Assembly: GCA_937897325.1 (NCBI GenBank)
Contig: CALCOY010000067.1
Span: forward strand, 1 to 64,000
Direction of reading: 5' to 3'
DNA length: 64,000 bases
From: an uncultured Shimia sp.
GTDB lineage: Bacteria; Pseudomonadota; Alphaproteobacteria; Rhodobacterales; Rhodobacteraceae
The translations under genes were made by a program, and so were the position numbers. This document shows, in pieces, positions 1-64,000 of this stretch; the stretch's first letter is position 1, and each line of letters opens with the position of its first letter. Below the pieces are notes generated by a model, which was not told the DNA's origin, did not search any database, and saw only the letters and a list, made by a program, of their open reading frames with translations.

Positions 1-860
1 GGTCGCGCGCGATCGGCAAGAACCCGTTTGAAGGTCGCAGCCAGTCGGTGAGGACAGAGGAAGTCTCATTGCTTCCGGAGGACGAAGCCAGGCGCTTGCC
101 TCTTGAGGAAATCGTTATGGTGATCGACGCGCAAATGCCCATCCGAGCCAAGCGCATCGAGTATTTCAACGATCCGTATTTCAAGGGCATCCATGGCGCG
201 CAATCGGGGGATTTGCCATTTCCTGAGAACGAAGTTTCCACCAGCGTTTCTCAGAAGGATGAGAAGGGCAGGGCGGAGGGGGAACCCGACGGCGATACAT
301 CGGCTAGTCTGTCTGAGAAAGCCCGCGTCAAAGAAGCGCCAGCACAAGCACCAGCGCCGGCGTCGAAGCCAGAGCCGACACCTGAACGAGAAGCAGCCAA
401 GGCACCGGTTGCTCCCTTAGATCGACCAGCTCCTAAGCGTGAATCCATCAAGATGGCTGTTGCGACGGATCAAAGAGCAACACTGCGCACATCAAAACGT
501 AAGAGGGCGAAGGGTGTTGTCGCCGTCGAGGCCGATCAACAGAGGCAGATCGAAATGGATTTGGCGACGCAAACAGAGTTGACCTTAGAAGCGCCTACCG
601 AAGCTGACGTTTCCGAGTTAGAAAGGGGTATGGGTGATCTGGAAGATTTGAAGAATAGCTTGCCCGAAGTGGCAGACAGCAAGGACCAGCTTGATCCTGT
701 GCCGCCCTTTGCCGATCAGCAAGAGAAGCAGTTTGCGCAAGATTTGAAGGATGGCCACGCGCTTGTTCAACGGGGCGAGGATGGCGAGTGGGAACGGGTT
801 ACGTCAGACGGCACCGAGAAACTTGGCTATCGTGATGAAGGCCGAGCGGTCAAAGCATGA
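1..860 (+). CDS. virD4: VirD4/TraG-type conjugative coupling protein, C-terminal part (5' end outside window)
   Basis: The reading frame is open from base 3 to the stop at 858-860 with no credible start, so this is the 3' part of a longer gene. The segment LPLEEIVMVIDAQMPIRAKR followed by a YF-DP motif is typical of the end of the VirD4/TraG coupling-protein ATPase domain. About 200 further residues form a charged, Ala/Pro/Glu-rich tail that looks disordered. The protein would sit in the inner membrane and hand the relaxase-DNA complex to the type IV channel encoded on the other strand at 2-13 kb. Its stop overlaps the start of the zeta-like gene (ATGA), so the two are translationally coupled. 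The ATPase motifs lie outside the window. Confidence 0.85.
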   Translation, partial: SRAIGKNPFEGRSQSVRTEEVSLLPEDEARRLPLEEIVMVIDAQMPIRAKRIEYFNDPYFKGIHGAQSGDLPFPENEVSTSVSQKDEKGRAEGEPDGDTSASLSEKARVKEAPAQAPAPASKPEPTPEREAAKAPVAPLDRPAPKRESIKMAVATDQRATLRTSKRKRAKGVVAVEADQQRQIEMDLATQTELTLEAPTEADVSELERGMGDLEDLKNSLPEVADSKDQLDPVPPFADQQEKQFAQDLKDGHALVQRGEDGEWERVTSDGTEKLGYRDEGRAVKA

Positions 861-1600
861 CCCAGGATCGCCCATCACTATTCGTGATGGCGGGACCAAA
901 TGGATCGGGCAAAAGCACGCTTACGTCCTATGGTGTCGCCGGAAATCGTCCCGTTCTTGATCCAGATGCAGTTGCCGCGAGGCTGAGCCCCGCCGACATC
1001 CGGGCGGGTGCGGTACAGGCTGCACGTGAGACAATTCGTCAGCAGCAGGAACTCTTGGACCGCCGAGAGAGCTTTGCTGTCGAAACCACGCTGTCAGGGA
1101 ACCGCACTCTAAAGCTCATGGATGAGGCGAAGGCCCGAGGGTATGAGGTCGAGCTGCACTATGTGCGTCTCGGTACGCCACAGGGTAGCATTGACCGCGT
1201 TGCAGAGCGCGTCGCCCGAGGTGGTCATGACGTGCCGCAAGCGGACATTGTGAGGCGGTATGAGCGTTCGTTGGAAAATTTGCCGTCAGCCATTGAGAAG
1301 GCCGACAAAACGACGCTGTACGACAATTCTGGCCGCAGGACGGAAATCGTTGGTCATCTGGACAAGGAAGCCTTCCGTTTCCGCGATCCACCCGAATGGG
1401 CGGTTGACGCATCGGCCAAGGCTGCGCGGATGATGGAAGATAAGGCGGTGACTGTTGAGGATCGGGAAGCTGCGCAAATGCGGTCGGCCGAGGTGGCAGT
1501 TGCCGCAGGGCGCATGTCTGAGGAAGATCTTCGTGAGTTGCGTGAATTCAACGAGGAACGCGACACCGATACAGATGGTACTGGCGGTGTGCGAGAGTAG
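857..1600 (+). CDS. Zeta-toxin-like P-loop kinase
   Basis: This 247-residue protein has a Walker A motif GPNGSGKS at residues 13-20, a DPD motif near 35-37 and FAVETTLSGN near 75-84, the layout of zeta/PezT-type kinases. Characterised members phosphorylate UDP-N-acetylglucosamine sugars and block cell-wall synthesis. The C-terminal 60 residues are charged and helical and are not part of the kinase core. The start is fixed by the 4-base overlap with virD4. No epsilon-type antitoxin gene lies next to it, since the downstream neighbour is on the opposite strand. It may therefore be an orphan toxin, a fused or self-inhibited form, or a kinase recruited to conjugation. The fold assignment is firm; the toxin role is inference. 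Confidence 0.8.
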   Translation: MTQDRPSLFVMAGPNGSGKSTLTSYGVAGNRPVLDPDAVAARLSPADIRAGAVQAARETIRQQQELLDRRESFAVETTLSGNRTLKLMDEAKARGYEVELHYVRLGTPQGSIDRVAERVARGGHDVPQADIVRRYERSLENLPSAIEKADKTTLYDNSGRRTEIVGHLDKEAFRFRDPPEWAVDASAKAARMMEDKAVTVEDREAAQMRSAEVAVAAGRMSEEDLRELREFNEERDTDTDGTGGVRE

Positions 1601-1611
1601 TCTATGTTGCC

Positions 1612-1887
1612 TCAGTGGAGTGTATGCGGCGGATGATCGAAGAGTACGACACTGAATCCGTCTGGGTCGGAAGGCGGCACGACAAGTAGGAAGATTTCGT
1701 GTGATCCCACTTTTTCGTAGAGACATCTGTACTTGCCCTTGTTGTCCCCATCGTCGGTGATTTCGTCGTATCGGCAGGTGTAGGCAATTCCTTCGGTTTC
1801 CCACTCTGCAATCCCAGATTTTGTGACCAGCGCGAGTGGTTTTCCATCGAGCATGATGAGGTTTTGATCAACGACGATCTGTTCCAT
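1612..1887 (-). CDS. Hypothetical protein, 91 aa
   Basis: I do not recognise this protein. It has no signal peptide or membrane segment, is acidic, and looks like a small beta-rich cytoplasmic domain (alternating hydrophobic stretches ALVTKSG, IAYTCRYD, EIFLLVVPP). It lies between the terminator that follows virB6 and the convergent zeta-like gene, leaving only 11 bp to the latter's stop. It reads in the same direction as the T4SS operon but beyond its terminator, so it probably has its own promoter or depends on read-through. A spurious frame cannot be excluded. Confidence 0.5.
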   Translation of the reverse strand: MEQIVVDQNLIMLDGKPLALVTKSGIAEWETEGIAYTCRYDEITDDGDNKGKYRCLYEKVGSHEIFLLVVPPSDPDGFSVVLFDHPPHTLH

Positions 1888-1910
1888 GAGTATCCGCTTG
1901 GTAAAGTGAA

Positions 1911-1933
1911 AACGGCCCGTAAGACGGGCCGTT
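1911..1933 (-). terminator. Terminator of the virB operon
   Basis: A perfect 10-bp inverted repeat, AACGGCCCGT and ACGGGCCGTT with a 3-base loop, lies 18 bp past the virB6 stop. On the minus strand it is followed by TTTTC. It is well placed to end the long T4SS transcript. Confidence 0.8.
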
Positions 1934-1950
1934 CTTGGGTGGCGATTAGG

Positions 1951-3048
1951 CTATTTGCCGATCCGCTTGTTGCGGTCCATTTGCGCTTGATAGTTTGGCG
2001 CTTGCCCGGCGTTTGGGTTTGGTGCCGGTTGAGTGTTCGCAGGCTGTGGTGTTTGAGCCTGCTGCCCGTAACCTGGGCGCGTTGGCATTGGCGAAATACC
2101 CATCATCGACCGGGCTCGGAGAGCAGCGTATTCGGCTCCACTCGAATTGCCCATGAGGTAACGGTTAATTGCCTGTTGAGAGCCAAATGCAGCGCGTCCG
2201 AAGGCATAGGTGCCCCCGAGTCCGCCCGAGATTGCTGGCATCATGATATTGCCTGAAATTGACCGCACGATGAATGGCGTAGCCAAGATGAAACCCTTTG
2301 CCATAAGGATCATCATGAAGAACGGAACAATTGCGCCGATGTTAGGCGCACCTCGCGGGTCGCCGAGTTCTCCGAGTAGCGATCCAGAGACACCTGTAAT
2401 TGTCGAAAAGACCCCTGCGATGACAATCGGATACATGGCAAATGACACGACTGCGGTTAGCCATCGCGCGAAATAGTCTTTTGTGACGTCGAACAAGGTG
2501 AGGAAGATCATGATGGGCGCTAATCCAAGGAGCAGAGCGATCATCAGGCGAGAAGCAACCATCAAAAACGCGGCAAGGCCACCTAGAATTGAAAGGAGCA
2601 GAACACCCAAGTTCGAAAGGATCGCGCCTGCCATCCAGTTGAGCTCTTCACCGGCTGCATTCAAATAGAGCCCAAAATCCCCGATCATATCGTCAAATTC
2701 TTCTGCGTAGGTGCCGGAGGGGCCCGGTGAACCTCCTCCAACGGCGGCGATCAGTGAACCTGCGATGCTGTCGATGCCATTCAGAATGGCCGAGGCTAGG
2801 GCGTTAAACTGCGTCCAGTTCTGTGCGAATATGCCTATGAGGATGATCTTCACGCCGAGCCAGAACGCCGTTCGTCCATCCATTGAGCGATATTGGAAGA
2901 CCATGTTGACCGCGACGAGTATGAGAACAAGCGTCGCGCCAAGCGTGGTGATAGTGCCTACAGTGGCAGCAACAGCGCCAAATTGCGTCTCAGCTGCATC
3001 GTCAAGAAAACCTTGTGCTGTATCTACGATGTAAGAAACGACGCTCAT
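1951..3048 (-). CDS. virB6: Type IV secretion protein VirB6 (polytopic inner-membrane channel component)
   Basis: The 365-residue protein has a short hydrophilic N-terminus, then multiple membrane segments (about residues 28-50, 62-80 and four or five more between 135 and 265) and a Pro/Gln/Asn-rich hydrophilic tail from about residue 310. This is the VirB6/TrbL pattern. VirB6 forms part of the inner-membrane translocation pore. It is the last gene of the minus-strand T4SS operon, 14 bp after the stop of the upstream exported-protein gene and just before a strong terminator. Placement of virB6 after virB11 differs from the Agrobacterium order, where it lies between virB5 and virB7. Confidence 0.88.
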   Translation of the reverse strand: MSVVSYIVDTAQGFLDDAAETQFGAVAATVGTITTLGATLVLILVAVNMVFQYRSMDGRTAFWLGVKIILIGIFAQNWTQFNALASAILNGIDSIAGSLIAAVGGGSPGPSGTYAEEFDDMIGDFGLYLNAAGEELNWMAGAILSNLGVLLLSILGGLAAFLMVASRLMIALLLGLAPIMIFLTLFDVTKDYFARWLTAVVSFAMYPIVIAGVFSTITGVSGSLLGELGDPRGAPNIGAIVPFFMMILMAKGFILATPFIVRSISGNIMMPAISGGLGGTYAFGRAAFGSQQAINRYLMGNSSGAEYAALRARSMMGISPMPTRPGYGQQAQTPQPANTQPAPNPNAGQAPNYQAQMDRNKRIGK

Positions 3049-3062
3049 CGTTGTCTCCTATC

Positions 3063-3464
3063 TTACCAGTGACCGATTGGCTCGCAGACGTCTCGCTGCG
3101 ACTGTCGAAGATCGTTGGAACGGTCTTGAAACTCCCGCCTAGTGTCCATCGCGTCGCGTCTTTCAAGGTGGAGATAATTGTCATTGAAGACTTGAACTGC
3201 GGTGTCCCAGCTTGGGTAAAGCGTGTCGCACGAACAGTCCCCGGCCTGCTCTACGCGTTCATAGCTTTGAAACCGATAGATAGCCTGAACCAACAGCCGC
3301 TTGTAGTTTTCACGAACGTGAATGTCTTGCAGCCATTGTGGTTCTTCCGGCCTGTTTTCACAAAACTCATACTCCCGATCCAGCGTTGGTACGAGCCCCT
3401 GAGCATATGCGCCAGCAGTACCCAAAACAGCCGTTGCTAACAGAGTTGCGGTTGCGATTTTCAT
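3063..3464 (-). CDS. Exported protein of the T4SS operon, 133 aa
   Basis: Residues 1-22 form a clean signal peptide ending AYAQ. The mature part is hydrophilic and helical, with several cysteines (in FCEN, DCSCD and DVCEP) that could form disulphides in the periplasm. The family is not one I can name. Its position between virB11 and virB6, with a 4-base ATGA overlap with the upstream small gene, indicates a role in the mating channel or in entry exclusion, as exported products in this position of T4SS operons often have. Function is inferred from context only. Confidence 0.7.
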   Translation of the reverse strand: MKIATATLLATAVLGTAGAYAQGLVPTLDREYEFCENRPEEPQWLQDIHVRENYKRLLVQAIYRFQSYERVEQAGDCSCDTLYPSWDTAVQVFNDNYLHLERRDAMDTRREFQDRSNDLRQSQRDVCEPIGHW

Positions 3465-3682
3465 GCGCTTTTTTCCTTATTTTGGCTCATTTCCTCTTCT
3501 GAAAATTCGTACTGAAGCAGCACGGTGTAGATACCTTGCATCCCCTGCATGTGCGTCATGGAAATTATCTTCCAACCATTCAGCGTATATGACGCAATGG
3601 TGTCTTCCATGTCCTGATGCTTAAACTTCTTGTCCTGCACAAACGTCAGGATTTTCGGCGCGTAGCTTTTCCCGTTGTTCAT
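3461..3682 (-). CDS. Small T4SS-operon protein, 73 aa
   Basis: This 73-residue soluble protein includes a segment (TIASYTLNGWKIISMTHMQG) resembling DUF4177-type small beta proteins, in which a central NGW or EGW precedes a beta hairpin. It overlaps the virB11 stop by 4 bases upstream and the start of the exported-protein gene by 4 bases downstream, so it is translationally coupled on both sides and is certainly a real gene. Its function is unknown. Confidence 0.65.
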   Translation of the reverse strand: MNNGKSYAPKILTFVQDKKFKHQDMEDTIASYTLNGWKIISMTHMQGMQGIYTVLLQYEFSEEEMSQNKEKSA

Positions 3683-4668
3683 GTTTCGGCCTCCTTTCCT
3701 AATTCTGTGCCGGGCAAATAGAATTCCGTGATCCCACGCTTGCCGACTTCACGGCCCGCCTGGATGATCACGTCGATAGAGCTTTCGATGTAGTCTACCA
3801 TATCCCTATAAGGTATTGGGACTTCTGTCTTTAACGCTGCGATTGCTAGGCGCTGGACCGCCAGTTGGGGCGTTTCGGCGTGCAGGGTGGTCATCGAGCC
3901 GCCATGGCCGGTGTTGATGGCCTCAAGGAACGTCATGGCCTCTTTTCCTCGCACCTCGCCCAGGATGATCCGGTCAGGCCGCATTCGAAGCGTGGAAGTC
4001 AGCAGGATATCCGCTGTTTGATGTGGCGCATCACGGTTGGAAATCAGCGTGACTGAATTCGGCTGCGTTGGCAGTAGCTCTGCCGCTTCCTCAATCGTGA
4101 GGATCCTTTCATCGTCGCTGACATAAGAAAGGATCTTCCTTGCAGCGACCGTCTTGCCGGTGGACGTGCCGCCAGAGACGATCATGTTCAGCTTGTTTTC
4201 AACGCAATGGCGAATTGCAGCGTCGATATCACCGCTGGCAACAACTTCGCGAAGCTGGCGGTTCTTGTCCTGGCGCAGTTCTTCCAGCTTGCGTTCTTTT
4301 CCGTAGAGAAAGCCTAACTCGATTGAATCGAGGGGCAGGCTGGAAAAGAAACGGAGGCTGATCGACATGCCCCGGCTGACAGCGGGGGGAGTGATGACCT
4401 GCGCGCGGATGGGCCGATCCCGATACGTGATCGAGACTGACACGATGGGTTTGTCTTTAGAAAGGGGCGTTCCAGCGTCAGACGCGATCTGGTTGCCAAG
4501 GTCTTTCACCTGATCTTCAGTCAAAGTCTGGGCAAGGCGAGACATGAAGTGGTCGCCTTGAAACTCACCCCAGCAGGAGCCGTCCGGGTTGATGCAGATT
4601 TCAATCACATCATCCCGTTTGGCGTCCTCTAGGCGGTCGATGGAGGATTGAAGGTAGCTGAGCGACAT
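3679..4668 (-). CDS. virB11: VirB11 secretion ATPase
   Basis: The protein is a VirB11/PulE-family hexameric traffic ATPase. With the start chosen at 4668 it has 329 residues, with Walker A GGTSTGKT at about 166-173, the acidic box ILTIEEAAEL at about 189-198, the LGEVRG segment and the His-box GHGGSMTTLHA. ATP hydrolysis drives pilus assembly and substrate transfer at the cytoplasmic face. The start MSLSYLQSS lies 4 bp after the virB10 stop; a longer frame back to 4719 would overlap virB10 and is unlikely. The length matches the family. Confidence 0.93.
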   Translation of the reverse strand: MSLSYLQSSIDRLEDAKRDDVIEICINPDGSCWGEFQGDHFMSRLAQTLTEDQVKDLGNQIASDAGTPLSKDKPIVSVSITYRDRPIRAQVITPPAVSRGMSISLRFFSSLPLDSIELGFLYGKERKLEELRQDKNRQLREVVASGDIDAAIRHCVENKLNMIVSGGTSTGKTVAARKILSYVSDDERILTIEEAAELLPTQPNSVTLISNRDAPHQTADILLTSTLRMRPDRIILGEVRGKEAMTFLEAINTGHGGSMTTLHAETPQLAVQRLAIAALKTEVPIPYRDMVDYIESSIDVIIQAGREVGKRGITEFYLPGTELGKEAET

Positions 4669-4672
4669 GGGC

Positions 4673-6070
4673 TTAGAAAATCTCCAAGTCGCGATCCACC
4701 ATGACCGTGATGCGCGCACCCTGATCCACGTAGATCACAGGCCCAATCGACAGATACTCGCCGATCACGCTGTCAGTCGCATCGGCCAGATCGTCCCCAA
4801 TGTCTTCAAGGACATCTTCTGCAATCTCATCTTCAGTCTGATTGGCAGCGACGCTAGGAGTCGCGGAAATCAAGGAAATGAGTGCAGCGGAGCCGAAGCG
4901 CTCTGCAAAGCGCGTGTCAACAAAGCCAGTTGTACCCGAGCGGCCAAGCTCGTCAGCACCAAAGGAGCTGATCACCACCGTCTGGTTGTTCGGCATGATA
5001 ATCCTGTCCCAAGCAATGGTCAGACGGCTTTGCGCGATATCTGCGCCGGAGCGATATCGGCCGATAAGCCGCGATCCAGCAGGGATGAGCAGCCGGGTTC
5101 CATCGTAGCTGTAGACGTTTTCGGAGGTGATTGCGCGGACCTGGCCTGCCAGTTCGCTCGAAATCGCTGTTTCGAGTGCGGCCTGGATGACGGTGCCTTG
5201 CATGACGGTGTTGGAGGGGTTCGCGATTACCTCGGCCTGCGTGACTGCCGAGGGTAAGGCACCATTGAGTACGAAGTCAGTGACGTCACCGAAAGTGCGT
5301 TCGGCCAACTCAGCACCATCGGCACCGAGACCGCCTGTTGAGCCGCCAAAGGCAATCGTTGGCGATTGGATACGGCGCTCTTGAAATGCGCGTTCTTCCT
5401 CTGCGCGTGCCTGCAATTCAGCAAGACGGCGCGCTTCTTCTTCCCGTCGTAGCCGTTCTTCCTCGCGTAGACGCAACTCCTCTTCACTCGGACCCGATGG
5501 GGCAGGGGCTGGTGTCTGGGCTTCCAGACGCGCCAGATCGAGGTCCATGCGCAGCTCTTGCAACTCGCGGTCCCGCGCCGCCAGTTCTTCAGCGAATTGT
5601 TCCTGGGCGGCTTCTGAGGCTTCTTGCAAGGCTGCTATTTGAGCAGTCAGGGCATTCATCGCCTCTGCCGCCGCTGTGTCCTCTTCAACAACAGGCTCAG
5701 GTGCATTCTGAATAGCTTCAATCTGAGCCTGTAGCGCTGCGATCTGCGCCAGCAGTTCAGCGTTAGGTTCGATTGGTTCGGGTTCCGCCTCTACGACCCT
5801 GACTTCTGGTTCAGGTGGTACAAATGGCTCGATTGTCCCGAACCCTTCACCTTCAGGCTGGAATTCATCGGGTGTTGCCGTTGGTAGTACCACTTCCTCT
5901 TCAGGCTGGTTGAGCAGGTATAACACCGTTCCAGCGAGCCCGATTAGGACGACGACCAGGATCGCAATAATGGGTGAGCGACGTTGTGACGTGGCGGGGC
6001 TTCCAGAAGCGCCAGCCTCAAGCCGCGCGAGGCGCTCAGAAACGTCCGCTTGGTTTGGATCATCACTCAT
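4673..6070 (-). CDS. virB10: VirB10 core-complex protein
   Basis: The 465-residue protein has a short cytoplasmic N-terminus, one membrane helix at about residues 33-53 (SPIIAILVVVLIGLAGTVLY), a Pro/Glu-rich then Arg/Glu-rich coiled region to about 245, and the conserved C-terminal beta-barrel domain. The latter contains the IPAGSRLIGRYRSG, RLTIAWDRIIMPN and ERFGSAALIS segments typical of VirB10/TrbI. It bridges the inner and outer membranes and opens the outer-membrane pore. The start at 6070 overlaps the virB9 stop (ATGA). A longer frame to 6139 would run into virB9. Confidence 0.93.
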   Translation of the reverse strand: MSDDPNQADVSERLARLEAGASGSPATSQRRSPIIAILVVVLIGLAGTVLYLLNQPEEEVVLPTATPDEFQPEGEGFGTIEPFVPPEPEVRVVEAEPEPIEPNAELLAQIAALQAQIEAIQNAPEPVVEEDTAAAEAMNALTAQIAALQEASEAAQEQFAEELAARDRELQELRMDLDLARLEAQTPAPAPSGPSEEELRLREEERLRREEEARRLAELQARAEEERAFQERRIQSPTIAFGGSTGGLGADGAELAERTFGDVTDFVLNGALPSAVTQAEVIANPSNTVMQGTVIQAALETAISSELAGQVRAITSENVYSYDGTRLLIPAGSRLIGRYRSGADIAQSRLTIAWDRIIMPNNQTVVISSFGADELGRSGTTGFVDTRFAERFGSAALISLISATPSVAANQTEDEIAEDVLEDIGDDLADATDSVIGEYLSIGPVIYVDQGARITVMVDRDLEIF

Positions 6071-6765
6071 GATGTGCCTCCTGCGGTCAGAGTGTTGGAT
6101 TGGATGCACACGACGGTTTCGCCAAGGCGGAGAACCCATTGGGCGTTGACGCCAGAGACGCGGATCACGCCGGGATCAGTCTGTTGGGTATTGACCGTCC
6201 GTTCACGACCGTTCGAGTACCGGAAGATCGCAGGGATCGGGGCATTCCGTGCGAATTGAAAGTAGGTGAACGTGCCATCATCCCAAACCCGTGTGGGCGT
6301 GATTTCCGTGCGGTCGCTAGCACCGTAGTTGTAATTCGGCGCTTGCGCTGCAACTGCGTTCTGTGGCCGCCGTTCTTCGTCAGGATACCGGAATTGAACG
6401 ACATAGAAGGTCGGCGAAGACACTTCCATCACGTTGAAATAGTAGCTGCGCCGGTTGGTGTAGACCGTGACGTTGGTATGAACACCGCGCGCCAGAGGCT
6501 TGATCGCGAATGCCTGCCCACCGGGCACGCCATCGAGTTCAAAGCCTTCAGTGTCACCGGCCAGGATCGAGCGGATCGTCTCGCCTTCCCCAAATTCCAC
6601 GGTCGTGACATGGGTGAGGGAGACGTTCAGGCGATAAACCTGTTGATCGACATAGGTGGCAATGCGGACACGACTGTCATTCGGGCCACGCCGAGGCGTG
6701 TTTTCCGCAAATGCGGTCGAAGCCATGATAACCAGACATAGAAATGCAAGTCCAAAGCGGCGCAT
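6067..6765 (-). CDS. virB9: VirB9 core-complex protein
   Basis: The 232-residue protein starts with a signal peptide (about residues 1-20, ending AFA). The mature part shows the VirB9/CagX plan: an N-terminal beta domain (YRLNVSLTHVTTVEFGEGE, FAIKPLARGVHTNVTVYT) and a C-terminal domain with TYFQFARNAPIPAIF, which contacts the lipoprotein and VirB10 in the outer-membrane ring. The gene overlaps virB10 by 4 bases and follows virB8 directly. Confidence 0.93.
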   Translation of the reverse strand: MRRFGLAFLCLVIMASTAFAENTPRRGPNDSRVRIATYVDQQVYRLNVSLTHVTTVEFGEGETIRSILAGDTEGFELDGVPGGQAFAIKPLARGVHTNVTVYTNRRSYYFNVMEVSSPTFYVVQFRYPDEERRPQNAVAAQAPNYNYGASDRTEITPTRVWDDGTFTYFQFARNAPIPAIFRYSNGRERTVNTQQTDPGVIRVSGVNAQWVLRLGETVVCIQSNTLTAGGTS

Positions 6766-6766
6766 C

Positions 6767-7420
6767 TTAATTCTCCAATCTGTCTGAACGGATCGAATAC
6801 TCGATCACGGTGAAGCCAAAGGGGTTCGTCCAGACCTGATCAATTGTGCGCGCTTCTTCGGGTCGAAACTCGAACAGCATGGTCGCGGTGAACAGGCCAG
6901 CTTGGACGCCTTGAATGGAGGTGAGCCGCTTGCGGAGCCGGACGGTCGCGCGGTTCTCACCAATCAAGTTTACGCTCAGGATTTCGACATCCAGCGTGGA
7001 ATTGCTGCCATAGACGGTTGGAGGATATTGCGGGTTCGCGCTGTTCCATTGCTGGCGCACAGAGGCTTCTGCGCGGCCATCGGAGCGCTGTAACACGCTG
7101 TTGATCCGGACATCATTGTCTAGCTGATTATAGACCTCACGATCAGTTACATAGCGGAAGATTTCAGCTTCGATCACGGCCTGGTTGCCGGTGATCGCGC
7201 TTGCACCAACGGAGACTTCGGGCAACGCAAAGCCCGTCTCGGGATCGTATGGTACGACCACCGGGGGCGGGTCTACATCGAGGATGGCTACCGCAACAGC
7301 GCTCAGGCATCCGACGACGCCGAAGGCTAGTCCGGTAAGCCCGAGCTTTTGCCACAACCGTTCACGGCGCAATGCACCGTAAACCAGTTCTTCCTCAATG
7401 ATTTCTTTTTCGTTGTCCAA
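6767..7420 (-). CDS. virB8: VirB8 inner-membrane assembly factor
   Basis: The 217-residue bitopic protein has a cytoplasmic N-terminus of about 25 residues, one membrane helix at about 26-47 and a periplasmic NTF2-like domain. That domain contains the VirB8 signatures EIFRYVTDREVYN and the C-terminal NPFGFTVIEYSIRSD. VirB8 nucleates assembly and contacts VirB9 and VirB10. It is separated from virB5 by 18 bp and from virB9 by 1 bp, in the usual virB8-9-10 order. Confidence 0.92.
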   Translation of the reverse strand: MDNEKEIIEEELVYGALRRERLWQKLGLTGLAFGVVGCLSAVAVAILDVDPPPVVVPYDPETGFALPEVSVGASAITGNQAVIEAEIFRYVTDREVYNQLDNDVRINSVLQRSDGRAEASVRQQWNSANPQYPPTVYGSNSTLDVEILSVNLIGENRATVRLRKRLTSIQGVQAGLFTATMLFEFRPEEARTIDQVWTNPFGFTVIEYSIRSDRLEN

Positions 7421-7438
7421 AGTCTCTATCCCTCAATG

Positions 7439-8284
7439 TTAGTCGCCGAGGTCAGGAATGGTGAATTCCATGAAGTTCTGTTCTTCGGCGATGGTGGCTG
7501 CGTCGATGACACCCCCGGTGCCATCACCCACGGTCTGAACGGCTTCGAGCTGCCACATTGCGACCAGTGCAATGGCCAGTTCAGCCGTCACGCGGGTGTT
7601 CAGATCGACGCTCTCTTTGAGTTCGTCCATGTCATCAATCAGACCGACAAGACGGTCCACACGCTCAAGCGATTGGCCCGCATCCTCATAGCTGTTTTGC
7701 GCAGCGGCAGAGACGAGGGCGCCAGTCGTGGCTTGCGTCGCAATGCGTTCGGCACCAGCATTTCCGCTGGTTGCCATCTCGCTGAGCGTGTCTTCATCGA
7801 AGCCGAGTTCCGCGAGAACACGGTCCATCTGGGTTTCAATCTCGCCCGCACCGGAGCCGCTGAGGCCCGAGAAGTCGCCGGTACGGATTGCTTGGATCGT
7901 CGCCTGGATGTCCCCGAATTCCTGATCGAGAATGCCGTTGAGTTCGGCTTCCATTTCTGTGGCGATGACTTCGGGGAGTTCAGCCAGTCTCGTCAGAGCG
8001 GCGTAGGTTTCCTGAAGCTGCGCGAGCTGGTCGGTGAGTGTCGTCAGTTGCTCACGAAGCTGCAAAAGCTGTTCGTTCTGCAGAAGCTCGTCTTCGATCA
8101 TCTGGCGGAGTTGCTGGATGTTCTGGGCGATGTTCTGCGTGTCCACGACCGGCACACCCTGCGCATATGCAGGGGCCGTAATGATGGTCACGGGAGCCGC
8201 AATACCGACAGGCAAAAGCAGTGCGACAGCGAGCGTCCGAAGGGTGTTGCGGACGTAGTTGGTGAGAAGCGTTAGAGCGCGCAT
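7439..8284 (-). CDS. virB5: VirB5-type minor pilin / T4SS tip protein
   Basis: The 281-residue protein has a long signal sequence (cleavage likely around residue 41, after APAYAQ). A mature region of almost continuous amphipathic helices follows (Leu/Gln/Glu-rich, residues 48-110 and 190-250), as in VirB5/TrbJ proteins. It starts with GVPVVDT and ends with NFMEFTIPDL, and the same end motifs are present in the upstream gene product. Its start codon shares one base with the upstream stop (TAATG). VirB5 localises to the pilus tip and helps contact recipients. Confidence 0.85.
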   Translation of the reverse strand: MRALTLLTNYVRNTLRTLAVALLLPVGIAAPVTIITAPAYAQGVPVVDTQNIAQNIQQLRQMIEDELLQNEQLLQLREQLTTLTDQLAQLQETYAALTRLAELPEVIATEMEAELNGILDQEFGDIQATIQAIRTGDFSGLSGSGAGEIETQMDRVLAELGFDEDTLSEMATSGNAGAERIATQATTGALVSAAAQNSYEDAGQSLERVDRLVGLIDDMDELKESVDLNTRVTAELAIALVAMWQLEAVQTVGDGTGGVIDAATIAEEQNFMEFTIPDLGD

Positions 8285-9444
8285 TAATCTAGGTCCTCTA
8301 TGGTGAAGTTCATGAATTCTTGTTCTTGCATCCGAGCCGCTGCGAGACGCAGTTGCTCAGCGCTAAGGGGTTGGGTCCGTGCGGCTTGCAGTCTTGTCAT
8401 TGCTGCAATGAGACGGACCAGTTCAGCCCGGGCGTAGGTGTTCAACGCCATGGACTCTTGCACATCGGTGGTGGAGCCAATGCGGGTCACGATATCCCGC
8501 ACGCGAAGGGCGGCTTGGCGGATCGCAGTTGGTGAGTTGCTGCCATAGAAGGCTGCGCCCGTACCCATCATCGACAGGTTCGAGTTCGCCAGTAGGGCAG
8601 GGTCGATTGTGCCGAGCGCTTCGATCCCGCCAATCCGCGCAAGGTATTCGTTGTATTTCTGCGGAATGACGGTGACGTAGTGCTGCGTCTCTTGGAACGG
8701 CGGCACGCCGCTGTACTCGATCACGCGGCCCGGGCCAGCGTTATAGGCGGCAAGCGCGAAGATAATGTTGCCGTCAAAGCGGGCGAGCTGTTGTGCCAGA
8801 TACCGCGCCCCGCCTTCGACTTGGAGGTAAGGGCTGTTTCGATACTCAGGGAAGATACCCAGATCGCCCGCCGTTCCCGGCATGATCTGCGTCAGGCCAT
8901 ATGCTCCGACCGGGCTTTCGGCCCGGATCACGAACCGGCTTTCCTGCCAAATCAGCGCTTGGATCAAGGCCCGCCATTGTACGACGGACAGACCCGCCGC
9001 GCCGACGCCCGGATGACCATGGGTTTCCTGTGCTACGCGGATGATAAGCTGCTCGATATTCTCGGCGGCATCGCCGAACATTTGATCGCCAGCGGGGTTG
9101 GGATCGAGGTCAGCGGTCCCATAGACCGCCTCTACGGACCTATCCGCATCGCCGCTGCCGTCTTCAAGGCCAGAGACCATTCCCGATATAGCAACGCCGC
9201 CAGCATCAAAGCTGGTCTGGGCATCGAGAATGGCGTCGAGAACCGAAAGCTGTTCTCGTTCAATCTCTGAAATGGCCTCTTCGACAGCAAGGGTGTCGCC
9301 TTGCACAGCAAGGTCAGCCTCTCGATCAGCCGTTTCGATGATGTCGCGGGCCGTGAGACCGGAATCCACAACCGGCACGCCCTGGGCAAGTGCGCTGGTT
9401 GAGACACCGATCAGCAACAGCGCTGCGACGGTGAGCTTACTCAT
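8284..9444 (-). CDS. VirB5-like protein with an inserted lytic transglycosylase (SLT) domain
   Basis: With the start at 9444 (MSKLTVAALLLIG) the product has 386 residues and a signal peptide of about 20. Residues about 150-290 are a lytic transglycosylase domain: catalytic Glu168 in IWQESRF, then GAYGLTQIMPGTAGDLG and FALAAYNAGPGRV. The flanks do not look like VirB1. The mature N-terminus QGVPVVDSG and the C-terminal stretch QESMALNTYARAEL...EFMNFTIEDL match the neighbouring VirB5 (QGVPVVDTQ; KESVDLNTRVTAEL...NFMEFTIPDL). It therefore reads as a VirB5 paralogue with an SLT insert, in addition to a separate VirB1. It should cleave peptidoglycan where the channel crosses the wall. It overlaps the lipoprotein gene by 8 bases. 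Confidence 0.85.
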   Translation of the reverse strand: MSKLTVAALLLIGVSTSALAQGVPVVDSGLTARDIIETADREADLAVQGDTLAVEEAISEIEREQLSVLDAILDAQTSFDAGGVAISGMVSGLEDGSGDADRSVEAVYGTADLDPNPAGDQMFGDAAENIEQLIIRVAQETHGHPGVGAAGLSVVQWRALIQALIWQESRFVIRAESPVGAYGLTQIMPGTAGDLGIFPEYRNSPYLQVEGGARYLAQQLARFDGNIIFALAAYNAGPGRVIEYSGVPPFQETQHYVTVIPQKYNEYLARIGGIEALGTIDPALLANSNLSMMGTGAAFYGSNSPTAIRQAALRVRDIVTRIGSTTDVQESMALNTYARAELVRLIAAMTRLQAARTQPLSAEQLRLAAARMQEQEFMNFTIEDLD

Positions 9445-9613
9445 TGGCAATGTCCTCCAAATCAAGCAGATCAGGACCACCAAGAGCGTCGAAAGAGCAG
9501 TCGTGCGAAGCAGGACCACGCGACACAAAGCTAAAGCAGTTGGCTTGTGGCTCTTGATAGTCCGCGCAACCTGCGATCACGGACAGCAGTAGAATACCGA
9601 TCAATTTCTTCAT
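9437..9613 (-). CDS. virB7: Small VirB7-like lipoprotein
   Basis: The 58-residue product starts MKKLIGILLLSVIAGC, a lipoprotein signal with lipobox VIAGC (Cys16). The mature part carries two further cysteines (NCFSF, HDCSF). Size, lipidation and position in the operon fit VirB7, the outer-membrane lipoprotein that stabilises VirB9, though it precedes virB5 rather than virB8. Its start overlaps the virB4 stop by 4 bases and its stop overlaps the next gene by 8. An entry-exclusion lipoprotein is an alternative. Confidence 0.75.
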   Translation of the reverse strand: MKKLIGILLLSVIAGCADYQEPQANCFSFVSRGPASHDCSFDALGGPDLLDLEDIANE

Positions 9614-11988
9614 TGTTGGAGCCTCCAAAAGTCTGGCCGATCCCGGTAATCGGAGCCGACGAGTTTTTCACCTGCCTCCATCCCGCCGAGGATGGTCAGG
9701 TTGTTGCCAAGGGCGCTTAGGTCTGCGTCCACGACGACTGATCCTTGGTCATCTCGAATGAGCGCCAAGCGAGAATTCGTGCCGGTGCTGAGAAGGGTAT
9801 CCAGCTCTTTCTGGTAGAGATTGAGCATCTGGTAGTCCGAGGCATTGGCTCGAATGTTTGGGAGAAGAACCTGCGTTGGAACGGCTTCAACAATGGTTTT
9901 ACCGGTGCGGGTCCGTTCAAGCTGGCTCGCATATTGGGTCATCATCACAGCCACGGTGTTCTGTTTCCGTGCTGTCACCAGCCATTGCGACAAGCGTTCC
10001 GCGAAATACTCGTTGTCGAGCGCTTTCCACGCTTCATCAATGATGATGATGGTTGGGCGGCGGTCTTCGATCTTCCTCTCGATCCGGCGGAACAAGTAGC
10101 TAAGAACGGCCATCCGTTCCTTGTCGCTTTCGCTGTCGAGGATCCCGGTCAGGTCGAAGCCGACCAAATCGCCGTCCAGCGAGAAAGTGTCTTCAAGGCT
10201 ATGCCCGAAAATCCAGCCGAACCTGCCTTTTTGAGCCCATTCAAGAACGCGCTGGTTGAGGTCGCCATCGTCATCCATCGACATGAACAGCGACGCGAAG
10301 TTTTGCCAGTCCCGTAGACCCGGATCGGTGGCCTGTGCGTTCTGGCGGACGCATTCCACGATCCTGTTGGTCTGGGCGGGTGTCAGCGGCTTGTCTTCGC
10401 GGTAGAGCAGGGAGCCAAACCAGTCGGACAGCCACGCAATGCCGCGATCATCCACTTCCGTCCAAAGTGGGTTCAGTCCCGTGGACCGCCCGCCTTGGAT
10501 TGTCGTGTAGCTGCCGCCATTGGCACGGACAGCCATTTCCATCCCTTGCCGGTAGTCGAAAACGAAGACGCGTGCATTGGCTCGCACTGCCTGTGTCATC
10601 AAAAAAGCCGAGAAGACAGACTTACCAGAGCCGGGACGGCCCATAATCAACGTGTGGCCGCTCGTAGGCTCTTTCTCGGGTGAACCAGCCTCATGGTAGG
10701 AGAAGCGATAAGCGCTTTTCTCAGGCGTCGGGAAGATTGAAATGATCTTGCCCCACGGCACTTCAGGACCGGCCTTGCCAAGCTGCGTTCGGTGGAAGGC
10801 GGCGAAGTCAGCAAAATTTCGATTGGTCACTGTACTGGCGCGGAGGCGCTTGGGCTGATTGCCTGGGTGCTGGCTGAAATAGTGGGTGTTGGCCCCGAAG
10901 CGGTCACTCACCATTGTGACGCCTTCGGAGGCGGCGGCGTTTACAATCTCAGCACCAAGGCTTTCAAGTTCCTCGCGGGTTTCAGCAAAAACCGTCACCA
11001 CCATGTGGTGGTCGCCCATGCTGGCGCGTTTCGCTTCCAGATCGTCAGCGAGTAGCAGGAGGTTTTCGCGCAAGGAAACCGCGGCGTCGTCTGCCGCCTG
11101 CATTTGCTTCACCTGCCGCTTGATCCGCGAAATCGTCATGTTGGTGTTCACGGGCGTGAACGAGTGAGTGACGATCATATCGACGGGCAGGTTGAGCTGG
11201 TCGAACATGACGCAGTTCGTTTGCTCGGAATAGTCTTTGATGCTGTAGCTCTTGCCGAAGCGACGGCCTGCAACGCCCTCGCTCAGCTCGAAGTAATCGC
11301 CATAGAATGTGGTCCGCGTGTTTGACACGGATGACGCCAGAAAGCCGAATTTCGAAGTATGATAGAGCGGCAGTTCTTGACCCGTGTTCAGCGCACCAAG
11401 AAAGCCGACAAGCTCGCCTTTTTCAGCCGACAAGATCGACGGTTTCAGATTGCCGAGGCCGGACATGAAAATGCCTACGGCTTCATTTAGTCGGCGAAGA
11501 CGCTTCGCGGTTTCCTCGCGCAATCTTGCAGGCGAAGGCTTCCGCATGAAGGTCAAGAAACTCTTAGAGGGAGGACGATGGATCACGGTCAAAGTGATCG
11601 TCTTGTCGCGCAAGCCGCCATTTTCGAGCTTGCCACGCCATTGCTGATCAACCATCGCGGCGAAGCTGTCGCCTTCGATGGGTTCTACATCGACACCGAT
11701 CCCCTTGGAGACCTTGTGGACATAGTAGCTGAATTCTTCGCCTAGTTGGGCCACGATCCGGGCGAAGCTCGCCCGGATGCCATCTAGGTAATCATCATCG
11801 GTCGTATAGCTATTGATCCCGGTGATCCGGATGCACTGGAACAACTCATTAACGCGCGTCCGCACGGTACGATCATCAACGAGGCTCACATAGGGCAGCA
11901 TGTGGGCCAGTTGCTTTTCGTGCTGAAACCACACAGGCATCAATGTGCGTTCATCCAACTCGTCACGGGGCATAGCTGTCTCCGCCAT
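9610..11988 (-). CDS. virB4: VirB4 ATPase
   Basis: The 792-residue protein matches VirB4/TrbE throughout: an N-terminal CagE/TrbE domain to about residue 400, then Walker A GRPGSGKS at 450-457, Walker B TIIIIDEAWKALDNEYF in the C-terminal third, and the VMMTQYASQL and VPTQVLLPN segments of the RecA-like core. VirB4 powers pilus biogenesis and works with VirB11 and VirD4. It overlaps virB3 by 26 bases and the lipoprotein gene by 4. An alternative start six codons in (11973) is possible. The length is normal for the family. Confidence 0.95.
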   Translation of the reverse strand: MAETAMPRDELDERTLMPVWFQHEKQLAHMLPYVSLVDDRTVRTRVNELFQCIRITGINSYTTDDDYLDGIRASFARIVAQLGEEFSYYVHKVSKGIGVDVEPIEGDSFAAMVDQQWRGKLENGGLRDKTITLTVIHRPPSKSFLTFMRKPSPARLREETAKRLRRLNEAVGIFMSGLGNLKPSILSAEKGELVGFLGALNTGQELPLYHTSKFGFLASSVSNTRTTFYGDYFELSEGVAGRRFGKSYSIKDYSEQTNCVMFDQLNLPVDMIVTHSFTPVNTNMTISRIKRQVKQMQAADDAAVSLRENLLLLADDLEAKRASMGDHHMVVTVFAETREELESLGAEIVNAAASEGVTMVSDRFGANTHYFSQHPGNQPKRLRASTVTNRNFADFAAFHRTQLGKAGPEVPWGKIISIFPTPEKSAYRFSYHEAGSPEKEPTSGHTLIMGRPGSGKSVFSAFLMTQAVRANARVFVFDYRQGMEMAVRANGGSYTTIQGGRSTGLNPLWTEVDDRGIAWLSDWFGSLLYREDKPLTPAQTNRIVECVRQNAQATDPGLRDWQNFASLFMSMDDDGDLNQRVLEWAQKGRFGWIFGHSLEDTFSLDGDLVGFDLTGILDSESDKERMAVLSYLFRRIERKIEDRRPTIIIIDEAWKALDNEYFAERLSQWLVTARKQNTVAVMMTQYASQLERTRTGKTIVEAVPTQVLLPNIRANASDYQMLNLYQKELDTLLSTGTNSRLALIRDDQGSVVVDADLSALGNNLTILGGMEAGEKLVGSDYRDRPDFWRLQQ

Positions 11989-12241
11989 GGATTTTCCTGT
12001 TTCTGGTAGGGGGCGTTTCTTGAAGGGCGGTCATCGCAACGTCGATGAACCGGGGGTCCCAATCCGCCGCCTTCCAGAGGACCGGATACAGAACCGCCGC
12101 GATGCCAAGCACGAGGAAGCTCTGTATCCAGACAAAGAGCAGTACGGTGCCGAACAGCCAAACAACGGCATACATGATCGGCAGACCGAACAGTTTGGGC
12201 GGGCGCACGAGGCCAAGGAAGAGAGGTGATCTTTCAGCCAC
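11963..12241 (-). CDS. virB3: VirB3 inner-membrane protein
   Basis: The 92-residue product begins VAERSPLFLGLVRPPKLFGLP, the standard N-terminus of VirB3 (SPLFLGLTRPP type). One or two membrane helices follow at about residues 24-60, then a short hydrophilic tail. I chose the GTG at 12241 because homology starts there and because it leaves an 11-bp gap to virB2. VirB3 associates with VirB4 in the inner membrane, and the two genes overlap here. Confidence 0.88.
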   Translation of the reverse strand: MAERSPLFLGLVRPPKLFGLPIMYAVVWLFGTVLLFVWIQSFLVLGIAAVLYPVLWKAADWDPRFIDVAMTALQETPPTRNRKIHGGDSYAP

Positions 12242-12252
12242 GCGACACCCCC

Positions 12253-12537
12253 TTAGCTGAAGACCGCTGCAACAATTGTCGGCGCTGCGGCGACACCCGC
12301 GATACCGACCAGAACCCACAGGGCTTGGCGCAGGTCGATGATGTTGAAGAACCAGCTCAGGAAGACGCCGATGACGGCCAGCGTGGCGATCACGACACCA
12401 AGCGGACCAGTCAGCGCGTCAACGATACCCTGCAAGAGGTTCTGGATCGGCGATAGGTCGATAGATTGCGCCATCGCCGGTTCGGCCATGACGATGAAGA
12501 CCGTACAGACGGTCAGCAGTAGTTGGATCGGCCTCAT
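12253..12537 (-). CDS. virB2: VirB2 major pilin
   Basis: The 94-residue prepilin has a signal peptide of about 23 residues (ending AMAQ) and two hydrophobic helices in the mature part (PLGVVIATLAVIGVFLSWFF and QALWVLVGIAGVAAAPTIV) joined by a short polar loop. This is the VirB2/TrbC pilin pattern. It is exported, cleaved and polymerised into the conjugative pilus. Its start overlaps the virB1 stop by 4 bases. Confidence 0.92.
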   Translation of the reverse strand: MRPIQLLLTVCTVFIVMAEPAMAQSIDLSPIQNLLQGIVDALTGPLGVVIATLAVIGVFLSWFFNIIDLRQALWVLVGIAGVAAAPTIVAAVFS

Positions 12538-13283
12538 GAGTTTTCTCCTTCAAGCCTGTTGAACACGGCCAGCACCCGCTGAACGTGGTTTTGCGTTTCA
12601 CGGTAAGGCGGGATGCCCCCGTATTGCCTGACGGCATCGGGGCCAGCGTTGTATGCCGCCAGCGCCAACCGCGCGTCGCCGAAGGTCTCTAATTGTGCGA
12701 CCAGGTAACGCGCGGAGCCGTCAAGATTTGCCCGCCAGTCAAAGGGATCGACGCCAAGATCTTCGGCGGTTCCCGGCATGAGCTGACCCAGGCCAATCGC
12801 GCCGACATGCGAACGTGCGTTCACATTGTAGGCGCTCTCGATTTCGATGTTTGAGCGGAACAACAGACGCCACTCGGTGACGGTCAAGCCCGCAGCACGC
12901 AAGCCCCTGTGGCTGCCATAGCGCATTGCAGTGTCGTCTATCGCTGCAAGGATTTCAGGACGGGGCACGGCGACACGGGGCGCGACTGCCGCTACCCTGA
13001 AAGTGCCATCGCCATCCGCCTCTTCTTGAGCAGCGTCAGGTTCGTCACCTTGTCCGAAAATGTAGAGAGGGGCATTGGGATCGCCTTGACCGACCCCGTC
13101 GTTGTAGTTGCGTGCAAAGCGGTCTTGAGGCTGGGAGGCGGAAAGCGAGCCATCGCTTTCCATCGTAAAGACCATGCCTTGGGAATGCGCGGCGCTTGCC
13201 GCGAGCAGGAAGCCGAGAAAGCTAGCCTTGGTTAGCGTCGTCTTCGGATTGGGACAGCGTGTACGTCCATCGCTGTCCTTCAT
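12534..13283 (-). CDS. virB1: VirB1 lytic transglycosylase
   Basis: The 249-residue protein has an N-terminal export signal with a long basic lead (hydrophobic core about residues 20-32, SFLGFLLAASAAHSQ). The C-terminal SLT domain has catalytic Glu149 in EIESAYN, then GAIGLGQLMPGTAEDLGVDP and LALAAYNAGPDAVRQYGG. It digests peptidoglycan locally so the channel can assemble. The start at 13283 overlaps the upstream gene by 62 bases; no closer start with an ATG or GTG precedes the signal peptide. A second SLT protein lies downstream at 8284-9444. Confidence 0.85.
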   Translation of the reverse strand: MKDSDGRTRCPNPKTTLTKASFLGFLLAASAAHSQGMVFTMESDGSLSASQPQDRFARNYNDGVGQGDPNAPLYIFGQGDEPDAAQEEADGDGTFRVAAVAPRVAVPRPEILAAIDDTAMRYGSHRGLRAAGLTVTEWRLLFRSNIEIESAYNVNARSHVGAIGLGQLMPGTAEDLGVDPFDWRANLDGSARYLVAQLETFGDARLALAAYNAGPDAVRQYGGIPPYRETQNHVQRVLAVFNRLEGENS

Positions 13284-13599
13284 AGACCGGGAACGCAACC
13301 ACTGAGAAACCGAGGTCAATGAGGAACGAGACCAGTCCAGTGACGGTTTTGAAGGTCCTGATCTGGATCGAGTCTCCGGAGGTTCGGGCTCTTGCAGTGA
13401 CGAGTTGCTTTTCGACACCTTCATCGCTGACAGCACGTAGTACCCACAGACCGTGCCAGACCGAGTTCTTCCGGTAGGCATCTTCCATGCAGACAACTTC
13501 GACGTGATATCCGGATTCGATGAGGTCCTTGAATCCTGCTTCTGTAACCACATTCGGCGCTTCTTTTGCTAAATCCATCGCCATAGCGCGCTCTTTCAT
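13222..13599 (-). CDS. First gene of the T4SS operon, hypothetical, about 120 aa
   Basis: Starts are possible at 13599, 13584 and 13578; 13584 has the best spacing to a GAAAGAG ribosome-binding sequence. The product is a soluble alpha/beta protein (HVEVVCMEDAYRKNSVWHGLW; VSFLIDLGFSVVAFPVY) that I cannot assign. It overlaps virB1 by 62 bases, so it is in the T4SS operon, and it lies directly downstream of the paired CAAAACCGTAT boxes. A cytoplasmic regulatory or accessory role is the likely guess. Confidence 0.65.
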   Translation of the reverse strand: MKERAMAMDLAKEAPNVVTEAGFKDLIESGYHVEVVCMEDAYRKNSVWHGLWVLRAVSDEGVEKQLVTARARTSGDSIQIRTFKTVTGLVSFLIDLGFSVVAFPVYEGQRWTYTLSQSEDDANQG

Positions 13600-13641
13600 T
13601 CGTTGGGCGCACCGAGGCATTTGCTTCGATGAGCCATAGTT

Positions 13642-13683
13642 ACAATAATACGGTTTTGTGCGCAAGATACGGTTTTGTCTTGC
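13642..13683 (-). promoter_or_regulatory. Paired CAAAACCGTAT boxes before the T4SS operon (site A)
   Basis: On the minus strand two copies of ACAAAACCGTAT occur 19 bp apart. The gene-proximal copy continues as TATTGTAACT and its inner edge is about 43 bp from the first start codon. The same arrangement recurs at 50480-50517 and, more loosely, at 56380-56417; a single box is at 51400-51416. The position and AT-rich 3' side fit an operator overlapping a promoter. The regulator is not identified. Confidence 0.7.
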
Positions 13684-13754
13684 ATTCACCCGAGAACCTG
13701 GGTCATTATTACGCACGCAAAGGCGATTTTCTCAAGCATTGAAGGCAGAAAGCC

Positions 13755-14042
13755 ATGAAAGCAGGTCGGTCAGCCAGGCGCTGTGTTTCCGTATTTTTGT
13801 TGATTGTTTTTCCCACAGGGGCGGTCGCACAAACATGCTATGCGCCACCGAGACCCTTCGTTCCGACCGATCCGCAAGATGTTCAAGAGTATCGAGACCT
13901 GATCGCGCGCGACTTCGAAACCTACATTACAGACATCCAAGCCTACTTTCGGTGTCTTGAAGAAGAGCGGGCGCGCGCTTTCGAAGAGGCGCGGGAGGTC
14001 AGCGAAGAGTATGGAAGGTTTTTGCAGATCACTGGGGAGTAA
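13755..14042 (+). CDS. Exported hypothetical protein divergent from the T4SS operon, 95 aa
   Basis: The product has a signal peptide of about 26 residues (core CVSVFLLIVFPTGAVAQ). The mature part starts TCYAPPRPFVPTD and continues as one long charged helix (residues 40-90, Glu/Arg-rich) with two cysteines. It lies divergently from the T4SS operon across the site A region, so the two may be co-regulated. A periplasmic protein linked to mating is plausible; the family is unknown to me. Confidence 0.65.
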   Translation: MKAGRSARRCVSVFLLIVFPTGAVAQTCYAPPRPFVPTDPQDVQEYRDLIARDFETYITDIQAYFRCLEEERARAFEEAREVSEEYGRFLQITGE

Positions 14043-14144
14043 CTGTGCAGCACGTGCTAGCAACGCGTGAACTCAATGCCTTTTAAGCGGAGCCGGGTAG
14101 AGTTTGTGCGCGGTGTGTTGGCCAACTGCCGATAAGTGATGGAT

Positions 14145-15494
14145 TGGATGCCCCTCCTGCTGGTTCACAACTGAACCGATCTGACCAAAGACTGGTCGGA
14201 AACCGAAGGAGGACAAGATGGAAGAGCTTCACATCATTGGCGTCGACCTAGCCAAACGCGTGTTTCAGGTACATGGAGCAGATATCAGGGGACGCGTTCA
14301 ATTTCGTAAGAAACTTAGCCGCCCACAATTCATGAAATTCCTTAGCGAGATTCCACGCTGCACAATTGCGATGGAAGCTTGTTCGACGGCGCATCATTGG
14401 GGGCGCGAGGCAGGAGAGTTGGGCCATACCGTTCGCCTGATCCCACCAGTCTATGTGAAGCCATTCGTGAAAAGGCACAAAAATGATGCTGTGGACGCTG
14501 AAGCCATCGTCGAGGCTGCGCTACGGCCATATATGAGTTTCGTGGCAGTGAAAACCAAAGAACAACAGGCGCAGGCAGCGCTGTTCCGAAGCCGAGATCT
14601 CTATCTGCGTCAGCGCACTCAACTCATCAATGCCATGCACGGGCACCTCGCAGAATACGGTGTCCTGCTGCCATCATCTCGGGCAAGTGTTGCGCGGATG
14701 GTGGCGGCTTCCCGAGAACATTCTGAAAGCTTGCCAGCACCGGTTTTCGAAATGGCCATGCTCATGGCAGAGAACATTGAGGAGCTGACGAGCAAGATTT
14801 CAACCATCGACCGTGCCTTGAAGAAGATGGCACAGGCGTCGCCCGAGGCGAGGCGCCTACGCACTATGCCGGGTGTTGGCCCCATTACAGCGGTGGCCAT
14901 CCAAGCCTTCTGTCCAGCAGCGAAAGACTTTGACCGTGGACGTGGTTTTGCAGCCTGGCTCGGCCTCGTGCCACGTCAGAATTCAACTGGCGGCAAAGAT
15001 CGGTTTGGCAGGATTACGAAGATGGGGCAGCGCGATGTACGACGATTGCTTGTAACTGGGGCAATGTCGGTGATCAGTGCGTCCGAGCGAAAAGGTCGTT
15101 GCGACGATCCTTGGCTTGAGAATATGCTAAGGAAGAAGCCACGTTTGGTTGCTGCTGTAGCGCTTGCCAATAGGATGGCGCGTCAGCTGTGGGCCATGAT
15201 GGTGACAGAGAAGAACTACGAAATTCGGGCTGCCGCATAAAGAAACGGCACCGGATACCGGCAGGACTGAAGAGGCGAAGGAAAGTTACGGAACACGGAT
15301 CAAGAGATTGACTCGGAACACCCAGAATAAGCGCGTGGCCATTGATAGGCCGCATAAGTGATTGGGACCCGGATCGCGTATCTCCATAAAGGCCCGCGGC
15401 CATGTGTCGCGGCAACGATGAGGCCGGACACCTGACTGCACCAGATCAGTCGTTCCAAGACCTACTGACACCAAATTCAGACCCGGGGCATCCA
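14145..15494 (+). mobile_element. IS110-family element, IS1111 type
   Basis: A complete DEDD transposase gene lies between inverted copies of TGGATGCCCC (14145-14154 and 15485-15494). Subterminal inverted repeats of this size are the mark of the IS1111 subgroup, as other IS110 elements lack them. A 245-bp non-coding stretch follows the transposase inside the right repeat. In this subgroup that is where the guide (bridge) RNA has been reported. The true ends probably lie a few bases outside the repeats. Confidence 0.8.
14218..15240 (+). CDS. IS110/IS1111-family DEDD transposase
   Basis: The 340-residue protein has the N-terminal DEDD domain (first Asp in IIGVDLAKRVFQVHG, then AMEAC and KNDAVDAEAI) and the C-terminal transposase_20 domain with MPGVGPITAVAI, FAAWLGLVPRQNSTGGKDR and GQRDVRRLLVTGAMS. 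The catalytic Ser region at the end of that domain is present. It carries out site-specific insertion and excision without ordinary inverted-repeat cleavage. An AAGGAGG ribosome-binding site precedes the ATG. The gene appears intact. Confidence 0.93.
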   Translation: MEELHIIGVDLAKRVFQVHGADIRGRVQFRKKLSRPQFMKFLSEIPRCTIAMEACSTAHHWGREAGELGHTVRLIPPVYVKPFVKRHKNDAVDAEAIVEAALRPYMSFVAVKTKEQQAQAALFRSRDLYLRQRTQLINAMHGHLAEYGVLLPSSRASVARMVAASREHSESLPAPVFEMAMLMAENIEELTSKISTIDRALKKMAQASPEARRLRTMPGVGPITAVAIQAFCPAAKDFDRGRGFAAWLGLVPRQNSTGGKDRFGRITKMGQRDVRRLLVTGAMSVISASERKGRCDDPWLENMLRKKPRLVAAVALANRMARQLWAMMVTEKNYEIRAAA

Positions 15495-15644
15495 CACCCG
15501 CTTATGTGCAATCGACTTTCAAAGCTAGTTTTTGATGTGGGGGTAGGGGGTAATCAATGTAAAAGCGGCCATTCGTTAAGCTACAAACGATCGAGCATTT
15601 TGCGGGACATTTCCGCCATTCGGTCGCAGAGACTCAATGTCGGC

Positions 15645-17006
15645 TTATCGCCAAGCCTCTTTGTTTTGTGGAGCCTCTACCACTGCTCGAAGTGTTCTCA
15701 AGGCGTTTTCCATCTCTGCTCGGTTACGAGGCGCGCCGATACACAGCCGAAGGCCATTTTGTAATCCGGAGCGTTCGCCTTTTGCTGCGAACTGAGAGGC
15801 GGGCGATACCAACACATTTGCTTCGGCGAGTGCTTCGACCACCCAGTCTTGCCGAGCGTTAGACGGAAGAGGCAGCAGCACATGCATACTCTGCGGCTGT
15901 GTTTCGATCTGCATTCCGGCCAGTATGCGGCGTACAATGGCCTGGCGTTTGAAGACCTCTTTGCGCTTGGCGCGGACGACCAGATCATATTGACCGGATG
16001 AAACAATCTCGGACGCGACTGATGCCATGAGTGGTGCGTTCATCCAGACGGAAGCACGTTGGGCGCGGTCCACGGCGTCTTTGTGGCGGCCTGGCGAGAC
16101 CAGAAAACACACTCTTAGGCCCGGAGCCCAACTCTTGGAGAGCGTTCGAATGTAGAGGGTTCGATCTGGAGCAAGTTCGGTTAACGGTGTCGGGGGCTCT
16201 TCAAGCAGGAAACCGTAGGCGTCGTCTTCGAGGAGTGTCACATCGTGAGCATTGGCGATTTTGGCGATCTCTGAACGGCGTTCCAATGAGAGAGTGGTGG
16301 ACGTTGGGTTCTGTACATTGGGGATGCAGAACAAGGCTGAGACATCATGTTTTCGGCACAGCCGATCAAAACTCTCGGGGACAATCCCGTCTCTATCCGC
16401 ATCCACTTCCACAACATCGAGGCGAAGCATTTCGCATGCGAGACGTACCATAGGATAGGTCAAACGCTCGACTGCCACGACCTGCCCAGGACGGCAGGTC
16501 GCCATCAGTGCCAGCATCAATGCGTGCTGTCCGCCGCTGCATATAGTGATCGCTTTGTGGCTGTCGATTGGTGTCTCACGATCTTCGTTGAGCCACCTCC
16601 AAGCGGTCAGCCGGTCATATTCGGACCCAGGATTGTTCCGGTAGTCGAGCACATCGCAATCTGGATCGCTTAGCACCTTTGCGATTGCGGCTTGGAAAAT
16701 GTCGTCCTGTTCAGGCAGGACGAGATGGTTTTTGCTGAAGTCCACAACTGCCTTGCCAGGGGTCTCGTAGGAAAACTCCATCGCCCGTGCGTCGGCGTTC
16801 ATCCGAACAAAGGTTCCGCGACCGACCTCGCCGATGGTCAGCCCCATGGCCTCCATTTCCGAGAACACCTTAGTTGCTGTCCCCAACGACAACCCATGGC
16901 GATGTGCCAGTTCCCTATGTGTCGGCAGGCGGTCACCCGGCTTGAGGGTCCCTCTGCGGATGTCCCGGGCTAGGTCAGCGGCAACGTCTTTGTACTTTAC
17001 CCGCAT
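15645..17006 (-). CDS. MocR/PdxR-type regulator (GntR winged helix plus aminotransferase-like domain)
   Basis: In this 453-residue protein, residues 1-70 are a GntR-type winged helix (VAADLARDIRRGTLKPGDRLP, LAHRHGLSLGTATKVFSEM). The rest is a fold-type I aminotransferase domain with the PLP lysine in RTLSKSWAPGLR. MocR proteins bind PLP or an amino-acid adduct and usually control a divergent neighbour. Here the divergent neighbour is an aminotransferase/RidA/racemase operon, with 175 bp between the starts holding repeated TACAAT boxes. It is probably an activator of that operon responding to an amino acid or amine. Confidence 0.9.
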   Translation of the reverse strand: MRVKYKDVAADLARDIRRGTLKPGDRLPTHRELAHRHGLSLGTATKVFSEMEAMGLTIGEVGRGTFVRMNADARAMEFSYETPGKAVVDFSKNHLVLPEQDDIFQAAIAKVLSDPDCDVLDYRNNPGSEYDRLTAWRWLNEDRETPIDSHKAITICSGGQHALMLALMATCRPGQVVAVERLTYPMVRLACEMLRLDVVEVDADRDGIVPESFDRLCRKHDVSALFCIPNVQNPTSTTLSLERRSEIAKIANAHDVTLLEDDAYGFLLEEPPTPLTELAPDRTLYIRTLSKSWAPGLRVCFLVSPGRHKDAVDRAQRASVWMNAPLMASVASEIVSSGQYDLVVRAKRKEVFKRQAIVRRILAGMQIETQPQSMHVLLPLPSNARQDWVVEALAEANVLVSPASQFAAKGERSGLQNGLRLCIGAPRNRAEMENALRTLRAVVEAPQNKEAWR

Positions 17007-17023
17007 CGATCAACCCACAATTT

Positions 17024-17150
17024 GCACAATATGATGATTGTACTGGGCCAAGATGCGTCCGCAAGGACTGATGAAACTCTCGGCGAGATTCATTGTCTTA
17101 TATACAATGAAAATCTTGACCCTCACATTTGATACAATCAGTTATTTGTA
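17024..17150. promoter_or_regulatory. Divergent MocR control region
   Basis: Between the divergent starts at 17006 and 17182 there is an inverted repeat ACAAT-N6-ATTGT (17026-17041) and two direct copies of ATACAAT (17102-17108 and 17132-17138) 30 bp apart. TTGTACCAAATATAT follows near 17146. Repeated TACAAT boxes are typical of MocR-type operators. The binding assignment is inference. Confidence 0.5.
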
Positions 17151-17181
17151 CCAAATATATTTTCCTGAAAGGCGACGCAAG

Positions 17182-18330
17182 ATGGTGGCAATCCCATCAC
17201 AAAGACACCTGTTCGATATCCCGTCGGACCTGGCGTATTTCAACTGCTCCTACAATGCTCCGCTGCTGAAGAAAGCTGGTGAAGCCCTGGTCGAAGGCTC
17301 GCTGTCAAAATGTCGCCCATGGGAACGCAAGCCCAATCACTTCTTCGATGACGCAGAGGCGTTTCGTGCCGCTGCTTCTAGAGCGTTTGGCGTCAGCGAA
17401 GACAATTTCGCCGTAACGCCGTCGGCCAGCTATGGGTCATCCACGGCGGCTCGTATCTTGGAAGAGCACCTTTCGGAACAGGACGAAATCATCGTGTTGG
17501 ACGAGGCGTTTCCGTCCAACTACCTTCCATGGCAACGCCTGGGTCAAGAAACCGGAGCTAAGTTTATCGTCGTTCCGACGCCTGACGACTATGGCTGGAC
17601 CCAGGCCGTGCTGGATCGCATCACGCCACAAACAAAACTGGTCGCCCTTCCCAATTGCCATTGGACGAACGGAGCTTTGCTGGACCTCGATCAGATTGCC
17701 GACGCGGCCCGGTCCATGGGGTCCTACTTCATCCTTGAGGTCACGCAGTCACTTGGGGCTAAGCCCATCGACATTGCGTCGCTCAAGCCAGACTTCCTGA
17801 TCTCCGCCGGATACAAATGGTTGCTGTGCCCCTACGGTCTCAGCCTCTTTTACGCTGACCCAAAATGGCACGACGCTCGGCCCTTGGAAGAGACATGGCT
17901 CAGCCGAGCAGATGCCGAAGTGTTTGAGAACCTCGTTCAATACCACGACCAATACCAAGCCGGTGCCCGTCGGTTCGAGATGGGTCAAAAGAACATCCCC
18001 TCGATCCTACCCGGCGGCGTGGTTGCCTTGGAACAGATTGCAGATTGGGGCGTGGCCAACATCGCGGAGACCCTGGAAGGCATCAACGAACGCATCGCGG
18101 CGATACTGGAGCCCTACGGATTTGTGCCCGTACCCAAAGAAGTCCGGAGCCCCAACATCCTTGGAGCGGGCTTGGAAGGCGGCATTCCGGAATCGCTTCT
18201 CCCTAGCTTGGCGGAACGGAACGTCTATCTCAGCCGTCGCGGCAGTTCCCTGCGGTTTGCTCCCTACATGCACGTCACCGACAACGACCTGGACCGACTG
18301 TCCGAAACCCTGAAATCCGTTTTTCACTAG
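17182..18330 (+). CDS. Class V aminotransferase-family PLP enzyme
   Basis: The 382-residue enzyme has the class V fold: VTPSASYGSSTAARI near residues 78-91, the Asp/Glu-containing strand FILEVTQSLGAKPID, and the PLP lysine Lys212 in ISAGYKWLLCPYG. Class V members include cysteine desulfurases, kynureninases and isopenicillin-epimerase-like proteins; the substrate cannot be told here. The start at 17182 has a GAAAGGCGACG ribosome-binding site; the frame extending back to 17038 lacks one. It is followed after 24 bp by a RidA-family gene and then a broken Asp/Glu racemase gene, which suggests amino-acid interconversion or breakdown. Confidence 0.82.
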   Translation: MVAIPSQRHLFDIPSDLAYFNCSYNAPLLKKAGEALVEGSLSKCRPWERKPNHFFDDAEAFRAAASRAFGVSEDNFAVTPSASYGSSTAARILEEHLSEQDEIIVLDEAFPSNYLPWQRLGQETGAKFIVVPTPDDYGWTQAVLDRITPQTKLVALPNCHWTNGALLDLDQIADAARSMGSYFILEVTQSLGAKPIDIASLKPDFLISAGYKWLLCPYGLSLFYADPKWHDARPLEETWLSRADAEVFENLVQYHDQYQAGARRFEMGQKNIPSILPGGVVALEQIADWGVANIAETLEGINERIAAILEPYGFVPVPKEVRSPNILGAGLEGGIPESLLPSLAERNVYLSRRGSSLRFAPYMHVTDNDLDRLSETLKSVFH

Positions 18331-18354
18331 AGGCGAGCATTTGCTCGATATCCC

Positions 18355-18828
18355 ATGTCCATCAACCAACGCTTGAAAGACCTCGGCATACAACTGCCTG
18401 ACGCTGTTGCCGCCGTTGCCAACTACATTCCAACGCACCTAAGCCCAGACGGGACCCTCCATGTCTCCGGACAGATTGCGTTCGTTGATGGGGAGCTGGC
18501 AGACCGAGGAACGCTCGGCAGCACGATCTCTGTGGAGGACGCTTACCAATCTGCCCGCACCTGTGCGATCAATGTGTTGGCCCAGGTATCAGCTGCACTG
18601 GATGGGGACATGGACAGGATAGTCTCTTGTCGAAAGCTCACGGTTTTCGTGGCTGCAACGGCAGAGTTCGAGGAACATCCCAAAGTTGCAAACGGAGCCT
18701 CAGACCTGATTGTTGAGGTGCTTGGTGAGATCGGGCGACACTCTCGTTCCGCTGTCGGGATGTCGAGCCTTCCCTTCAACGCACCGGTCGAAGTCGAAGC
18801 CAACTTCGAGGTGAGACCGGCAACCTAG
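18355..18828 (+). CDS. RidA/YjgF-family protein
   Basis: The 157-residue protein has the YjgF plan (YIPTHLSPDGTLHVSGQIAF; HSRSAVGMSSLPFNAPVEVEANFEV). It belongs to the longer subfamily often found beside amino-acid catabolic genes. RidA proteins hydrolyse reactive enamine/imine intermediates released by PLP enzymes, which fits its position behind the aminotransferase. The last base of its TAG stop belongs to the IS5-type element; before insertion the stop was TAA, so the protein is unchanged. Confidence 0.88.
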   Translation: MSINQRLKDLGIQLPDAVAAVANYIPTHLSPDGTLHVSGQIAFVDGELADRGTLGSTISVEDAYQSARTCAINVLAQVSAALDGDMDRIVSCRKLTVFVAATAEFEEHPKVANGASDLIVEVLGEIGRHSRSAVGMSSLPFNAPVEVEANFEVRPAT

Positions 18829-19659
18829 GGTCAGGATTCATAACCAGAACATGACCACCGCGGCCAGGGCGCATGCCGAGAGGAAGACCTTCGGGCATCT
18901 GTCATAACGGGTTGCGATGCGCCGCCAGTCTTTGAGGCGGGCAAAACTGTTCTCGATTTTGTGGCGCTTCTTGTATCTGTCAACGTCATACGGGATCGGA
19001 ACTTTACGCCCTTTGCGTGAGGGAATGCAGGGCGTAATTCCCTTGTCTTCAAGCGCTACACGATACCAATCCGCGTCATAGCCACGATCCGCCAGCATGT
19101 GTTTGGCTTCGGGCAGATCACTCAACAAGGCCCGGGCTCCGATGTAGTCGCTACGCTGCCCGGCAGTCAGAAACATCCGCAAGGGACGACCGGCAGCGTC
19201 CGTTACGGCATGCAATTTGGAGTTCATCCCGCCCTTCGTGCGACCAATCAGACGGCCACTCCCCCTTTTTCAACCGCATGCTGGTCGCAGTGCGGTGCGT
19301 TTTCAGATGGGTCGCATCGATCATCAGCGTATCCGTTTCGCCGCCCTGATCGGCCAGTTCCAACAGCATCCGGGCAAAGATGCCTTTCTCGCTCCAGCGC
19401 TTCCATCGGCTGTAAAGCGTCTTGGGTGGGCCGTAAGCCCCAGGTGCATCCCGCCAGCGTAAGCCGTTGCGATTGATGAAGATAATCCCACTCAAGACGC
19501 GCTTGTCATCCACGCGAGGCCTGCCGTGGGACTTGGGAAAAAAGGGCGAAAGCATCGCCATTTGTTCGTCTGTCAACCAATATAGTTCACTCATGTCACC
19601 GCTCCGTTTTGAACGGACGTGAATCATGCAGCGGGCCTAAAATCAATGCATCCTGACCC
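18828..19659 (-). mobile_element. IS5-family element (IS427-like)
   Basis: Inverted ends GGGTCAGGAT(T/G)CAT lie at 18828-18841 and 19646-19659, flanked on both sides by TA as the target duplication (18826-18827, 19660-19661). The 832-bp length and two-frame transposase fit the IS427 group. It inserted exactly into the stop codon of the RidA gene and separates it from the racemase gene. Confidence 0.85.
18838..19594 (-). CDS. IS5-family transposase, two overlapping frames (OrfA/OrfB)
   Basis: OrfA (start 19594, MSELYWLTDEQ, to 19151) and OrfB (to 18838) overlap. The canonical sequence crosses from one frame to the other at the A5G5 run at 19261-19270, where LKKG continues as SGRLIGRTKGGMNSKLHAV in the +1 frame. 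A frameshift at this run would give the full DDE transposase: first Asp in TLMIDATHLK, second in MLADRGYDADW, Glu in KIENSFARLKDWRR. IS427-group elements commonly use programmed frameshifting, so the gene may be active rather than broken. Confidence 0.85.
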
Positions 19660-19696
19660 TAAGGTCAGAGGCCCAGACGGCAAAGGAGGACCGACA

Positions 19697-19789
19697 ATGA
19701 AAACGATTGGTATTCTGGGCGGCATGTCGGCGGCATCGACACAACTTTACTACCGCGAGCTTTGTGATCTCACCCGAGAAAGGCTGTGA
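19697..19789 (+). pseudogene. 5' fragment of an Asp/Glu racemase-family gene
   Basis: A good ribosome-binding site (AAGGAGG) precedes ATG at 19697. The 30 codons read MKTIGILGGMSAASTQLYYR and then ELCDLTRERL, which is the N-terminus of aspartate/glutamate racemase-family proteins (GGMS..ST..YY). The frame stops where the IS3-type element begins. The remaining about 200 residues are not found on the other side of that element, so the gene was lost by insertion plus deletion. It was the third gene of the aminotransferase/RidA operon. Confidence 0.8.
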
Positions 19790-19820
19790 TCAGCCCCACT
19801 TGAGTGGTCCAGTTTTAAAG

Positions 19821-20636
19821 TTAGTGCATGGTCGGCCTTTGGTCTATCGGAAGGAAGGCTTCTGGGGCTGGTGGTCGATAGCCTAGGGCGCTGTGGGGTC
19901 GTTTTGTGTTGTAGTGTTTCCTCCAGCCTTCAATGACGATCTGGGCCTCACGGAGTGAGTAGAAGATCTCACCATTGAGTAGCTCGTCTCGCATTCGGCC
20001 ATTGAAGCTCTCGCAATAACCGTTCTCCCATGGGGAACCTGGTTCGATGAAAGCGGTCTTTGCTCCGACGGCCTTGATCCAACCTCTCACGGCCTCGGCG
20101 ATGAACTCCGGTCCGTTGTCTGAACGAATGAAGCAGGGCACGCCGCGCAGAATGAACAGGTCCGTCAACGCATCGATCACTTCGGTCGAGTTCAACTTAC
20201 GCTTCACACGGATCGCCAAACATTCCCGGCTGTATTCATCCAGGATGTTCAGCGTCCTGAATGCTCTGCCATCGTCCGTTCGGTGGTGGACGAAATCGTA
20301 CGACCAGACATGATTGCGATGCTCAGGCCGAAGCCGGACACAAGATCCGTCATTCAGCCAGAGCCGCCTTTTCTTGGGTTGTTTCGTTGGGACCTTCAGC
20401 CCCTCACGTCGCCATAGGCGCTCAACACGCTTGTCGTTCACCTCCCAGCCTGCATCTCTCAGCAGAACTGCAATCCGACGATAGCCATATCGCCCATATT
20501 GGCGCGCCAGTTCGATCATGTCCGCCACCAGCAGGTCCTCGTCAGTTCGCCCCGCAGGCACCCGGCGTTGTGTGGATCGGTGCTGCCCCAGAACGCGGCA
20601 TACACGACGCTCAGAAACCTTCATCTGGCTGCGCAC
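19821..20636 (-). CDS. IS3-family transposase OrfB (DDE integrase)
   Basis: This 271-residue part contains the HTH_21 region (RQYGRYGYRRIAVLLRDAGW) and the DDE core: Asp in HVWSYDFVHHRTDD, Asp in PCFIRSDNGPEF and Glu in GSPWENGYCESFNGRMRDE, ending with KHYNTKRPHSALGYRPP. It is normally made as a fusion with OrfA by frameshifting. All catalytic residues are present. Confidence 0.92.
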   Translation of the reverse strand: MRSQMKVSERRVCRVLGQHRSTQRRVPAGRTDEDLLVADMIELARQYGRYGYRRIAVLLRDAGWEVNDKRVERLWRREGLKVPTKQPKKRRLWLNDGSCVRLRPEHRNHVWSYDFVHHRTDDGRAFRTLNILDEYSRECLAIRVKRKLNSTEVIDALTDLFILRGVPCFIRSDNGPEFIAEAVRGWIKAVGAKTAFIEPGSPWENGYCESFNGRMRDELLNGEIFYSLREAQIVIEGWRKHYNTKRPHSALGYRPPAPEAFLPIDQRPTMH

Positions 20637-20668
20637 GAGATTGATGCAGGCACGGCGACGGGAGGGGC

Positions 20669-20947
20669 TCAGAAGTTTCCCTTTGCGGCCTCGGACAAAA
20701 TCAATTTGTCAAGCGTTAGGTCCGACACGGCTCGCCGAAGGCGCTCGTTCTCCTTCTGGAGCCGCTTCAGTTCCTTCAGTTGTTCCGTGCCCATACCGCC
20801 ATACTTCTTCTTCCAGCGGTAATAGGTTTGCTCAGTAACGGCGATCTGTCTGATTGCATCAATCCGCGGCATGCCTTGCCCCATCAGGACTTCAACCTGC
20901 CGCAACTTCAAGACAATCTCTTCGGGCTTGGGTCTCTTGTTGGCCAT
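20669..20947 (-). CDS. IS3-family transposase OrfA
   Basis: The 92-residue protein has an HTH_8-type domain (PEEIVLKLRQVEVLMGQG, TEQTYYRWKKKYGGM) and a leucine-zipper stretch (LKELKRLQKENERLRRAVSDL) used for multimerisation. It lies upstream of OrfB in a different frame, as usual for IS3 elements. Confidence 0.9.
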   Translation of the reverse strand: MANKRPKPEEIVLKLRQVEVLMGQGMPRIDAIRQIAVTEQTYYRWKKKYGGMGTEQLKELKRLQKENERLRRAVSDLTLDKLILSEAAKGNF

Positions 20948-21043
20948 CTGTGGTCCTCCGCTTTCCTAATCATAGAGGCGGACCACTTCATTGGGGGAGG
21001 CTCATTGCGGAAAACTAGAAAACAGTAACGTGAGGACACATCG

Positions 21044-21499
21044 GTGACGCGCACCTCTTTGAAGGACTTTCAGTGTAGTTGGGCACAAGGTGCCGAAGCC
21101 ATCGGCGACAAGTGGACCATCATGATCCTGCGTGATGCGATGCGCGGGGTCGATACGTTCTCAGGGTTCGCCAAGAATATCGGTGTGTCGAAAAAGGTGT
21201 TGTCACAACGACTTGACCACCTAAATGCCACTGGCATCCTCGACAAAGTGCCGACTGATACGGGGAGTTCGCGCACAACCTACTAATTGACGGAGAAAGG
21301 CCACGGCCTGTTCCCGGTTATTATTGCCTTGGGCCAATGGGCCGACCAATGGGTCTACGGATACGGGAATGAACCTGTAATAGCCGTTGATTACAAATCG
21401 GAACATCCGCTTGACAAGATTTTTGTCTCAGCTGATGGGGATGGCCCGCTCGGCGCCGCAGATGTCAAATTACTGAGCCGAGACAAGAGTTCCACTTAA
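21044..21499 (+). pseudogene. HxlR-family regulator interrupted by one in-frame stop
   Basis: From the GTG at 21044 the frame encodes a winged helix of the HxlR type (CSWAQGAEAIGDKWTIMILRDA, FSGFAKNIGVSKKVLSQRL). It stops at TAA 21284-21286 after SSRTTY. The same frame continues at once with LTEKGHGLFPVIIALGQWADQW, the normal continuation of HxlR proteins (usually Y-x-LTEKG). One nonsense change, perhaps CAA to TAA, explains it. The gene lies just beyond the IS3-type element and reads away from it. Its natural target may have been the adjacent hydrolase or FadH-like genes. Confidence 0.8.
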
Positions 21500-21674
21500 T
21501 AGCCAGCTGGTTCATCACCGCGCACTAGCCGAATAGTGGCGCTGTTTGTCAGGTTGCGCAGGTGCCAGCTGTGGCAGTCGCGCGAGGGGTTTGGCGTCTG
21601 CCGCCCCAGCATAGCGAATATAAGCGAACTTGCGCAAACCATCTACGTGGGTATTCAGGCAGCGGCTAGGAGGG

Positions 21675-22535
21675 CTAGGAATTTAGGAATTGCCAAACCT
21701 GTTCCCATATTGCTGTGCGGCCCTTTCGGAAAGCTCCGTCATGGCCCACATGTTTTAGCCCGAGTTCAGGGGGCGAAACGGTGATCAATTCAGAGGCCGC
21801 GTTCGGATAGCAGTCCACCACGTCCTGGGCGGACTTGGAAGTCGCAATTGGATCGTCGCTAAAGACCCACGAGCGGATCGGGGAGGCGACGTCATTGTAG
21901 AATTTCGAGGTTAACGTCGTTTTCAGCTCTGGTTGAAAATAGCTCCTTCGGTGGCTCCACCTGCGCCAAGTGCGAAAAAGTTTTGGCGGCAACGCCTGTC
22001 CTCGCCATCCGCCGATGGGCTTGATGTATCCGTGACGCGCGAGCGAATAGGGGCCCATTCCCCACCAGAAGTACATTTCTAACGGGAGGTTGCGCCGATG
22101 GTGGCCGCCAAAATAACCTGTGCCAACGGACAGAAAAGCGTGGCGTTGAATTTTCGCATGATTGGGCATGAGACCGATAAATTTACCGCCCGCGCTATGC
22201 GCGATATGGGCGATCGGTAAGTCTGGAAACCTCTGCTCAATGGCATCAGTTGCCGCAGACAGATCAAGACCCCAATCGGGGTAATCTATCTCGCTGCCTA
22301 CGAGGGTCTTGGGGGCCGAGTCGCCGATTCCACGATAGTCATAGGTCAGTACGACCGCGCCTTGATCCGCAAACCACCCCGCGGCATGGCGATAGAAGCC
22401 CTTGGGATATCCGGTTCCTGCGGAAATGATGATCGCCTTGCGGGGCTTGGGTCCGACATGGATATCACCGGCCAAAGTCCAACCGTCGCCAGTTTGGAAC
22501 TTAAGACTGCTTACTTCATTCTGCATCTGGGTCAT
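21675..22535 (-). CDS. Alpha/beta hydrolase
   Basis: The 286-residue protein has an alpha/beta-hydrolase pattern: an oxyanion region AGTGYPKGFYRHAAGWFADQGAVVLTYDYRGIGDS, nucleophile elbow AHSAGG (Ser in place of the usual G-x-S-x-G, with Ala at the first position) and a late His in LKHVGHDGAF. It resembles the serine aminopeptidase/lipase-like S33 group. The substrate is unknown. Its start at 22535 is followed by a weak ribosome-binding region, and it points away from the FadH-like gene, from which it is separated by about 470 bp. Confidence 0.75.
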   Translation of the reverse strand: MTQMQNEVSSLKFQTGDGWTLAGDIHVGPKPRKAIIISAGTGYPKGFYRHAAGWFADQGAVVLTYDYRGIGDSAPKTLVGSEIDYPDWGLDLSAATDAIEQRFPDLPIAHIAHSAGGKFIGLMPNHAKIQRHAFLSVGTGYFGGHHRRNLPLEMYFWWGMGPYSLARHGYIKPIGGWRGQALPPKLFRTWRRWSHRRSYFQPELKTTLTSKFYNDVASPIRSWVFSDDPIATSKSAQDVVDCYPNAASELITVSPPELGLKHVGHDGAFRKGRTAIWEQVWQFLNS

Positions 22536-23001
22536 TGCCGCTTCTGTATTCCGAAACTAAGTATTTCACATCATCCGCTGCTCTGAAATCCGGTTACATC
22601 GGCCAAGTGATGTGGTGCCATTGAGTCGCCTTTGCGCGGACTTAGATAAGTTCGTTTTAGGGTGGCACTGTGCCGGTGACACTGACATTTACATGTGACG
22701 TTGCGGAACTGGTGACTCTTTTCGAACGTTATGTAGGTTGCATTATGAAACCTATACAGCATGTAAGATCGGAAATTGAGTGGTAGACTAAAAATCGTGA
22801 TCACATCTCCACAACGCGGGGTGCCGAGGGGACGCGCGCCATGCTTGCGATGCTACGCGACACTAGGCATGCTGCGGCCATCCGTGGCACTCCGGATACC
22901 GACAATCCAATGTAAATCGGGGCAACTAAGCATTTGAGAAGAAGAATAAGTTTCAAAATACAACCTTTTTTGCTTAAGCCAAGTCAGAAGGGCACAACAC
23001 A
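22536..23001. other. Intergenic region between divergent genes, no gene seen
   Basis: About 465 bp separate the divergent hydrolase and FadH-like genes. The part nearest the FadH-like gene (22910-23000) is AT-rich and probably holds its promoter, with AAGTCAGAAGGGC as a weak ribosome-binding region. I saw no conserved protein or operator palindrome here; a minus-strand frame at 22571-22804 has no recognisable features. Confidence 0.4.
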
Positions 23002-25014
23002 ATGACACAGCACTTTCCCAACCTGTTTGCACCGCTTCAAGTGGGCAACATCACGCTAAAAAACCGCGTGCTCATGGGGTCGATTCACTTGGGTTTGGAA
23101 GACATTCCCGGCGGGGTCGAGCGGATGGCGCGCTTTTACGCCGACCGCGCCCGTGGCGGCGTTGGCTTGATCGTCACAGGCGGGGTCGGGCCTAATGATG
23201 AAGGCGCTGCGATCAAAGGTGGCGGCACAATGATGAATGACGAAGATGTCGCACATCATCGGCCGATTACGAAGGCGGTTCATGACGAGGGTGGTGTCAT
23301 TTGCATGCAGATCTTGCATACGGGTCGATACGCCTACAACCCCGATAACATCAGCGCTTCTTCAATTCAGGCGCCAATCAATCCGTTCAAACCTCGCGCT
23401 CTGTCCGGAGATGAAGTGGAAGACCAAATCGACGATTTCGTGAATTCAGCTGTTCATGCCCAGAAGGCTGGTTACGATGGGGTCGAGATCATGGGCTCCG
23501 AAGGTTATTTCATCAATCAGTTTATTGCGCAGCAGACCAACCAGCGGGACGACGAATGGGGCGGGGCTTATGAGAACCGGATGCGATTGCCGGTTGAGAT
23601 CGTGCGCCGTACTCGTGCCGCTGTCGGCCCGAACTTTATCTTGATCTATCGGCTGTCGATGCTGGATCTGGTCGAGGGCGGCTCGACCATGGATGAGATT
23701 GTGACACTTGGTAAGGCCATAGAAAGGGCCGGCGCGTCGATCATTAACACCGGTATCGGGTGGCATGAGGCGCGGGTGCCAACAATCGCAACAATGGTGC
23801 CCCGAGCAGCCTTCACCAAATTGACGGCAGCATTTAAGAATGCTGTTAGCGTACCGGTAGTGACGTCCAACCGGATCAACATGCCGGATGTGGCGGAGCG
23901 GGTGTTGGCGGAGGGAGACGCCGATATCGTCTCGATGGCGCGGCCTTTTCTAGCGGATGCCGACTTTGTCGTGAAAGCTAGAGAGGGGCGGACCGACGAG
24001 ATTAACACCTGCATTGGTTGCAATCAGGCGTGCCTTGACCTGGTGTTCCAGCAGCAGGTCACGTCCTGCCTTGTGAATCCGCGCGCAGCGCATGAAACCG
24101 AGATTGAAATTGTGCCGTCACAGTCCCCAAAATCCATAGCCGTGGTTGGAGCAGGTCCGGCTGGATTGGCCTATGCAACGACTGCTGCGCGACGTGGACA
24201 TCAGGTTACCCTGTTTGAGGCTGGCGAGAAAATTGGCGGGCAACTGAACATCGCGGTGCAGGTACCCGGCAAAGAAGAGTTCCACGAAACGATACGGTAT
24301 TTCCGCCGAGAGATAGAATTGTCCGGCGTGATGCTAAAGCTTAACACGCGCGCAACGCCGGAGGCCCTGTCAGGCTTTGATGAGGTGATTATGGCCACAG
24401 GCGTACACCCACGCATTCCGGATATTGAGGGGATCGACCATCCCAAAGTGTTAACCTATATTGATGTGCTGCGCGACAAAGCGCCAGTAGGCAAAAGCGT
24501 CGCGGTGATTGGTGCCGGCGGCATTGGTTTTGATGTCAGCGAGTTTCTAATCCATCAAGGGCCATCAGCCAGCCTAGACCCTGTGCAATTTGCACGGGAA
24601 TGGGGCATCGATCTAACCGTGGCAACACCGGGCGGTCTGACAGGTCAGGCGCAGATCCCAATACCCGCGCGCGAGGTCTATCTGCTGCAACGCAAGGCTA
24701 CGAAACTGGGTGCCGGACTTGGCAAAACAACCGGCTGGATTCACCGTGCGCAACTACAGCGGGGCCGGGTCAACATGATCGGCGGGTGTCACTATGTCAA
24801 AATAGACGACTCTGGCCTGCATATTGAAGTATGCGGCACGCCACGTGTGCTAGAGGTCGACAACGTTGTCTTGTGTACGGGACAGGACTCAAACGATGAC
24901 CTTGCCCTTGAGATGAATCAAGAACCGACCCTGATCGGCGGTGCAGATATTGCGTCCGAGCTTGATGCGCGACGCGCTATCGATCAGGCGGTGCGTCTTG
25001 CCGCCATCGTCTGA
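23002..25014 (+). CDS. fadH: 2,4-dienoyl-CoA reductase (NADPH)-like flavoenzyme, FadH/OYE family
   Basis: The 670-residue protein follows the FadH layout: an N-terminal old-yellow-enzyme TIM barrel (residues 1-330), the 4Fe-4S segment CIGCNQACLDLVFQQQVTSC, an FAD-binding segment VVGAGPAGLAYATTAARRGH near residue 380 and an NAD(P)H-binding GAGGIGFDVSE near 515. The iron-sulphur motif and the following LVNPRA closely match FadH. Such enzymes reduce conjugated dienoyl-CoA esters or related enoates, as needed for unsaturated fatty acids or terpenoid-like acids. It sits at the head of the catabolic island. The exact substrate is not determinable. Confidence 0.88.
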   Translation: MTQHFPNLFAPLQVGNITLKNRVLMGSIHLGLEDIPGGVERMARFYADRARGGVGLIVTGGVGPNDEGAAIKGGGTMMNDEDVAHHRPITKAVHDEGGVICMQILHTGRYAYNPDNISASSIQAPINPFKPRALSGDEVEDQIDDFVNSAVHAQKAGYDGVEIMGSEGYFINQFIAQQTNQRDDEWGGAYENRMRLPVEIVRRTRAAVGPNFILIYRLSMLDLVEGGSTMDEIVTLGKAIERAGASIINTGIGWHEARVPTIATMVPRAAFTKLTAAFKNAVSVPVVTSNRINMPDVAERVLAEGDADIVSMARPFLADADFVVKAREGRTDEINTCIGCNQACLDLVFQQQVTSCLVNPRAAHETEIEIVPSQSPKSIAVVGAGPAGLAYATTAARRGHQVTLFEAGEKIGGQLNIAVQVPGKEEFHETIRYFRREIELSGVMLKLNTRATPEALSGFDEVIMATGVHPRIPDIEGIDHPKVLTYIDVLRDKAPVGKSVAVIGAGGIGFDVSEFLIHQGPSASLDPVQFAREWGIDLTVATPGGLTGQAQIPIPAREVYLLQRKATKLGAGLGKTTGWIHRAQLQRGRVNMIGGCHYVKIDDSGLHIEVCGTPRVLEVDNVVLCTGQDSNDDLALEMNQEPTLIGGADIASELDARRAIDQAVRLAAIV

Positions 25015-25173
25015 AGGTTGGGGGCAACCGAGTGCCGTAGGCCTTGATGCAGCAATTTTGGAAACAAACACCTAGCAAATGCAGCAAAGGTGCCTCCGCA
25101 GAGCGACCGTTGTTTGGTCCAAGAAAGGTCCATCGGCAACCCTTGGTCTGATTCGACCGATCGTCTGCTGGCG

Positions 25174-25575
25174 TCAGTCCAAATGCTGCGCTTTTAGCTC
25201 TTCCAACTCCCGCCCCATGTTTTCATGCACGATCTGCATGCCCTTCAAAGGGCGCACCATGACCTTAAATTCGATGATCTGGCCTTCGGCGTTCCACGAA
25301 ATCATGTCAACCCCGTTCACGATGATACCATCTATATTTGTTTCAAACTCAAGCACAGCCCGGTCCCGGCAATCATAAGTCCCAGTGTAACGGAAAGAGT
25401 CGTTGAATAAGGTCTCGCCAGCAGCCAGGAGATAACCCATTGTTAACATCTTGCCTCTTTGCGGCGTGTGAACCACAGGGCTATAAAACACCACATCCTC
25501 CGCCAAAAGGGCTGCAAGGTCTTTCGGCGTGTGGCCCGCACTAAGCCACTTCTTCCAACGGTCTATGTTGGTCAT
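25174..25575 (-). CDS. NTF2-like/SnoaL-like protein
   Basis: With the start MTNIDRWKKWL at 25575 the product has 133 residues and looks like an NTF2/SnoaL cone fold (DLAALLAEDVVFYSPVVHTPQRGK, VLEFETNIDGIIVNGVDMISWNAEGQIIEFKVMVRPLKG). The WN-x-EGQI-x-EFKVMVRP ending is typical of small SnoaL-like proteins. These bind or isomerise hydrophobic ligands. It is 23 bp downstream of a small membrane-protein gene and probably in one operon with it. Confidence 0.72.
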   Translation of the reverse strand: MTNIDRWKKWLSAGHTPKDLAALLAEDVVFYSPVVHTPQRGKMLTMGYLLAAGETLFNDSFRYTGTYDCRDRAVLEFETNIDGIIVNGVDMISWNAEGQIIEFKVMVRPLKGMQIVHENMGRELEELKAQHLD

Positions 25576-25598
25576 CGCAGGGGTTCCTGTTCCTTGGA

Positions 25599-25940
25599 TC
25601 AGGTGGCGGGCTTTGCAATCAAGATTCCAAGGGCTGGTGGCAAAATCAGCCAAAACCCTGAGGCAGGAAGCAGTACGCCCCCCACAACAGCGATCCCAGC
25701 GAGAATGACGCCGGCCAGTTTAGGAACGTGGCTCATGTAAAGGAAGCAGTAGCCAATCAGGAACATCATTGCCCCCGCAGCCAGAAACCACAAAGCCAGA
25801 CGATCGTCGTTGCTAGTCACACTACCCCAAACGCCGCGTTGCGCGAATTGCGCGTAGAAGCTGCTATATAGAACGATCGCTAAGGCGGAGTGAATGACTG
25901 CGATTGTGATCATCCAAACGGGTATCCAGCGCATGGGCAT
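25599..25940 (-). CDS. Small four-helix membrane protein (DUF6463-like)
   Basis: The 113-residue protein has about four membrane helices (residues 5-27, 48-68, 72-90, 94-110) and no soluble domain. The sequence resembles DUF6463-type small membrane proteins (start WIPVWMITIAVIHSALAI; WFLAAGAMMFLIGYCFLYM). It precedes the NTF2-like gene on the same strand and is divergent from the alpha/beta hydrolase at 26103. Function is unknown. Confidence 0.65.
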   Translation of the reverse strand: MPMRWIPVWMITIAVIHSALAIVLYSSFYAQFAQRGVWGSVTSNDDRLALWFLAAGAMMFLIGYCFLYMSHVPKLAGVILAGIAVVGGVLLPASGFWLILPPALGILIAKPAT

Positions 25941-26102
25941 TGTCCTTTGAGCGGAGTAGGGGGTATCGGAAATTGGTTTCGTTTCGCAACTTATAGACTT
26001 GATGCAAGGTGCATTTCAAGGCAAGCTTAGTCGAACAGTCTGAGCCTTGACGCAACGTCGCAAAATCGCTCTCTCAATCAAACCAAAATACGGTACGCAT
26101 TC

Positions 26103-27023
26103 ATGACGTCATCCAAGCTAAACCCAGACCTTGAAGCCGCGTTTCGGTGGATGCCGGTTTTTCCATATTACGGGAATAAGACCATCCCAATTGGCCGCGC
26201 GATGTATAACTTTGGCACGCGGACCAAACCGGAATTCGGTGTCACCATTGAAGAGTTCGATCTTGGGCCATTGCGTTTACGTGTGTTCCGTCCGACAGCG
26301 CCCTCCCGTGGTGGGGGAGTCTTGTGGATCCACGGTGGTGGTTTTATCGCTGGCACGACTGATCAGGTGCAGGATGTCGCGTCACGCTTTGCGCGGTGGT
26401 TGCGAGCGAGCATTGTCACCGTGCAATACCGTTGGGCACCCGAGCATCCTTTTCCAGCAGCTTTGGATGATTTGCGCAACGCGTGGCAATGGATGCTGGA
26501 CGCCGACGATATAGATTCTGAACGGATGGCCATACTTGGACAAAGCGGGGGTGGCGGTCTTGCGGCGGCATTGGTGCAGCGCATCCACGACGAAGGCGGA
26601 CAACAACCGGTGGCGCAGGTACTGCACTACCCAATGCTAGATGACCGCACCGCAGTAGACCGGAGTCTAGACAGTGGAGGTTACAAGATTTGGAACAACC
26701 GCTGCAATCGGGTGGCTTGGAATGCGTATTTAAGCCCCGCAAAGGCTGGCGATGATGAACTTCCGCCTTACGCCGCCCCAGGACGTCGCGAGAACCTCAA
26801 CGGATTGCCTCCCGCTTGGGTAGGCGTGGGCACTTTTGACCTCTTTGCCGACGAAGCGAGGAAATACGCAGAGCGCCTCAAGGGGGCTGGCGTTCCGACC
26901 GAGATGTTTTTCGCTGAGGGTGCGCCACATGTGTTTGAAATAATAGCCCCCGACTGGGAAGTTTCGCAGGAATTCTTGCATGAAACGGCACGGTTCCTGC
27001 GTGGCCAATTGAAAGCCACGTGA
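26103..27023 (+). CDS. Alpha/beta hydrolase fold-3 (hormone-sensitive-lipase family) esterase
   Basis: The 306-residue enzyme has the HSL signatures: oxyanion HGGGF in LWIHGGGFIAGTTDQVQ, nucleophile GQSGGG near residues 145-150, the catalytic Asp region GTFDLFADEA and the His in GAPHVFE. Such enzymes hydrolyse short or medium acyl esters or lactones. It could open a lactone or ester in the island's substrate. It overlaps the next gene by 4 bases. Confidence 0.85.
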   Translation: MTSSKLNPDLEAAFRWMPVFPYYGNKTIPIGRAMYNFGTRTKPEFGVTIEEFDLGPLRLRVFRPTAPSRGGGVLWIHGGGFIAGTTDQVQDVASRFARWLRASIVTVQYRWAPEHPFPAALDDLRNAWQWMLDADDIDSERMAILGQSGGGGLAAALVQRIHDEGGQQPVAQVLHYPMLDDRTAVDRSLDSGGYKIWNNRCNRVAWNAYLSPAKAGDDELPPYAAPGRRENLNGLPPAWVGVGTFDLFADEARKYAERLKGAGVPTEMFFAEGAPHVFEIIAPDWEVSQEFLHETARFLRGQLKAT

Positions 27024-27544
27024 GAAATATGGAACGCTTTGACCGCGTGCGCGTGGCTGATCCGCCGGAGCTATCGCTGATTATCCCTTATGAGAGCATG
27101 CCGGGGTTTTACATCGACTGCTTCGCGGTTGATCTGCCGACGCACTGCTCGCTCGAAGCATTTCTCAAAGCCTTCTACACGAGCTGGATTTTTCGGTTAG
27201 AGCGTTTAATCCTGCGCCTGGCTTTGCGTGTCCCGACATCGAGTGACGATCTGTCAGCCATGCTGTCAGGCGCATCTGATAAATTCGCAGTTTGGATCAT
27301 CGAAGAACGGCAAGCAGATCAGATGATCGCGAAGGCGGTGGGCGGTAGCAATCGCACACGGTCTTGGTTCAGGGTTTTATCGCGCGACGACGGTGGGACA
27401 CGGCTCTTTTTCGGTTCGGTTCTGGAGCCGGAGCCCAGCTTAGATGGCGCACCACCAAGACTGGGGTTAATGTTCCGTGCCGGGATTGGCGCGCATAGAC
27501 TTTATGCCCGCGTGCTGTTGGCAGCTGCGGCGCGCAAATTTTAA
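27020..27544 (+). CDS. Conserved hypothetical protein, 174 aa
   Basis: The start is either the GTG at 27020 (GTGA overlap with the esterase stop) or the ATG at 27029. The protein is soluble, with helix then beta sheet (TRSWFRVLSRDDGGTRLFFGSVLEPE) and a hydrophobic C-terminal helix. I do not recognise the family; it has a faint resemblance to SRPBCC/DUF2867-like proteins. The tight coupling to the esterase suggests a shared pathway. Confidence 0.6.
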   Translation: MRNMERFDRVRVADPPELSLIIPYESMPGFYIDCFAVDLPTHCSLEAFLKAFYTSWIFRLERLILRLALRVPTSSDDLSAMLSGASDKFAVWIIEERQADQMIAKAVGGSNRTRSWFRVLSRDDGGTRLFFGSVLEPEPSLDGAPPRLGLMFRAGIGAHRLYARVLLAAAARKF

Positions 27545-27547
27545 GAT

Positions 27548-27575
27548 GGGCGGCGGCCCCGAAAGAGACCCGCCC
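27548..27575. terminator. Shared terminator between convergent genes
   Basis: GGGCGG (27548-27553) and CCGCCC (27570-27575) form a stem just after the stop at 27544 and just before the convergent thiolase stop at 27584, followed by GTTTG. It may serve both transcripts. Confidence 0.5.
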
Positions 27576-27583
27576 GTTTGCAC

Positions 27584-28765
27584 CTACATCCGCTCAACAA
27601 TCACTGCGATGCCTTGACCACCGCCGATGCACATGGTCGCAAGACCATAGCGACCTTTGGTGCGCTGAAGTTCGTACAGTAGCTTGACCAGAATTATTGC
27701 ACCTGATCCGCCAATGGGGTGACCAAGCGCAATGGCACCGCCATTCGGGTTCACTTTATCTGTCGGCAGACCAAGCTCTTGTGAGACAGCGCAAGCCTGC
27801 GCAGCAAAGGCCTCGTTGCTTTCAATGACATCAAGGTCAGAGACGCTCAAACCAGCGCGGCTAAGTGCTTGCTGTGTTGCGGGGACCGGACCCATACCCA
27901 TAATCTCTGGGGCCACACCACCCAGCCCGTAGGCGACAATACGTGCCAAAGGTGTTGCGCCTTTGGCCGTCGCAGCGCCTTCTGACATCAATATGACAGC
28001 GGCGGCCCCATCATTGATCCCGCTGGCGTTGCCTGCGGTGACGGATCCCTCCTTGCGAAACGCAGGGCGTAGCTTTTCTAAACCTTCGGCCGTGATGTCG
28101 GCGCGGACGTGTTCGTCAGTATCGAAGACAGCCTCTTTACGGCCTTGTTTGACAGTAATTGGGAGGATTTGCTCTTTGAAGCGCCCTTCAGCAATGGCGG
28201 TGCTAGCGCGCTTGTGAGATTCAAGGGCAAAGGCGTCCTGCGCCGCGCGGTCTATGTCTTTGCGATCTGCAATATTCTCGGCTGTAACGCCCATATGGCC
28301 GTTGCCGAACGGGTCTGTTAGGCCGCCGATCATCATATCAAGTGCTTTAACATCGCCCATCTTTTGGCCGTGGCGTGCCTGCGTCAGTAAGTGCCCTGCA
28401 CGGCTCATGCATTCTGCGCCACCTGCCAGAACAACGTCTGCGTTTCCGAGCATGATTTGTTCGGCACCGCTGACAACTGCTTGCAAGCCAGAGCCGCAGA
28501 GCCGATTCAATGTTAGGGCAGGAGAGGATTCAGGAATACCCGCACGAATAGCGATCACTCGGCTGATATACATGTCTTCGGGGTGCGAATGCATCACGTT
28601 GCCCAATACGGTCTGCTCTACATCTGCGGCCGCAAGTCCTGCGCGTTTGATCGCCTCTTGCGCAACCGCCGTCCCGAGATCACATGGTGAGATGCCTGAG
28701 AGAGAACCCGCGAAGGTGCCGATGGCGGTTCGTACACCGGATGCAATTACGACAGATTGGGACAT
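27584..28765 (-). CDS. Acetyl-CoA acetyltransferase-type thiolase
   Basis: The 393-residue thiolase is complete: nucleophile Cys90 in NRLCGSGLQAV, the NEAFAAQ segment, the His in NPNGGAIALGHPIGGSGA and the second Cys in CIGGGQG. It makes or cleaves acyl-CoA at the beta-keto position. The degradative direction fits the neighbouring dehydrogenases. It lies 62 bp downstream of the TetR gene on the same strand and is probably co-transcribed with it, hence controlled by the operator upstream of tetR. Confidence 0.93.
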   Translation of the reverse strand: MSQSVVIASGVRTAIGTFAGSLSGISPCDLGTAVAQEAIKRAGLAAADVEQTVLGNVMHSHPEDMYISRVIAIRAGIPESSPALTLNRLCGSGLQAVVSGAEQIMLGNADVVLAGGAECMSRAGHLLTQARHGQKMGDVKALDMMIGGLTDPFGNGHMGVTAENIADRKDIDRAAQDAFALESHKRASTAIAEGRFKEQILPITVKQGRKEAVFDTDEHVRADITAEGLEKLRPAFRKEGSVTAGNASGINDGAAAVILMSEGAATAKGATPLARIVAYGLGGVAPEIMGMGPVPATQQALSRAGLSVSDLDVIESNEAFAAQACAVSQELGLPTDKVNPNGGAIALGHPIGGSGAIILVKLLYELQRTKGRYGLATMCIGGGQGIAVIVERM

Positions 28766-28826
28766 GATGTTTCCTCGTGTTAGCGCTTATTTTACGGCAG
28801 CGTTCGCGGCTGTTTCGTATGGTCAA

Positions 28827-29510
28827 TCAGGGGGCAGTGTCGACCTGCAGGCAAGCAGCCCGGACAAAGCTCTGAACTGTCTTGATGTAGTCCGCCACGC
28901 TTACACCACGCTTCCGATACTTGGCGCGTTTGACATACCAATCCTGCAGCAATGGTTTGATCAATGCGGGCAAAAGTGGCGACGCATCGTGCCGTAACAG
29001 TCCTTTAGCCTGTGCACGACAAATCACCTGCGCAAACAGATCTTCCGTCATAATCTCGCTATCGATAGCGATCTGACGCTGTTTGGCCGGGAAGTTCTTG
29101 GCCTCCATGAAGGAGAAGGCGAACCAAGCCAGCATTTCTTCGGTTAGCCGGATATGCGCGTCGATAAGCCAATCCAGATGCGCAACTGGGTCTTGTGTAA
29201 CATCCTCTGGTGGATTTGTAAGGACGTCCTCTACCGCTTGAGTTACTTGGGTGAGGATCATGTTCAACAACGTAGTCTTACTGTCGAAATAGGCGTAGAG
29301 CCCACCCATTGACATACCGGCTTCTTTGGACAAATCCCGCAATGACATGGCTTGAAAGCCCTTGCTGTTTGACAGCTTGAGTGCGGCGGTGATGATATTC
29401 GTAAGGTTCTTAACCGCGACTTCTGCCTTCCGGACCGAAATAGTGTCGCTGTTAAGTTCTAATATAGACCGACTTAGCGCGTCTGGCGTTCGGTGTTTGA
29501 CGGTCTGCAA
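28827..29510 (-). CDS. TetR-family regulator of the catabolic island
   Basis: The 227-residue protein has a TetR helix-turn-helix at about residues 36-82 (IITAALKLSNSKGFQAMSLRDLSKEAGMSMGGLYAYFDSKTTLL) after an extended N-terminus, and an all-helical ligand domain. A near-perfect palindrome around CGAGCGCTCG lies 89 bp upstream. Two more copies sit between the divergent hydroxyacyl-CoA dehydrogenase and SDR genes. TetR regulators of fatty-acid-type pathways commonly respond to acyl-CoA. A later start is possible within the first 25 residues. Confidence 0.88.
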   Translation of the reverse strand: MQTVKHRTPDALSRSILELNSDTISVRKAEVAVKNLTNIITAALKLSNSKGFQAMSLRDLSKEAGMSMGGLYAYFDSKTTLLNMILTQVTQAVEDVLTNPPEDVTQDPVAHLDWLIDAHIRLTEEMLAWFAFSFMEAKNFPAKQRQIAIDSEIMTEDLFAQVICRAQAKGLLRHDASPLLPALIKPLLQDWYVKRAKYRKRGVSVADYIKTVQSFVRAACLQVDTAP

Positions 29511-29597
29511 AATCGCATCTCCTTTGGCAACCGGGGCTTCAATAGGGCCAAGATCACAAACTTGGCCGGTTCAGCATAGTGGCTGGCATCAATAAAT

Positions 29598-29611
29598 AGC
29601 GAGCGCTCGTT
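29598..29611. promoter_or_regulatory. TetR operator, copy 1
   Basis: The sequence AGCGAGCGCTCGTT contains the 10-bp palindrome CGAGCGCTCG (29600-29609) embedded in the wider near-palindrome AATAGCGAGCGCTCGTTATT. It lies upstream of the tetR-thiolase pair. The same core occurs at 34699-34708 and 34743-34752. Confidence 0.7.
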
Positions 29612-29699
29612 ATTTTGCAAGGATCTTGATATGGCTGACTAAGAACCGCCTCATTATTTGAGACAAAAATCAAATGGTTCGACGAACGCATTTATCGCG

Positions 29700-30215
29700 T
29701 TAACTATCTCGCGCAGCAGCAACCTTCGCGATCCTATCAAGGTGTCGGCGTGTGAGCTCAGAGGCACCGGGACCGGGGCGCAAGGCGACATCCTGTGGAG
29801 CAAGGTGTCTGCCATCATGAGAAAAAACAGCAATATGCTGAACAGGCGCGCCAGAATTACGGTCCACAACTTGAACCGGTTCTCCGTCAGCGCCAAAAAT
29901 CCATTTGTCTCCCCATTGTCCAAGCGCCACGATGATCGGGAACAACGCCAGTCCCTTGGCAGTAAGTACGTACCGCATGCGGCTGCTGCCTTCTCGTTGC
30001 GGCTCACGACGTAAGATGCCGTTTCCGCAAAGGGTCTCTAAGCGGGATGTCAGAATATTCTTTGCGGCACCCGTGCTGCGCTCAAACTCGGAAAATTTAC
30101 TCATGCCGCCGAAGGCTTCGCGCACAACCAGCAAACTCCAACGATCACCTAGAATATCGAGCGCACGCGCCCAGCTACAATTGCGTTCCGCTAAAGGGAT
30201 CGGAGTGGTTGTCAT
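29700..30215 (-). CDS. HxlR-family regulator
   Basis: With the start at 30215 (MTTTPIPLAERNCSWARALDI) the protein has 171 residues and a typical HxlR winged helix (ILGDRWSLLVVREAFGGMSKFSEFERSTGAAKNILTSRLETL, YVLTAKGLALFPIIVALGQWGDKW). It resembles the broken HxlR gene at 21044. HxlR proteins often sense reactive or aromatic compounds. It is divergent from the hydrolase at 30486 with 270 bp between, so that gene is a candidate target. Confidence 0.88.
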   Translation of the reverse strand: MTTTPIPLAERNCSWARALDILGDRWSLLVVREAFGGMSKFSEFERSTGAAKNILTSRLETLCGNGILRREPQREGSSRMRYVLTAKGLALFPIIVALGQWGDKWIFGADGEPVQVVDRNSGAPVQHIAVFSHDGRHLAPQDVALRPGPGASELTRRHLDRIAKVAAARDS

Positions 30216-30485
30216 TCGAATTCGGTCGCTCTTCAAAAGTTAATGAGGCTCAGCCATGCTGAACATTGGGTCGATGGGAGCCGTTTAAAGCTTCCGGGAT
30301 GATGGTATGCGCCTTGTTTTGTTACTTTATCCTTAGTTGGACGTCCATTTTTAGGCTCGCAAGATCGATCCTTCGAAAAATCGGTACCACGCAATGTGAC
30401 GTGACGAAAAACCAACAGTTTAGTTGCATTTCAATACCAAAATGATCAACCTGAAGGCAACAAGGAATCAAGAGGGGCTACGAAG

Positions 30486-31430
30486 TTGACAACCGGAAAG
30501 CATAAATACCCAATGGCGGGTGACGAACCGGACTATCCTGCTCTCGAACTTGAGGATGGCGTTGAACAAGAAACGGTCACGGTTTGGGCGGGTGGAGTAG
30601 CAATGGACGCCGATTTGTTTCGGCCCGCTAACCTGTCAGAAGATGATCGCGTTCCTGCAATTATCCTGAGCCACGGCTGGGGTGGCAGCAAGCGTTCGAC
30701 CGACCGGTATGGCGCATTATTTGCTGCCAACGGCATGATTGCCCTATGCGTCACCCAAGTTGGTTGGGGTAAATCAGGCAGCCACTTGCTGCAAGTCGGA
30801 ACGCTGCCAGATTCGACGGGTGATGAAGCAGTTAATGCCAGCGTCAAGTCTGTGCGCAAGTTCGTGGATCCGGTTCAGTGGGTTGCGAGTTGTCGGGCTG
30901 GCGTCGATTTCTTGCTCGGAGAACCGAATGTTGATGCAGACCGTATCGGTGCTTGGGGCACCAGCTTTGGTGGCGGTGTTGCAATGTATCTTGCAGCCCA
31001 TGACTCACGGATTAAGGCTCTATCAGTTCAGGTTTCTGCTTTGCTGAGCATTCAAGGTCCCATGCGTCAACATGCGCAGATGCGGGCGACAGCTATTGCA
31101 CGCGGCGATCTGCCAGCTATTCCGGTTGGCGTAGACACCATGCCAAACTTGGCGGGCAGCGTGCACTTTGCTAAGGCGCTGGAATACGATGTCATTGACG
31201 CTGCGCGTCATTTGACGATCCCAACCCTTATGATCGACGGCGCGGACGAAGAGATGTTCGATACGTCTGACAACTCGGGAAAAGCGTATGAAATCCTTAA
31301 AGAGAACAATGTCCCGGTGCAGTACGAAGTCTTTGACGGCACCGATCACTATGGCATCTATTTTCAAGGATTTGAGAAAGGGAGCCAACTGGCGACCGAT
31401 TGGTTCGTCAAACATCTGAAGGAGACATAG
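30486..31430 (+). CDS. Dienelactone-hydrolase-like alpha/beta hydrolase
   Basis: The 314-residue protein has an alpha/beta hydrolase core: SHGWGGSKRSTDRYGALFA, nucleophile GTSFGGG near residues 160-166, acid DGADEEMFD and His in FDGTDHYGIY. It resembles dienelactone hydrolase/X-Pro dipeptidyl-peptidase-like proteins. The start is a TTG at 30486 preceded by AAGAGGGGC; no ATG fits better. It begins a four-gene cluster with two membrane proteins and an MBL-fold protein. The substrate is unknown, possibly an ester or lactone. Confidence 0.78.
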   Translation: MTTGKHKYPMAGDEPDYPALELEDGVEQETVTVWAGGVAMDADLFRPANLSEDDRVPAIILSHGWGGSKRSTDRYGALFAANGMIALCVTQVGWGKSGSHLLQVGTLPDSTGDEAVNASVKSVRKFVDPVQWVASCRAGVDFLLGEPNVDADRIGAWGTSFGGGVAMYLAAHDSRIKALSVQVSALLSIQGPMRQHAQMRATAIARGDLPAIPVGVDTMPNLAGSVHFAKALEYDVIDAARHLTIPTLMIDGADEEMFDTSDNSGKAYEILKENNVPVQYEVFDGTDHYGIYFQGFEKGSQLATDWFVKHLKET

Positions 31431-31432
31431 TC

Positions 31433-31909
31433 ATGAGCATGAGCGAGTCAGAACCGTTTTCGACCACAATCCGGGCAGAGCGGCAAAAGTATCTCCGCCC
31501 CATCGTATTGGGCATACTTGGGGGTTGGTTTGCAGAAATTCTGTTCATCGTCGTTCAGGGAGTTATCCTGTATCCTGGCAACCCAATTTGGGTCATGATG
31601 TTCTGGGGTTTGTTCTGCGGGACCGGGATGGGTGCAGTAGCTGGTGTGTTCGCGTCACTGTTTGTCGTTGACCGGTACGAAGGCACAAAAGCGGTGGTGC
31701 CCGGCATTGTCGCGATCTTCATACCATACGCGGCCTGCGGGTATTTCTGCTATGAGATCGCGCTGAACACCAACTATTATGGTGCCGTCGAAATGGGATG
31801 GATCTTCGTCGCCAAGAACATGGTTCTGTCCTTTGTTGGCGCTGTATTGATCTCGCTCGCGTTGTTCACCGAACGTGGCCGCGCCATCGTCGAGAAGTTT
31901 GGGCTATGA
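31433..31909 (+). CDS. Polytopic membrane protein, 158 aa
   Basis: The start at 31433 lies 2 bp past the hydrolase stop with GAAGGAGA as ribosome-binding site. The protein has about four membrane helices (around residues 24-46, 54-77, 86-108, 125-148). I recognise no family. Its stop overlaps the start of the next membrane-protein gene by 4 bases, so the two may form a complex. Confidence 0.68.
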   Translation: MSMSESEPFSTTIRAERQKYLRPIVLGILGGWFAEILFIVVQGVILYPGNPIWVMMFWGLFCGTGMGAVAGVFASLFVVDRYEGTKAVVPGIVAIFIPYAACGYFCYEIALNTNYYGAVEMGWIFVAKNMVLSFVGAVLISLALFTERGRAIVEKFGL

Positions 31910-32346
31910 TTGCCGCGGCAACCCAAACACGTTTGCGGCTTGATCTGCGGGCGTTGATGGGGTTGGCCTTGGTGACCTTCCTAACAAAGGCCGCACTCGA
32001 GCTGGCCTTTGTTGAAGGGGCAATGCCATATGCCGCCATGTCATTGCGCGGCGCGTTCGGCAATACCGGTTGGTATTTGTTGATCGCCGGTGTGGCGCCG
32101 GGGGCCATATTCGCAATGGCGCTGCTGTTCATGGGTCCCAAAACGCGGTGGTTTGTACCTGCCACTATCGGTGCCGGGATCGCCCTTTGGTGCGCCAATG
32201 TGGTGGCCAACTATGAGGTCGCAGGGCTTTGCATAGCGAACAATTCGCTCGCGCCCCTGACATTCGCGCCATCTGTACCGCAAACCATCATGGGGTTCGC
32301 CGCTGGCGCCCTGTTCGCCTTGGATTCTCTTCGACTCGAAAGATAG
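31906..32346 (+). CDS. Polytopic membrane protein, 146 aa
   Basis: The start at 31906 (MIAAATQTRLRLDLR) overlaps the previous stop (ATGA). Four hydrophobic segments lie around residues 15-35, 50-72, 78-98 and 120-142. No family is recognised. It is 5 bp ahead of the MBL-fold gene. The pair of small membrane proteins could form a transporter or anchor for the neighbouring hydrolases; this is inference from context. Confidence 0.66.
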   Translation: MIAAATQTRLRLDLRALMGLALVTFLTKAALELAFVEGAMPYAAMSLRGAFGNTGWYLLIAGVAPGAIFAMALLFMGPKTRWFVPATIGAGIALWCANVVANYEVAGLCIANNSLAPLTFAPSVPQTIMGFAAGALFALDSLRLER

Positions 32347-32351
32347 CCGTC

Positions 32352-33497
32352 ATGAAGATCGTTAAGCTCGCTATCGCCCTCGCCATCTTGGCGGGCCTGT
32401 TTCTTGTGTCCAAAATTCTATTTTTGGCTGTGATCATCCTTGCTGTCGCGCTGATTGCACTGGGGGTTTGGATCAAAGGGGGTGGGCAGTCCGCAGATGC
32501 GTCTGTGCCAACGTCGCTGGATGGTCCCGACTTCCGTACCTATACAGCCGTCGTCCCGGATAGTCCGCTCAAGCTCAAGCATTTCATCTCGCAGCCCGAA
32601 GAGATAAACGTATCCTCCTCGCTGATCATGGGTGAGAGCGAGGTTGTCCTGGTCACCGCGCAAGCAACCAAATACGCCGCCGAGCGCCTTGCCGACGAGA
32701 TCGAAGATACAGGGTTAGAGTTGACCTATGTTTATCTCGATCACGCTCATTTGGATCATTCGCAAGGGGCAAGTGTCTTGATCCGCCGGTTTCCCAATGC
32801 AAAATTTGTTGGTGCACCCAATGTCGTGAAGCTGCAGCACCTGCGCATGGAAGCCGACGACAAGATGGCACGTTCACGCTATGGCAAAAACGCCGCCGTG
32901 CCTTCGGTTCCCTTTGAAGAACTCGACAGCGATTCGCTTATGCTGGATGGCCGCAAGATTGAGCTGTGGCACGATCAATTTGGCGATGTGGGTATCGGCG
33001 AGCCGGACGAGCCGCATACGGTGATGTATATTCCTGACCTTAAGGCGCTGCTACCGACCGACATTTGTTATTGGCGTGGCCATATCATGATGGGCGGCAG
33101 CACCTCCGAGAGCCGCTCCAAGTGGAAGACGCAATTGCATGAGTGGATGAAGATGGATCTGGAGGTGGTGATCCCGGGTCATGTGGTGCGCGCAGACAGT
33201 GACGAGATGACTGCGCAAGGCGTTCTAGAGTTTTCGCTAAAATACATCGAGGACTACGAGGAGGTTCTGAACGATTCAGAGACATCCGATGAGGTGATCG
33301 ACCGAATGCTCGAACGCTATCCTGGCATGGGCCATGTTTCAGCGTTGAAAATCGGAACGTTCATCCAGTTTGGCGAAACGCACCGATTGCTTTTCAATGC
33401 ACGGATCGAAAAGGTTGCCCGGTTTTTGCCGAAGGCGTTGCTGCGTCGCGCAGACCGGAAGATGTTTGACAGCAAGAAGGCTGCCGCCAACTTCTGA
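32352..33497 (+). CDS. Membrane-anchored metallo-beta-lactamase-fold hydrolase
   Basis: With the start at 32352 the product has 381 residues. Residues 1-45 carry one or two membrane helices (KLAIALAILAGLFLVS, ILFLAVIILAVALIALGVW). The MBL core follows with metal-binding motif HAHLDHSQG, a later PGHVVRA His, and Asp in YIPDLKALLPTD. The metal ligands HxHxDH are intact. MBL enzymes hydrolyse esters, lactones or thioesters, and the neighbours include two other hydrolases. It closes this plus-strand cluster. Confidence 0.8.
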   Translation: MKIVKLAIALAILAGLFLVSKILFLAVIILAVALIALGVWIKGGGQSADASVPTSLDGPDFRTYTAVVPDSPLKLKHFISQPEEINVSSSLIMGESEVVLVTAQATKYAAERLADEIEDTGLELTYVYLDHAHLDHSQGASVLIRRFPNAKFVGAPNVVKLQHLRMEADDKMARSRYGKNAAVPSVPFEELDSDSLMLDGRKIELWHDQFGDVGIGEPDEPHTVMYIPDLKALLPTDICYWRGHIMMGGSTSESRSKWKTQLHEWMKMDLEVVIPGHVVRADSDEMTAQGVLEFSLKYIEDYEEVLNDSETSDEVIDRMLERYPGMGHVSALKIGTFIQFGETHRLLFNARIEKVARFLPKALLRRADRKMFDSKKAAANF

Positions 33498-33556
33498 AGT
33501 CGATCGCTAAGTCTGTTGAGGTGCGAAGATAGATCTGTCCATTCAACTCATTAAAG

Positions 33557-34651
33557 TCAGGCAAAAACCTTTTCCAGCCCGCTCTCGGGCAGGTCTGCCC
33601 CGTATTGCTGAGCCAGAGCGGATACCATCTCTTCGACCTGGTCGCGGCCAAGCGCCCGCATTGCCGTGACCGGGGGATGCCCAAAGCGCAGGGCCAACCG
33701 GGCGCCCAGGTCGAAATCATCTGGTGCAGCCACTCCTTCGCCAATCGCTTCAAGCACGGGCAGGAACAAGGCCGCCCGCAGCCGTGTCGTGATGGCATGC
33801 GCTGCGGTGTCATCCAGTTCTGCTGGGCTTTCTTCAATTTCGAAACTGCCCTCAGCCTGACCAACTTCGATCAGCCCTGCGGCGGGCGCATAGAACGCGC
33901 CCAGACCTGACAGGTTCTGTACAGCGTTCAGATTGATGCGCGGCTTAACGATGTTCATCACAGAAAATGGCCCGATGGCCAGTTCAAAGGTTTCGCAGGC
34001 AATCCGGTCTACCTGACCAGGCGTTGCCAGTTGTTCGTCGACGATTCGGACGGCTTCGTTGGTATAAGGACAGAAAAAGCGGTTCACGGCAAAGCCATTG
34101 GCGTCTTGGCAGGGCAAGGCGGTTTTGCCGGTTGTGGCAAGAAAAGCGGCGGCTTCAGCAATCACAGCGTGGGACGTTGCTGGGCCAGCGATCAGTTCGA
34201 CCAGCGGATTCACCTCGGCCGGGCTGAAATAATGCAACCCAACGAATCGCTCTGGGGCGGGCAGGGCGGTTGCAAGATCGGCGACTCGCAGCGCGCTTGT
34301 ATTGGTCGCAACGATCGCTTCCGAGCGCAGATCGGGAGTAATCCTAGTGAAGAGATCACGCTTGATTTCCAGGTTCTCGAAGATGGCTTCGATCACAAGA
34401 TCGGCTTGCGAAACGGCACTCAGCTCGTTTGATACCATTAGTTTTCTCTGTGCATCATCGGCCTGTTCCTGAGTGATTTTTTCTTTCTCTACCATACGGT
34501 TGAAGAATTTGGCACTCCGAGCCTGAACGGTAGCGAGGCTGTCTTTGTTGAGATCAATCACACAGGTAGACAGGCCGGCAGCCATGCAGCCGATTGCAAT
34601 CCCGCCTCCCATCGTGCCTGCGCCAATGATTGCAATATTGTTCAGTGCCAT
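33557..34651 (-). CDS. 3-hydroxyacyl-CoA dehydrogenase
   Basis: With the start at 34651 (MALNNIAIIGAGTMGGGIA) the protein has 364 residues: a Rossmann NAD domain with GAGTMGGG near residues 8-15, the VIEAIFENLEIKRDLF and TNTSAL segments, and the HCDH signature GLHYFSPAEVNPLVEL with the catalytic His. Two C-terminal helical domains follow. It oxidises 3-hydroxyacyl-CoA to 3-ketoacyl-CoA, the step before the thiolase. AAGGAAA serves as ribosome-binding site. It is divergent from the SDR gene, with two TetR operators between them. Confidence 0.92.
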   Translation of the reverse strand: MALNNIAIIGAGTMGGGIAIGCMAAGLSTCVIDLNKDSLATVQARSAKFFNRMVEKEKITQEQADDAQRKLMVSNELSAVSQADLVIEAIFENLEIKRDLFTRITPDLRSEAIVATNTSALRVADLATALPAPERFVGLHYFSPAEVNPLVELIAGPATSHAVIAEAAAFLATTGKTALPCQDANGFAVNRFFCPYTNEAVRIVDEQLATPGQVDRIACETFELAIGPFSVMNIVKPRINLNAVQNLSGLGAFYAPAAGLIEVGQAEGSFEIEESPAELDDTAAHAITTRLRAALFLPVLEAIGEGVAAPDDFDLGARLALRFGHPPVTAMRALGRDQVEEMVSALAQQYGADLPESGLEKVFA

Positions 34652-34696
34652 CTTGGAGTTTCCTTTCAAAACGATATGGTGCTCTTTCATTAATAG

Positions 34697-34754
34697 AGCG
34701 AGCGCTCGTTTGACAATCCATATCTGAATGTGCTTAAACGAGCGAGCGCTCGAT
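34697..34754. promoter_or_regulatory. TetR operators, copies 2 and 3, in a divergent promoter
   Basis: Two copies of CGAGCGCTCG (34699-34708 and 34743-34752), each with AGCGAGCGCTCG as longer shared core, are 44 bp apart. They lie between the divergent hydroxyacyl-CoA dehydrogenase (start 34651) and SDR (start about 34777). Both match the site upstream of tetR, so the same repressor should control all three promoters. Confidence 0.7.
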
Positions 34755-34776
34755 TTTTGGGAGGAGATTCGAAGTG

Positions 34777-35553
34777 ATGCCCACTGCTAGATCATCTGAG
34801 GCTCTTGTTGTCCCCGGTGTTGCTGGAAAACGTGTTCTGGTAACAGGTGCGTCCTCGGGTCTCGGTGCGCACTTTGCCAATCTGTTCGCAGGGCATGGCG
34901 CACATGTCACCGCCGCGGCGCGGCGAGTCAGCAAAATTGAAACCCTCTGCGCGGATATCTGCGCGGCCGACGGTCAAGCACAGGCACTCAAACTTGATGT
35001 TTCCGATCCGGCGTCAGTGCAGGCAGCGTTTGAGGCGCACAGCTATGACATCGTGGTCAACAATGCCGGGACAACTGTTTCGGCTTCGGCGCTGGACCAC
35101 ACGCCCGCTGATATCGACTTGATCATCGACACCAATCTCAAGGGCGTCTTCCATGTCGCCCAGGCCGCCGCGCAGCAGATGAAAGACTCAGGCCAGGGGG
35201 GCAGCATCGTCAACGTCGCCTCGATCCTTGGCAAGCGCGTCGCAGGACATGTGACCGCTTACGCAGCCTCCAAAGGCGGGGTCATGCAGCTGACGCGTGC
35301 AATGGCCCTGGAATGGGCGCGCTACGGGATCCGGGTCAATGCGCTGTGCCCCGGTTACATCGAGACCGAGCTGAACAGCGACTTTTTCCAAAGCGAACCG
35401 GGCTTGGCTTTGATCCGGCGCATACCGCAGCGCCGCATTGGTCAGCCTGAATATCTGGATGGCGCCATGCTGTTGCTGGCCTCGGATCTCGGCACGTTCA
35501 TCACCGGGGCGGACCTTGCCGTCGACGGTGGTCACCTCGTTTCATCTTTGTAA
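34777..35553 (+). CDS. Short-chain dehydrogenase/reductase
   Basis: The 258-residue SDR is complete: TGASSGLG (NAD(P) binding), NNAG, the catalytic Ser in VNVASILG and the YAASK dyad, then RVNALCPGYIETELN. A GGGAGGAG ribosome-binding site precedes both GTG 34774 and ATG 34777; I took the ATG. It probably oxidises a hydroxyl or reduces a keto-acyl-CoA in the island's pathway. It begins the long plus-strand operon running to the TRAP transporter. Confidence 0.9.
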   Translation: MPTARSSEALVVPGVAGKRVLVTGASSGLGAHFANLFAGHGAHVTAAARRVSKIETLCADICAADGQAQALKLDVSDPASVQAAFEAHSYDIVVNNAGTTVSASALDHTPADIDLIIDTNLKGVFHVAQAAAQQMKDSGQGGSIVNVASILGKRVAGHVTAYAASKGGVMQLTRAMALEWARYGIRVNALCPGYIETELNSDFFQSEPGLALIRRIPQRRIGQPEYLDGAMLLLASDLGTFITGADLAVDGGHLVSSL

Positions 35554-35565
35554 GGACAAGAGGCT

Positions 35566-36774
35566 ATGGATTTCACCATATCACCGAAGATCGAAGACTT
35601 CCGCAGCCGGATTGCACGGTTTGTCGAAGACGAAATTCTTCCGGTCGAAGCCAATCGCGACAGCTGGGATGCCCACGACAACATTTCCAAAGACTGGTTG
35701 GCTCCGCTGCGGGAAAAAGCAAAGTCAGAAGGGCTTTGGTGCCTTCAGCTCAAGGAAGAAACCGGCGGCCAGGGCATTGGAAAAGTTGGCATGGCGGTCT
35801 GCTACGAAGAAATGAATCGCTCGATCTTCGGGCCAGTTGTCTTCAACTCCGCCGCGCCTGATGACGGCAACATGATGGTTTTGGAACAGGCCGCGACCGC
35901 TGCGCAGAAAGAGCGCTGGTTGGCGCCAATCGTTGCAGGTGAGGTTAGTTCGGCTTTTGCCATGACAGAGCCACATCCCGGTGGCGGCTCCGATCCTGGG
36001 ATGATGCTGACCACGGCCACCAGGCAAGGCAACGGCAGCTATGTCCTGAAGGGGCGCAAATGGTTCATCACCGGTGCTGCTGATGCCAGCCATTTCATCA
36101 CCATGGCGCGCACTTCTGACGACCCGCGCCGCGGATTGACTGCCTTTCTTCACCACAAGGACGAGCCCGGTTGGCACATCGACCGCCGCATCCCGATCAT
36201 GGGGCCCGAAGAGCATGGTGGTCATTGTGAGGTCGTATACGACGATATGGAACTGCCGGCCGACCGCGTTCTTCTGGGCGAAGGCCTGGGCTTGAAGGTT
36301 ACGCAGATGCGACTGGGGCCGGCCCGATTGACCCATTGCATGCGTTGGTTGGGGTTGGCGAAACGTTGCACCGAAATTGCAACGAAATACGCAGCCAACC
36401 GCCATGGATTTGGCGTCCGTCTGTCTGATCGTGAAAGCATCCAGATTAAACTGGGGGACCTGGCGATGGGAATCGAGATCGGGCGTCTATTGGTGATGAA
36501 GGCAGCCTGGGCGCTGGATCAGGGCAGTTTCGCCCGCAAAGAGGTTTCAATGGCCAAGATTCACGTCGCCAACCTGCTGCACAAGGCCGCCGATGTCGCG
36601 ATCCAGATCAACGGCGCGCGCGGCTACAGCAAGGACACGGTTCTGGAATGGGTCTACCGCTACGCCCGTCAGGCGCGTCTCGTCGATGGTGCGGATGAGG
36701 TGCACCAGATGGTTCTGAACCGCCACCTGACGGATCAGAACCGGGATTTCTGGACATGGGAAACGGCTGGCTGA
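35566..36774 (+). CDS. Acyl-CoA dehydrogenase
   Basis: The 402-residue flavoprotein has the ACAD plan: AFAMTEPHPGGGSDP (FAD-binding segment), WFITGAADASHFITMAR, and the C-terminal INGARGYSKDTVLEWVYRYARQARLVDGADEVHQMVLNRHL. It belongs to the ACAD10/11-like group, which commonly travels with an APH-type phosphotransferase, as here. It introduces the alpha-beta double bond in an acyl-CoA. It is 12 bp after the SDR and 25 bp before the acyl-CoA synthetase. Confidence 0.93.
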   Translation: MDFTISPKIEDFRSRIARFVEDEILPVEANRDSWDAHDNISKDWLAPLREKAKSEGLWCLQLKEETGGQGIGKVGMAVCYEEMNRSIFGPVVFNSAAPDDGNMMVLEQAATAAQKERWLAPIVAGEVSSAFAMTEPHPGGGSDPGMMLTTATRQGNGSYVLKGRKWFITGAADASHFITMARTSDDPRRGLTAFLHHKDEPGWHIDRRIPIMGPEEHGGHCEVVYDDMELPADRVLLGEGLGLKVTQMRLGPARLTHCMRWLGLAKRCTEIATKYAANRHGFGVRLSDRESIQIKLGDLAMGIEIGRLLVMKAAWALDQGSFARKEVSMAKIHVANLLHKAADVAIQINGARGYSKDTVLEWVYRYARQARLVDGADEVHQMVLNRHLTDQNRDFWTWETAG

Positions 36775-36799
36775 CCCAGCGATTTTGGGAGGAGAGGAC

Positions 36800-38383
36800 A
36801 TGTTTCGCGACCCGCATCTGGCGCCGCGCCCGGCGAACTATCAACCGCTCACGCCGCTGAGCTTTCTGGAGCGCGCCTTAGAAGTTCATGCAACTCGCCC
36901 CGCCATCGTGTGGCGCGAGCACACATGGAACTATGTCGAGTTCGGTGAACTGGTCGCCCGCATGGTGGGTTGGCTGCGCGCGCAAGGTGTTGGTGCGGGC
37001 GATGTTGTTTCTCTGATCCTGACCAACCGGCCTGAACTTCTGGCCGCGCATTTTGCAGTGCCCGCGCTTGGCGCCGTGCTCAACACAATCAACACGCGGC
37101 TGGATGATGACGAGGTGGCGTACATTCTGGATCATGCCGGAAGCGCTTTGGTTCTGTGCGAGGATACCACGCGGACCGCTGTCGCCGAAAGTCCCGTCCC
37201 CTTTCATCGGCTCTGCACGGATAAGGGCGCCGGAGATGGTCTAGATTTCTTTACCGGGACGGTTGACGAAGTTGACTTGCTTGGCGGTGTGGACGATGAA
37301 TTTCAACCGCTGGCGCTGAACTACACATCTGGCACAACGGGCCGCCCCAAAGGCGTCGTTTACACCCATCGCGGCGCGCATCTGAACGCAATCAGCAATG
37401 CTGCTGGTCTGGGTTTCGATCAACAGACCCGCTATCTGTGGACGCTGCCAATGTTCCACTGCAACGGCTGGACCCACACCTGGGCAGTGACGGCAGCAGG
37501 CGGGATGCATGTCTGCCTCGACAAGGTCGACCCGGCCCTAGTCATCGAGACGATCGCCGGGCGCCAGGTGACGCATATGTGCTGTGCGCCCGTGGTGCTC
37601 TATATGCTGCTCGATCACATGGATACGCCTACCCCTTCTCGCGTCAAAGTTGGCACGGGCGGTGCTGCCCCTACACCGACACTCTTGTCGGGGCTCGAGC
37701 AGCTCGGTTTTGACCTGATGCATCTTTATGGCCTGACGGAAAGCTACGGCCCGGCAACGATGAACGATCCAGGCCCGGATGGTCCGCGCGATCTTCTGGT
37801 TCGGGCCGAGATGCTGGCCCGTCAGGGTCGCCGCCATAAGACGGCGGGGCGCGCGCGTGTCGTGGATGAAAATGGCGATGACGTGCCTGCCAATGGCGAA
37901 TCCATTGGTGAGATCGTGTTGCGCGGCAACACGCTTATGGCAGGTTACTACCGCGACCCCGAGGCCACCGAGGCGGCCTTCAAAGGCGGTCTGTTCCATA
38001 CCGGCGACCTGGCCGTGATGCACAGCGATGGCCAGATCGAAATCCGTGATCGTGCCAAGGACATTATCATTTCCGGCGGCGAGAACTTTTCAAGCCTCGA
38101 AGTCGAAGCCGTTCTGCACCAACACCCCGATGTTCTTCTGGCCGCAGTGGTTGCGGCCCAGCACCCAAAATGGGGCGAAACCGCCTGGGCCTTCATTGAA
38201 ACCCGCAATGGGGTGGATGTCGATGACGCGACCCTTGCCGCCTTCTGCCGCGAACGGCTGGCCGGGTTCAAGCGCCCGAAAAAGTTCATTGTCGGCACAT
38301 TGCCGAAAACCGCCACCGGGAAAATCCAGAAATTCCTGCTGCGTGAACAAGCCAAGGAGATGGCCCCACATGAGCGCACTTGA
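36800..38383 (+). CDS. Acyl-CoA synthetase (AMP-forming)
   Basis: The 527-residue ligase has the ANL-family motifs: P-loop YTSGTTGRPKGVVYTHRG, GLTESYGP, the TGDLAVMHSDGQIEIRDRAKDIIISGGENFSSLEVE stretch and the C-terminal Lys in LPKTATGKIQKFLLR. It activates a carboxylic acid with ATP and CoA, feeding the dehydrogenases. It resembles medium-chain or aryl/alkyl acid ligases rather than acetate enzymes. The start at 36800 follows GGGAGGAGAGG. It overlaps the phosphotransferase gene by 14 bases. Confidence 0.92.
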   Translation: MFRDPHLAPRPANYQPLTPLSFLERALEVHATRPAIVWREHTWNYVEFGELVARMVGWLRAQGVGAGDVVSLILTNRPELLAAHFAVPALGAVLNTINTRLDDDEVAYILDHAGSALVLCEDTTRTAVAESPVPFHRLCTDKGAGDGLDFFTGTVDEVDLLGGVDDEFQPLALNYTSGTTGRPKGVVYTHRGAHLNAISNAAGLGFDQQTRYLWTLPMFHCNGWTHTWAVTAAGGMHVCLDKVDPALVIETIAGRQVTHMCCAPVVLYMLLDHMDTPTPSRVKVGTGGAAPTPTLLSGLEQLGFDLMHLYGLTESYGPATMNDPGPDGPRDLLVRAEMLARQGRRHKTAGRARVVDENGDDVPANGESIGEIVLRGNTLMAGYYRDPEATEAAFKGGLFHTGDLAVMHSDGQIEIRDRAKDIIISGGENFSSLEVEAVLHQHPDVLLAAVVAAQHPKWGETAWAFIETRNGVDVDDATLAAFCRERLAGFKRPKKFIVGTLPKTATGKIQKFLLREQAKEMAPHERT

Positions 38384-39401
38384 TCTTGCCGCATTAGAAA
38401 TCTGGCTGGCTGCACGCCTTCCCGATCATAAGGGCCTTAAGGCCGAGCCGATCAGTGGCGGGCAATCCAACCCGACCTGGTTCGTGACATGGGGTGATCG
38501 CCGCCTTGTCCTACGCAAAAAACCCGATGGGCCAATTTTGCCCGGCGCCCACGCCGTCGAACGCGAATTCCGCGTGCTTCAGGCCCTGCGTGACACCGAT
38601 GTGCCTGTGCCCAACGCCCTCTGGCTCGAGGAAGACTCAAGTGTGATCGGCACGCCGTTCTACGTGATGGACCGCCTGGACGGGCGCGTGATCTCGGATT
38701 GTACCCTGCCAGGCATCGCGCCTGAGCACCGCCGCGAGATGTATCTGGATATGGGGCGCACCATGGCGCGGATGCACGCCCTGCGCCCTGATGAGATCGG
38801 GCTTGGCGACTACGGACGTCCCGGCAACTATTTTGAACGCCAGATCAAACGCTGGTCCAAACAATACGAGGCCTCCACCGGCCCGCGCATTGCCGAGCTG
38901 GATATGCTGGTCAGTTGGTTGCCTGCAAACATGCCCCCCGAGGACGGCGCGGTTTCCATCGCGCATGGTGACTTCCGGCTTGGCAACATGATGTTCCACC
39001 CGACCGAGCCGCGCGTCGTGGCCGTGCTGGATTGGGAGCTGTCCACATTAGGCCACCCACTGGCCGATCTGGGCTTTTGTGTCATGCCCTGGATGACCGC
39101 GCCTGATGAATATGGCGGCATCGACGGCACACCCTGGCAAGAGGGCGGCATTCCCGCGATGAAGGAATTCGTTGACGAGTATTTCGCCCACGCCATTCCC
39201 ACCGCCGCGCTGAAGCCGTTTCACATCGCCTTTGCATTCTTCCGGTTTGCCGTAATCTTTGTGGGCATTGCGGACCGCGCGCGCGCTGGCAGTGCGGCGT
39301 CTGACGAGGCTTCAGCACTGGGACCGCTCGCCGAACGCTTTGCCATCCGAGCGCAGGAAGCCATCGAGGGCAATCGCGCAGATCTTGGCGGTTCGCTATG
39401 A
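38370..39401 (+). CDS. ACAD10/11-type phosphotransferase (APH family)
   Basis: The 343-residue protein has an aminoglycoside-phosphotransferase-like kinase fold: SGGQSNPTWFV (nucleotide loop), the catalytic HGDFRLGNMMF and metal-binding VLDWELSTLGHPLADLG. In animals and bacteria, relatives accompany ACAD10/11 dehydrogenases and phosphorylate hydroxyacyl-CoA so that the hydroxyl can leave. The acyl-CoA dehydrogenase two genes upstream makes that role likely here, for example on a 4-hydroxy acid. It overlaps the next gene by 4 bases. Confidence 0.87.
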   Translation: MSALDLAALEIWLAARLPDHKGLKAEPISGGQSNPTWFVTWGDRRLVLRKKPDGPILPGAHAVEREFRVLQALRDTDVPVPNALWLEEDSSVIGTPFYVMDRLDGRVISDCTLPGIAPEHRREMYLDMGRTMARMHALRPDEIGLGDYGRPGNYFERQIKRWSKQYEASTGPRIAELDMLVSWLPANMPPEDGAVSIAHGDFRLGNMMFHPTEPRVVAVLDWELSTLGHPLADLGFCVMPWMTAPDEYGGIDGTPWQEGGIPAMKEFVDEYFAHAIPTAALKPFHIAFAFFRFAVIFVGIADRARAGSAASDEASALGPLAERFAIRAQEAIEGNRADLGGSL

Positions 39402-39910
39402 AAATCCTGGATTTTATTACCGAGATCAATGCAAGGATCGGCAAAGCCGTCAGTTTTCTGATCTGGGCCGGTATCGTCGTGCTCTGCTATGAAGTGGTTG
39501 CGCGTTATGGCCTTGGTCAGCCAACACTTTGGGCGCATGGCTATACGCAACGCATCTTTGGTTCATATTTCGTCCTGATCGGCGCCTATACCCTGATCCA
39601 GCGTGATCACGTTCGTGTTGATATTCTGCTGAATGGCCGCAGCGCGCGCAAGGCCGCTGCTCTGGACTTGCTCAACTACCTGTTTCTGGTGCTTTGGGGC
39701 CTGATCCTGACACGCGAAGGCTGGCTATTCTTTCTGGATGCCTGGCAGTTCAACGAATTGGACGACAGCGCGCTGGCGCATCCCATGTGGCCACCCAAGC
39801 TTGCTCTGTTTGTCGGCTCTCTGATGATCACCGTGCAGGGCATTGTCGAGATGCTTCGCTCATTCATCACAATGATAAACCCGCGCCTCGCCGCTCAAGG
39901 GAGTACCTGA
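39398..39910 (+). CDS. dctQ: TRAP transporter small permease (DctQ)
   Basis: The 170-residue protein has four membrane helices and the DctQ features FITEINARIGKAVSFLIWAGIVVLCYEVVARYG and RDHVRVDILL. It pairs with the large permease DctM in the inner membrane. The start overlaps the phosphotransferase stop (ATGA), tying uptake to the catabolic operon. Confidence 0.92.
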   Translation: MKILDFITEINARIGKAVSFLIWAGIVVLCYEVVARYGLGQPTLWAHGYTQRIFGSYFVLIGAYTLIQRDHVRVDILLNGRSARKAAALDLLNYLFLVLWGLILTREGWLFFLDAWQFNELDDSALAHPMWPPKLALFVGSLMITVQGIVEMLRSFITMINPRLAAQGST

Positions 39911-39911
39911 T

Positions 39912-41210
39912 ATGGGCCCGGAACTCTTGACCTTGGGAATGTTCGGGATGGTGCTGTTTGCCATCATCTTCGGCGTCTCACTCTCCTTCGCCATGGGTGG
40001 CACGGCAGTCGTTTTTGGCTATCTGATGTTTGGGTCCAACGGGATGTACTCCATCGTCTCCACGATGTTCGGGGGCATGTGGTCGATCCTGCTGTCCTCG
40101 ATCCCCTTTTTCGTGTTCATCGGCGTCGCATTGGCGAAATCGAAGATCGCCGAAGACCTGTATCACGCATTCTACCTGTGGTCCGGCCGTACGCCCGGGG
40201 GGCTTCTGTTGGGAACCTCGGGTTTTGCGGCAACGCTATCGGCCATGACGGGCAGCTGTGCGGCATCAACCATCACGACAGGTATGGTTGGGATCCCTGC
40301 GATGGATCAACGTGGTTACGATCGTAACTTTGTTCTCGGAACGATTGGCGCCTCGGGAACATTGGGAATTCTGATCCCACCTTCGATCACCCTGATCCTG
40401 ATCGGCATGCAGACCGGCCAATCAGTAGGCAAGCTGTTCCTGGGAGGGATGGTCGCTGGTCTGATCGTTCTGGGGTGCTTCCTGCTTTACGTCGTTATCC
40501 GCAGCATGACCAACAGCAACCTTGCGCCGGCTGCGAAGGAAATAGCTTCGTGGCGGGAACGCCTGATCTCGTTGAAATCCGTTATCTTACCGTTGGTCGT
40601 AATCCTCTCGGTGCTGGTGTCTATCTTTGCAGGCATTGCCACACCGACCGAGGCCGCCGCGGTCGGCGCCGCCGCTGTGACGCTTTCGGTTGCCATCCGC
40701 GGTGAACTCACTTGGGACTACATCAAAGATGTAAGCTACAGCTCGGCCACGGTGACTGGAATGGTGCTTTGGATCGTGTTCGGCGCCTCCGCTTTCACAG
40801 CGATCTATGGCAGCGGCGGCGGCACAGCCTTCCTTCAGGGGTTGCTACTGTCCATGCAGGTCCACCCGTTGGTTATGATCCTTCTGATGCAGGCCGTTAC
40901 ACTGATCCTGGGCATGTTCCTTGATCCGGTCGGGATCATCCTGCTGGTGCTGCCGATCTTTTACCCGATCGTGGCAGGCCTTGGTGTCGATCCGATCTGG
41001 TTCTGCGTGCTGTTCCAGCTGAATCTGTGCATCGGCTATATCTCGCCGCCCTTCGGCTACAACCTGTTCTATCTCAAGACCCTCAGCCCCGAGACGCCGA
41101 TCACTCAGATCTATGCCTCGGTCCTGCCCTTCCTTGGGCTGATGCTGAGTGCAGGGGCGTTGATCTTCCTGTTCCCAGAGATCATCACCCATTTCACCAA
41201 CGCTCGTTGA
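39912..41210 (+). CDS. dctM: TRAP transporter large permease (DctM)
   Basis: The 432-residue protein has about 12 membrane segments and DctM signatures (IPFFVFIGVALAKSKIAEDLYHAFYLWSGRTPGGLL, ASGTLGILIPPSITLILIG, MFLDPVGIILLVLPIFYPI, GYISPPFGYNLFYLK). It moves the substrate with sodium. The C4-type loop motifs are of the mannityl/chloroaromatic TRAP kind, used for various carboxylates. It begins 1 bp after dctQ. Confidence 0.95.
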   Translation: MGPELLTLGMFGMVLFAIIFGVSLSFAMGGTAVVFGYLMFGSNGMYSIVSTMFGGMWSILLSSIPFFVFIGVALAKSKIAEDLYHAFYLWSGRTPGGLLLGTSGFAATLSAMTGSCAASTITTGMVGIPAMDQRGYDRNFVLGTIGASGTLGILIPPSITLILIGMQTGQSVGKLFLGGMVAGLIVLGCFLLYVVIRSMTNSNLAPAAKEIASWRERLISLKSVILPLVVILSVLVSIFAGIATPTEAAAVGAAAVTLSVAIRGELTWDYIKDVSYSSATVTGMVLWIVFGASAFTAIYGSGGGTAFLQGLLLSMQVHPLVMILLMQAVTLILGMFLDPVGIILLVLPIFYPIVAGLGVDPIWFCVLFQLNLCIGYISPPFGYNLFYLKTLSPETPITQIYASVLPFLGLMLSAGALIFLFPEIITHFTNAR

Positions 41211-41240
41211 CTTTAACCCACGTTTCCAGAGGAGGAAAAC

Positions 41241-42290
41241 ATGACTGATAACACCAAGAAACTCTCGCGCCGCACCTTTTTGAGCACGTCCGCTATTGCA
41301 GCCACCGGCACGGTGCTGGCTGCTCCACCTGCGATCGCGGCGGGGAAAGTGACCTGGCGGATGCAAACGCATTGGCCCACCGGAAATTGGTATTACGAAG
41401 ATGTCTTCGTCAAGTTCTGCGACCGCATCACCGCGGCAACCAATGGCGAACTGATTATCACTCCGGTTCAAAGCAACGGCATCGTGCCCACCGGCGAAGT
41501 ATTGAACGCTGTGCGTCGGGGCCTGCTGGAAAGTGCATTTATCTATCCTGCTTACTGGATAGGGCGTATCCCTGTTGCCGGTCATCTGAACGGTCACATT
41601 GGTGCCTGGACCAGCCATGAGGAAATGACGGCCTTCATGTATGAAATGGGGGCTCTTAACGTTATCCGAGAGGCTTATGCAGAACAGGGTGTCTTCCAGA
41701 TCGGCCCAGTGTCCTACTCTGGCCTGACGCTCTATTCCAACCGCGCGCTGCGCACGACCGAGGATTTTTCGGGCTGGCGTGTTCGCTCTACAGGCCCCGC
41801 AGCGCTTGTGTTTGCGAAAATGGGTGCGGCCCCGGTCTCCATTCCAGGCGGAGAGCTCTATCAGGCGTTGCAAACCGGTGTCGCTGAAGGCGCACATTGG
41901 GGATCAACCGCAACAGGCTGGGGCATGAACCTTCAGGAAGTGAACAAGTACATCGCCGAGCCTGACTTGCTGGGCCACATGAATGGCGAAGTCTTTGCTG
42001 GCCTGCAGGCATGGGATGCACTTGGCGACGACCTAAAGGCGACCGTGAGCGAGATCGTGCGGGCGACTTCAGCCGATGCAAGCGCGCATTTCGTTTATCG
42101 TGATATGCTTTTCAAGAAGCAGTTCGTCGAAGAAATGGGTGGTGAGTTGACCCTGTTGACCGACGACACCGTCGCAGACTTGCGTCGTTACTCACTTGAA
42201 GTTGTTGACGACTTTTCTGCCAAGGACCCGAAGTTCTGCGGGCGTGTGGGCGAAATGCTTCACGAATTTCAAAAGCTAAGAGGCATCTGA
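41241..42290 (+). CDS. dctP: TRAP transporter substrate-binding protein (DctP)
   Basis: The 349-residue protein starts with a twin-arginine signal (LSRRTFLSTSAIAATGTVLAAPPAIAA) and contains the DctP fold. The conserved Arg in GWRVRSTGPAALVFAKMGAAP is expected to bind the substrate carboxylate, and PGGELYQALQTGVAEGAHWGS is the usual following motif. It delivers an organic acid, probably the one activated by the acyl-CoA synthetase. A GAGGAGG ribosome-binding site precedes it. A hairpin follows 18 bp after the stop. Confidence 0.94.
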   Translation: MTDNTKKLSRRTFLSTSAIAATGTVLAAPPAIAAGKVTWRMQTHWPTGNWYYEDVFVKFCDRITAATNGELIITPVQSNGIVPTGEVLNAVRRGLLESAFIYPAYWIGRIPVAGHLNGHIGAWTSHEEMTAFMYEMGALNVIREAYAEQGVFQIGPVSYSGLTLYSNRALRTTEDFSGWRVRSTGPAALVFAKMGAAPVSIPGGELYQALQTGVAEGAHWGSTATGWGMNLQEVNKYIAEPDLLGHMNGEVFAGLQAWDALGDDLKATVSEIVRATSADASAHFVYRDMLFKKQFVEEMGGELTLLTDDTVADLRRYSLEVVDDFSAKDPKFCGRVGEMLHEFQKLRGI

Positions 42291-42307
42291 AGTCAGAGAA
42301 AAAACAA

Positions 42308-42331
42308 GCTGAGGCTTTCATCGGCCTCAGC
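42308..42331 (+). terminator. Hairpin after dctP
   Basis: GCTGAGGC and GCCTCAGC form an 8-bp perfect stem with an 8-base loop, 18 bp past the dctP stop. There is no strong T-run, so it may be a transcript-stabilising hairpin or a weak terminator before the MaoC remnant. Confidence 0.55.
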
Positions 42332-42406
42332 AACTTCTGCCATCTTTGAATGCTGCTACTAGGAACTGTTGCGCAAACTCAAAACCGATTGAAACGAGGC
42401 CAAGCA

Positions 42407-42610
42407 ATGACGGTACAGTCAAAGATCTCACTTGCAGATCTGCATGAACGCCAGGGTGACGAAATCGCGGTATCTGCTTGGATCGCCATTGAGCAATCAC
42501 GCATAGATGCCTTCGCAGATTGCACGAACGATTATCAGTGGCTGCATACCGATCCGACTAGAGCGCGCGACGAAGGCCCAGTCGGGACGACAATAGCACA
42601 CGACTTCTGA
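42407..42610 (+). pseudogene. 5' fragment of a MaoC-family enoyl-CoA hydratase gene
   Basis: From ATG 42407 the 67 codons encode a MaoC N-terminal half: SKISLADLHERQGDEIAVSAWIAIEQSRIDAFADCTNDYQWLHTD. The hot-dog motif F-A-x-x-T-x-D-x-Q-W-L-H is present. The frame ends in GTTIAHDF at a TGA where the IS481 remnant begins; intact family members continue with IAHGFLTL. The catalytic Asp/His region is partly kept but the second half is missing, so the protein is dead. It would have hydrated an enoyl-CoA made by the acyl-CoA dehydrogenase. Confidence 0.8.
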
Positions 42611-42613
42611 ACT

Positions 42614-42919
42614 CTAGGTGTTTAGCCCCGGCATCTGGTGCATCGAATTTAGGTTGAATCGATCTGGCTCTGAAGCCCAGATTTTGCTGATGTACTCGTA
42701 GGGCGTGAGGCCGTTGAGGGTCTTCAAACGGCCGGCATCGTTGTAGGCATCCAGAAAGTCGGCGAGATGGCAGTGCAGTTGCTCGTGGCTGTTGTAATGG
42801 TACCGCTTGACTGTTGCGTCCTTGATCATGCGGTTCATTCGCTCGGCCTGTCCGTTGGTCCATGAGTGGTTCGGTTTGGTGAGGCGATGTTCAATCCCAT
42901 TGACTGTGAGCGATACCTG
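42614..42919 (-). pseudogene. C-terminal remnant of an IS481-family transposase
   Basis: The frame carries VNGIEHRLTKPNHSWTNGQ then AERMNRMIKDATVKRYHYNS and ends YISKIWASEPDRFNLNSMHQMPGLNT, the standard C-terminus of IS481 transposases including the third acidic region. It has no start and is cut at about 42920 by the IS30-type element. It is what truncated the MaoC gene. Confidence 0.8.
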
Positions 42920-42923
42920 AACC

Positions 42924-44006
42924 GCGACTCCTATTGCTTCTGAGGGTAGGGCGCTTTGCCCATTTCCTCCATCATCTTTTCGCGGAAAACTTCAGCGGGC
43001 GTCTTCCATCCGAGGCATTTTCTAGGTGTTGCGTTGAGGCGGTCACAGATCATTTTCAATTCATGATCTGTGACCGCCGTGATGTCGCGCTTCCTAGGCA
43101 GCCATCTTCTGGCGCGGCGATTGGTGTTTTCCACGGTGCCTTTTTGCCAGGGTGAGGACGGATCGCAGAACCATGTCTGCGTCCCGATCTCGGCCTGTAG
43201 GTGCGGCCAGCTGACGAACTCGGTGCCGCGGTCGAAGGTGATGGAACGACGCGCCATGTAGGGCAAGTCGCGCACCGCCATCATGATCTTGCCCATGACC
43301 GGCTTGGTGCGCTTGTTCGGGTTTTTCAACAGCACGGTGAACCGGCTGACGCGCTCAACCAGAGATGTGACGTTCGATTGCCCAAAGCGTTGTTTAAACA
43401 AGACAAGATCAGCTTCCCAATGGCCGAACTGGCGTCGATGTGCGACATCATCCGGACGGAACAGAATGCTGACATCTCAATCGAACTTAGGCTTTTGACG
43501 CTTTCTGGCGCGACGCGGACGGCGGGCTTTGCGGTGCTCGGGCAGGTACCACCAGAGCTCCTGGTCCATGCCTTCGTTAGAGTAGATGTAGCGATAGATC
43601 GTTTCCTGGCAGACCCGCAGTTTAGCGCCCTCATAGATCATGCGGTTGCCGATCTGCTCGGGCGTCCAGCCTTGCTTGATCCGCGCGACTACAGCCTTGC
43701 ACAGCTCTGGATGCCGGATCAGCTTGCGCTGCACGGATCGGCGTTTGTCTGTTTGCCGTTGAGCCGCGTTCCCGAAGTAGCCAGCATACTTCTTCGGGAA
43801 CGCATCATCGGCCCAGAAGTTACGTTTGATCTCGCGATGAATGGTCGACTTCGAGCGCTTCAGGACGCGCGCCATCTCTCGAACGGGGACTTTCGCATGC
43901 CACCAATCCTCGATTCTACGTCGCTCTCTTAAGCTCAGTTGCGTGTAAACCGCTCCCATGCCATGATCTCCTATTAGATAACTCATTGTTTTCTAATAGG
44001 AGTCGC
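42924..44006 (-). mobile_element. IS30-family element, decayed
   Basis: Inverted ends GCGACTCCTATT (42924-42935) and AATAGGAGTCGC (43995-44006) bound a 1083-bp unit holding one transposase gene with an internal stop. It is nested beside an IS481 remnant and an ISNCY element. Confidence 0.8.
42931..43959 (-). pseudogene. IS30-family transposase with in-frame stop
   Basis: From ATG 43959 (MGAVYTQLSLRERRRIEDWW) the frame encodes the IS30 N-terminal HTH (MARVLKRSKSTIHREIKRN) and continues to KPKFD. It then meets TGA at 43477-43479 and carries on in the same frame with DVSILFRPDDVAHRRQFGHW and the DDE core (ITFDRGTEFVSW, PSSPWQKGTVENTNRRARRWLPR). A single nonsense change inactivates it unless read through. 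Confidence 0.85.
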
Positions 44007-44193
44007 ACTTCAGGGTAGCGCGCTCCAGACGGCACCCATGTTGCAACCAAGTAGAAATGTCACCGGGTTTGCAAAGCAGAAGTGTCACCGGTGAGCGCGA
44101 CGGTAGCAAAGACTGACAGGGCGGAGACTTCAGATATCGCAGCCCTGGCTGGCTTTGCGGGCGCACTCTAAGAGGTCTTGATTTTAAAGCTGC

Positions 44194-44670
44194 ATGGCTC
44201 CTGCTACTGTCCGCAACATGAAACGGGCGGCTATATTGGTTTTGATCTACGCATTGGTTGTAGCAACGGCCACGCTCTTGTTCGCGATGACTTGGCCGTG
44301 GCGTATTGAGTTGTCTGAAATTGCTGGAGAAATCTTAAGCGAAACAGTCAGTGGTGGCAGATTTGATATAGCTCAGTTCAGTTCTGATGTGGCGGACCCT
44401 AGGTATGTAAGCCTGAAACGCAGCCTGTATTGGGTGCAGGTGACTTTCATTGGTCTGGCGTTCACAATTCTAGGAATGCTGTCTCGGCGCACGTCTTCGA
44501 TTGAAACGGCTTTCAATCAGCTGACTGCAGTCCTGGCAGGAATTGCCACTGGTAAGCTTGTGATTGGATTCCCTTTCTTCGATTGGTCAACGCTGCTTCT
44601 TTGGAGTTTGGCCGGAAGCGTTCTGTTTGCTTTTGTGCGTGCAATGATGGTTGTTGCGCTTCAGCGTTAG
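44194..44670 (+). CDS. Small membrane protein carried inside the ISNCY element
   Basis: The product has 158 residues (150 if ATG 44218 is used), with membrane helices at about 11-34, 80-99, 112-130 and 133-155 and a polar segment between the first two. I do not recognise the family. It is convergent with the transposase, overlapping its 3' end by 4 bases. It lies inside the element's left inverted repeat, so it looks like a passenger gene rather than part of the host region. Confidence 0.6.
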   Translation: MAPATVRNMKRAAILVLIYALVVATATLLFAMTWPWRIELSEIAGEILSETVSGGRFDIAQFSSDVADPRYVSLKRSLYWVQVTFIGLAFTILGMLSRRTSSIETAFNQLTAVLAGIATGKLVIGFPFFDWSTLLLWSLAGSVLFAFVRAMMVVALQR

Positions 44671-46030
44671 CCTGTCTCCGCAGCACGTTCTGCACGGCGT
44701 CTCTCATAGTAGGCTTCCATCTTTGAGGGTCGTCCTGGCGGGCGGCGTCCGGTCTTCTTGTAGCCATTCTTCGCACTGACGGGTTTGACCTTTGGCGGCG
44801 GTGTGGCCTTCTCCTGTTCTTCCTTGATGTGAGCGAGAACCGCAGTCAGGTGCTTGTTCTCGGTGATCGCGGCGTGTGTGACGCGTTGCTGGTGCGGATC
44901 GAAGATGCTGCAGGGTAGGGCAACACCTTTGGCACGCACCTGAATACGCCCGTCCGGCATCTCGTACACATCAACGTACTTACCGACCAAGCCACGCGTC
45001 AGATCGTTGACCTCTAGCCGGATGCGCTTGCGGTCGTACTTCAGCGTCAAATCCTTTGTGACATAGCGTTTGTCGCGCAAGCAGAAGACCTCGGCGAGGC
45101 GATCCGGTTCGATGTTTAGGGCGCGGTGCAGGTTGTCTGGCTTGGCCGAACCTTTGCAAACTTGGCATTGTAGCGTTCAACAAAGCCCTCCAGAAACGCA
45201 TTCCCGTCGTCCATGTTGGAGACGCCCGCGATGCGCAGCTCTTTGACCAGCCGATCCTGCAACGTCCGGTTCGCGCGTTCGACGCGACCTTTGGCTTGGG
45301 AAGAATTGGCACAGATGATCTCGATGTTCAGTTCTGCCAGTGCGCGCCCGAACTGGGTCATGCCCGTCATGTGTTCGTTGGGCTTGGGAACGCGGAACAC
45401 CGTGTGTTTGTCGCTGTAGAACGCGACAGGACGGCCATGCTTCAGGAGATAGCTCTCCAGGGCTTCGAAGTAACTGAAGGTGCTTTCCGATGTGACGAAG
45501 CGCAGTTCCATCAAGGTGCTGGTCGCGTCGTCGATGAAGACGAGCAGGGTGCAGGGATCCCCACGATCCTCGAACCATCGGTGATCCGACCCATCGATCT
45601 GGATCAGCTCACCGAAACACTCTCGCCGCAAGCGCGGCTGATGGAATGTGCGGCGTTGTTTGCGAGACAGCCAGATACCATCTTCCTGCATCCATTTGCG
45701 GACCGTCTCACGCGACACTTTGAAGCCGTGATGTTCGGTCAGCATCTCAGCAGCCAGTGTCGGCCCGAAATCCGTATAGCTTTCCTTAATGATGCTAAGC
45801 GCATAGTCGCGCTTGGCATGATGAATGCGATTGTTCGGAGGTTTGCCGCGCGCTTTGTGCCGGATTGCCGCTGCGCCATCCTGACGGTATCGCTTCAACA
45901 GCCGAAAGACTTGCCGCCGTGTCAGGCTCAACATGTTCGCCGCGTAATCGACGCTCAGCTGACCATCGTCGACCTGCGCCAAAACTTCCACGCGGTTCAA
46001 CTCGCGCTCGCTCAAAACCACCCATCCCAT
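44667..46030 (-). pseudogene. ISNCY-family transposase with a one-base deletion
   Basis: The N-terminal part (from 46030, MGWVVLSERELNRVEVLAQV) has the HTH (YAANMLSLTRRQVFRLLKRYRQDG) and the DDE core (IQIDGSDHRWFEDRG, FYSDKHTVFR, KGRVERANRTLQDRLVKELR). Near 45145-45150 the frame shifts: KFAKVRPSQTT should read KFAKVAAKPDNLHRALNI, explained by loss of one G in GTTGCGGCC. The other frame then gives VFCLRDKRYVTKDLTLKYDRKRIRLEV to the end at 44667, the ISNCY C-terminal domain. It is probably inactive. Confidence 0.83.
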
Positions 46031-46192
46031 GTCCGCTTACCCTCATTGATTTTTGAGGGCAGAGTGACATTCCTGAATTGCTCATGGGTGACATTTTAGC
46101 TTTGCCGCTACACACCCAAAAGGCGCGTAAGGTTTATTATGTTAAATAAGTCAGTGTTGTTGACCTAAAATTCAGCGGAATTTCACAGAAAG

Positions 46193-46435
46193 TCAATCGT
46201 AAACAATATCTGTCTGCGCCTTCGCTTTCCAACGCGGAACAAGCTCGCCCGTGTTCCATTCGTACAGCCATCCAACCAGTTCGCCCGTCTGCCGATCCAG
46301 AATGCGCTTTACGGCGCGAGCATGAAGTCGCTTTTGTTCTTTGCCCGTCGGCCGCGATTTCCGAACGCGGCTAGGAACACTGAGAACAACGGTCGATCCG
46401 ACGTATCCTGTGATCTCCTGAAAGTCTTTAGCCAT
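46193..46435 (-). CDS. Small basic hypothetical protein, 80 aa
   Basis: With the start MAKDFQEITGYVG at 46435 the protein has 80 residues, is basic and probably a small beta-barrel (TVVLSVPSRVRKSRP; GELVGWLYEWNTGELVPRWKAK). A longer frame reaches back to 46546. It is divergent from the large RcgA-like gene, which suggests that the roughly 170 bp between them holds both promoters. The family is not recognised. Confidence 0.6.
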   Translation of the reverse strand: MAKDFQEITGYVGSTVVLSVPSRVRKSRPTGKEQKRLHARAVKRILDRQTGELVGWLYEWNTGELVPRWKAKAQTDIVYD

Positions 46436-46602
46436 GAATTTAGCCCCCCGAATTGTAGGCCCCACCAAAAACATCGCCCGTAGTAGATCAGCGCGTATCG
46501 GCAGTGAACCGCTTCGCGCCTCAGTTGTGCTTACAAAGCGTTGCAATGCACGATAAAGTACGCGAAGGGGCGCAAAAGAACGCGAAAAAGGCGCGCAAGT
46601 GA

Positions 46603-48237
46603 TTGATTAAGAACGGTAGATTTTTTGCCGCGCCGCAGAAAACGGACGAGAACTTTAAGCAACTTTTTGCTCGTTTAGCGGCAGCAGGCGTTGGTCGCCC
46701 AGTGGACAGCGAGGGCTACGCCGATGGGCCGTGGACGCCTGAGACTTTGGCCGAAGCCATTTCCGCAATTAATGGCAACCTCGAAGGGGTCGAATTGCGG
46801 TCTGTCCAGGTTTGGTTTCAGGACAACGATAATGGAATCAGCGATGCAAATATCCGGTGGCTTGCTCGGGTATTTGGTTGCGGTGATCCTGAAGCTGCGA
46901 GCGCATGGCAGGCTGAGCTTAAAGCTGCGAAGGAGAGATTAGCGAAGGAAAGGCGCGAGAAGAAGCGCACGCAAAATTCCCTGACGGGTGGCACGAATGG
47001 CGTGGAAGTAAGGTTAGTACCACCAGCTCCGCCGGTCGAACCGCTTACCGTCAATGAAATTGGTACTTCCGATGAGCAGACGAAGCCGCCAGCTAAAACA
47101 CTCGCAGAAAAATGCGAGCGAATGCTGAGCGGCGCGACGTCTCTCAACCTGCAATTCGGATATCTGCTGGTTTTTTGCGGCCTAGGTTTGATGAACTACG
47201 TGTTGGGCACGCTGAGCGTGACCTACAGCCCGCAAGAAGGTTTGGAGAAACAAGTTGGGTTCATTTGGGCCCCCACCCTGACCATCTTGCCGCTCGTAGC
47301 ACTTCCGGCGTTCATTTTCTACGTCAGCAATTTGAACACATATTGGCGACGTTCGGGACGGGCAAAGTGTGTCTCTGATCGCGTTATGTCCATCAACTCA
47401 AAGAGCAATGCCGCATGGTATGCGAAGGTGAACGATTTTTCCTTTTCGTTCTGGGCAATCGCGCTGTTTTCCATCTTGTTCGTCTTTGGTTTTCAGTGGG
47501 CAGGTATCTACCTGCCCATCTATCTCACAGGCGATAACAGCGGTGTGCAAATCGACCGATACCTCGTGGCCCTAGAACGGCCAGAGGTGATCTCCGTCCC
47601 ACAGGCGATGGTGCTCTCGGCCGTCGGCTATATGTATACGGCGTCTTACATCTCGATTTTCATGTTCGGACTGCTGTTTTCGATCATTGTCACGCTCGAC
47701 TACGAAGACATCTGCACGACCTCAGAGCTTGAGGGCCCTGCCGTCGATCGCGCTCAGCTTCGCAAGGAGGGACAGAAGGTCGTCTGGGCAGTTTTTCGCG
47801 TCGTTGTCTTCGCGCTTTGGCTGGCCACATTGGTCAAGTTGCAGATTACTTATCTCCAATCAGACAGCGAGGATTTTGTCACATGGCTGCGCGTGGACGC
47901 TGCAACCGCATTTGGTGCAAGCGTGCCCCCGAACGGATGGTTAGACAATAATTCCATCAGCCACTTCACCACCTTCATGATGATGGTGGTAACGGTCATG
48001 ATTTTCATTGTCTGCGTTATGAAAATGCGCAGTATCTTCGATAGATTGGTGCTGTATGACAGCGACTACCCTTTCACGCGAGACAAACGTGCCATTACCA
48101 GCATGTTCCTGGTGATCATCCTTTTGTCGGTTAATCTCGTGTTGGTTGGTCGCACTAATGGGTTCTCTGTAATGCTGGCGGCGGGTGCACTCGCCACTGT
48201 GTATGTGCTTGCCGGTCCAAAGTTACGAACATTCTAG
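46603..48237 (+). CDS. RcgA-like multi-pass membrane protein (putative transporter)
   Basis: The 544-residue protein starts at TTG 46603. Residues 10-105 form a soluble helical domain (FKQLFARLAAAGVGRPVDSEG, LRSVQVWFQDNDNGISDANI, RWLARVFGCGDP) that looks like a small DNA- or RNA-binding-type helix bundle. A charged coiled stretch and about eight membrane helices from residue 180 follow. I recall this N-terminus from alphaproteobacterial plasmid proteins labelled RcgA family putative transporter, and the neighbour matches the partner RcgR. Such a pair has been linked to conjugative transfer in rhizobia. The naming is from memory and unverified. It is 7 bp upstream of the hydrolase gene. Confidence 0.7.
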   Translation: MIKNGRFFAAPQKTDENFKQLFARLAAAGVGRPVDSEGYADGPWTPETLAEAISAINGNLEGVELRSVQVWFQDNDNGISDANIRWLARVFGCGDPEAASAWQAELKAAKERLAKERREKKRTQNSLTGGTNGVEVRLVPPAPPVEPLTVNEIGTSDEQTKPPAKTLAEKCERMLSGATSLNLQFGYLLVFCGLGLMNYVLGTLSVTYSPQEGLEKQVGFIWAPTLTILPLVALPAFIFYVSNLNTYWRRSGRAKCVSDRVMSINSKSNAAWYAKVNDFSFSFWAIALFSILFVFGFQWAGIYLPIYLTGDNSGVQIDRYLVALERPEVISVPQAMVLSAVGYMYTASYISIFMFGLLFSIIVTLDYEDICTTSELEGPAVDRAQLRKEGQKVVWAVFRVVVFALWLATLVKLQITYLQSDSEDFVTWLRVDAATAFGASVPPNGWLDNNSISHFTTFMMMVVTVMIFIVCVMKMRSIFDRLVLYDSDYPFTRDKRAITSMFLVIILLSVNLVLVGRTNGFSVMLAAGALATVYVLAGPKLRTF

Positions 48238-48244
48238 GTGGGTG

Positions 48245-49201
48245 ATGGAAGAAGCAGAATTCTATGAAGAGATAGCAGAGGGCCCATCATCAGCGGGCGC
48301 TTATTGGAAGCAGACTCAAGACGAGGTGCGCGTTCGGGTTGGGGCCTACCACACGCAGAGCGAAGCGAAGGGAACAATCCTGCTTATGCTCGGCAGGTTT
48401 GGCTACATCGAACGATACGGCAGGGTCGCTCAGAGCTTTGCCGACGAAGGATTTTCGACGGCAGTGATTGACTGGCGTAGCCAAGGCTTGTCTGACCGAA
48501 TGGCTTCGGATCCGAATGCAGGTCACATTCAGTTCTTTTCTGACTACCAGAAAGATGTGGCTGCAATGATGGAAGTTGTTGAAGAGCTGGGTATGCCCAA
48601 ACCCTATTATCTTGTCGGTGTTTCCATGGGAGCCTGCATCGGCTTTCGCGCCATGCTTGATGGTTTGCCGGTGGCTGCGGCGGCATTTATCTCTCCAATG
48701 TGGGGTATCAAAATGTCGGCGGCGCAAAGGATTGCTGCATGGCCGCTATCCTGGGCCGCAAAAGCCCTGGGCCAGGGACATCGGTATGTTCCCGGTGAAA
48801 GCGGCGATATTTACGTGCTTGAGACGGCCTTTGAAGACAACAACCTCACGCACAACGCTGATATGTACGACTATTGGGTGAAACAGGCAGAGAAAGCGCC
48901 AGAGCTACAGATCGGTGGACCGACAATGGCTTGGCTTTATGAGGCCCTGGCTGAGTGTCGCGCTCTATCGTCAATCCCTTCCCCCTCAACACCTTGTATC
49001 ACTTTCTGTGGCGAGCTGGATCGTTTAGTCGATAACGGCTCAATCAAAGCTCGTATGGCAAAATGGCCAAACGGCGAGTTTTCGATGATCCGCAACGCCA
49101 AGCACGACGTGCTAACCGAAATTCCAGAGATCGGCGGCGATGTAATGAGCCAGGTCTTCGCCTTCTTCGATAAGGAAAGGGCAAAAGAACCAGCGGCGTA
49201 A
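48245..49201 (+). CDS. RcgR-like alpha/beta hydrolase (possible lactone hydrolase)
   Basis: With the start at 48245 (MEEAEFYEEIAEGPSSAGAYW) the product has 318 residues and the serine-hydrolase fold: MLGRFGYIERYGRVAQSFADEGFSTAVIDWRSQGLS, nucleophile elbow VGVSMGACIGF, acid CGELDRLVD and His in RNAKHDVLTE. It resembles monoacylglycerol-lipase/lysophospholipase-like enzymes. Next to an RcgA-like gene it fits the RcgR family, described as a putative quorum-lactone hydrolase, which would connect it to control of conjugation. The catalytic fold is clear; the signal-degrading role is inference. Confidence 0.78.
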   Translation: MEEAEFYEEIAEGPSSAGAYWKQTQDEVRVRVGAYHTQSEAKGTILLMLGRFGYIERYGRVAQSFADEGFSTAVIDWRSQGLSDRMASDPNAGHIQFFSDYQKDVAAMMEVVEELGMPKPYYLVGVSMGACIGFRAMLDGLPVAAAAFISPMWGIKMSAAQRIAAWPLSWAAKALGQGHRYVPGESGDIYVLETAFEDNNLTHNADMYDYWVKQAEKAPELQIGGPTMAWLYEALAECRALSSIPSPSTPCITFCGELDRLVDNGSIKARMAKWPNGEFSMIRNAKHDVLTEIPEIGGDVMSQVFAFFDKERAKEPAA

Positions 49202-49237
49202 CGCCGCTCCGTTCGCTTCAGAGCCAGAGCCTTGTTT

Positions 49238-49330
49238 GGGGTCTTTTGCGGGAGGGGGCGAAATGACACTGCAAGCCCTGTTCGGGTTAGCCGCCGTTCG
49301 TAGACGACGCGGCGAAGACACCTGATGAGC
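49238..49330 (+). repeat. 93-bp inverted repeat, left copy
   Basis: It begins GGGGTCTTTTGCGGGAGGGG and contains a ribosome-binding-like GGGAGGGGGCG before ATG 49263. It could encode a 20-residue peptide (MTLQALFGLAAVRRRRGEDT), identical in the other copy. It may be the former start of a longer Tn3-type gene. Confidence 0.75.
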
Positions 49331-49413
49331 CCAACATTGACTGATGCTGCACGAGGAACCAATGGCTGCAAACAGTTTTGATGCTTGGGTCAAAATGGAG
49401 CACGTTGAAACGA

Positions 49414-50157
49414 CTACTCTTCAAACCAGCCCGTTTGCAATGCCCGTGCCCAGTCGCGTCGACCGTTTGCCAGAGCGCAATCACTAGCCTTTTTTGTATC
49501 GTAGCAAACAGAGCGAAAAGTGACGCTCCATTCATCACCTTGCCTTTCTAGCACGGCATATGACGCGTTTGGGGTACCTGTTTGCATGTGATGGTAGACG
49601 GGCAATTCATCGTCGTATGCAGGGCAGCCGACACTTCCGGGGTTTACTATCACGCGGCCATCTTGCAACCGAACGCATCGCGGGATGTGAGTGTGAGCAC
49701 ATAGAATGAGGTTCGCCTCTAGACCGTTGGCTTCGGTAGTTACTTCTGTCAGGCTCGCTGAACGCACAACTCCATTTTCCTCTACGCGTTCAAGCCAATA
49801 GGTTGAGTCGCTTGTCGGAGTAGCATGGCAAAGGAAGATGTCATCGTTGACAGATCGTGTTGTCGGAAGATCAGCTATCCAGCGCAAGTGTTGTTCCGAC
49901 AATTGATCGAAGGCTACCCGGTCCGAAGGCCCCATCTCAGATGGGTCTTGTTCAATGAGATATCGATCATGGTTACCTCGAACCGATACAAAATCACGAT
50001 CCATGAGCATAGTCGCGGTCTTGGCGGCATCTAATGGACCACTGAAGAAATCTCCGAGATTCACAGCATCTTTGATCCCAAGGCTATCCATGTCCTGAAG
50101 CACAGCCTCTAGAGCAAATGAGTTGCCATGTATGTCTGCAAGAGCCGCAAATCTCAT
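49414..50157 (-). CDS. Calcineurin-like metallophosphoesterase (YfcE/MJ0936-type)
   Basis: The 247-residue protein has the dimetal phosphoesterase blocks: LADIHGNSFALEAVL (D-x-H), NLGDFFSGP (GD), VRGNHDRYL (GNHD), LCHATP, and AHTHIPRC (GHTH-type). It is a soluble phosphodiesterase or phosphatase; bacterial relatives act on cyclic nucleotides, Ap4A or RNA. All metal ligands are present. It is cargo between the two 93-bp inverted repeats, reading from right to left, with its own promoter presumably in the region 50158-50288. Confidence 0.88.
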   Translation of the reverse strand: MRFAALADIHGNSFALEAVLQDMDSLGIKDAVNLGDFFSGPLDAAKTATMLMDRDFVSVRGNHDRYLIEQDPSEMGPSDRVAFDQLSEQHLRWIADLPTTRSVNDDIFLCHATPTSDSTYWLERVEENGVVRSASLTEVTTEANGLEANLILCAHTHIPRCVRLQDGRVIVNPGSVGCPAYDDELPVYHHMQTGTPNASYAVLERQGDEWSVTFRSVCYDTKKASDCALANGRRDWARALQTGWFEE

Positions 50158-50288
50158 CGCTAGAATATCCAGTTCACGAACGCTACGGTCGAAGCATACA
50201 AACCAAAGAAGCGGACGTTAAGGCCGGACCATCAAACGGCAACTCCGTCCCGCATCCGGTGATTTCGCATTGTGGTCAATCAAGGTTT

Positions 50289-50381
50289 GCTCATCAGGTG
50301 TCTTCGCCGCGTCGTCTACGAACGGCGGCTAACCCGAACAGGGCTTGCAGTGTCATTTCGCGCCCTCCTGCAAACGACCCC
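50289..50381 (-). repeat. 93-bp inverted repeat, right copy
   Basis: On the minus strand it begins GGGGTCGTTTGCAGGAGGGC and matches the left copy at 90 of 93 positions. Both copies point inward to the metallophosphoesterase gene. Confidence 0.75.
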
Positions 50382-50479
50382 TGTTTCTACGTCAGCAACC
50401 ACCTGCCCTCGCCCCACACTGCACAAGGATTGCCAAGTCAGACACGCCACCACGCGCGCCGTATCGCCGAAAGCATTTG

Positions 50480-50517
50480 CCAAAACAGTATTATTTTGCC
50501 AAAACCGTATTATTGTA
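50480..50517 (+). promoter_or_regulatory. Paired CAAAACCGTATTATTG boxes (site B)
   Basis: CCAAAACAGTATTATTTTG (50480-50498) is followed at exactly 19 bp by CCAAAACCGTATTATTGTAA (50499). The start codon of the downstream exported protein is 33 bp on. The sequence and spacing match site A before the T4SS operon, in the same orientation relative to the gene. Confidence 0.72.
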
Positions 50518-50550
50518 AGACATCTTTCACGCGCGCACCAAGGAGGCCCC

Positions 50551-51378
50551 ATGCTGAATATGCTCAAATCCTCAGCCTTGGCCGTTGCAGCGCTCGCAGC
50601 AGCCAGCATCACCGCTGCACCGCAACGTGCCGAGGCCCAGACCTATCAAATCGACTGCGCCATTCTCTTGTGCCTATCCGGTGGATGGCCTGCATCCGTT
50701 CCATGCGCAAGAGCCCGCGCCGAATTCATTCGCCGCATCACGCCATGGCCGGTTGAGCCACCTTTGCAGATATGGCGCTGCCCGATGGGCGCAGCCTACA
50801 CCGTCGATCCCGACACACTGACCAGCGAAAGGATTTATGAAATCCTTCTTGAGCTAGATCAGACCGCACCGCTGCAATCCTTCCCCGTGGATGAGGCAGG
50901 CACCCCGGTCACAGGCATTGATGGCCGACTGGCCGGGGCACCTGCCCCGACATTTCAAGCGCCCCCACTCACGGACGGCATGGAGCCGCAACCCGCCGTT
51001 GTTCGCTTGACCGGTGGTGACGCGGCTCCATTGCCGGAGGGGTTCGCCCTTCAGCTTGTCCAAGACCGCGCGGACATCGACATCAGCGGCGCGGAGTTCA
51101 ACTTTGTTCGCTCAATCCGCGTTTTCGATGCGCGTTACGTGCGCCAATGGGAGTCTGGTCGCGACGGTGACTGCAATCGCTCAGATAACGTCCGCATGGG
51201 CACGTACGGCACACAAGGCGATTTCCGCTGGACACGCAGTTCTGTCGCCGCCCTGCCCGAGGCGCATGTTGGAACGGCAGGTTTTGGCTCGACCTGCCCC
51301 GGCATTTTCCATCGCTCTGTCTTCGTGGAATGGCGTGATTATGAAGGAAATTACGGCTTTGAGCAGGTGAACTACTAA
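50551..51378 (+). CDS. Exported hypothetical protein, 275 aa
   Basis: With the start at 50551 (AAGGAGG ribosome-binding site, MLNMLKSSALAVAALAAASI) the product has a signal peptide of about 29 residues ending AEAQ. The mature protein has cysteines in YQIDCAILLCLSGGWPASVPC, WRCPMG, DGDCNR and STCPGI, and a beta-rich C-terminal part with EFNFVRSIRVFDARYVRQWESG and SVFVEWRDYEGNYGFEQ. The family is unknown to me; the pattern suggests a disulphide-stabilised periplasmic or surface protein. The promoter box shared with the T4SS operon suggests a role in mating. Confidence 0.75.
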   Translation: MLNMLKSSALAVAALAAASITAAPQRAEAQTYQIDCAILLCLSGGWPASVPCARARAEFIRRITPWPVEPPLQIWRCPMGAAYTVDPDTLTSERIYEILLELDQTAPLQSFPVDEAGTPVTGIDGRLAGAPAPTFQAPPLTDGMEPQPAVVRLTGGDAAPLPEGFALQLVQDRADIDISGAEFNFVRSIRVFDARYVRQWESGRDGDCNRSDNVRMGTYGTQGDFRWTRSSVAALPEAHVGTAGFGSTCPGIFHRSVFVEWRDYEGNYGFEQVNY

Positions 51379-51399
51379 ATGTGGTGGCACTGATCCACG

Positions 51400-51416
51400 A
51401 CAAAACCGTATTTACG
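51400..51416 (+). promoter_or_regulatory. Single CAAAACCGTATTT box (site C)
   Basis: ACAAAACCGTATTTACG lies just downstream of the exported-protein stop and 20 bp before the first short frame of RNA unit 1. It matches the gene-proximal box of sites A, B and D, but no second box is seen 19 bp away. Confidence 0.5.
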
Positions 51417-51700
51417 ACAGGCAGCTAGAGATAGTATGCCTGTTGTTACAAAACAAGAATCGAAAGGGGGCAGAAGGCGAGCAGCCAAAAAAGCAAACCC
51501 CCGCAAGGCGGCAACCTCGCGGGGGGTTTGATAAGACCTAGGGACGGCAATCCCGAAACGGCTCAATCCGTTAAGCCCGGTTTTATCACCCAAGACATCG
51601 ATACGGCAAGCAAAAACCGCACTTGTGCGATCCCTCCCTTTGCATCTTGGCCTAACTCTTGATGAAACCACAAGAATTAGCCCCAGACGCAAGACCTAGA
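51417..51700 (+). ncRNA. Candidate structured RNA, unit 1 of 3 before repC
   Basis: In order: an inverted repeat ACAGGCA/TGCCTGT (51417-51443) covering ATG 51436 of a 31-codon frame; the hairpin CAAACCCCCGC/GCGGGGGGTTTG (51494-51530) with AAGGCGG in the loop; the hairpin GGGA-CGGCAA-TCCC (51541-51554); the hairpin AACGG/CCGTT (51557-51572); the sequence CCGGTTTTATCACCC; and the hairpin CGCA-CTTG-TGCG (51618-51629). Units 2 and 3 repeat the same order with different stem bases but alike loops. The ends are approximate. Confidence 0.6.
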
Positions 51701-51990
51701 CAAAGCCCGAGCAACTGCAACGAGCTATGGTATAGTCGTCTGATAATGACGAAAGCAGATTCGAAAGGAAGAACGAGACATCCAGAAAGCGAAACCCCCG
51801 CAAGGCGGCGGCCTTAACGGGGGGGCTCAAGAACCAAGAAGCGCCAACTTCTCGATCAGCTATGACGTTGATCTGGTTTTACCACCCCCCTGCCCGTTCG
51901 ATCAAGAAAAAACGCATTCGTGCGAACAGAGGAAGTGCATCTTGGCGTGGTCCACGCAGAAACCGAAGGACCAGCCCTGGGTGCAAACCC
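51701..51990 (+). ncRNA. Candidate structured RNA, unit 2 of 3 before repC
   Basis: It shows the same order as unit 1: TCGTC/GACGA around ATG 51746 of a 23-codon frame; the GC hairpin CCCCCG/CGGGGG (51795-51823) with inner stem AAGG/CCTT; AGAAG-CGCCAA-CTTCT (51837-51852); GATCA/TGATC (51854-51873); CTGGTTTTACCACCC; and CGCA-TTCG-TGCG (51913-51924). The stem of the second hairpin differs from those of units 1 and 3 on both sides, keeping pairing, while the CGCCAA loop is kept. Confidence 0.62.
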
Positions 51991-52237
51991 AACCAAACCG
52001 GCAGCACGTTTCTGCCATCACATGAAAGGAAAACCAGAACCCTAGAAAAGCGAAACCCCGCAAGGCGGTGAACCTTCCGGGGGTGCCATGATCACAGAGC
52101 GCCAACTCTGCATCGTCTGAATACGATCTGATCTTAGCACCTCCAGAATCATGCAGGCAAGAAAAAACGCATTTGTGCGACCAGAGAAGATTTGCCTGTC
52201 GCCGTCTTGTCCAACGAGCAGATGAGAGGACAAGAAC
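51991..52237 (+). ncRNA. Candidate structured RNA, unit 3 of 3, repC leader
   Basis: It contains GGCAG/CTGCC (52000-52016) before ATG 52022 of a 7-codon frame; ACCCC/GGGGT (52055-52084) with inner AAGG/CCTT; CAGAG-CGCCAA-CTCTG (52095-52110); ATCGT/ACGAT (52112-52127); CTGATCTTAGCACC; and CGCA-TTTG-TGCG (52168-52179). It then runs into the repC start at 52238, so this copy is in position to control repC expression. Confidence 0.62.
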
Positions 52238-53431
52238 ATGAGGACAGAACCGTTCCCATCCCTTCCACAGGGATTTTCCAGACGCGATGTGATCGCGCTG
52301 ATGGCCGATATCGGCCGCGACATCGGGCTAGGCCCAAGGCTCACCGATATTCTCACCCGGTTGATCGGCTGCACCGAAGCCGACGCATGGATCGACCCCG
52401 AGAAAGAACCGATCTTCTATGGGCGCCAGGAGAGCTTTGCCCAGAAGCTCGGCATTTCCACGCGCCAGCTCCGCACACATGAAAAGACCTTGCTCAAGCA
52501 TGGTCTCATGGAACGGCGCACCGCGGCCAACGGAAGCCGACACGGGGGCACCGGGCTTGGGCTGGTGCTGACACCGCTCATCGAGCGGTTCACCGATTTT
52601 CTGAGTGTTCGAGAGGCCCGCAATGAACGCTACGCCAGAATGAAGACGCTTAAAGCCACGCGCAGTGTCCGGTGGGCTACCTTCCGCGACGAGCTGGCCC
52701 GTCTCTCGCCCAAGGATCTACTTTCCGACGATGTTCAGGACATGATCGCGGAACGTGAGACCTGGCCCCGGACCGATACGCTCTTGAGCATGGGCGAAGC
52801 TCGGCTCACGCAGCACATCGAGGCGGCAACCAGCCTGTGCATAAGACTCACCAAATGGATCGAAAACCATGCTGATTCCTCTTGTGAACCGGCGGAAACC
52901 TTCCGGTCCTTTATACAAGAGGACATTCAGCAGATTCATTCTGAAAAATGTAACGCCAGCGTGGATAAGCGGAGCGCGGGCAAGCCCGCGCACTCTGAGT
53001 ATCCTGCGCCGGGTCCTGACGGACCCGTCGATTGCAGAGAAAAAGAGCTTGAGGCGGAAACCTTGGCGCTTCAAGGGCTATTTTCGGGAAGATACGGACT
53101 GGATCATGCAGTTTCTTTGGCGAGCGAGGACTTCAAATTCGAAATGCAAGTCCGAAGTGGCGACCGCCCTGATTATGCCTTTGTCGAAGCGGCAAACGCA
53201 CGGATCGCGCCCCTCGGCATCAACATCACGGCCTGGGCGGCAGCTTGCGACCGCATGGGCCGCGTCCCTGCCGCCCTTTGCGTCTTGCTTCTCGACGCAA
53301 ACCGCGACCACCCCACTGCGCCGGTGATGAACCCCGGCGGGGCCTTGCGCGGCATGATCAAGGCACACAACCGGGGCAAGTTGAACCTTATCGGCAGCCT
53401 CATCGGATTGCACAGGCGGCGCGGACTATGA
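52238..53431 (+). CDS. repC: RepC-like plasmid replication initiator
   Basis: The 397-residue protein has an N-terminal winged-helix replication domain (residues 15-150; FYGRQESFAQKLGISTRQLRTHEKTLLKHGLMERRTAANGSRHG). The C-terminal domain resembles that of RepC (FVEAANARIAPLGINITAWAAACDRMGRVPAALCVLLLDAN, NPGGALRGMIKAHNRGKLNL). RepC binds the origin, which in repABC plasmids lies within repC itself. Here there are no repA or repB genes directly upstream, only the three RNA-like units. Copy-number control must therefore work differently from standard repABC. ATG 52238 follows GAGAGGAC. Confidence 0.75.
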   Translation: MRTEPFPSLPQGFSRRDVIALMADIGRDIGLGPRLTDILTRLIGCTEADAWIDPEKEPIFYGRQESFAQKLGISTRQLRTHEKTLLKHGLMERRTAANGSRHGGTGLGLVLTPLIERFTDFLSVREARNERYARMKTLKATRSVRWATFRDELARLSPKDLLSDDVQDMIAERETWPRTDTLLSMGEARLTQHIEAATSLCIRLTKWIENHADSSCEPAETFRSFIQEDIQQIHSEKCNASVDKRSAGKPAHSEYPAPGPDGPVDCREKELEAETLALQGLFSGRYGLDHAVSLASEDFKFEMQVRSGDRPDYAFVEAANARIAPLGINITAWAAACDRMGRVPAALCVLLLDANRDHPTAPVMNPGGALRGMIKAHNRGKLNLIGSLIGLHRRRGL

Positions 53432-53488
53432 TCGCCGCGCCCGATATCTCTTTGCTGAGCTTCGGCAATTTGGCGTAGGTTGTCTGCG

Positions 53489-54289
53489 ATGTCAGATTTC
53501 AGCAAATACGTCGTTTATGTCGACGAGAGCGGCCATTCCAATTGGAAAGCCGCGCCAGAGTACCCGTTGCTCTGCCTCAATTACTGCATGTTCGAGAAGG
53601 ATCACTACATCAACGAGCTGATCCCGCGTTTCAATCGTTTGAAGTTCAAGTATTGGGGTTGTGACAACATCGTTCTGCACGAGCGCGACCTGCGGAAATC
53701 CGACAAGATCAGAGACCCCGCCGTTCGCTCGAAATACGAAGGGCTCAATGGTGATCGCAGACGCGCCTTTATGGATGAGTTGACGCAGTTGATGCGGGAC
53801 GCTCAGTTTCGATGCTTCTGCGTGGTGATCGACAAGCCCAAAGTACCCGAATGGCACAAGTCTTACGATCCGTATCACATTTCCCTTTCGAGAGGATTCC
53901 GACAAATCGAGAGCTACCTGAAGGTTCATGACCCTGACGAGCTGGCCAAAGAGCTTCATATCGTTTTCGAGGCGCGTGGCCGCGAAGAAGACGAAGCGCT
54001 CAGCAAAGCGTACAAGCAGGTGTCGGTTCAGGGCGCGCTCATGGGGCCCGTTGACGCCTACGATTTTTCGAATTTCCGGCTTGAGTTGATGGACAAGAAG
54101 AGCAATTCGACCGGACTTCAGATCGCCGACCTTACCGCTCGACCGATAGGAAATCACTATCTGCACGCCACAGGGCAACGCTCATTGACCGATCAGCGTG
54201 CCATCGAGGTACTGCTTGAAAAGCTTCACTTTTGTTCGGGAACAACCTGCGAAACCGGGCGATATGATGTGTTTCACGAGGGGCTATAA
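53489..54289 (+). CDS. DUF3800 family protein
   Basis: The 266-residue protein starts FSKYVVYVDESGHSNWK, the DUF3800 signature (Y-x-DESG), followed by an RNase-H-like layout with HERDLRK in the middle and LQIADLTARPIGNHYL near the end. DUF3800 proteins are widespread next to mobile elements and are thought to be nuclease-like. The start at 53489 was chosen over TTG 53480. It follows repC by 57 bp on the same strand, so it may be co-transcribed. Confidence 0.87.
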   Translation: MSDFSKYVVYVDESGHSNWKAAPEYPLLCLNYCMFEKDHYINELIPRFNRLKFKYWGCDNIVLHERDLRKSDKIRDPAVRSKYEGLNGDRRRAFMDELTQLMRDAQFRCFCVVIDKPKVPEWHKSYDPYHISLSRGFRQIESYLKVHDPDELAKELHIVFEARGREEDEALSKAYKQVSVQGALMGPVDAYDFSNFRLELMDKKSNSTGLQIADLTARPIGNHYLHATGQRSLTDQRAIEVLLEKLHFCSGTTCETGRYDVFHEGL

Positions 54290-54569
54290 AATTCAAAGGC
54301 GAGCCGAGGCCCGCCAATGAACGGACGGTTAGACCATCCCGTTACTGACCCCCATATAGGCCAAAATGGTGAAATATTCAAGAACAGATCGCACGAGCTG
54401 CGACAGGTGTTGCAGCGAGATATTGTTCCGAACGCCCTTATTTATAGGGTTTTGGGGGCGTCCGGCAAAGCCGGATCAGCTCTAGTCGGCAAGCCGACCG
54501 AAGCCTGTAGTCTTCGCCCATTCGGGTCACGATCCTCGCCCACGCGGCCCGCAGGGCCGCGATCAACGC
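54290..54569. other. Hairpin-rich intergenic region between convergent genes
   Basis: No gene is seen. The stretch holds several short perfect hairpins: GTCCGGCAAAGCCGGATC near 54459, GTCGGCAAGCCGAC near 54486, and GCGGCCCGCAGGGCCGC near 54545. The last sits next to the H-NS-like stop and may be its terminator. The cluster could also mark part of an origin region. Confidence 0.5.
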
Positions 54570-54908
54570 TCATGCGATGAGCAATTCAGCTTCAGGTTTT
54601 CCAGCATCAACATGGGATTTGTACCATGCCGGCGGACGCCCCATCCCCGACCAGGTTTTCCCCGACCCCGGATCCTTGAACTTCGCCGGCTGCGGACCGC
54701 GCGGGCCACGCCGCCGGCCTTTCGGCGCGGCAAGTAGATCTTCCAGTGCGAACCCATACGCAGCCGCGGCCGCACGCGCTGCCTTTAAGGCATCCTTGCG
54801 GTTCTGTTTCTCGCGTCTTGCAACTTCCGCATCAATGTCCTTCAGCAACCGTTCCAGCTCGGTCCGAGTCTTGCCGTTCAAATTCACCTTCGCCACGAAA
54901 TCCTCCAA
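54570..54908 (-). CDS. H-NS-family nucleoid protein (HvrA-like)
   Basis: The 112-residue protein has an N-terminal coiled coil (ELERLLKDIDAEVARREKQNRKDALKAARAAAAAYG), a Gly/Arg/Pro linker (GRRRGPRGPQ) and the H-NS C-terminal DNA-binding motif KFKDPGSGKTWSGMGRPPAWYKSH, close to alphaproteobacterial HvrA/H-NS proteins. It would bind AT-rich DNA and silence genes, and plasmid copies often hide the plasmid from the host. It is downstream of and parallel to the XRE regulator gene. Confidence 0.9.
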   Translation of the reverse strand: MEDFVAKVNLNGKTRTELERLLKDIDAEVARREKQNRKDALKAARAAAAAYGFALEDLLAAPKGRRRGPRGPQPAKFKDPGSGKTWSGMGRPPAWYKSHVDAGKPEAELLIA

Positions 54909-54940
54909 TGCGATGTTTCAATGCCTAATTCTCAAAACGG

Positions 54941-55312
54941 CTAAGACTTCCTTTTCTCAACCGTTGATATGGGGAACAACCTCCGCCGCTCTTCCGCACT
55001 CAGCCCGTCATATGCTTTGATGAGTTGCATCGCCTGCCGATCCATCACCAGGTCCGCCAGACATGCGACCTGTTTCACGACCTGCGGGTCTTCGTCCCCC
55101 ATCAGAGGAAAAAAATCGCCAACGCGCAGATCGAAAACGGATGCAACCTGCCAAAGGAGGTCTGCGCTGACCGTCTTTTCTCCCATTTCGTATTGCTCAA
55201 GCTCGCTCAAGGGCACGCCGAGGCGAACGGCCAATACCTTCTGCGACATACCATTTTGCCAACGAAGCTGCCTTATCTTGCGGCCTACGCGCACATTGAC
55301 CGAATTACCCAT
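54941..55312 (-). CDS. XRE-family transcriptional regulator
   Basis: The 123-residue protein has a Cro/CI-type helix-turn-helix at about residues 8-62 (VGRKIRQLRWQNGMSQKVLAVRLGVPLSELEQYEMGEKTVSADLLWQVASVFDLRVGDFF). The helical tail contains a second motif (AMQLIKAYDGLSAEERRRLFP) like those of alphaproteobacterial XRE proteins. It is a candidate for the factor that recognises the CAAAACCGTATTATTG boxes on this plasmid, but no box lies at its own promoter. Confidence 0.88.
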   Translation of the reverse strand: MGNSVNVRVGRKIRQLRWQNGMSQKVLAVRLGVPLSELEQYEMGEKTVSADLLWQVASVFDLRVGDFFPLMGDEDPQVVKQVACLADLVMDRQAMQLIKAYDGLSAEERRRLFPISTVEKRKS

Positions 55313-55798
55313 TTACAATCTCCACCTCTTCAACGGGGAGCCTCCGGCATAAAGCCGGATGTCAGCAAGACCCCCGGCCAGGGCAGGGGAGCGCAGTGTT
55401 TAGACAGAAGCCCTGGACATTCCCACGCCATCCGGCCGGTAGCCGTTGGGCAAAAAAATCCATGGGCACGCGCTAAGGCCGCCTGGCAATATCTCTTTTC
55501 AGACAGGGCTTGCTGATTTCCCCGCGCCGGTGCACCGGCGATGCGAATTGATCGCGCGTTTACTGTTATTTCGCAAGAGCTTGCGGCGGTCTTCTCTTAG
55601 GTCCGGATTTTTCAGGCGTTTTTCAGCAACGCGCCGCCTTCTGGATATCGGCCAATCCTTAGCCCGAACCAAGACATACCGTCCCGGCCCCGCAAGGGCT
55701 GCGCCCTTCTCCACTTCGTTGCGCCTCTCCAAGTGCGGGCCCGCTCCTCGGTACGTCGCTTGGGCTGCGTCATTACCCGTAACCAAAAGGAGAACACT
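55313..55798. other. Non-coding region with short hairpins
   Basis: About 485 bp have no convincing gene. Visible features are CTCCGGCATAAAGCCGGA (55344), GCGCCGGTGCACCGGCG (55523) and CGCAAGAGCTTGCG (55573). A ribosome-binding site AAAAGGAG at the right end belongs to the small gene at 55799. The region probably contains the promoters of the XRE gene and of that small gene. Confidence 0.4.
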
Positions 55799-55957
55799 AT
55801 GACAAAACTGTTGAAGAAAATCCGCTCTGTCCTGCGAAGCCTCGGCCACAAAGCCAAGCTCAGTCTCAGCGTCGCACTCTCTATCCCCGGTTTCCTCAAA
55901 ATTGAGGTTGAGTACGAAAAGACGCTCATCCCGCCCGACAAGCCAGATGCGGCCTAA
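55799..55957 (+). CDS. Small basic protein, 52 aa
   Basis: AAAAGGAG precedes ATG 55799. The product MTKLLKKIRSVLRSLGHKAK continues as an amphipathic helix, then IPGFLKIEVEYEKTLIPPDK. It has no close resemblance that I know. A strong terminator directly follows, which supports an independent transcription unit. It may associate with membranes or nucleic acid through its basic N-terminus. Confidence 0.6.
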   Translation: MTKLLKKIRSVLRSLGHKAKLSLSVALSIPGFLKIEVEYEKTLIPPDKPDAA

Positions 55958-55964
55958 CGGCAAT

Positions 55965-55992
55965 GGCCCACGCCACGGCGTGGGCCTTTTTT
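55965..55992 (+). terminator. Rho-independent terminator
   Basis: GGCCCACGCC/GGCGTGGGCC form a 10-bp stem followed by six T residues, right after the 52-residue gene. Confidence 0.88.
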
Positions 55993-55996
55993 CTGT

Positions 55997-56269
55997 CTAT
56001 CCGTCCACCGACTGAGCGCCCGATCGCAAGACATTGCAGGCGTACATGCCGATTTCGTTTCCTTCGGCGCCATAGGCAATCATCGTGCCTTCCAACATCT
56101 CCTGCCCTTCAGGGATTTCCATCGCGCGAATGTCTACGGCAGCGTCAATGCCCTGAAAGGTTTCCAATGCAGCGGCATGACAGTCTGCGACATCTGCAAA
56201 ATCCATCCGCGTTTCCAACTCAGAACCGGTTTCAAAATTGAACATCACGACGATCAGTAGAACTTTCAT
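55997..56269 (-). CDS. Hypothetical protein, 90 aa, downstream of a site-D box
   Basis: The 90-residue product begins MKVLLIVVMFNFETGSELET, a short hydrophobic lead too weak to be a clear signal peptide. An acidic alpha/beta part follows with cysteines in DCHAAALE and YACNVLR. The family is unknown. Its interest is the paired CAAAACC box about 110 bp upstream, in the same orientation as those before the T4SS operon. Confidence 0.58.
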   Translation of the reverse strand: MKVLLIVVMFNFETGSELETRMDFADVADCHAAALETFQGIDAAVDIRAMEIPEGQEMLEGTMIAYGAEGNEIGMYACNVLRSGAQSVDG

Positions 56270-56379
56270 GAAACCCTCGCTCTAAAATCGAAAGCCGGAG
56301 CGTCTGCCCCGGCCTTCGGGTGAAACTTGCGTCTTCACCTTGCGGGATCATAGGCCGTCCCCGGCTTAATCCTGTTGCT

Positions 56380-56417
56380 ACAATAATACGGTATTGTTGC
56401 GCAAACAAGGGTTTTGT
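56380..56417 (-). promoter_or_regulatory. Paired boxes related to CAAAACCGTATTATTG (site D)
   Basis: On the minus strand ACAAAACCCTTGTTTG is followed about 20 bp later by CAATACCGTATTATTGTAG. The second matches the gene-proximal box of sites A and B at nearly every position; the first is weaker. The next gene in that direction starts at 56269. Confidence 0.6.
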
Positions 56418-56580
56418 CACCCCTTCATCTTGCCAAAAATATCCTCGGGGGAGCGGCTGGAAGGCGCGGGGGCAGACAGCCCCCATTTGAGACCGGGCCA
56501 AGAGAAAGCCGCCCCAGATCGGGGCGGCTTCCGCGTCTCTGACAGCGACGAATGGGCCGCCTCACGGCGGCCCTGGGCTG

Positions 56581-56784
56581 CTATTCGGTCACGTCGCCTT
56601 TGGCGCTTGGCAGAAAAGCGACCAGCTCGGTCACACCAACCGGGAAGTCGAGCTTGAGCGTCAGGAAGGTTTCGCCGCTGTCCCGCTTTGTATTCTCGAA
56701 CACCGCGCCGACCCGGCGATACGTGGTCTTCTCGGTGCCGTTGTCGTCGTATTTTACAGGGACGGTCAGAGTGTAATGTGCCAT
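56581..56784 (-). CDS. Small DUF736-like plasmid protein, 67 aa
   Basis: With the start at 56784 (MAHYTLTVPVKYDDNGTEKT) the product is a 67-residue beta-rich protein (YRRVGAVFENTKRDSGETFLTLKLDFPVGVTELVAFLP) resembling the small DUF736-type proteins common on alphaproteobacterial plasmids. An AAGGAG-like ribosome-binding site precedes it. Function is unknown. Confidence 0.65.
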   Translation of the reverse strand: MAHYTLTVPVKYDDNGTEKTTYRRVGAVFENTKRDSGETFLTLKLDFPVGVTELVAFLPSAKGDVTE

Positions 56785-57413
56785 TTGGGTTTCTCCTTGT
56801 TTCGATGAAGGTGGAAAAGCGCATCGAACGAGGGTGCGGTGCAGGCCGAAAATCGGTGGGTTTGCCCTGCGGGTGGAAACCGTTTTTCTGCTTGCCGGGG
56901 CTTCGCCACGGGAACACCAAGCCCGCGATGCGTCACCTCTCATCTTTCCAGAAACAAGGCAGAGAGAACCCAGATGCCATTACACACCGTCGCTGCCTGA
57001 TACGGCAACAGCAACGATAGAAGTCAGCGGGGATCCCGCTTGCGCGCGGGATCGAGAACACAGCGGACGCCGGCCTCTCCGCTTCGCTCTAAGGCCGTCG
57101 ACAATTTCCCATTGGTTTGATCCGCCCAACAGACCTGGCCCGCAAAGTCAATAACGCCATCGACGGTGCGCCATCGGACCCTCCGCAATTTTCTCCTGCG
57201 TCGAAAATGACGGTTTCCAATGCCGCCCCGCCGACAAGCCCCCTCGGGGGGTGGCTATGACTTTTCGTTCCAGGCCCGTGGGTCGGGCTGACGCCCTCCC
57301 CCCTCTGTTCCCCGGAAAATGCGCGCATTTTCCAGAAAACAGAAAGGGAAGGCGTCGCCCATTGGCGGAAAGAGGTCACAAGACCCGACCGCATCACCAC
57401 AAGGAGGCCAAGG
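56785..57413. other. Long non-coding region with a perfect 20-bp palindrome
   Basis: About 630 bp show no convincing gene. It holds the perfect palindrome GGAAAATGCGCGCATTTTCC (57314-57333), the hairpins GATCCCGCTTGCGCGCGGGATC near 57032 and AGCCCCCTCGGGGGGTGGCT near 57236, and at its right end GGAGGCCAAGG before the DUF3768 gene. It may hold a partition site, an origin element or a promoter/operator for the following operon. Confidence 0.45.
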
Positions 57414-57773
57414 ATGGCTGATACGGTTGACGACCGGGCGCGGGATATCGCCCGAATTGCCGAACAAAACGATGCCTTTCGCTGTAAACGCCCCGGAGGC
57501 GGACAGGGAGAATGGGTCTACACCCAAGCGGTTCACGCGGAAGGTCAGGGTTTCGTCCTCGCCTGCGTTGCCGCAGTCGCCGCATACGACGATTTCAACG
57601 AAGATATTGACCCCTACGGAACCCATGAAATGGGAACGATGGAGGTTATGGACAAAAAGGTCTGGTGGAAAATCGACCTTTACGACCGTGCCTATGAAGG
57701 CGGTTCACCCAACCCCACGTCACTCGCCGACACGCGCCGCGTGCTGACGATCCTTTTTCCAAGCGATTGGTGA
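57414..57773 (+). CDS. DUF3768 family protein
   Basis: The 119-residue protein (RIAEQNDAFRCKRPGGGQGEWVYTQ..., ending RRVLTILFPSDW) matches DUF3768, a small protein typical of alphaproteobacterial plasmids. The middle EDIDPYGTHEMGTMEVMDKKVWWKIDLYDRAYEGGSPNPTS is characteristic. Its function is not known. It heads the plus-strand run of backbone genes ending at the terminator at 61.57 kb. Confidence 0.85.
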   Translation: MADTVDDRARDIARIAEQNDAFRCKRPGGGQGEWVYTQAVHAEGQGFVLACVAAVAAYDDFNEDIDPYGTHEMGTMEVMDKKVWWKIDLYDRAYEGGSPNPTSLADTRRVLTILFPSDW

Positions 57774-57835
57774 AACTGGCCGCCCCGTCAGGGGTGCGCC
57801 AAAGGCGCTGCCTGCGTCGGGAAGGAGGTGAACAC

Positions 57836-57946
57836 ATGACCAGAGCAGTTATCGAGCAGCGCAAGCGGGAAGCTATCGCGCTTGTGAGAAAGGGAGGTCT
57901 CTCCGCCAAGATCGGCCTCGCCTTTCTGAAACAGCACGCCGCCTAA
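57836..57946 (+). CDS. Mini-protein of 36 aa with a very strong ribosome-binding site
   Basis: GGAAGGAGGTGAACAC precedes ATG 57836, close to an ideal Shine-Dalgarno. The product MTRAVIEQRKREAIALVRKG then GLSAKIGLAFLKQHAA is a basic helix-turn-helix-like pair of helices. Copies of CCCCGTCAGGGG lie on both sides, at 57783-57794 and 57961-57972. The strong translation signal argues that it is a real gene between the DUF3768 and ParB-like genes. Confidence 0.6.
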   Translation: MTRAVIEQRKREAIALVRKGGLSAKIGLAFLKQHAA

Positions 57947-58019
57947 GCGGCCTCGCCTCACCCCGTCAGGGGTGGGGCACCCATACCAAAATCATCACCA
58001 CAAAACAAGGAATGTCCCA

Positions 58020-59870
58020 ATGACAAAGCAATCAAAGATCATCGCCACAGAGGCCCGCTTTCCACTCGAAAAGCTGTCCCTGTCGCCCATGAACCCACGT
58101 CAAGACGTGCCCGAAGCGGACGTGATCGAACTGGCGGAAAGCATCTGGGCCGCTGGCCTGATCCAGTCCATCGCAGGGCTGGCAGGTAAGAAGGACACCG
58201 CAGAGATTGTTGCGGGCGGACGCCGTTTGCGCGCCCTGCAATATCTGGCCGAACAGCACCCCGACCTTGCCAAGACACGGCCCGAACTGGCGAACCCAAT
58301 GGTGATGCTGGCCCCCGACGCCGAGACCGCCGAGGCATGGGCGAACATGGAGAACGTGGCCCGCCGCGATCTACACCCCGCCGAGGAAATCCGTGCCTAT
58401 GGCAAGATGGAAGCCAACGGCGGCACCGTGGGAGCCATTGCCCGCGCCTTCGCAGTGAAGGAAAAGCACGTCTACCGCCGCCTTGCACTGGCGCATCTGC
58501 CCGATCCGGTTCTGGATGCCCTTGCGGCCAACGAAATCAGCCTGTCCAACGCCGCCGCCTTCACCGTCAGCAACGACATGAAGGCCACCCTTGAAGTGCT
58601 GGAACAGGCGCGGGGCGGGAATTACAGCGATCACCAGATCAAGCAGGCACTCAAGCCGGATTCTGTGCGCAGCAGTGACCGCCGCGTCGTCTACGTCACC
58701 GAAGCTGGCTATGACGAGGCCGGAGGCCGCAAGACCGCAGATCTTTTCCAAGAGCAGACGTTCTTTGACGATGTGGCTTTGCTGGACGATCTTTTCGAAG
58801 CGAAACTGACCGAGGCAGTCGAAACATTGCAGGCCGAAGGCTGGAAATGGGTCGAGGCGATCCATGACAGTTGGCTTTGCCACTACAACATGGGGCTGGA
58901 CAAGTTTGGCCGGGTCTATGCCGAAGAAGGCGAGTTGTCCGAAGAAGAAGCCGAGCGCTATGACGAGTTGGCTGAACTCGCCAATGGCGACGTGCTGGAC
59001 GCCGCAGGCGAGGCCGAACTTGCTGCCCTGCAAACGATCATCGACGGGCAGTATACCGACGAACAGCGCAGCCATGCGGGGCTTTATGTCTATGTCGATG
59101 GCAACGGGGTGCAGCAGATCAGCGGCGCACTGGTGAAACCAGAGGACAAAAAGGCGGCTGTTGAGGCGGGTATCCTGCGTAAGTCGATGCATAGCAGCAG
59201 CGGCAACGATGGTCCCAAGTCGCCTATCTCGCAAAAGCTGCGCGACGACTTGAACCGTGTGACCAAAGGAGCGCGGCAACACGCGGCGTTGCGCGATCCT
59301 GACCTCTTAATCGACCTTCTGGCCTACCAGTTGAGCCACAATCTCCGGTGGGACAAGCCGTTCGGGATCACGACCACAGAAGTGCCAAACTGGCCCTCTA
59401 CCGAGGCTGATGGCTACGCGCTGGACGAGCGGCTGACGACCAACCCACCCCGCGATATGTGGGACGCAAAAGACCTTGGCGCTTCCTTCCGCGCCTTCCG
59501 AAAGAAGGGCGCAGTCCATGTGCGCGGTGAGTTGGTCCGTTTCCTTGCCGCCCAATTCCAAGGCGGCGACGAGAAGCTGCAAGCACTGGTCGATAAGGCC
59601 ACCAAGCCCGACACCCGCGAGGTTTGGACACCCACAGCAGCCAACTTCTTTGGCCGTGTGGGCGGTCCCTACATGGTCGAGATTTGGCGGGATCTTTTGG
59701 ACTTGGCCGAAGATCACCCAACAGCCACGACCTTTGCGAAGCTCAAAAAGGGCGAGAAGGCCGCGAAGCTGGAAGCCTTGTTCACACAATCAGACCTGCG
59801 CAGCGCCCTTGGCGTCACCGAAGCGCAAGCTGCCAAGATCGACGCTTGGTTGCCCGAAGGCATGGAGTGA
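58020..59870 (+). CDS. ParB/RepB/Spo0J-family plasmid protein
   Basis: The 616-residue protein starts at 58020. Residues about 12-110 are a ParB N-terminal (ParB/Srx) domain: LEKLSLSPMNPRQDVPEADVIELAESIWAAGLIQSI, IVAGGRRLRALQYL, MENVARRDLHPAEEI. A helix-turn-helix follows (YGKMEANGGTVGAIARAFAVKEKHVYRRLALAHLPDPVLDAL). The long C-terminal 400 residues are typical of the large plasmid ParB-like proteins of Rhodobacterales and Sphingomonads, not of partition ParB proper. No ParA partner is adjacent. It may act in plasmid maintenance, DNA modification or transfer. Confidence 0.86.
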   Translation: MTKQSKIIATEARFPLEKLSLSPMNPRQDVPEADVIELAESIWAAGLIQSIAGLAGKKDTAEIVAGGRRLRALQYLAEQHPDLAKTRPELANPMVMLAPDAETAEAWANMENVARRDLHPAEEIRAYGKMEANGGTVGAIARAFAVKEKHVYRRLALAHLPDPVLDALAANEISLSNAAAFTVSNDMKATLEVLEQARGGNYSDHQIKQALKPDSVRSSDRRVVYVTEAGYDEAGGRKTADLFQEQTFFDDVALLDDLFEAKLTEAVETLQAEGWKWVEAIHDSWLCHYNMGLDKFGRVYAEEGELSEEEAERYDELAELANGDVLDAAGEAELAALQTIIDGQYTDEQRSHAGLYVYVDGNGVQQISGALVKPEDKKAAVEAGILRKSMHSSSGNDGPKSPISQKLRDDLNRVTKGARQHAALRDPDLLIDLLAYQLSHNLRWDKPFGITTTEVPNWPSTEADGYALDERLTTNPPRDMWDAKDLGASFRAFRKKGAVHVRGELVRFLAAQFQGGDEKLQALVDKATKPDTREVWTPTAANFFGRVGGPYMVEIWRDLLDLAEDHPTATTFAKLKKGEKAAKLEALFTQSDLRSALGVTEAQAAKIDAWLPEGME

Positions 59871-59923
59871 GAGCAGCGGCAGGGCGTTCGCGCCCTGCCC
59901 CGTTCCAGACAGGAGCAAGACCA

Positions 59924-60259
59924 ATGGCATTCGAGAACGATACCAACACGGGCCGGGTTCAGAAGATGGTCGAGACCTTTGCCCTGATCCAGAAATCGGC
60001 CCTGTCCAATCGCGTGGACGCCGACGCCCTACAGGCGATGATGCGTCCGCTGATCGAGGTGTTGACGGCGGCGGGCGTAGTGGGTGCGGGTGTCCCAGAC
60101 CCGCAGGGGCAGGATACACCCACAGCAGCCCTCACAGCGGGCCAACGGGCCGCGCTGCACCTTGCCGACCGTGCATCCCTGCGCGACCTCACCGCCGCCC
60201 TGTTGGGACGGCTAGAGGCGCACGAGGCCCGCCTTGCGGCATCGGTTGAGGATCATTGA
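59924..60259 (+). CDS. Hypothetical backbone protein, 111 aa
   Basis: With the start at 59924 (AGGAGCAAG ribosome-binding site) the product is helical (NTGRVQKMVETFALIQKSALSNRVDADALQAMMRPLIEVLTAAG, then ALTAGQRAALHLADRASLRDLTAALLGRLEAHEARL). No family is known to me. It lies 53 bp after parB and 1 bp before the next gene, within the same operon. Confidence 0.68.
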   Translation: MAFENDTNTGRVQKMVETFALIQKSALSNRVDADALQAMMRPLIEVLTAAGVVGAGVPDPQGQDTPTAALTAGQRAALHLADRASLRDLTAALLGRLEAHEARLAASVEDH

Positions 60260-60260
60260 C

Positions 60261-60893
60261 ATGCGGTTCAAGAAAACACCCAGCTTCGTGTTCACGGACA
60301 CACCCCGCAAACGCGCCGCCCTTCGCCGCAAACAGCAGCGGGAACGGGACGCCTTGCCCCTTTTCGCCGACCAGATTGCCGAGGAGCAGCCCACCGAGGA
60401 TGAAGTCATGGCCCGCCGTGCCGTCCTGTCCGACCAGCAGGAAACCCGCTGGCGGTCAGAACGGGCCGCAGAGTGGCGCAAGGCCCGTCGCATGATCGAC
60501 AGTTTGCCAGCCGAGGAAGGACGTGCGATCCGCCGCGTCTGGGACTGCGCCCCCTACCCCGCCGATCCGTCCCGTCTCTTGGGCGTGTTGCACAGCTACA
60601 GCCTTGGCAAGCTGGACCTGAAACGCCCGCCGTTTCCACTGTCCAAGACGGATGCCGGAGGGTCGCGGATCGCCGACCTGTTCGCCAAGCCGGACCTTTT
60701 TGTCCCAATCCTGAAGGCCCGCGATATCGCTGAAGACCCCGACCGATACCCGCTAGCCGAGCGTCATGCGGCTTATCACCACCTGCAAGCCGCAGCGTCC
60801 AAGAACAAGGACCGCCAGCGGGCCATGCAGGACCGTGTTCTAGCGTCAGACCTGTTCTTGCGCCTTGGAGAGTTGGAGGAAGCCCATGCCTGA
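60261..60893 (+). CDS. Hypothetical backbone protein, 210 aa
   Basis: With the start at 60261 (MRFKKTPSFVFTDTPRKRAALRRKQQRERDALPLF) it is a basic, helical, soluble protein. Its central part ADPSRLLGVLHSYSLGKLDLKRPPFPL is the only distinctive motif. The family is unknown to me. It overlaps the zinc-ribbon gene by 8 bases. Confidence 0.68.
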   Translation: MRFKKTPSFVFTDTPRKRAALRRKQQRERDALPLFADQIAEEQPTEDEVMARRAVLSDQQETRWRSERAAEWRKARRMIDSLPAEEGRAIRRVWDCAPYPADPSRLLGVLHSYSLGKLDLKRPPFPLSKTDAGGSRIADLFAKPDLFVPILKARDIAEDPDRYPLAERHAAYHHLQAAASKNKDRQRAMQDRVLASDLFLRLGELEEAHA

Positions 60894-61164
60894 CTTCACC
60901 GCCCATCGGCATCCAGTCTTGGCCGTGCGTTGCCCTGAATGCGGCAGGGCCCCCGGGGTGTGGTGTCGTCGTCCAAGCGGCCACCGCGCATCCGATCTGC
61001 ATAAGGCCCGCCGGATAGCAGCCGATTGCCTATTCGTCGCGCAGCACGGTGAGGACGCCAGCATTGAGCGCGTAGGCGAGGATTGGGTCATCGACCCGAA
61101 GGGACGTGCCGAGCGCAACCGCCTTGAGCGCGTGACTGGCGTTCAATTGGAGCTGTTTCCATGA
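60886..61164 (+). CDS. Zinc-binding CPxCG-type small protein, 92 aa
   Basis: With the start at 60886 the protein has a C-x2-C...C motif (RCPECGRAPGVWCRRPSGHRASDLHKARR) like the zinc-finger segment found in many phage and plasmid proteins (CPxCG..PG..CR.PSG). The C-terminus ERNRLERVTGVQLELFP carries a Q-x-x-L-F-like beta-clamp-binding pattern (QLELF). A DNA-associated role is likely; a clamp interaction is inference. It overlaps the next gene by 4 bases. Confidence 0.72.
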   Translation: MPDFTAHRHPVLAVRCPECGRAPGVWCRRPSGHRASDLHKARRIAADCLFVAQHGEDASIERVGEDWVIDPKGRAERNRLERVTGVQLELFP

Positions 61165-61532
61165 CGACGATCACCGAATACCGCACGCCAGGAACACGGC
61201 TCTGGTGGAGCAACGTGCGAGAGTGGTGCGATTGCGGCTATGTGCTGAACCGGCGACGGCTTTCGCACAAGCGCAACCGCGATCTGGAAACCCACGGCAT
61301 GTGTATGCCGCTCGATCTGATCTATCGCGAGACAGACCTTGAGGCGGTCGATCTGGCGATCTGGTTCTACCGGCATGGGCCCATTGGCATCCGTCGCCCG
61401 CAGCGCGGCCATCGAGGCGATCACCCGTCTACGCCGATCTTTCAGGCCCTCATGAACCGGCGTGCGGTGCTGGCGCGAAGCCAGGACGACATCCCCGAAG
61501 GCGACAACTGGCGCGCTGCGCACGCTCGCTGA
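61161..61532 (+). CDS. Hypothetical backbone protein, 123 aa
   Basis: The start at 61161 overlaps the zinc-protein stop (ATGA). The product (MTTITEYRTPGTRLWWSNVREWCDCGYVLNRRRLSHKRNRDLETHG) is basic and has a CDCG and a CMP cysteine, so it may bind metal. The end is RSQDDIPEGDNWRAAHAR. I do not recognise it. It is the last gene of the ParB-led operon, followed by a strong terminator. Confidence 0.68.
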   Translation: MTTITEYRTPGTRLWWSNVREWCDCGYVLNRRRLSHKRNRDLETHGMCMPLDLIYRETDLEAVDLAIWFYRHGPIGIRRPQRGHRGDHPSTPIFQALMNRRAVLARSQDDIPEGDNWRAAHAR

Positions 61533-61568
61533 TCAAGACTTTCGTATCCTTGTGGTGAGGATCAACTT

Positions 61569-61588
61569 GGCCCCGCTTCGGCGGGGCC
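61569..61588 (+). terminator. Terminator of the ParB-led operon
   Basis: GGCCCCGC-TTCG-GCGGGGCC is a perfect 8-bp stem with a UUCG tetraloop, followed by CTTTCTT. Confidence 0.92.
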
Positions 61589-61684
61589 CTTTCTTATGTG
61601 GACTACTGTCAAGGACGGCGACGACAGGTCTTCTGGCTGCGTTGTTCCTCGCCCTTTTATGCCAGCAAGCCTGCGTTGCCTAAG

Positions 61685-62203
61685 TCAACGCGTGCGCACC
61701 ATTGTGTTTGGTGGGAAGATCGTGTTCTCGTTTATCTCTAGCAAGTCGTTAAGTTCGTTAAGTTGGTCGACGTCGATGCCATTGAATAGATGGTCCGATA
61801 CAGTAGTAGGTATTCCGATCCCGCCGCATTCTGCTGGTACTTCCGCTAAACATTCCCTGCTGCCTACAAGTACGACTATTTCGCGTCCCGAACTTTCATA
61901 AGAGAATATCATTTCTTCAATAACACCGATGTTGTGTGACTGCATCGAACCGTCCGAAAGATACATAAGGTCAGTGAACGCAGGAATGACGGTTTCCTCA
62001 TCGATCTGCCCAAGGTGAGGATTGAGATCGGCAAACTCTTGAAAGGTTAGGAACTTAGGTCGTGCCTCTCGAACAGTTTTATCGCCAAAAAAGTAGTAAC
62101 AGCCGTTTGAACCTGATCCTGTCCCACAACTGGGATCAGCTGCCAATCCGAAGGGTGCTGCACAAATGGCGATCACGCTTAGCAGCTGGTTAATCCTTAA
62201 CAT
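61685..62203 (-). CDS. Exported hypothetical protein, 172 aa
   Basis: With the start at 62203 (MLRINQLLSVIAICAAPFGLAADPSC) the product has a signal peptide of about 21 residues. Cysteines in DPSCGTGSGSNGCYYFFGD and ECLAEVPAECGG probably form disulphides in the periplasm. The middle has EFADLNPHLGQIDEETVIPAFTDLMYLSDGS. The family is unknown. The low-GC-looking codon use (many ATA/TTA/AAT) differs from the backbone genes around it and suggests recent arrival. Confidence 0.62.
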   Translation of the reverse strand: MLRINQLLSVIAICAAPFGLAADPSCGTGSGSNGCYYFFGDKTVREARPKFLTFQEFADLNPHLGQIDEETVIPAFTDLMYLSDGSMQSHNIGVIEEMIFSYESSGREIVVLVGSRECLAEVPAECGGIGIPTTVSDHLFNGIDVDQLNELNDLLEINENTIFPPNTMVRTR

Positions 62204-62457
62204 GAAAATCTCCAAATAACCTGACGGCCAATTTGGAGTGGACACCACGATGTATGGTTATTCAATATCATTCTGATTTTCCACGCATCAGCCTTCCCAC
62301 GTGCGCTGACTAGCGGCGGGGTTAGCAACGTCCAGAAGATGTTAACCGATCAGCGTAAGCCTTTTCTTATTCGTGCCTGACAGGATGATGTAAGGTCACC
62401 GAGTACCTCTTTCGGTACGCGCCGGTTGATGGGGATGCTGCCCTTTTTTACTGTCGG

Positions 62458-63552
62458 TTATGCCGACCGGACCCCGCGCGCAGCATCCCCCATTGGCGTA
62501 GGCGGTGTGTCCACCGCCAGCCGCCAAAGCTTGATTGCGAGCTTGCGGGCAACAGCAACAATGGCCTTCTGCCCGATCCCATGCTTCGCAAAATGTCGAT
62601 TGAAGAGTTCCTTGGCTTCTGGGTCACGCCAGGTCCATTGCCATGCGGCTTCGATGAGAATACCGCGCAGGCGTTTCTGGCCCACCGGCCTGATCCTTGC
62701 GCGGGCTGCACCGCCGCCGCTCTGACTGACCACTGGGGCGAGACCAAGATATGAGGTCACTTCCTCTGGCCAATTGAACCTCTCTGGGGAGAACAGTTCG
62801 GCCAGAAAGTTAGATGCGGCTGTCTCCCCCACTCCGACGATGGACGTCAGCCTTTCGAAGCGCTCAGAATGCATTCGCCTGGTGGCGGTTCGGATCTCCG
62901 CACGCAGCATTTTGTCTTCCGATAGCAAAAACAGATACTCGCGCACCATCGAGGCAAGAGCCATGTGATGCTGTGGTGGCACATCCAGCGCCGTCAGGTC
63001 GGCGGATGCTGCAAGTGACCACTTTTGGATGCTGGGTGGTTCATCAATGCCAGACGCCAGCAAGAAGCCCTTGATCTTCTGTTTGATCTTGCCCCGGCTC
63101 TTTGCGATCCGTTTGCGGCGACGCACCAACGCTCGGTAGCCCTCTTGTTCGACTGACGGGATCGCAATGGGGCGCAACAGCCCTCGCGCATAATACGTCG
63201 CCAGCTTCACCGCATCCAGTCGGTCATTCTTGGCCGCCGCAGCATATCCGCGTGGAATGCGTGAGGCAGCAATGACCGATACGTTAAAACCCGCATCTGA
63301 CAAAACTCGTGAAAGCGCGAAGCCTGTTGGGCCAGATTCATAGACGATATGTTCGATGTTGACGCCGAGTTCTGCTAGCTGATGCGCCAGTGCGGCCTCG
63401 CCTGCCGGACAGGTGTAACTCTCTACCAGCCCGTCCTCTTTTGAAAAGAGTGCAACCGAATAGGTCTTCTTGTGAACATCAAGGCCAACGACGACAGGCT
63501 GATCTTCAACCGCCGCCACAAACCGCGAAATGCGTGTCGCTTTCTTTACCAT
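62458..63552 (-). CDS. IS110-family transposase
   Basis: The 364-residue transposase starts at 63552 and has DEDD motifs (VVVGLDVHKKTYSVALFSKEDG, IVYESGPTGFALSRVL, AKNDRLDAVKLA) and the C-terminal transposase_20 domain (LTSIVGVGETAASNFLAEL, VTSYLGLAPVVSQSGGG, GQKRLRGILIEAAWQW). It is different in sequence from the IS1111-type enzyme at 14218. It shows no clear flanking inverted repeats, as expected for the IS110 subgroup, so the ends of the element cannot be fixed by eye. It appears intact. Confidence 0.92.
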   Translation of the reverse strand: MVKKATRISRFVAAVEDQPVVVGLDVHKKTYSVALFSKEDGLVESYTCPAGEAALAHQLAELGVNIEHIVYESGPTGFALSRVLSDAGFNVSVIAASRIPRGYAAAAKNDRLDAVKLATYYARGLLRPIAIPSVEQEGYRALVRRRKRIAKSRGKIKQKIKGFLLASGIDEPPSIQKWSLAASADLTALDVPPQHHMALASMVREYLFLLSEDKMLRAEIRTATRRMHSERFERLTSIVGVGETAASNFLAELFSPERFNWPEEVTSYLGLAPVVSQSGGGAARARIRPVGQKRLRGILIEAAWQWTWRDPEAKELFNRHFAKHGIGQKAIVAVARKLAIKLWRLAVDTPPTPMGDAARGVRSA

Positions 63553-63691
63553 GCTGGAAACTCCTATCGTTGGAATGTTCCGGCATCGCAGCAGTCAGCC
63601 GCGCCACCGTCCAGCATGGTATTTTTTTTCAGCATCGAGCGTCTAACCTTTCAACTGGATCGCACAATGAAACAGAAAGAAACCGGCTGAC

Positions 63692-63889
63692 ATGATCGAG
63701 CGTTGCCTACATCACGTCTACCTTTGGGGGTATTCCGGCAATCATCTGCCCCGATGGGCGCGACGGGCCGTGGCAGGAACCGGCCTACATCGCGCATGGT
63801 TTCTTGGTTTTCACGGCTTTTTCGCGGAAGCTGAGACCCAATACGGAATTGGAAATCCCTATGGAGGCCGCGATGCCAACCCCCTTTGA
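63692..63889 (+). CDS. Hypothetical protein, 65 aa
   Basis: The short product (MIERCLHHVYLWGYSGNHLPRWARRAVAGTG...FLGFHGFFAEAETQYGIGNPYGG) is aromatic-rich and of unknown family. It overlaps the start of the next frame by 17 bases. It could be a real small gene at the edge of the backbone or a chance frame. Confidence 0.4.
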   Translation: MIERCLHHVYLWGYSGNHLPRWARRAVAGTGLHRAWFLGFHGFFAEAETQYGIGNPYGGRDANPL

Positions 63890-64000
63890 GCAAGAACAGA
63901 AATCAATCGTCCAAGACACAATCTCCCTATCGGCCATTGCGGTCGGACTCTTGTGGCTTGGGGTGCTGATGGTCTTTGAGATGATGGCAGGAGCGCAGGT
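63873..64000 (+). CDS. Membrane protein, N-terminal part (continues beyond window)
   Basis: From ATG 63873 (GGAGGCCGCG ribosome-binding region) the frame encodes MPTPFEQEQKSIVQDTISLS then AIAVGLLWLGVLMVFEMMAG, one membrane helix, and is open to the window edge. The family cannot be judged from 42 residues. Confidence 0.5.
   Translation, partial: MPTPFEQEQKSIVQDTISLSAIAVGLLWLGVLMVFEMMAGAQ

Follow-up and report, generated by a model that had tools for sequence, protein, structure and literature searches.

Three diverged units fill positions 51417-52237 of the window, by which we mean the whole stretch of 64,000 nt analysed here, and they lie immediately 5' of a solitary repC gene. What might a row of this kind do for the replicon that carries it? 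The answer at which we have arrived, with a probability of roughly 0.83 and from sequence comparison, is that the units are ctRNA modules of the kind found in repABC and repC plasmids, predicted to act as an antisense brake on RepC; the level of RepC, and hence copy number, would then probably be set by the array. A repeat search placed three copies of a 45-nt core at 51482, 51779 and 52039, spaced by 297 and 260 nt. The principal elements are as follows, with scores from the covariance model R1 described below.

51417..51443, plus strand: inverted repeat ACAGGCA-N13-TGCCTGT over the likely plus-strand array promoter (promoter by eye)
51487..51634, plus strand: unit 1 core (sense), R1 139.8 bits
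51784..51929, plus strand: unit 2 core (sense), R1 126.2 bits
52045..52184, plus strand: unit 3 core (sense), repC-proximal, R1 89.5 bits; absent from the source alignment of R1
52238..53431, plus strand: repC, solitary replication initiator, 397 aa (Pfam RP-C, 1.9e-13; NCBIfam RepABC_RepC, 1e-19, below cut-off)

No repB-like gene was detected 5' of repC by tblastn in 49001-54500 of the window, and none of the open reading frames before repC resembles repA or repB by eye, which agrees with the initial annotation in finding repAB absent. With a RepC homologue and no repAB, the locus has the defining content of a RepC_soli plasmid. This type has reportedly been called promiscuous among Rhodobacteraceae, in a 2021 title by Birmes. 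In PMC4148982, RepC_soli is described as a replicon type of Rhodobacteraceae with repC and without repAB, and its pGal_E78 is NC_023141, the record that appears as matches H24 and H76 of our homologue searches. In a check for circularity, the two ends of the contig shared no exact sequence of 15-200 nt. Directly 5' of the array (about 50554-51378) is a gene whose product, of ~250-270 aa, is likely secreted and has no Pfam or NCBIfam match; tblastn found a homologue in 46 of 53 first-set loci without repB. On the 3' side of repC are a DUF3800 gene and, beyond it on the opposite strand, an H-NS-like gene (53480-54289 and 54570-54908).

Relatives of the locus are mostly Rhodobacterales plasmids, judging by their listed genera: the array region matched 43 PLSDB records by blastn and RepC matched 158 by tblastn. 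Twelve plasmid loci and 26 genome loci were compared, and profile iteration yielded 60 units, of which 48 entered alignment A3; setting aside 10 that aligned poorly left the 38 of alignment A4. From A4 we built R1 (38 units, 148 positions, 26 pairs), which recognized 89 units in plus orientation (83 distinct ones) across 65 of the loci that were searched; its few matches on the opposite strand were dropped (three short or weak ones in the main search, one in a further search). The sets of rows used below (89, 83, 66 and 47) differ from one another and are redundant or distinct as stated with each count. GANTC sites, the target of CcrM methylation, occur 15-45 nt upstream of the core in 41 of 82 distinct units, with about 5% expected from their density.

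The first question is whether the units specify an RNA fold, and on which strand. The stems listed in the initial annotation, namely those around the CGSCAA loop together with AACGG/CCGTT, GATCA/TGATC and ATCGT/ACGAT, are present by eye as written. In our model, the plus-strand leader would fold into P1, P2 (enclosing P3 and P4) and P5, with a long hairpin, P9, closing each of the first two units.

51541..51554, plus strand: P3 hairpin of unit 1, GGGA(CGGCAA)TCCC, likely recognition loop CGGCAA
51837..51852, plus strand: P3 hairpin of unit 2, AGAAG(CGCCAA)CTTCT
52095..52110, plus strand: P3 hairpin of unit 3, CAGAG(CGCCAA)CTCTG
51618..51629, plus strand: P5 hairpin of unit 1, CGCA-N4-TGCG
51913..51924, plus strand: P5 hairpin of unit 2
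52168..52179, plus strand: P5 hairpin of unit 3
51640..51692, plus strand: P9, long imperfect hairpin closing unit 1
51936..51985, plus strand: P9 hairpin closing unit 2

Across the 38 homologous units of A4, 91.1% of cells form standard pairs, compared with 83.3% in shuffles, and 89 cells have changed on both sides, compared with 27.4; none of 500 shuffles reached either value, and pairing was 54.5% or less once the partners were slid. A tree-aware test on 66 sequences, in which 16 loci (12 repABC loci plus L032, L055, L056 and L060) and one incomplete unit were set aside and the null consisted of 20 simulated alignments, gave E = 0.025, the lowest value that it can return, for three of the four pairs of P3, the stem of the CGSCAA loop. 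The fourth P3 pair gave E = 0.2, and no pair of P2, the closing stem, did better than E = 0.45; in all, 3 of 26 pairs passed 0.05 and 23 were not significant, several of these because they scarcely vary. The alignment and the covariation tests thus bear out the view, taken in the initial annotation, of a selected fold with covarying stems, significantly so for three P3 pairs. As to the strand, P2 read on the plus strand holds 44 G.U cells against 4 A.C cells (three groups of units) and P5 holds 4 against 0, an excess indicating that it is the plus strand that folds. By plain minimum energy, minus was the better-folding strand in 45 of 48 cases; we discount this preference, since the composition of that strand permits more G.U pairing, whereas the pair types of P2 and P5 favour plus. 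P4 as modelled is 62-83% paired, so that its exact pairs are unsure, and the short open reading frames inside the units are not conserved by eye.

A covarying plus-strand fold with plus-strand G.U pairs, followed by a hairpin over the repC Shine-Dalgarno sequence, is also what would be expected of a cis-acting leader or riboswitch-like RNA present in three tandem copies and working with no antisense RNA. We consider such a leader very unlikely, since it leaves unexplained both the place of the array, which is that of the known repABC ctRNA locus, and two features of the opposite strand: a promoter at fixed spacing and T-rich tails after a hairpin. The corresponding predictions for the window are given here.

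51489..51573, minus strand: predicted ctRNA 1, ~85 nt, with promoter and terminator (ends inferred)
51786..51869, minus strand: predicted ctRNA 2, ~84 nt, with promoter and terminator (ends inferred)
52047..52124, minus strand: predicted ctRNA 3, ~78 nt, with promoter and terminator (ends inferred)
51580..51609, minus strand: predicted promoter of ctRNA 1, TTGCCG-18-TAAAAC, TG before the -10
51876..51905, minus strand: predicted promoter of ctRNA 2, TTGATC-18-TAAAAC, TG before the -10
52131..52160, minus strand: predicted promoter of ctRNA 3, TTGCCT-18-TAAGAT, TG before the -10
51498..51525, minus strand: P1 of unit 1, predicted intrinsic terminator of ctRNA 1, 12 pairs then TTTGCTTTTT
51795..51825, minus strand: P1 of unit 2, predicted terminator of ctRNA 2, not in the window terminator scan
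52056..52082, minus strand: P1 of unit 3, predicted terminator of ctRNA 3, not in the window terminator scan

Of the 83 distinct units, 80 have a minus-strand TTG-TA pattern at one fixed place (index 24-27), and a TG precedes the -10 with a spacing of 16-18 in 75 of 89 units. The script reports the best-scoring site of each unit, so it is the fixed place rather than the presence of a match that constitutes the evidence for a promoter; common ancestry also links the units. The P1 hairpin, read on the minus strand, is followed by a tail of at least 5 T in 12 in 82 of the 83 distinct units, the exception being cut by a contig end; the mean is 8.1 T of 12, whereas the plus side has 1.5 of 10. Eighteen further distinct units agree: all 18 have a tail of at least 7 T, 17 have TTG-16..18-TA and 13 have the TG as well. 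A simple consensus scan of the region found no promoter (0.6 in shuffles), as units 1 and 2 read TAAAAC and lack the final T, and the terminator scan listed only P1 of unit 1. Given the promoter spacing and the terminator, we read GGTTTTA-CACC as an antisense -10 and the GC hairpin as the terminator of a ctRNA. Each unit would accordingly carry, on its minus strand, a promoter of the sigma-70 type together with an intrinsic terminator, yielding an RNA of ~80-90 nt, which would contain the complements of the P3 and P4 hairpins, the likely recognition loops, and end in the P1 terminator hairpin. In duplex energy the cognate pairs were always the best (-172 to -186 in the window, where non-cognate pairs lie at -73 to -96), values dominated by length and uninformative on the initial contact.

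These results alter the account of the elements given in the initial annotation, which had taken all of them for parts of a shared RNA structure. The stems are indeed that; GGTTTTA-CACC is better described as a minus-strand extended -10, the CAAG before an A-run as the -35, and the GC hairpin as a terminator. Its 5' hairpin beside a short frame exists as the inverted repeat at 51417-51443, which lies over the likely plus-strand promoter, and the frame is not conserved by eye. By eye, this promoter aligns with TTGCGA-17-TATGCC in relatives, and a comparable inverted repeat is found in 15 of 42 first or single units. The three copies of one unit are homologous as claimed but unequal, only the third having the leader pairing and the repC Shine-Dalgarno hairpin considered below. 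That no named family has this form is true as far as Rfam goes: the search suggested at the outset, run with all 4227 families over the whole window, gave no match at the gathering score, and a search of 15 loci gave none at E<=0.5. The kind is nonetheless known, being that of the ctRNAs of repABC and repC plasmids. Two sub-threshold matches on the minus strand, rnk_pseudo (28.6 bits, where the gathering score is 55) and ctRNA_pGA1 (22.8 bits, below its gathering score), were set aside as chance, though the latter would fit a ctRNA reading.

According to PMC3155836 and PMC6090056, a ctRNA that restrains RepC is encoded just before repC in repABC plasmids; it lies on the antisense strand with its own promoter and intrinsic terminator, and alternative folds of the leader have been proposed. 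Place, strand, promoter and terminator are common to those ctRNAs (inc-alpha of p42d, IncA of pSymA and RepE of pTiR10) and to the modules described here, the promoter being present here as a pattern with no consensus-scan match in the window. The differences are a predicted length of 78-85 nt against the 50-59 nt reported, an extra P3 hairpin with a conserved loop, one to three tandem modules, the absence of repAB, and the absence from the window sequence scan of a plus-strand terminator-like site before repC, where in the known type the ctRNA-bound leader forms an intrinsic terminator. Also typical of that type are a leader fold that frees the start of repC and an RNA that acts in trans and causes incompatibility. 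Within the host family R1 has a second tier of matches ~125 nt long in 15 loci; a repB-like gene lies upstream in 12 of these (tblastn), so that the module sits between repB and repC, as the repABC ctRNA does. The Marinovum plasmid pMaD1 (L095), annotated ParA-ParB-RepC-9, scores 39.3 bits before repC; in the Phaeobacter repABC locus L096, R1 found nothing below E 1. The rhizobial repABC loci L092, L093 and L094 likewise gave no R1 match with E under 0.5. All three rhizobial leaders have a minus-strand TTGAC[AG]-17-GATTCT with TG and a T-rich minus-strand terminator and, by eye, a hairpin and long outer stem in the same order as here. A search widened to the class gave matches with E<=1e-4 in 4 of 385 genomes, and two of these four lie outside the host family.

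Rhizobial repC-family plasmids such as pRmeGR4a (Izquierdo 2005) also have a ctRNA, according to the part of PMC10194956 available to us, and so present a solitary repC under an antisense RNA; that part makes no mention of tandem modules. The combination of solitary repC and antisense RNA is shared with our locus, and R1 had no match in pRmeGR4a, a weak test; a first look there yielded no candidates. More distant systems offer a likeness of working only. In IncB and IncI-alpha plasmids, which are under antisense and pseudoknot control, the loop of the antisense-target hairpin pairs with the leader near the start of rep. The loop letters of IncL/M, IncB and IncI-alpha are UUGGCG/CGCCAA, and the initiator of these plasmids is unrelated to RepC. 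For IncL/M, the pairing of the target hairpin loop with the leader near the rep start is described in PMC12365149; no leader peptide was seen here.

How a ctRNA might act on repC is suggested by a long-range pairing peculiar to the proximal unit, in which a strand of the P1 loop, A, is complementary to a leader stretch, A', that overlaps a hairpin over the ribosome-binding site.

52059..52072, plus strand: A, P1-loop strand of unit 3
52198..52211, plus strand: A', leader stretch complementary to A; overlaps the P7 arm starting at 52206
52206..52234, plus strand: P7, CTTGTCC...GGACAAG, contains the repC Shine-Dalgarno sequence; overlaps A'

In proximal units without repB, A:A' has a mean energy of -18.8 kcal/mol and is significant (p<=0.05) in 41 of 47, with 6 of 47 not significant; in upstream units the mean is -10.3 kcal/mol and the pairing is significant in 0 of 24. 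These figures are for 100 mononucleotide-preserving shuffles each and with the 12 repABC loci left aside. In a further set, judged with shuffles of the same kind and number, the pairing was found in 9 of 12 proximal units without repB, in 0 of 2 upstream units and in 0 of 4 repABC units. Compensatory changes are also seen: the diverged loci L030, L031 and L012 keep the pairing with other letters. If no ctRNA were present, A would pair with A' and repC would be translated; binding of the ctRNA would cover A and free A', allowing P7 to close, so that RepC would fall and copy number be held down. When the ctRNA stretch was blocked in nested folds of 40 leaders, exposure of the Shine-Dalgarno sequence went from 0.32 to 0.25 on average; it was lower by more than 0.1 in 11 leaders and higher in 1, and that of the window leader was unchanged. 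Nested folding cannot form pseudoknots and does not by itself show the switch, for which reason we describe the competition of A:A' with P7 as a plausible control of repC translation.

There remains the question of why there should be three modules. In a count over 43 solo-repC loci whose last units are distinct, the array consists of one unit in 26, of two in 10 and of three in 7 (L018, cut by a contig end, may have had three). Direct repeats beside a replication gene might be taken for iterons, or for another DNA-binding array serving as origin or handcuffing site. We regard this as hardly credible for repeats that are diverged and lie 260-297 nt apart, whose stems covary and which occur as a single unit in those 26 loci; in a repABC plasmid, moreover, oriV lies inside repC (PMC3155836). 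A tree of the units (67 rows), from which, as from the array count, the 12 repABC loci and L032, L055, L056 and L060 were left out, suggests two old duplications. In arrays that reach the array start, 11 of 16 first units form one supported clade, the first units of L003, L005, L006, L010 and L030 falling outside it; 15 of 17 last units and eight middle units belong to another clade, and the third units are set apart as a clade by a long stem of 0.44.

Units 1 and 2 would thus be old duplicates that keep an antisense gene and a sense fold and have neither A' nor a gene of their own, and our view is that they provide additional ctRNAs whose loops differ in specificity. Two variants of the ctRNA explanation assign them different parts. 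In the first they are serial attenuators: a long plus-strand transcript would run through three targets of ctRNA, any of which could halt it, and control would be sharpened. The retention of the sense fold in upstream units, the supported clade of 11 first units and the promoter-like repeat before unit 1 are compatible with this arrangement, which we hold to be possible but on the unlikely side. Upstream units lack A', and a scan of 51300-52400, made on the sequence and not on a ctRNA-bound fold, found no plus-strand terminator-like site between units or before repC, its sole plus-strand match being hairpin P4 of unit 2, then TGGTTTTACC. In the second variant units 1 and 2 are remnants of duplication now in decay, as their want of A' and (by eye) of an open reading frame might indicate, and as would the single unit of a Roseovarius W115 plasmid (L007:2577-2716), an apparent fusion, by eye, of a unit 1 start to a unit 3 end within the P1 loop, which suggests that arrays also collapse by recombination. 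The repC of L007 is, by eye, cut short beside insertion-sequence genes. Decay is unlikely in view of what upstream units have kept: of 24, the minus-strand promoter is in place in 23 (not L030) and the terminator tail in 23 (L018 being cut by the contig end), P2 has 99% standard pairs in 143 cells and P3 is 100% paired, and the 11 first units form a supported clade.

Another possible role for the extra ctRNAs concerns the specificity of their P3 loops. Four loop hexamers were observed, CGGCAA, CGCCAA, TTGGCG and, in L115, TTGCCG; the third of these is the second in reverse complement, as would result from inversion of the hairpin. The loops of the first and last units differ in 15 of 16 arrays in which the first loop was read, the exception being L030. 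Units 1 and 2 may be ctRNA genes directed against other plasmids, keeping an older or foreign loop specificity after the repC of their own replicon had moved to the diverged unit 3, an idea that we offer tentatively and think rather unlikely. If it were true, the plasmid could repress its relatives without repressing itself, a one-sided incompatibility. That specificity would shift by a central G/C swap or by inversion of the whole loop (CGCCAA to TTGGCG) is a conjecture of equally low standing. The ctRNA explanation itself draws on three genomes that each hold two closely related solo-repC replicons, with units 90-95% identical; two of them favour it and one does not. In G482, 8 of 12 within-unit differences fall inside the 40-nt P3-P4 span, and in G604, 4 of 8 fall inside a 39-nt P3-P4 span, one of them a central G/C change of the P3 loop; G354 does not fit, with 2 of 9 differences in P3-P4 and identical P3 loops, one of its two contigs being only 3110 nt long. 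The twin replicons L115/L116 (4/8) and L117/L118 (8/12), which differ largely at P3/P4, are natural compatibility cases.

Single ctRNA modules of this kind are already known, and it is the tandem form that appears new: in the open-access literature we came across no account of up to three modules lined up in an order that is kept across marine bacteria. For RepC_soli plasmids the module is likely the determinant of copy control and incompatibility, for which R1 provides an RNA model, and the P3 and P4 loops offer a handle for typing them. Diverged antisense modules lined up before a single target gene would offer a natural example of how the specificity of replication control duplicates and moves.
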